NCBI GenBank assembly: GCA_024644775.1
Contig: JAHEHB010000364.1
Span: 1-5,651, forward strand
DNA: 5,651 nt
From: Deltaproteobacteria bacterium
GTDB taxonomy: Bacteria > Desulfobacterota > Desulfobacteria > Desulfobacterales > SURF-15
Reading direction: 5' to 3'
Under the pieces are notes generated by a model. The model was not told where the DNA came from. It made no database searches and saw nothing but the letters and a program-made list of their open reading frames with translations. Shown here piece by piece: positions 1 to 5,651 of the stretch; the stretch's first letter is position 1, and each line of letters starts with the position of its first letter. A program made the position numbers and the translations under genes.

Positions 1-889
1 TCCCGGCTGCGCCAAGTGATTCGATCCTTAATCGAATTTCGTTGGTAATTCGGTGAACCTGATCACCGGCATTTACGGCAAAAGAATTGTACTTGAAGGG
101 ATCGTACTCGGGCAAAATGCTATTCCATTCGAGTTTTTTGAGACCGAGAAAGCGACCGAGCCTTGCCTGCCATTTTGCCAGGCCGGCCATTGCCGTGACT
201 CCAATTGAGGGTGAAATCAAAACGATTCCGTCAACTTTTGGCAACGTGGTATCTTCCAGCCCCGAGAGGGCGTAGTGAACGGCTAAGGCACCGCCGTTGG
301 AGTACCCCACGAGATAGAGCGGCCGATCTCCCACTTTTGTGCTCAGATGACGCATCGCCAACCGAACTGCTGCGGCCATATCCTCCCATTGCACCTGAAC
401 CAGCCCTGAGGGGGCTGTACCGTGGCCCGGCAGCCGCAGTCCGATCACCCAGGCACCCGCTGAGTGCAATCGTCGTCCTAAGCTGCTGAGACTATAAGGT
501 GAATCAGACATGCCGTGCAACAGCAAAACACCCGCTTTGGGGGCACCTATTGAAATTTCGAACGTACGGTTCCAGTTCGGAGACCAGCGGGTGGGATCCG
601 ACAGACTTCCCCGGTGGTAGCGATTGATGAGGCTTCGGTCCTCGTCGGGAACACGGGTTAAGACGCGGTTGTCTAACTGGGTAAAGAGCTGTTTCTCCAA
701 CGCAAGATAGTCTTCAAAACTCTCTACCGGACTGTCTACTGTGAATTCGGCGTCAAGCTCGACATGATGCCAGACTTTGAGCTCGGGTCGGCTTTCGAGA
801 AACAGCACAAAAATGATGATAAACACAACCAATCCACCGGTAATCCCGTAAATGAGGGCTTTTACAGTATGCTTGATAAGACTGACCAT
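1..889 (-). CDS. Membrane-anchored alpha/beta hydrolase (partial, 3' end outside window)
   Basis: This is a serine hydrolase of the alpha/beta fold (lipase/esterase or S33-aminopeptidase-like), open for 296 codons from an ATG at 889-887 to the window edge with no stop reached. Residues 11-31 form one hydrophobic segment after a basic N-terminus (Lys6, His7, Lys10), so the enzyme is probably tethered to the inner membrane with its catalytic domain outside. The fold is marked by LLLHGMSDSP (122-131, oxyanion-hole HG), RLPGHG (152-157) and the nucleophile elbow GYSNG with Ser197. The catalytic Asp and His should lie beyond the left edge and cannot be checked. A purine-rich AAGGCGGA lies about ten bases upstream of the start. 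It is downstream of, and in the same direction as, the DUF900 lipoprotein gene, with a 134-base gap. The substrate cannot be told from sequence. The family call is secure; lipase, esterase and peptidase roles are all open. Confidence 0.88.
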   Translation of the reverse strand, partial: MVSLIKHTVKALIYGITGGLVVFIIIFVLFLESRPELKVWHHVELDAEFTVDSPVESFEDYLALEKQLFTQLDNRVLTRVPDEDRSLINRYHRGSLSDPTRWSPNWNRTFEISIGAPKAGVLLLHGMSDSPYSLSSLGRRLHSAGAWVIGLRLPGHGTAPSGLVQVQWEDMAAAVRLAMRHLSTKVGDRPLYLVGYSNGGALAVHYALSGLEDTTLPKVDGIVLISPSIGVTAMAGLAKWQARLGRFLGLKKLEWNSILPEYDPFKYNSFAVNAGDQVHRITNEIRLRIESLGAAG

Positions 890-1023
890 AAATTGTGATC
901 CGCCTTTTAGTCTCCAAACTGTTGATAGATTGAGAAGCCCCAAACCGCCCAACCTAATTAAATTATGTTATTTACGATCTGAATATCCGAAATTCATAGC
1001 AAAAACGATCGATCTAAATCCGC
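890..1023. other. AT-rich spacer between tandem hydrolase genes
   Basis: These 134 bases separate two minus-strand hydrolase genes. Read on the minus strand, a small GATCGATCG palindrome followed by five T residues lies just after the upstream stop, but its stem is too short for a convincing terminator. I see no clear promoter hexamers, so readthrough from the upstream gene is possible but not shown. Confidence 0.4.
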
Positions 1024-2370
1024 TTATTTTCTGAGGGGAGAAAGAACCGAGTTGTTATCTGCAAGAATCGACTTCAACCTTTCGATGTAATCTGATGGAA
1101 AAACCCAGACCGGCTTTTCTTTTGTTCGAATAAGACCCCGCGCCATCGGTTTGAAATCGTACGCCAGTGTAACCAGTATGTCACTGCTGGCCCAGGGGCT
1201 TTTGCGAAAATAGGCATGCCCATTCCCAGTCATCGATCCCTCTGCATCGCTAACATCAATTAAATTCAAGTCTTCAATTCTGAGCAATAATTCTGCGTGA
1301 TGTTTTTCGATTTTTCCATCTTTTTCCAACTGTCCCAACCGTTGTCGTGAAAATAGCCAGTTCGATATTCCGAGAGCCTGGTCCCCCGTTGACATATAGA
1401 TATTAACACTACGCGATACATTCAAAACCCCATCAAGGAGCATATTTCCGAAGATCCCCCAGTCCACATCGCTACCTACAAGAATCACATGACCAATTCG
1501 CACCTGCTTTTGGATTGTCTGTTTTTCTTGACCGTCATGTATCAAAGCCAATGAATTCAAAGCCCCTAAGACCAGACGGGTTCCCATGCTGTAGCCCACA
1601 ATATGGATTTTACGAGTGGACGTCTTTTCTGAGAGGTACTGTAAAAAGAGCCTCAGGTTTCGTGCTGAGGCCGCCGCAGTTTCAGCATCCGAGGCATAGG
1701 CCCATATACTTGGTGTAGACGGCCAGGCAAAGGCAATAAATACACCTTCATAGCCCAGGTAATGCCAGAGCTCGCTGGCAACGATGATCGGATTTTCAAA
1801 ATTAACTTTGAAACCGTGCATGTAAACATAAATATCCTTGTGTTTCGAATCGGCCAATTTTGCGTTAATGACCGACGCATAATATTCCGCCGCTTCCGTC
1901 GATTTTTGAGCCTGCAATTTTGGGGAATCGAATACGGAGATCGTTGTGTTCAAAATGCCGTATTCTTTCACACCGGTAACCTGCAACGGGAGATCTTCGG
2001 TACGATTCTTCAATAGTGAAATGTGTTTCATCTCCTCCCAGGTGTAATCACCTTTCCCGAGTTTGACTTCGCTCTTGCCCAGACGCAGCAGATGGCCCCG
2101 TTTGTTTTGATAGAATTTCTCCTTGCTCCGTTCATTGGCGGGTTCACGATCAGTGGCATACAGGATTTCGATCGTACCATCTTTTTTTATCGGGCTTGTA
2201 TCTGAAAAAGGTTGCCAGGCGCCGTCATCAAAAATATCCGGAGCCGGCATTAGGTTAAGTCTGTAAGGCTTATCAGCGGCACATCCGGTGAGTATCGTAA
2301 TGAGAGAAATATATATCAACGCACAAACCCGTATGTCTTTCAATCGGAATCGAAATAATCGATGATGCAT
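1024..2370 (-). CDS. Lipoprotein alpha/beta hydrolase, DUF900 family
   Basis: This complete 448-residue protein matches the DUF900 (COG4782-like) alpha/beta hydrolases, which are putative esterases of unknown substrate. The N-terminus is a lipoprotein signal: basic residues, a hydrophobic core at 15-27, then the lipobox LTGC with Cys30 as the lipidated residue. Ala31 at +2 favours the outer membrane over inner-membrane retention. YATDREP (71-77) is the usual opening of the domain, and YMHGF (183-187) is the oxyanion-hole strand. FAWPS (214-218) is typical of the family, and GYSMG (259-263) carries the nucleophile Ser261. By position in the family I infer Asp330 (in YMSTGDQAL) and His385 (in GNGHAYF) as the rest of the triad. 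Translation starts at the ATG at 2370-2368, preceded by GAGGGA five bases upstream. It diverges from the Ldh-family gene and lies upstream of the other hydrolase. The family is confident; the substrate is unknown. Confidence 0.93.
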   Translation of the reverse strand: MHHRLFRFRLKDIRVCALIYISLITILTGCAADKPYRLNLMPAPDIFDDGAWQPFSDTSPIKKDGTIEILYATDREPANERSKEKFYQNKRGHLLRLGKSEVKLGKGDYTWEEMKHISLLKNRTEDLPLQVTGVKEYGILNTTISVFDSPKLQAQKSTEAAEYYASVINAKLADSKHKDIYVYMHGFKVNFENPIIVASELWHYLGYEGVFIAFAWPSTPSIWAYASDAETAAASARNLRLFLQYLSEKTSTRKIHIVGYSMGTRLVLGALNSLALIHDGQEKQTIQKQVRIGHVILVGSDVDWGIFGNMLLDGVLNVSRSVNIYMSTGDQALGISNWLFSRQRLGQLEKDGKIEKHHAELLLRIEDLNLIDVSDAEGSMTGNGHAYFRKSPWASSDILVTLAYDFKPMARGLIRTKEKPVWVFPSDYIERLKSILADNNSVLSPLRK

Positions 2371-2476
2371 TTGTTCCCTCTTCTGTAGTTAGTGCCCAAA
2401 GTAATGATTCCAAATGCGAAACTTTACTTTTCCACCTGTGAGATAAAGTTTATACGGATTTATCCCCCCGGCGATT

Positions 2477-2496
2477 TGGCACTTTTGTAGTATACT
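2477..2496 (+). promoter_or_regulatory. Weak promoter candidate (sigma-54-like TGGCAC, or TATACT -10)
   Basis: TGGCAC at 2477-2482 followed after five bases by TAGT (2488-2491) resembles the -24/-12 layout of sigma-54 promoters, but the -12 element has GT instead of GC. An overlapping TATACT at 2491-2496 would be a good sigma-70 -10 box, but there is no matching -35 at the usual distance. Either could drive the short ORF that begins about 55 bases downstream. Both assignments are weak. Confidence 0.22.
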
Positions 2497-2549
2497 CCCT
2501 TTACGAGAATCCTAAAGCTAATTATCACAGAACCGGTAAGGAGTACAAA

Positions 2550-2612
2550 TTGAAAAGCCTGAATTTTGACAAAGAAATTTCAAACAGCAAGAATGATTGG
2601 TTTGCACTTTAG
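2550..2612 (+). CDS. Possible 20-residue peptide ORF or gene remnant
   Basis: A TTG start at 2550 lies six bases after AAGGAG (2538-2543), which is good ribosome binding site geometry. The frame runs 20 codons to TAG at 2610-2612; the peptide begins MKSLNFDKEIS and ends NDWFAL. It is hydrophilic with no signal peptide, so it is not an obvious small membrane protein or toxin. It precedes the Ldh-family start by about 120 bases. It could be a leader peptide, the N-terminal stub of a lost gene, or chance. I do not recognise the sequence. The TTG start and small size keep confidence low. Confidence 0.3.
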   Translation: MKSLNFDKEISNSKNDWFAL

Positions 2613-2645
2613 AACAAACGTATCGTTTCAACAGCGGGTATCAAC

Positions 2646-2672
2646 TTGACATAATATAGATTCGACGATAAT
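2646..2672 (+). promoter_or_regulatory. Candidate sigma-70-type promoter for the Ldh-family gene
   Basis: A perfect TTGACA -35 box at 2646-2651 is followed by GATAAT at 2667-2672, five of six matches to TATAAT. The spacer is 15 bases, shorter than the preferred 17, which lowers confidence. Transcription would start about 50 bases before the Ldh-family ATG. Confidence 0.4.
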
Positions 2673-2730
2673 TCCTGTAGCTGAATGGTCAACAAATTAA
2701 ATATTCCGATGGTGGTTTTAGGGAGGATAT

Positions 2731-3870
2731 ATGGTACTTTATCCGGGAACTGAAAAAGAGGCGCGGATTTCAGCAGAAACCATGCAAAATATCGTCACGG
2801 ATATTTTCCAACGCTGCGGCATGGATATTTCCGATGCATCTCAACTTGCAGATACACTGATTGATGCCGATTTATGCGGCATTCATTCACACGGGGTCAT
2901 GCGGGTGCCGAACTATGTGAAACGGATGACGAAACAGGGGGTTGATCCAAGGGGCAAACCATCCATCGTTAAGGATTCGGGTTCGGTATTTGTCATCGAC
3001 GCCGGAAACAACATGGGGCAGATATCCGGGACGTATGCCATGCGAAACACCATCGAACGGGCCCGCACAACCGGTGTTGCCGTTGCAGCCGTCGGTGGAA
3101 GCAACCACTGCGGCGCTATGTATTACTATGCTCAGATGGCAATCGAAGAAGACATGATCGGGGTTGCCACCACCAATGCCCTGCCGACGATGGCTCCATG
3201 GGGCGGTTCCGAACGAATTCTCGGAATGAACCCCATTGCGGTAGCGATTCCGGCCGGGGAAGAAACGCCGTTTATCCTGGATACGGCGTTTGCAACGTCT
3301 TCCTTCGGTAAAATAACCGTTCTCGGACAAAAAGGGGTTTCCCTCCCTGAGGGATGGGGCATTGACAAAGAAGGCAATCCTACAACGGATCCGGCCAAAG
3401 TGCTCGACGGGGGAATGGTTCTTCCCATCGGCGGTCACAAAGGCTCAGGAATGGCGATGATTACGGGGATATTATCCACTCTGCTCTCCGGTGCGAAATA
3501 CGGCACCCAACTTGGAAACCTGGAGAAAGGTCCAACGGCCGGAGAGGACGGCCACTTTTTCATGGCGCTGAAAATCGCTGCATTCGAAACGGTGTCGGTT
3601 TTTAAACATCGAATGGATGAAGTCATTCGTGACGCAAAAAACAGCCGAAAGGCACCGGGAATAGCGCGAATCTTCATACCCGGTGAAATGGAAGCGGAAA
3701 CCAAATCCACTTATCTTAAAACCGGAATCCCGCTGAACGCAGAGACCCTTCACGGGGTGGTATCGACGGGAAGTTCACTAGGCGCCGATATTTCATCGCT
3801 GGAAGTGCATATCGATTCACTTCAGAATGCGGCGAACAAGAGTTTCAAAAAACCCGACCCGCTTACATAA
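2731..3870 (+). CDS. Ldh-family (malate/L-lactate dehydrogenase type) oxidoreductase
   Basis: This complete 379-residue enzyme belongs to the Ldh_2 family of NAD(P)-dependent oxidoreductases (relatives of AllD, YiaK, ComC and DpkA), which are unrelated to classical lactate dehydrogenases. Members interconvert 2-hydroxyacids and 2-oxoacids, or reduce cyclic imino acids, in the cytoplasm. Family signatures run in order: GIHSHGVMRVPNY (50-62, with Ser53, His54, Arg58), GGSNHCGAM (122-130, catalytic-type His126), TTNALPTMAPWGG (147-159), ILDTAFATSSFGKI (182-195), PEGWGIDKEGNPTTDP (206-221), LPIGGHKGSG (231-240, nucleotide-binding loop) and FIPGE (315-319). All expected blocks are present, so the enzyme looks intact. 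It is a little longer than usual (about 330-360 residues), with roughly 25 extra residues at the C-terminus. The start is set by GGGAGG at 2721-2726, four bases from the ATG. The exact substrate is not deducible. The enolase-superfamily fragment downstream hints at hydroxy-acid or sugar-acid catabolism. Confidence 0.93.
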   Translation: MVLYPGTEKEARISAETMQNIVTDIFQRCGMDISDASQLADTLIDADLCGIHSHGVMRVPNYVKRMTKQGVDPRGKPSIVKDSGSVFVIDAGNNMGQISGTYAMRNTIERARTTGVAVAAVGGSNHCGAMYYYAQMAIEEDMIGVATTNALPTMAPWGGSERILGMNPIAVAIPAGEETPFILDTAFATSSFGKITVLGQKGVSLPEGWGIDKEGNPTTDPAKVLDGGMVLPIGGHKGSGMAMITGILSTLLSGAKYGTQLGNLEKGPTAGEDGHFFMALKIAAFETVSVFKHRMDEVIRDAKNSRKAPGIARIFIPGEMEAETKSTYLKTGIPLNAETLHGVVSTGSSLGADISSLEVHIDSLQNAANKSFKKPDPLT

Positions 3871-3975
3871 CACCCATGAGCAAAAAAGGGGTGCCGATAA
3901 TAGCGTATAACCGTGATTTAATTGAGAAGAAAATTCATATCCTCCGACGCGGAATGAAACAGGATTTTTTGACGA
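3871..3975. other. Convergent intergenic region with a non-convincing ORF start
   Basis: This 105-base gap lies between the Ldh-family stop and the selenoprotein stop on the opposite strand. A plus-strand ORF opens five bases after the Ldh stop (ATG at 3876, beginning MSKKGVPIIAYN) and runs 64 codons, but from 3976 on it is antisense to the selenoprotein. Only its first 33 or so codons could be native sequence, perhaps the stub of the next operon gene. It has no clear ribosome binding site. I see no strong rho-independent terminator for either flanking gene. Confidence 0.35.
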
Positions 3976-4782
3976 CTATTCCGGATCCGGCTTCTTCCAT
4001 TGGTATGGCAATTCCTGAACCGTTCCCGGTTCGGTCATGGTTTTCAGGGCATCCAGCGCATCCAGGATGATGCGGCGCTGGCGCTTGATGTTGCCCGGCT
4101 CCCCGAACATGCAGCCTCGGGCAAACTTCACCTGTAAGGCCCGGGGAGGTTTGATGTGAGCCATTCTGTCCGGTGCGTTGCCCATGGAAATGGTGGGTAT
4201 ACCCGCCGCTTCAACCATCCGTTGAATCAGACCCACGGTCTGATGGCATTTGGGTCAGACCGGTACCAGGAATAAAACATCCACCCCTTCGGCCGTTATC
4301 TGGCGGATGACCTCCGGCACTGTCTTTGTGACCAGGTTCACCGCGTCGTTGACGTAGCTGAAGCTGTAATGCGTATCGGTCACGCTGCCGATGATTCCTT
4401 CTTTTTCAAGCTCCGTGAAACGATGGATGGGAAAGATGGTGTTGATGTCCTGCTCAGCAAGGCCGTGATCATAGTGTGAGTGAGCGATTCCAAGGTCCTC
4501 CTGGCGGACGGTTTTGGGGATTTCCCGAAAGGAGGTGTCTCCGTGGATGGACTCGGTGTCGAAGGCCGGTTGGCTGTCCTTCAGGTAGAACCCGCCGCTG
4601 GTGACCAGGGCAAAGGTTTGTTCCGAAGGCTCGCCCTTGTATGGGGTCCAGGGTACGTCTTCGGAAACTATTAAAGGATACCGCTTGACGATTTCCTTCA
4701 TGTTGCCCGCCCGAAATTCCGGCAAGCTCTCTTCGACCCATTTCTCGTAAGCTGCTTTAACCTTTATCAGATCGATCTTCAT
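3976..4782 (-). CDS. Selenoprotein of the glycine/sarcosine/betaine/D-proline reductase B family (Sec at TGA 4255-4257)
   Basis: Reading through the in-frame TGA gives one 268-residue protein with selenocysteine at position 176 in the motif VPV-U-P-K-C (U176, Cys179), a redox U-x-x-C pair. Family landmarks before it are VPWTPYKG (43-50), FALVTSGGFYLKD (57-69), HSHYDHG (101-107), IFPIHR (116-121) and EGIIGSVTDTHYSF (128-141). After it come HQTVGLIQRMVEAAGIPTIS and a FARGCMFGEPG block. This matches the GrdB/PrdB-like family. It is shorter than GrdB (about 430 residues) and nearer PrdB in size. Glycine, betaine and proline reductases use the Sec to attack the substrate, but this stand-alone member lacks GrdA, GrdC or PrdA neighbours here, so its substrate is unknown. 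I chose the ATG at 4782-4780 because AAGGA lies six bases upstream; an ATG at 4827 would add 15 residues without a good ribosome binding site. Codons and similarity continue across the TGA, and the stop is TAG at 3976-3978. Confidence 0.92.
4226..4244 (-). promoter_or_regulatory. Bacterial SECIS element (selenocysteine insertion hairpin)
   Basis: On the minus strand, ATCAGACC-GTG-GGTCTGAT forms a perfect 8-bp stem with a three-base loop, starting ten bases after the TGA codon. The loop lies 18 bases from the TGA and starts with G, which fits the known pattern for bacterial SECIS elements: hairpin inside the coding region just after UGA, a G in the first two loop bases, and loop distance of about 16-37 bases. 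It would bind SelB carrying Sec-tRNA. It is coding sequence as well, specifying the residues after the U-x-x-C motif. Confidence 0.85.
4255..4257 (-). other. In-frame TGA recoded as selenocysteine
   Basis: The minus-strand codon order is GTA CCG GTC TGA CCC AAA TGC. This places the TGA at the first position of a C-x-x-C-like redox motif, exactly where GrdB-family proteins carry Sec or Cys. The reading frame is open for 175 codons before it (from 4782) and 92 codons after it. Confidence 0.9.
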
Positions 4783-4827
4783 CAGCGTTCCTTTCCTGTT
4801 CGATAGAATCGTTCTCCATGATAACAC

Positions 4828-4951
4828 CTGAGATCAAAAAAGAAAATAGCTCGAAAATATAGCGTTCAGCGATTACAGGTTTTCGCGAATTCCTTAAGAA
4901 AAATTGTTTTAGATGCTGACCCCCTGATGCCAGAGCATATATGGCATTTGA
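4828..4951. other. Upstream region of the selenoprotein gene, abutting the enolase-fragment breakpoint
   Basis: This AT-rich stretch should carry the minus-strand promoter of the selenoprotein gene. TATATT-like and TTATCAT-like -10 candidates exist, but neither has a convincing -35. A 6-bp inverted repeat, ATGCCA at 4927-4932 and TGGCAT at 4942-4947, lies next to the point where enolase-superfamily similarity begins. No coding similarity to the missing part of that enzyme is visible here in any plus-strand frame. Confidence 0.4.
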
Positions 4952-5317
4952 TGTACAAAGGTACAAAGCGATTTAATCACAGCAGGGGCCGTGGATATTG
5001 TTCAACCCGATGTAACCCGTGTGGGGGGAATAACCGAATGGATGAAAATTGCCCACTTTGCTTCAGCCCATGGGCTGAAAGTTGCCCCCCATGGTGTTCA
5101 GGAAATTCATACGTCATTGGCTGCAGCCATCGATAACGCTTTATATGTTGAATACGCCGTTTCCGACAATTATATGCAATCGCTCATGGACAAAGTATTT
5201 ACGGAGCCGCAAAACACAAAACATTTTGATGCCAACGGAATGATATCCGTTTCCGATATTCCCGGTCTGGGACTTGAAATTGATTGGGCGATTGCAAATA
5301 AATACCTCGTAAAATGA
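4952..5317 (+). pseudogene. 3' fragment of a mandelate racemase/muconate lactonizing (enolase superfamily) gene
   Basis: The open frame begins after a TGA at 4949-4951 and gives about 121 residues whose similarity to the C-terminal part of the enolase-superfamily barrel starts almost at once (DLITAGAVDIVQPDV). A GTG at 4991 could start a 108-residue product, but this would be a shard. What remains is well kept. QPD is followed 27 residues later by the His of VAPHG, the same spacing as the Asp270-His297 catalytic dyad of mandelate racemase. A Glu lies 20 residues after that His, matching Glu317. The N-terminal capping domain, the Lys-x-Lys bases and the three metal ligands are all absent; full-length members have about 350-400 residues. 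Without them the product cannot be catalytic. It is on the same strand as the Ldh-family gene, and full-length enzymes of this type are acid-sugar dehydratases or racemases. Truncation, rather than a sequencing frameshift, is favoured because no other frame upstream restores the missing part. Confidence 0.85.
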
Positions 5318-5342
5318 ACTGTATACCTTACGGCTCTAAATT

Positions 5343-5477
5343 TCAGCTCAATGTAATTTCCGGTGAATCGAACTGATCAATACCATGTAAAACAATCAAC
5401 AAATTTGACGAAATGGCATCATTGTTTGCGCATATTCTTAAGCCAAAAGATAGTTTAGTACATTCTTTACTTTTCAT
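5343..5477 (-). CDS. Small hypothetical protein (44 residues) or N-terminal gene remnant
   Basis: An ATG at 5477-5475 lies six bases after AGGAGGT (minus strand, 5490-5484), a near-perfect Shine-Dalgarno sequence, so translation is plausible. The product runs MKSKECTKLSFGLRICANND to FDSPEITLS, with a modestly hydrophobic stretch (SSNLLIVLHG) too short and interrupted to be a confident membrane segment. Two Cys residues (6 and 16) are present. An in-frame ATG at 5525 would add 16 residues but lacks a good ribosome binding site. It may be a genuine small protein or the surviving 5' end of a larger gene. I do not recognise it. Confidence 0.4.
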   Translation of the reverse strand: MKSKECTKLSFGLRICANNDAISSNLLIVLHGIDQFDSPEITLS

Positions 5478-5483
5478 GGGGTG

Positions 5484-5505
5484 ACCTCCTAAATATCTAT
5501 AGGAG
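5484..5505 (-). promoter_or_regulatory. Hairpin pairing with the Shine-Dalgarno of the 44-residue ORF
   Basis: On the minus strand, CTCCTA (5505-5500) can pair with TAGGAG (5491-5486) across an eight-base loop, burying the AGGAGG of the ribosome binding site. A 6-bp stem of this kind could reduce translation until melted or bound. Any purine-rich ribosome site has some chance of a nearby complement, so this is suggestive only. Confidence 0.3.
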
Positions 5506-5580
5506 AACAAGGTCTTTGTCTTCATTCACGATTCTTGATTCATTGAACTTCATGGCCTCGCGATAGACATCGTTACTTGA
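5497..5580 (-). pseudogene. Possible 3' end of a lost gene (27 codons)
   Basis: On the minus strand an open segment between TGA (5583-5581) and TAG (5499-5497) reads SSNDVYREAMKF and continues to KDLVLL. Its composition looks like ordinary protein, and it ends six bases before the Shine-Dalgarno of the 44-residue ORF, the spacing seen between genes in an operon. The stop at 5581 cuts it off, and the sequence beyond is the inverted repeat. It may be the tail of a deleted gene or chance; I cannot name a family. Confidence 0.22.
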
Positions 5581-5597
5581 TCAAACACCCTTCTATA

Positions 5598-5634
5598 AGT
5601 AAAGATCCGGGCCCTCAGGATCCGGATCTTTACT
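5598..5634. repeat. Perfect 13-bp inverted repeat
   Basis: AGTAAAGATCCGG (5598-5610) is the exact reverse complement of CCGGATCTTTACT (5622-5634), separated by 11 bases. As RNA this would be a very stable hairpin. On neither strand is it followed by a T-run, so it is not a classical rho-independent terminator, though it could stop or protect transcripts from a neighbouring gene to the right. It could also be a repeated extragenic palindrome. Confidence 0.75.
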
Positions 5635-5651
5635 CATCGTAAGCGAAATCA

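Follow-up and report, generated by a model that had tools for sequence, protein, structure and literature searches.

A probable stand-alone selenoprotein of the GrdB/PrdB superfamily in deltaproteobacterial genomes

The selenoproteins PrdB and GrdB operate alongside a PrdA/GrdE-type subunit, which has a pyruvoyl group in the case of glycine and proline reductase. The selenolate of the known enzymes attacks carbon, and the C-N bond of glycine or sarcosine is polarised by a Schiff base. The corresponding subunits of betaine reductase (GrdI) and fluoroacetate reductase (FarE) are said to form no pyruvoyl group and, in the accessible part of that report, Schiff base polarisation is described as unnecessary for fluoroacetate (PMC10838667). 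From GrdI we infer that betaine would likewise need no Schiff base. In the fluoroacetate reductase FarB/FarE of Synergistota, FarB is a GrdB-family selenoprotein whose selenolate is proposed to attack a bond requiring no Schiff base, and its GrdE-type partner FarE is encoded in the same operon (PMC10838667).

Reports of selenocysteine (Sec)-containing "PrdB" sequences go back to 2005. Such PrdB-type proteins number 42 in the Sargasso Sea set and 235 in GOS, and "PrdB" is reported among the most frequent ocean selenoproteins (PMC1088965, PMC2398784). Also "proline reductase" is listed among the selenoproteins of Anaeromyxobacter and Geobacter uraniireducens (PMC1088965, PMC2398784, PMC1794560). 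Recoding is thus not new for the superfamily, since Sec-containing PrdB-like proteins have already been published. In the accessible text of these reports, the proteins from marine metagenomes, Anaeromyxobacter and G. uraniireducens have a U-x-x-C motif and come partly from outside the known Stickland fermenters; they are named proline reductase, are not set apart from true PrdB, and the partner subunit is not raised. A literature search of partial coverage yielded no statement that PrdB-like selenoproteins occur without a partner subunit, which is a weak negative. What is new here is that the clade of the gene described below is, by the criteria examined, distinct from both PrdB of proline reductase and GrdB, and that it occurs mostly without a partner.

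The DNA analysed, referred to as the window, is a stretch of 5,651 nucleotides from a deltaproteobacterial contig (JAHEHB010000364.1). The features considered are the following:

3976..4782, minus strand: whole predicted selenoprotein gene, 268 codons including the Sec-UGA codon 176, plus the stop TAG at 3976-3978
4258..4782, minus strand: N-terminal 175 codons, the part given by standard annotation, with a GRDB domain match at residues 29-172
4255..4257, minus strand: in-frame UGA, predicted selenocysteine U176, from aligned relatives and paralogues
4246..4248, minus strand: codon of Cys179, the Cys of the U-x-x-C redox pair, unchanged across all 13 aligned sequences
4226..4244, minus strand: predicted bacterial SECIS hairpin, stem AUCAGACC/GGUCUGAU, loop GUG
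3976..4236, minus strand: GTG-started orphan ORF of 86 aa, the C-terminal part, an annotation artefact with an equivalent start in database protein P0122
4788..4797, minus strand: putative Shine-Dalgarno-like purine stretch AGGAAAGGAA, 5 nt ahead of the ATG, read by eye from the sequence
2731..3870, plus strand: Ldh_2 family dehydrogenase, convergent neighbour outside the system, not conserved as a neighbour
4991..5317, plus strand: enolase-superfamily (MR/MLE) remnant, divergent neighbour outside the system, ending in TGA

The minus-strand frame from 4782 to 3976 has an ATG start, a single in-frame TGA at codon 176 (VPV-U-PKC) and a TAG end. Under translation table 11 it becomes two ORFs, the N-terminal one with its end at 4255 and the GTG-started one of 86 aa at 3976-4236. 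The first-pass annotation had described two same-frame minus-strand ORFs split by the TGA of VPV-TGA-PKC, and its coordinates, residue number and motif are all exact. It had further joined them into one protein with a U-x-x-C pair, and this stands: the pair is U176-x-x-C179, and the joined frame scores 149 bits with the PrdB profile TIGR04483 vs 87 and 47 bits for the separate halves. Elsewhere in the window, the talarate/galactarate dehydratase-like MR/MLE gene is represented by its C-terminal 108 residues alone, an apparent remnant that starts abruptly at 4991 and whose TGA stop lies at the family C-terminus. Two genes for alpha/beta hydrolases occupy the minus strand, a Hydrolase_4-like one at 2-952 that continues beyond the window edge and a DUF900 one at 1024-2370 with a lipoprotein-like start, as judged by eye.

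A search for relatives, with each species represented by one genome, gave 16 loci, among which L001-L012 span the whole protein. The aligned codon, which the first-pass annotation had proposed to inspect for Sec or Cys, is TGA in all 12 complete relatives, and the frame continues to about the same C-terminus in each. The first-pass annotation had held that close homologues all stopping at this TGA would count against recoding; at the DNA level this is not what is seen, the frame continuing in 12/12 complete loci. Around the Sec codon VPxUPKCHQTVGLI, where x is V or A, is identical in 13/13 sequences. Between the window and L001 there are 31 synonymous and 9 non-synonymous differences in the 88 codons after the TGA, and 55 and 37, respectively, in the 170 codons before it. 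In 12/12 comparisons with the window the codons following the TGA show a larger synonymous to non-synonymous ratio than those preceding it, a pattern that points to purifying selection on a conserved frame past the TGA in all 12 complete loci. In three other loci (L013:2474-2983, L014:4047-4250 and L015:10001-10078, the last from an Olavius-associated Delta 1 symbiont) the match is confined to the N-terminal 170, 70 and 26 residues, respectively, beyond which the sequence is unrelated; they are either remnants or assembly faults. L016 was rejected as a chance match. In addition to its whole gene, G012 contains an 81%-identical piece of residues 192-266 (G012:C1:1344574-1344798). The contig of L005 belongs to a MAG with the label Chloroflexi; in the tree it falls together with L002 of Desulfobacterales, and it is either mis-binned or transferred.

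The protein databases give a truncated picture of the family. All 120 homologues among the matches listed (589 in total) have as their C-terminus ...PV, which immediately precedes the TGA, and 109 of these 120 are 175 aa long. P0122 is a C-terminal orphan in the database, which starts at the equivalent internal codon and extends beyond the usual C-terminus. Both halves of the annotation fault that had been predicted, a truncated protein and an orphan C-terminal fragment, are thus seen in practice, with every one of the 120 listed database copies cut at the Sec codon.

Wider sampling covered 395 genomes of the phylum of G012 (Deltaproteobacteria record), with up to 6 candidates scored per genome. 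The window protein is matched in 98 of the 395, in 84 of them at 60 bits or more. TGA is found in 130/132 matches spanning position 176, GrdB-type matches included, and where its exact place was examined, in 28 fetched paralogues, it is at the aligned codon in 27. The exception, L033 (L033:1909-1968), has GGA (Gly) at the aligned codon with an intact hairpin, either a recent mutation or a sequence error. One paralogue lineage (L032:1894-1953 and L044:1894-1953) has U-x-x-D (VPA-U-PLDHQSVGL), keeping Sec and SECIS with the second redox Cys replaced by Asp. Also, G002, G012 and G013 each contain, besides the window-type gene, 2-3 diverged TGA-containing paralogues, the motifs of which include TPA-U-PLCCRSVGL and TPA-U-GICNQSVGL.

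The RNA directly 3' of the UGA folds into AUCAGACC-GUG-GGUCUGAU, a stem of 8 bp with a 3-nt apical loop that begins with G followed by U. The spacing from the UGA to the loop is 18 nt and the MFE is -12.3 kcal/mol over a 45-nt stretch. According to the accessible part of one report, bacterial SECIS elements have 4-16 pairs, a loop of 3-9 nt, a spacing of 16-37 nt and an MFE of -7.5 or below, with G in the first two loop positions and usually G or U after it; the window hairpin lies within all of these published limits (PMC13188914). Folding energy alone is unremarkable (z -0.88, 33/200 shuffles as low). In 13/13 window-type sequences codons +4, +5, +8 and +9 show no base change at all. Synonymous differences, counted per comparable codon pair, amount to 0.256 for codons 0 to +9 and to 0.217-0.562 for the other ten-codon blocks, and the low variation around the hairpin is not unique, one other block being lower at 0.217.

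Covariation was assessed in 41 sequences (39 distinct), comprising 13 window-type sequences and the 28 paralogues with the best scores in the phylum sample. The stem is paired in 97.4% of the cells, with both sides changed in 20 cells, and the covariation is 0.263 vs 0.126 +/- 0.014 in shuffles, 0/500 of which are as high; slid stem controls are at most 50% paired. Columns 27/43 change from U-A to C-G in 7 sequences and columns 31/39 from U-A to A-U in 12, and each time one member of the pair is at a silent codon position. One of the five covariation measures, further pair types, has no excess (5 vs 5.8 shuffled, 498/500), and the top stem pair is open in 6/39 rows, including L010/L011. Taken from the sequence comparison, a SECIS hairpin that covaries across the paralogues very likely directs Sec insertion at UGA 176.

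The selenium machinery was sought in the 13 genomes behind L001-L013, which carry the gene or its remnant. SelB is over the cut-off in 11/13 (exceptions G001 and G003), SelA in 11/13 (exceptions G003 and G011) and SelD in 12/13 (exception G003), and tRNA-Sec is found in 11/13 (exceptions G002 and G010). G001 and G003 are small drafts of 2.0 and 2.4 Mb. In G002 and G010 no tRNA-Sec exceeded the gathering score in an RNA search with 150 candidates scored per genome, and a DNA probe was likewise without a match. All four components are over the cut-off together in 8/13 genomes. Each of the 15/15 SelD places over the cut-off itself contains one in-frame TGA. Absence of selB/selC had been named in the first-pass annotation as grounds for abandoning the proposal; with SelB and tRNA-Sec in 11 and 11 of the 13 relatives' genomes, no such grounds have emerged from these relatives. 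Because the TGA and the SECIS are conserved and the machinery is present in most of the relatives' genomes, the gene very likely encodes a selenoprotein.

Kinship with GRDB/PrdB proteins, proposed at the outset from the letters, is borne out by profile matches. Pfam GRDB (PF07355) matches residues 29-172 at 41 bits, above its gathering score of 22, and the match covers profile positions 200-344 of 347, so that the N-terminal half of GrdB is missing. The best NCBIfam model is PrdB (TIGR04483), matching residues 42-263 at 149.1 bits, below the equivalog cut-off of 300. The same model gives 135.8 bits for L007, 400.9 for E. gilvus PrdB of a prd operon and 310.2 for Peptoclostridium acidaminophilum PrdB. 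The GrdB models score 54.6 vs 602.2 (TIGR01917) and 57.1 vs 65.45 bits (TIGR01918), with only the C-terminal part of the model matched, and the 268 residues of the window protein fall short of a two-part GrdB of about 430. Although the P. acidaminophilum prdB (L050:6061-6774) clears the PrdB cut-off with 310 bits, no prdA is annotated on its plasmid within a distance of 6 kb. A 24% match is also found in a 4.8-kb Bacteriophage sp. record from human faeces (H21, MT838886.1:714-1418), which may be host DNA.

A tree of 68 rows was calculated with Sec written as Cys and with the GrdB rows and one PrdB row trimmed to their C-terminal 250-260 residues. The 13 window-type rows form one clade (support 100/100), and a branch with support 99/98 sets PrdB and GrdB apart from the remaining 55 rows. 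Among these 55 are the window clade, 40 paralogues and two alphaproteobacterial proteins with Cys. No grouping of the window clade with prd-operon PrdB was found in this tree. As the root is a midpoint root and three rows have long branches, only the separation is claimed here and no order of origin. By the profile scores, length and tree position examined, the window clade is judged to be neither PrdB nor GrdB.

The window protein and PrdB share a homologous core of about 220 residues, with Sec (or Cys) at the same place and U-x-x-C-H in both. Common to them are G81-D82, R86-E87, H101, D105, D112-x-N114, GEPG and LPY; the window clade and the Cys-type PrdB both also keep P89, C179, H180, G227-E-P-G230 and L258-P-Y. 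However, the identity is only 29-38%, the score is under the equivalog cut-off, and the PrdB motif TAG-U-GTCHRxAVIVQR differs from VPV-U-PKCHQTVGLIQR of the window protein, which in addition has an N-terminal extension, no PrdA and no prd operon. The C-terminal part of GrdB/GrdF/GrdH (PF07355, TIGR01917/01918) is likewise homologous, with Sec at the aligned position. The GrdB motif is given as U-x-x-C-x-x-C in the accessible part of one report (PMC13188914), whereas the second Cys is missing from the window clade, which has U-PKC-HQT in 13/13, and the GrdE/GrdA partners are missing in 11/13 genomes with the window-type gene. The alphaproteobacterial proteins annotated as "glycine/sarcosine/betaine reductase selenoprotein B family protein" (Haematobacter and Roseomonas plasmids) share one side of the tree with the window clade. 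These are about 30% identical to the window protein, have Cys in place of Sec (VPN-C-PxCHQT) and have no partner annotated within 5 kb.

The partner subunit was searched for with the PF09338 model, which detects PrdA of E. gilvus at 94 bits and of Terrisporobacter at 80 bits (cut-off 22). Among the 13 genomes with the gene or its remnant, PF09338 is present in two, G002 and G006, and in neither is it adjacent to the gene. GrdA (PF04723) is found in the same two genomes, both of which also have a full GrdB. In G006 PF09338, GrdA and GrdB share one contig, other than that of the window-type gene, and in G002 PF09338 and GrdA are 2.9 Mb distant from it. Neither PF09338 nor GrdA was found in the other 11 genomes. 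Absence from draft MAGs could reflect incompleteness; among the 11 are, however, G012, a single-chromosome record, and G007, an isolate of Desulfofustis glycolicus. Across the phylum sample PF09338 is present in 5/84 genomes with a match of at least 60 bits, and in 12/14 of those with weaker matches only, as expected for GrdB. The four other window genes (Ldh_2, the MR/MLE remnant and the two alpha/beta hydrolases) include no PF09338 member, and FarB, with FarE in its operon, differs from the window protein in this respect (PMC10838667). When the surroundings of the gene in the window and in L001-L013 were compared, no neighbour proved conserved, and a scan of 20 near neighbours gave a mixed assortment; the gene therefore behaves as a single-gene unit. 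With the PF09338 partner mostly missing and no conserved neighbour, the protein looks like a stand-alone selenoenzyme. The stand-alone character first suggested from the lack of a reductase subunit nearby thus extends from the neighbourhood to the whole genome in 11/13 cases. That the protein is both a selenoprotein and stand-alone is considered highly probable.

Two other explanations concern the TGA itself. Gene finders cut all 120 listed homologues (of 589) at it, and with gene remnants at three loci (L013, L014, L015) one might take it for a true stop, after which the C-terminal half is decaying or separately translated. A conserved frame under purifying selection past the TGA in 12/12 complete loci, the covarying SECIS and the Sec machinery in most of the relatives' genomes make this very improbable. 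Still less credible is a changed genetic code in which UGA stands for tryptophan or some other amino acid. The frame would be open whatever the TGA encodes, but relatives with a sense codon at this place have Cys, namely the PrdB Cys forms (P0124 and others, L087) and the two alphaproteobacterial forms, with a single case of Gly (L033), and the neighbouring enolase-family remnant ends in TGA where its family ends.

Other explanations accept the selenocysteine and concern the function. An ordinary Sec-containing PrdB or GrdB of D-proline or glycine/betaine reductase, with partner genes elsewhere in the genome, would explain why PrdB TIGR04483 is the best family match (residues 42-263) and why G002 and G006 do have PF09338 and GrdA genes, and the accessible literature lumps such sequences as "proline reductase PrdB" (PMC1088965, PMC2398784). 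Set against this are a score of 149 bits where the cut-off is 300 and PrdB of E. gilvus and P. acidaminophilum reach 401 and 310, the separate position of the window clade in the tree, the missing N-terminal half of GrdB, and the rarity of partners: PF09338 and GrdA are absent in 11/13 genomes, including G012 and D. glycolicus G007, and PF09338 occurs in only 5/84 genomes of the phylum sample with a match of at least 60 bits. This explanation is regarded as quite unlikely. The main rival to the mechanism proposed below is a plain thiol-disulfide or peroxide reductase, in which U-x-x-C would work as in thioredoxin- or peroxiredoxin-like proteins. The motif is tabulated as a thiol-redox motif in the available parts of two reports (PMC1088965, PMC2398784), and no conserved metabolic neighbours hint at a pathway. 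Yet G81, D82, R86, E87, H101, D105, D112 and N114 are common with Cys-type PrdB, which suggests a retained substrate pocket, and the L032 and L044 lineage keeps Sec with Asp as the second redox residue. The fold matches listed include no thioredoxin-fold chain, an absence that excludes nothing. On balance a plain thiol-redox function appears rather unlikely.

An AlphaFold model of the protein, calculated from 18 sequences with Sec as Cys, has a pLDDT of 89.8 and a pTM of 0.89, with alternating strands and helices. Position 176 follows the strand 169-174 and lies just before the helix 177-192; reactive cysteines and selenocysteines often sit at the N-terminus of a helix. A fold comparison of the model gave no informative match among the matches listed. 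For the stand-alone selenoenzyme the following course is proposed, its catalytic part by analogy with the family. SelB and Sec-tRNA would read UGA 176 as selenocysteine, guided by the SECIS hairpin immediately downstream, and the predicted product of 268 residues would consist of the GrdB/PrdB superfamily core domain and an N-terminal helical extension. The model and the alignment place the putative active Sec at a helix N-terminus with Cys three residues later. Judged from its absence in most carrier genomes, the protein would act without a PrdA/GrdE-type subunit (PF09338), and the selenolate may then attack a substrate that requires no activation by such a subunit. The intermediate, selenium-substrate or selenenyl-sulfide, would be resolved by Cys179 and an external dithiol such as thioredoxin, the whole being a one-subunit reductase in sulfate-reducing and related bacteria. 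Since a PF09338 subunit is lacking, the substrate should need no help of that kind, which favours a selenolate-dependent reductase of an activated or labile bond. Selenolate-driven reductive cleavage would be our best guess for the reaction; that the step is cleavage of a carbon-heteroatom bond is put forward tentatively, at somewhat less than even chances.

The window protein looks like part of a larger stand-alone selenoenzyme clade in deltaproteobacterial genomes. A window-type gene occurs in cultured D. glycolicus DSM 9705 (L007), and since the gene is compact, without a conserved partner and in a cultured bacterium, direct testing is feasible. Likened by their description in the accessible reports, the published Sec-containing "PrdB" possibly belong to the same clade. 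We lean slightly towards the broader reading of a large multi-paralogue clade of one-subunit selenoenzymes that have the selenolate half of the glycine/proline reductase machinery without the PrdA/GrdE half and reductively cleave substrates for which no Schiff base is required, with much of the marine-metagenome "PrdB" being the same enzyme and not proline reductase. If the clade is not proline reductase and the ocean "PrdB" belong to it, an abundant selenium-dependent activity lacks a known substrate, and proline fermentation would have been over-read in metagenomes.
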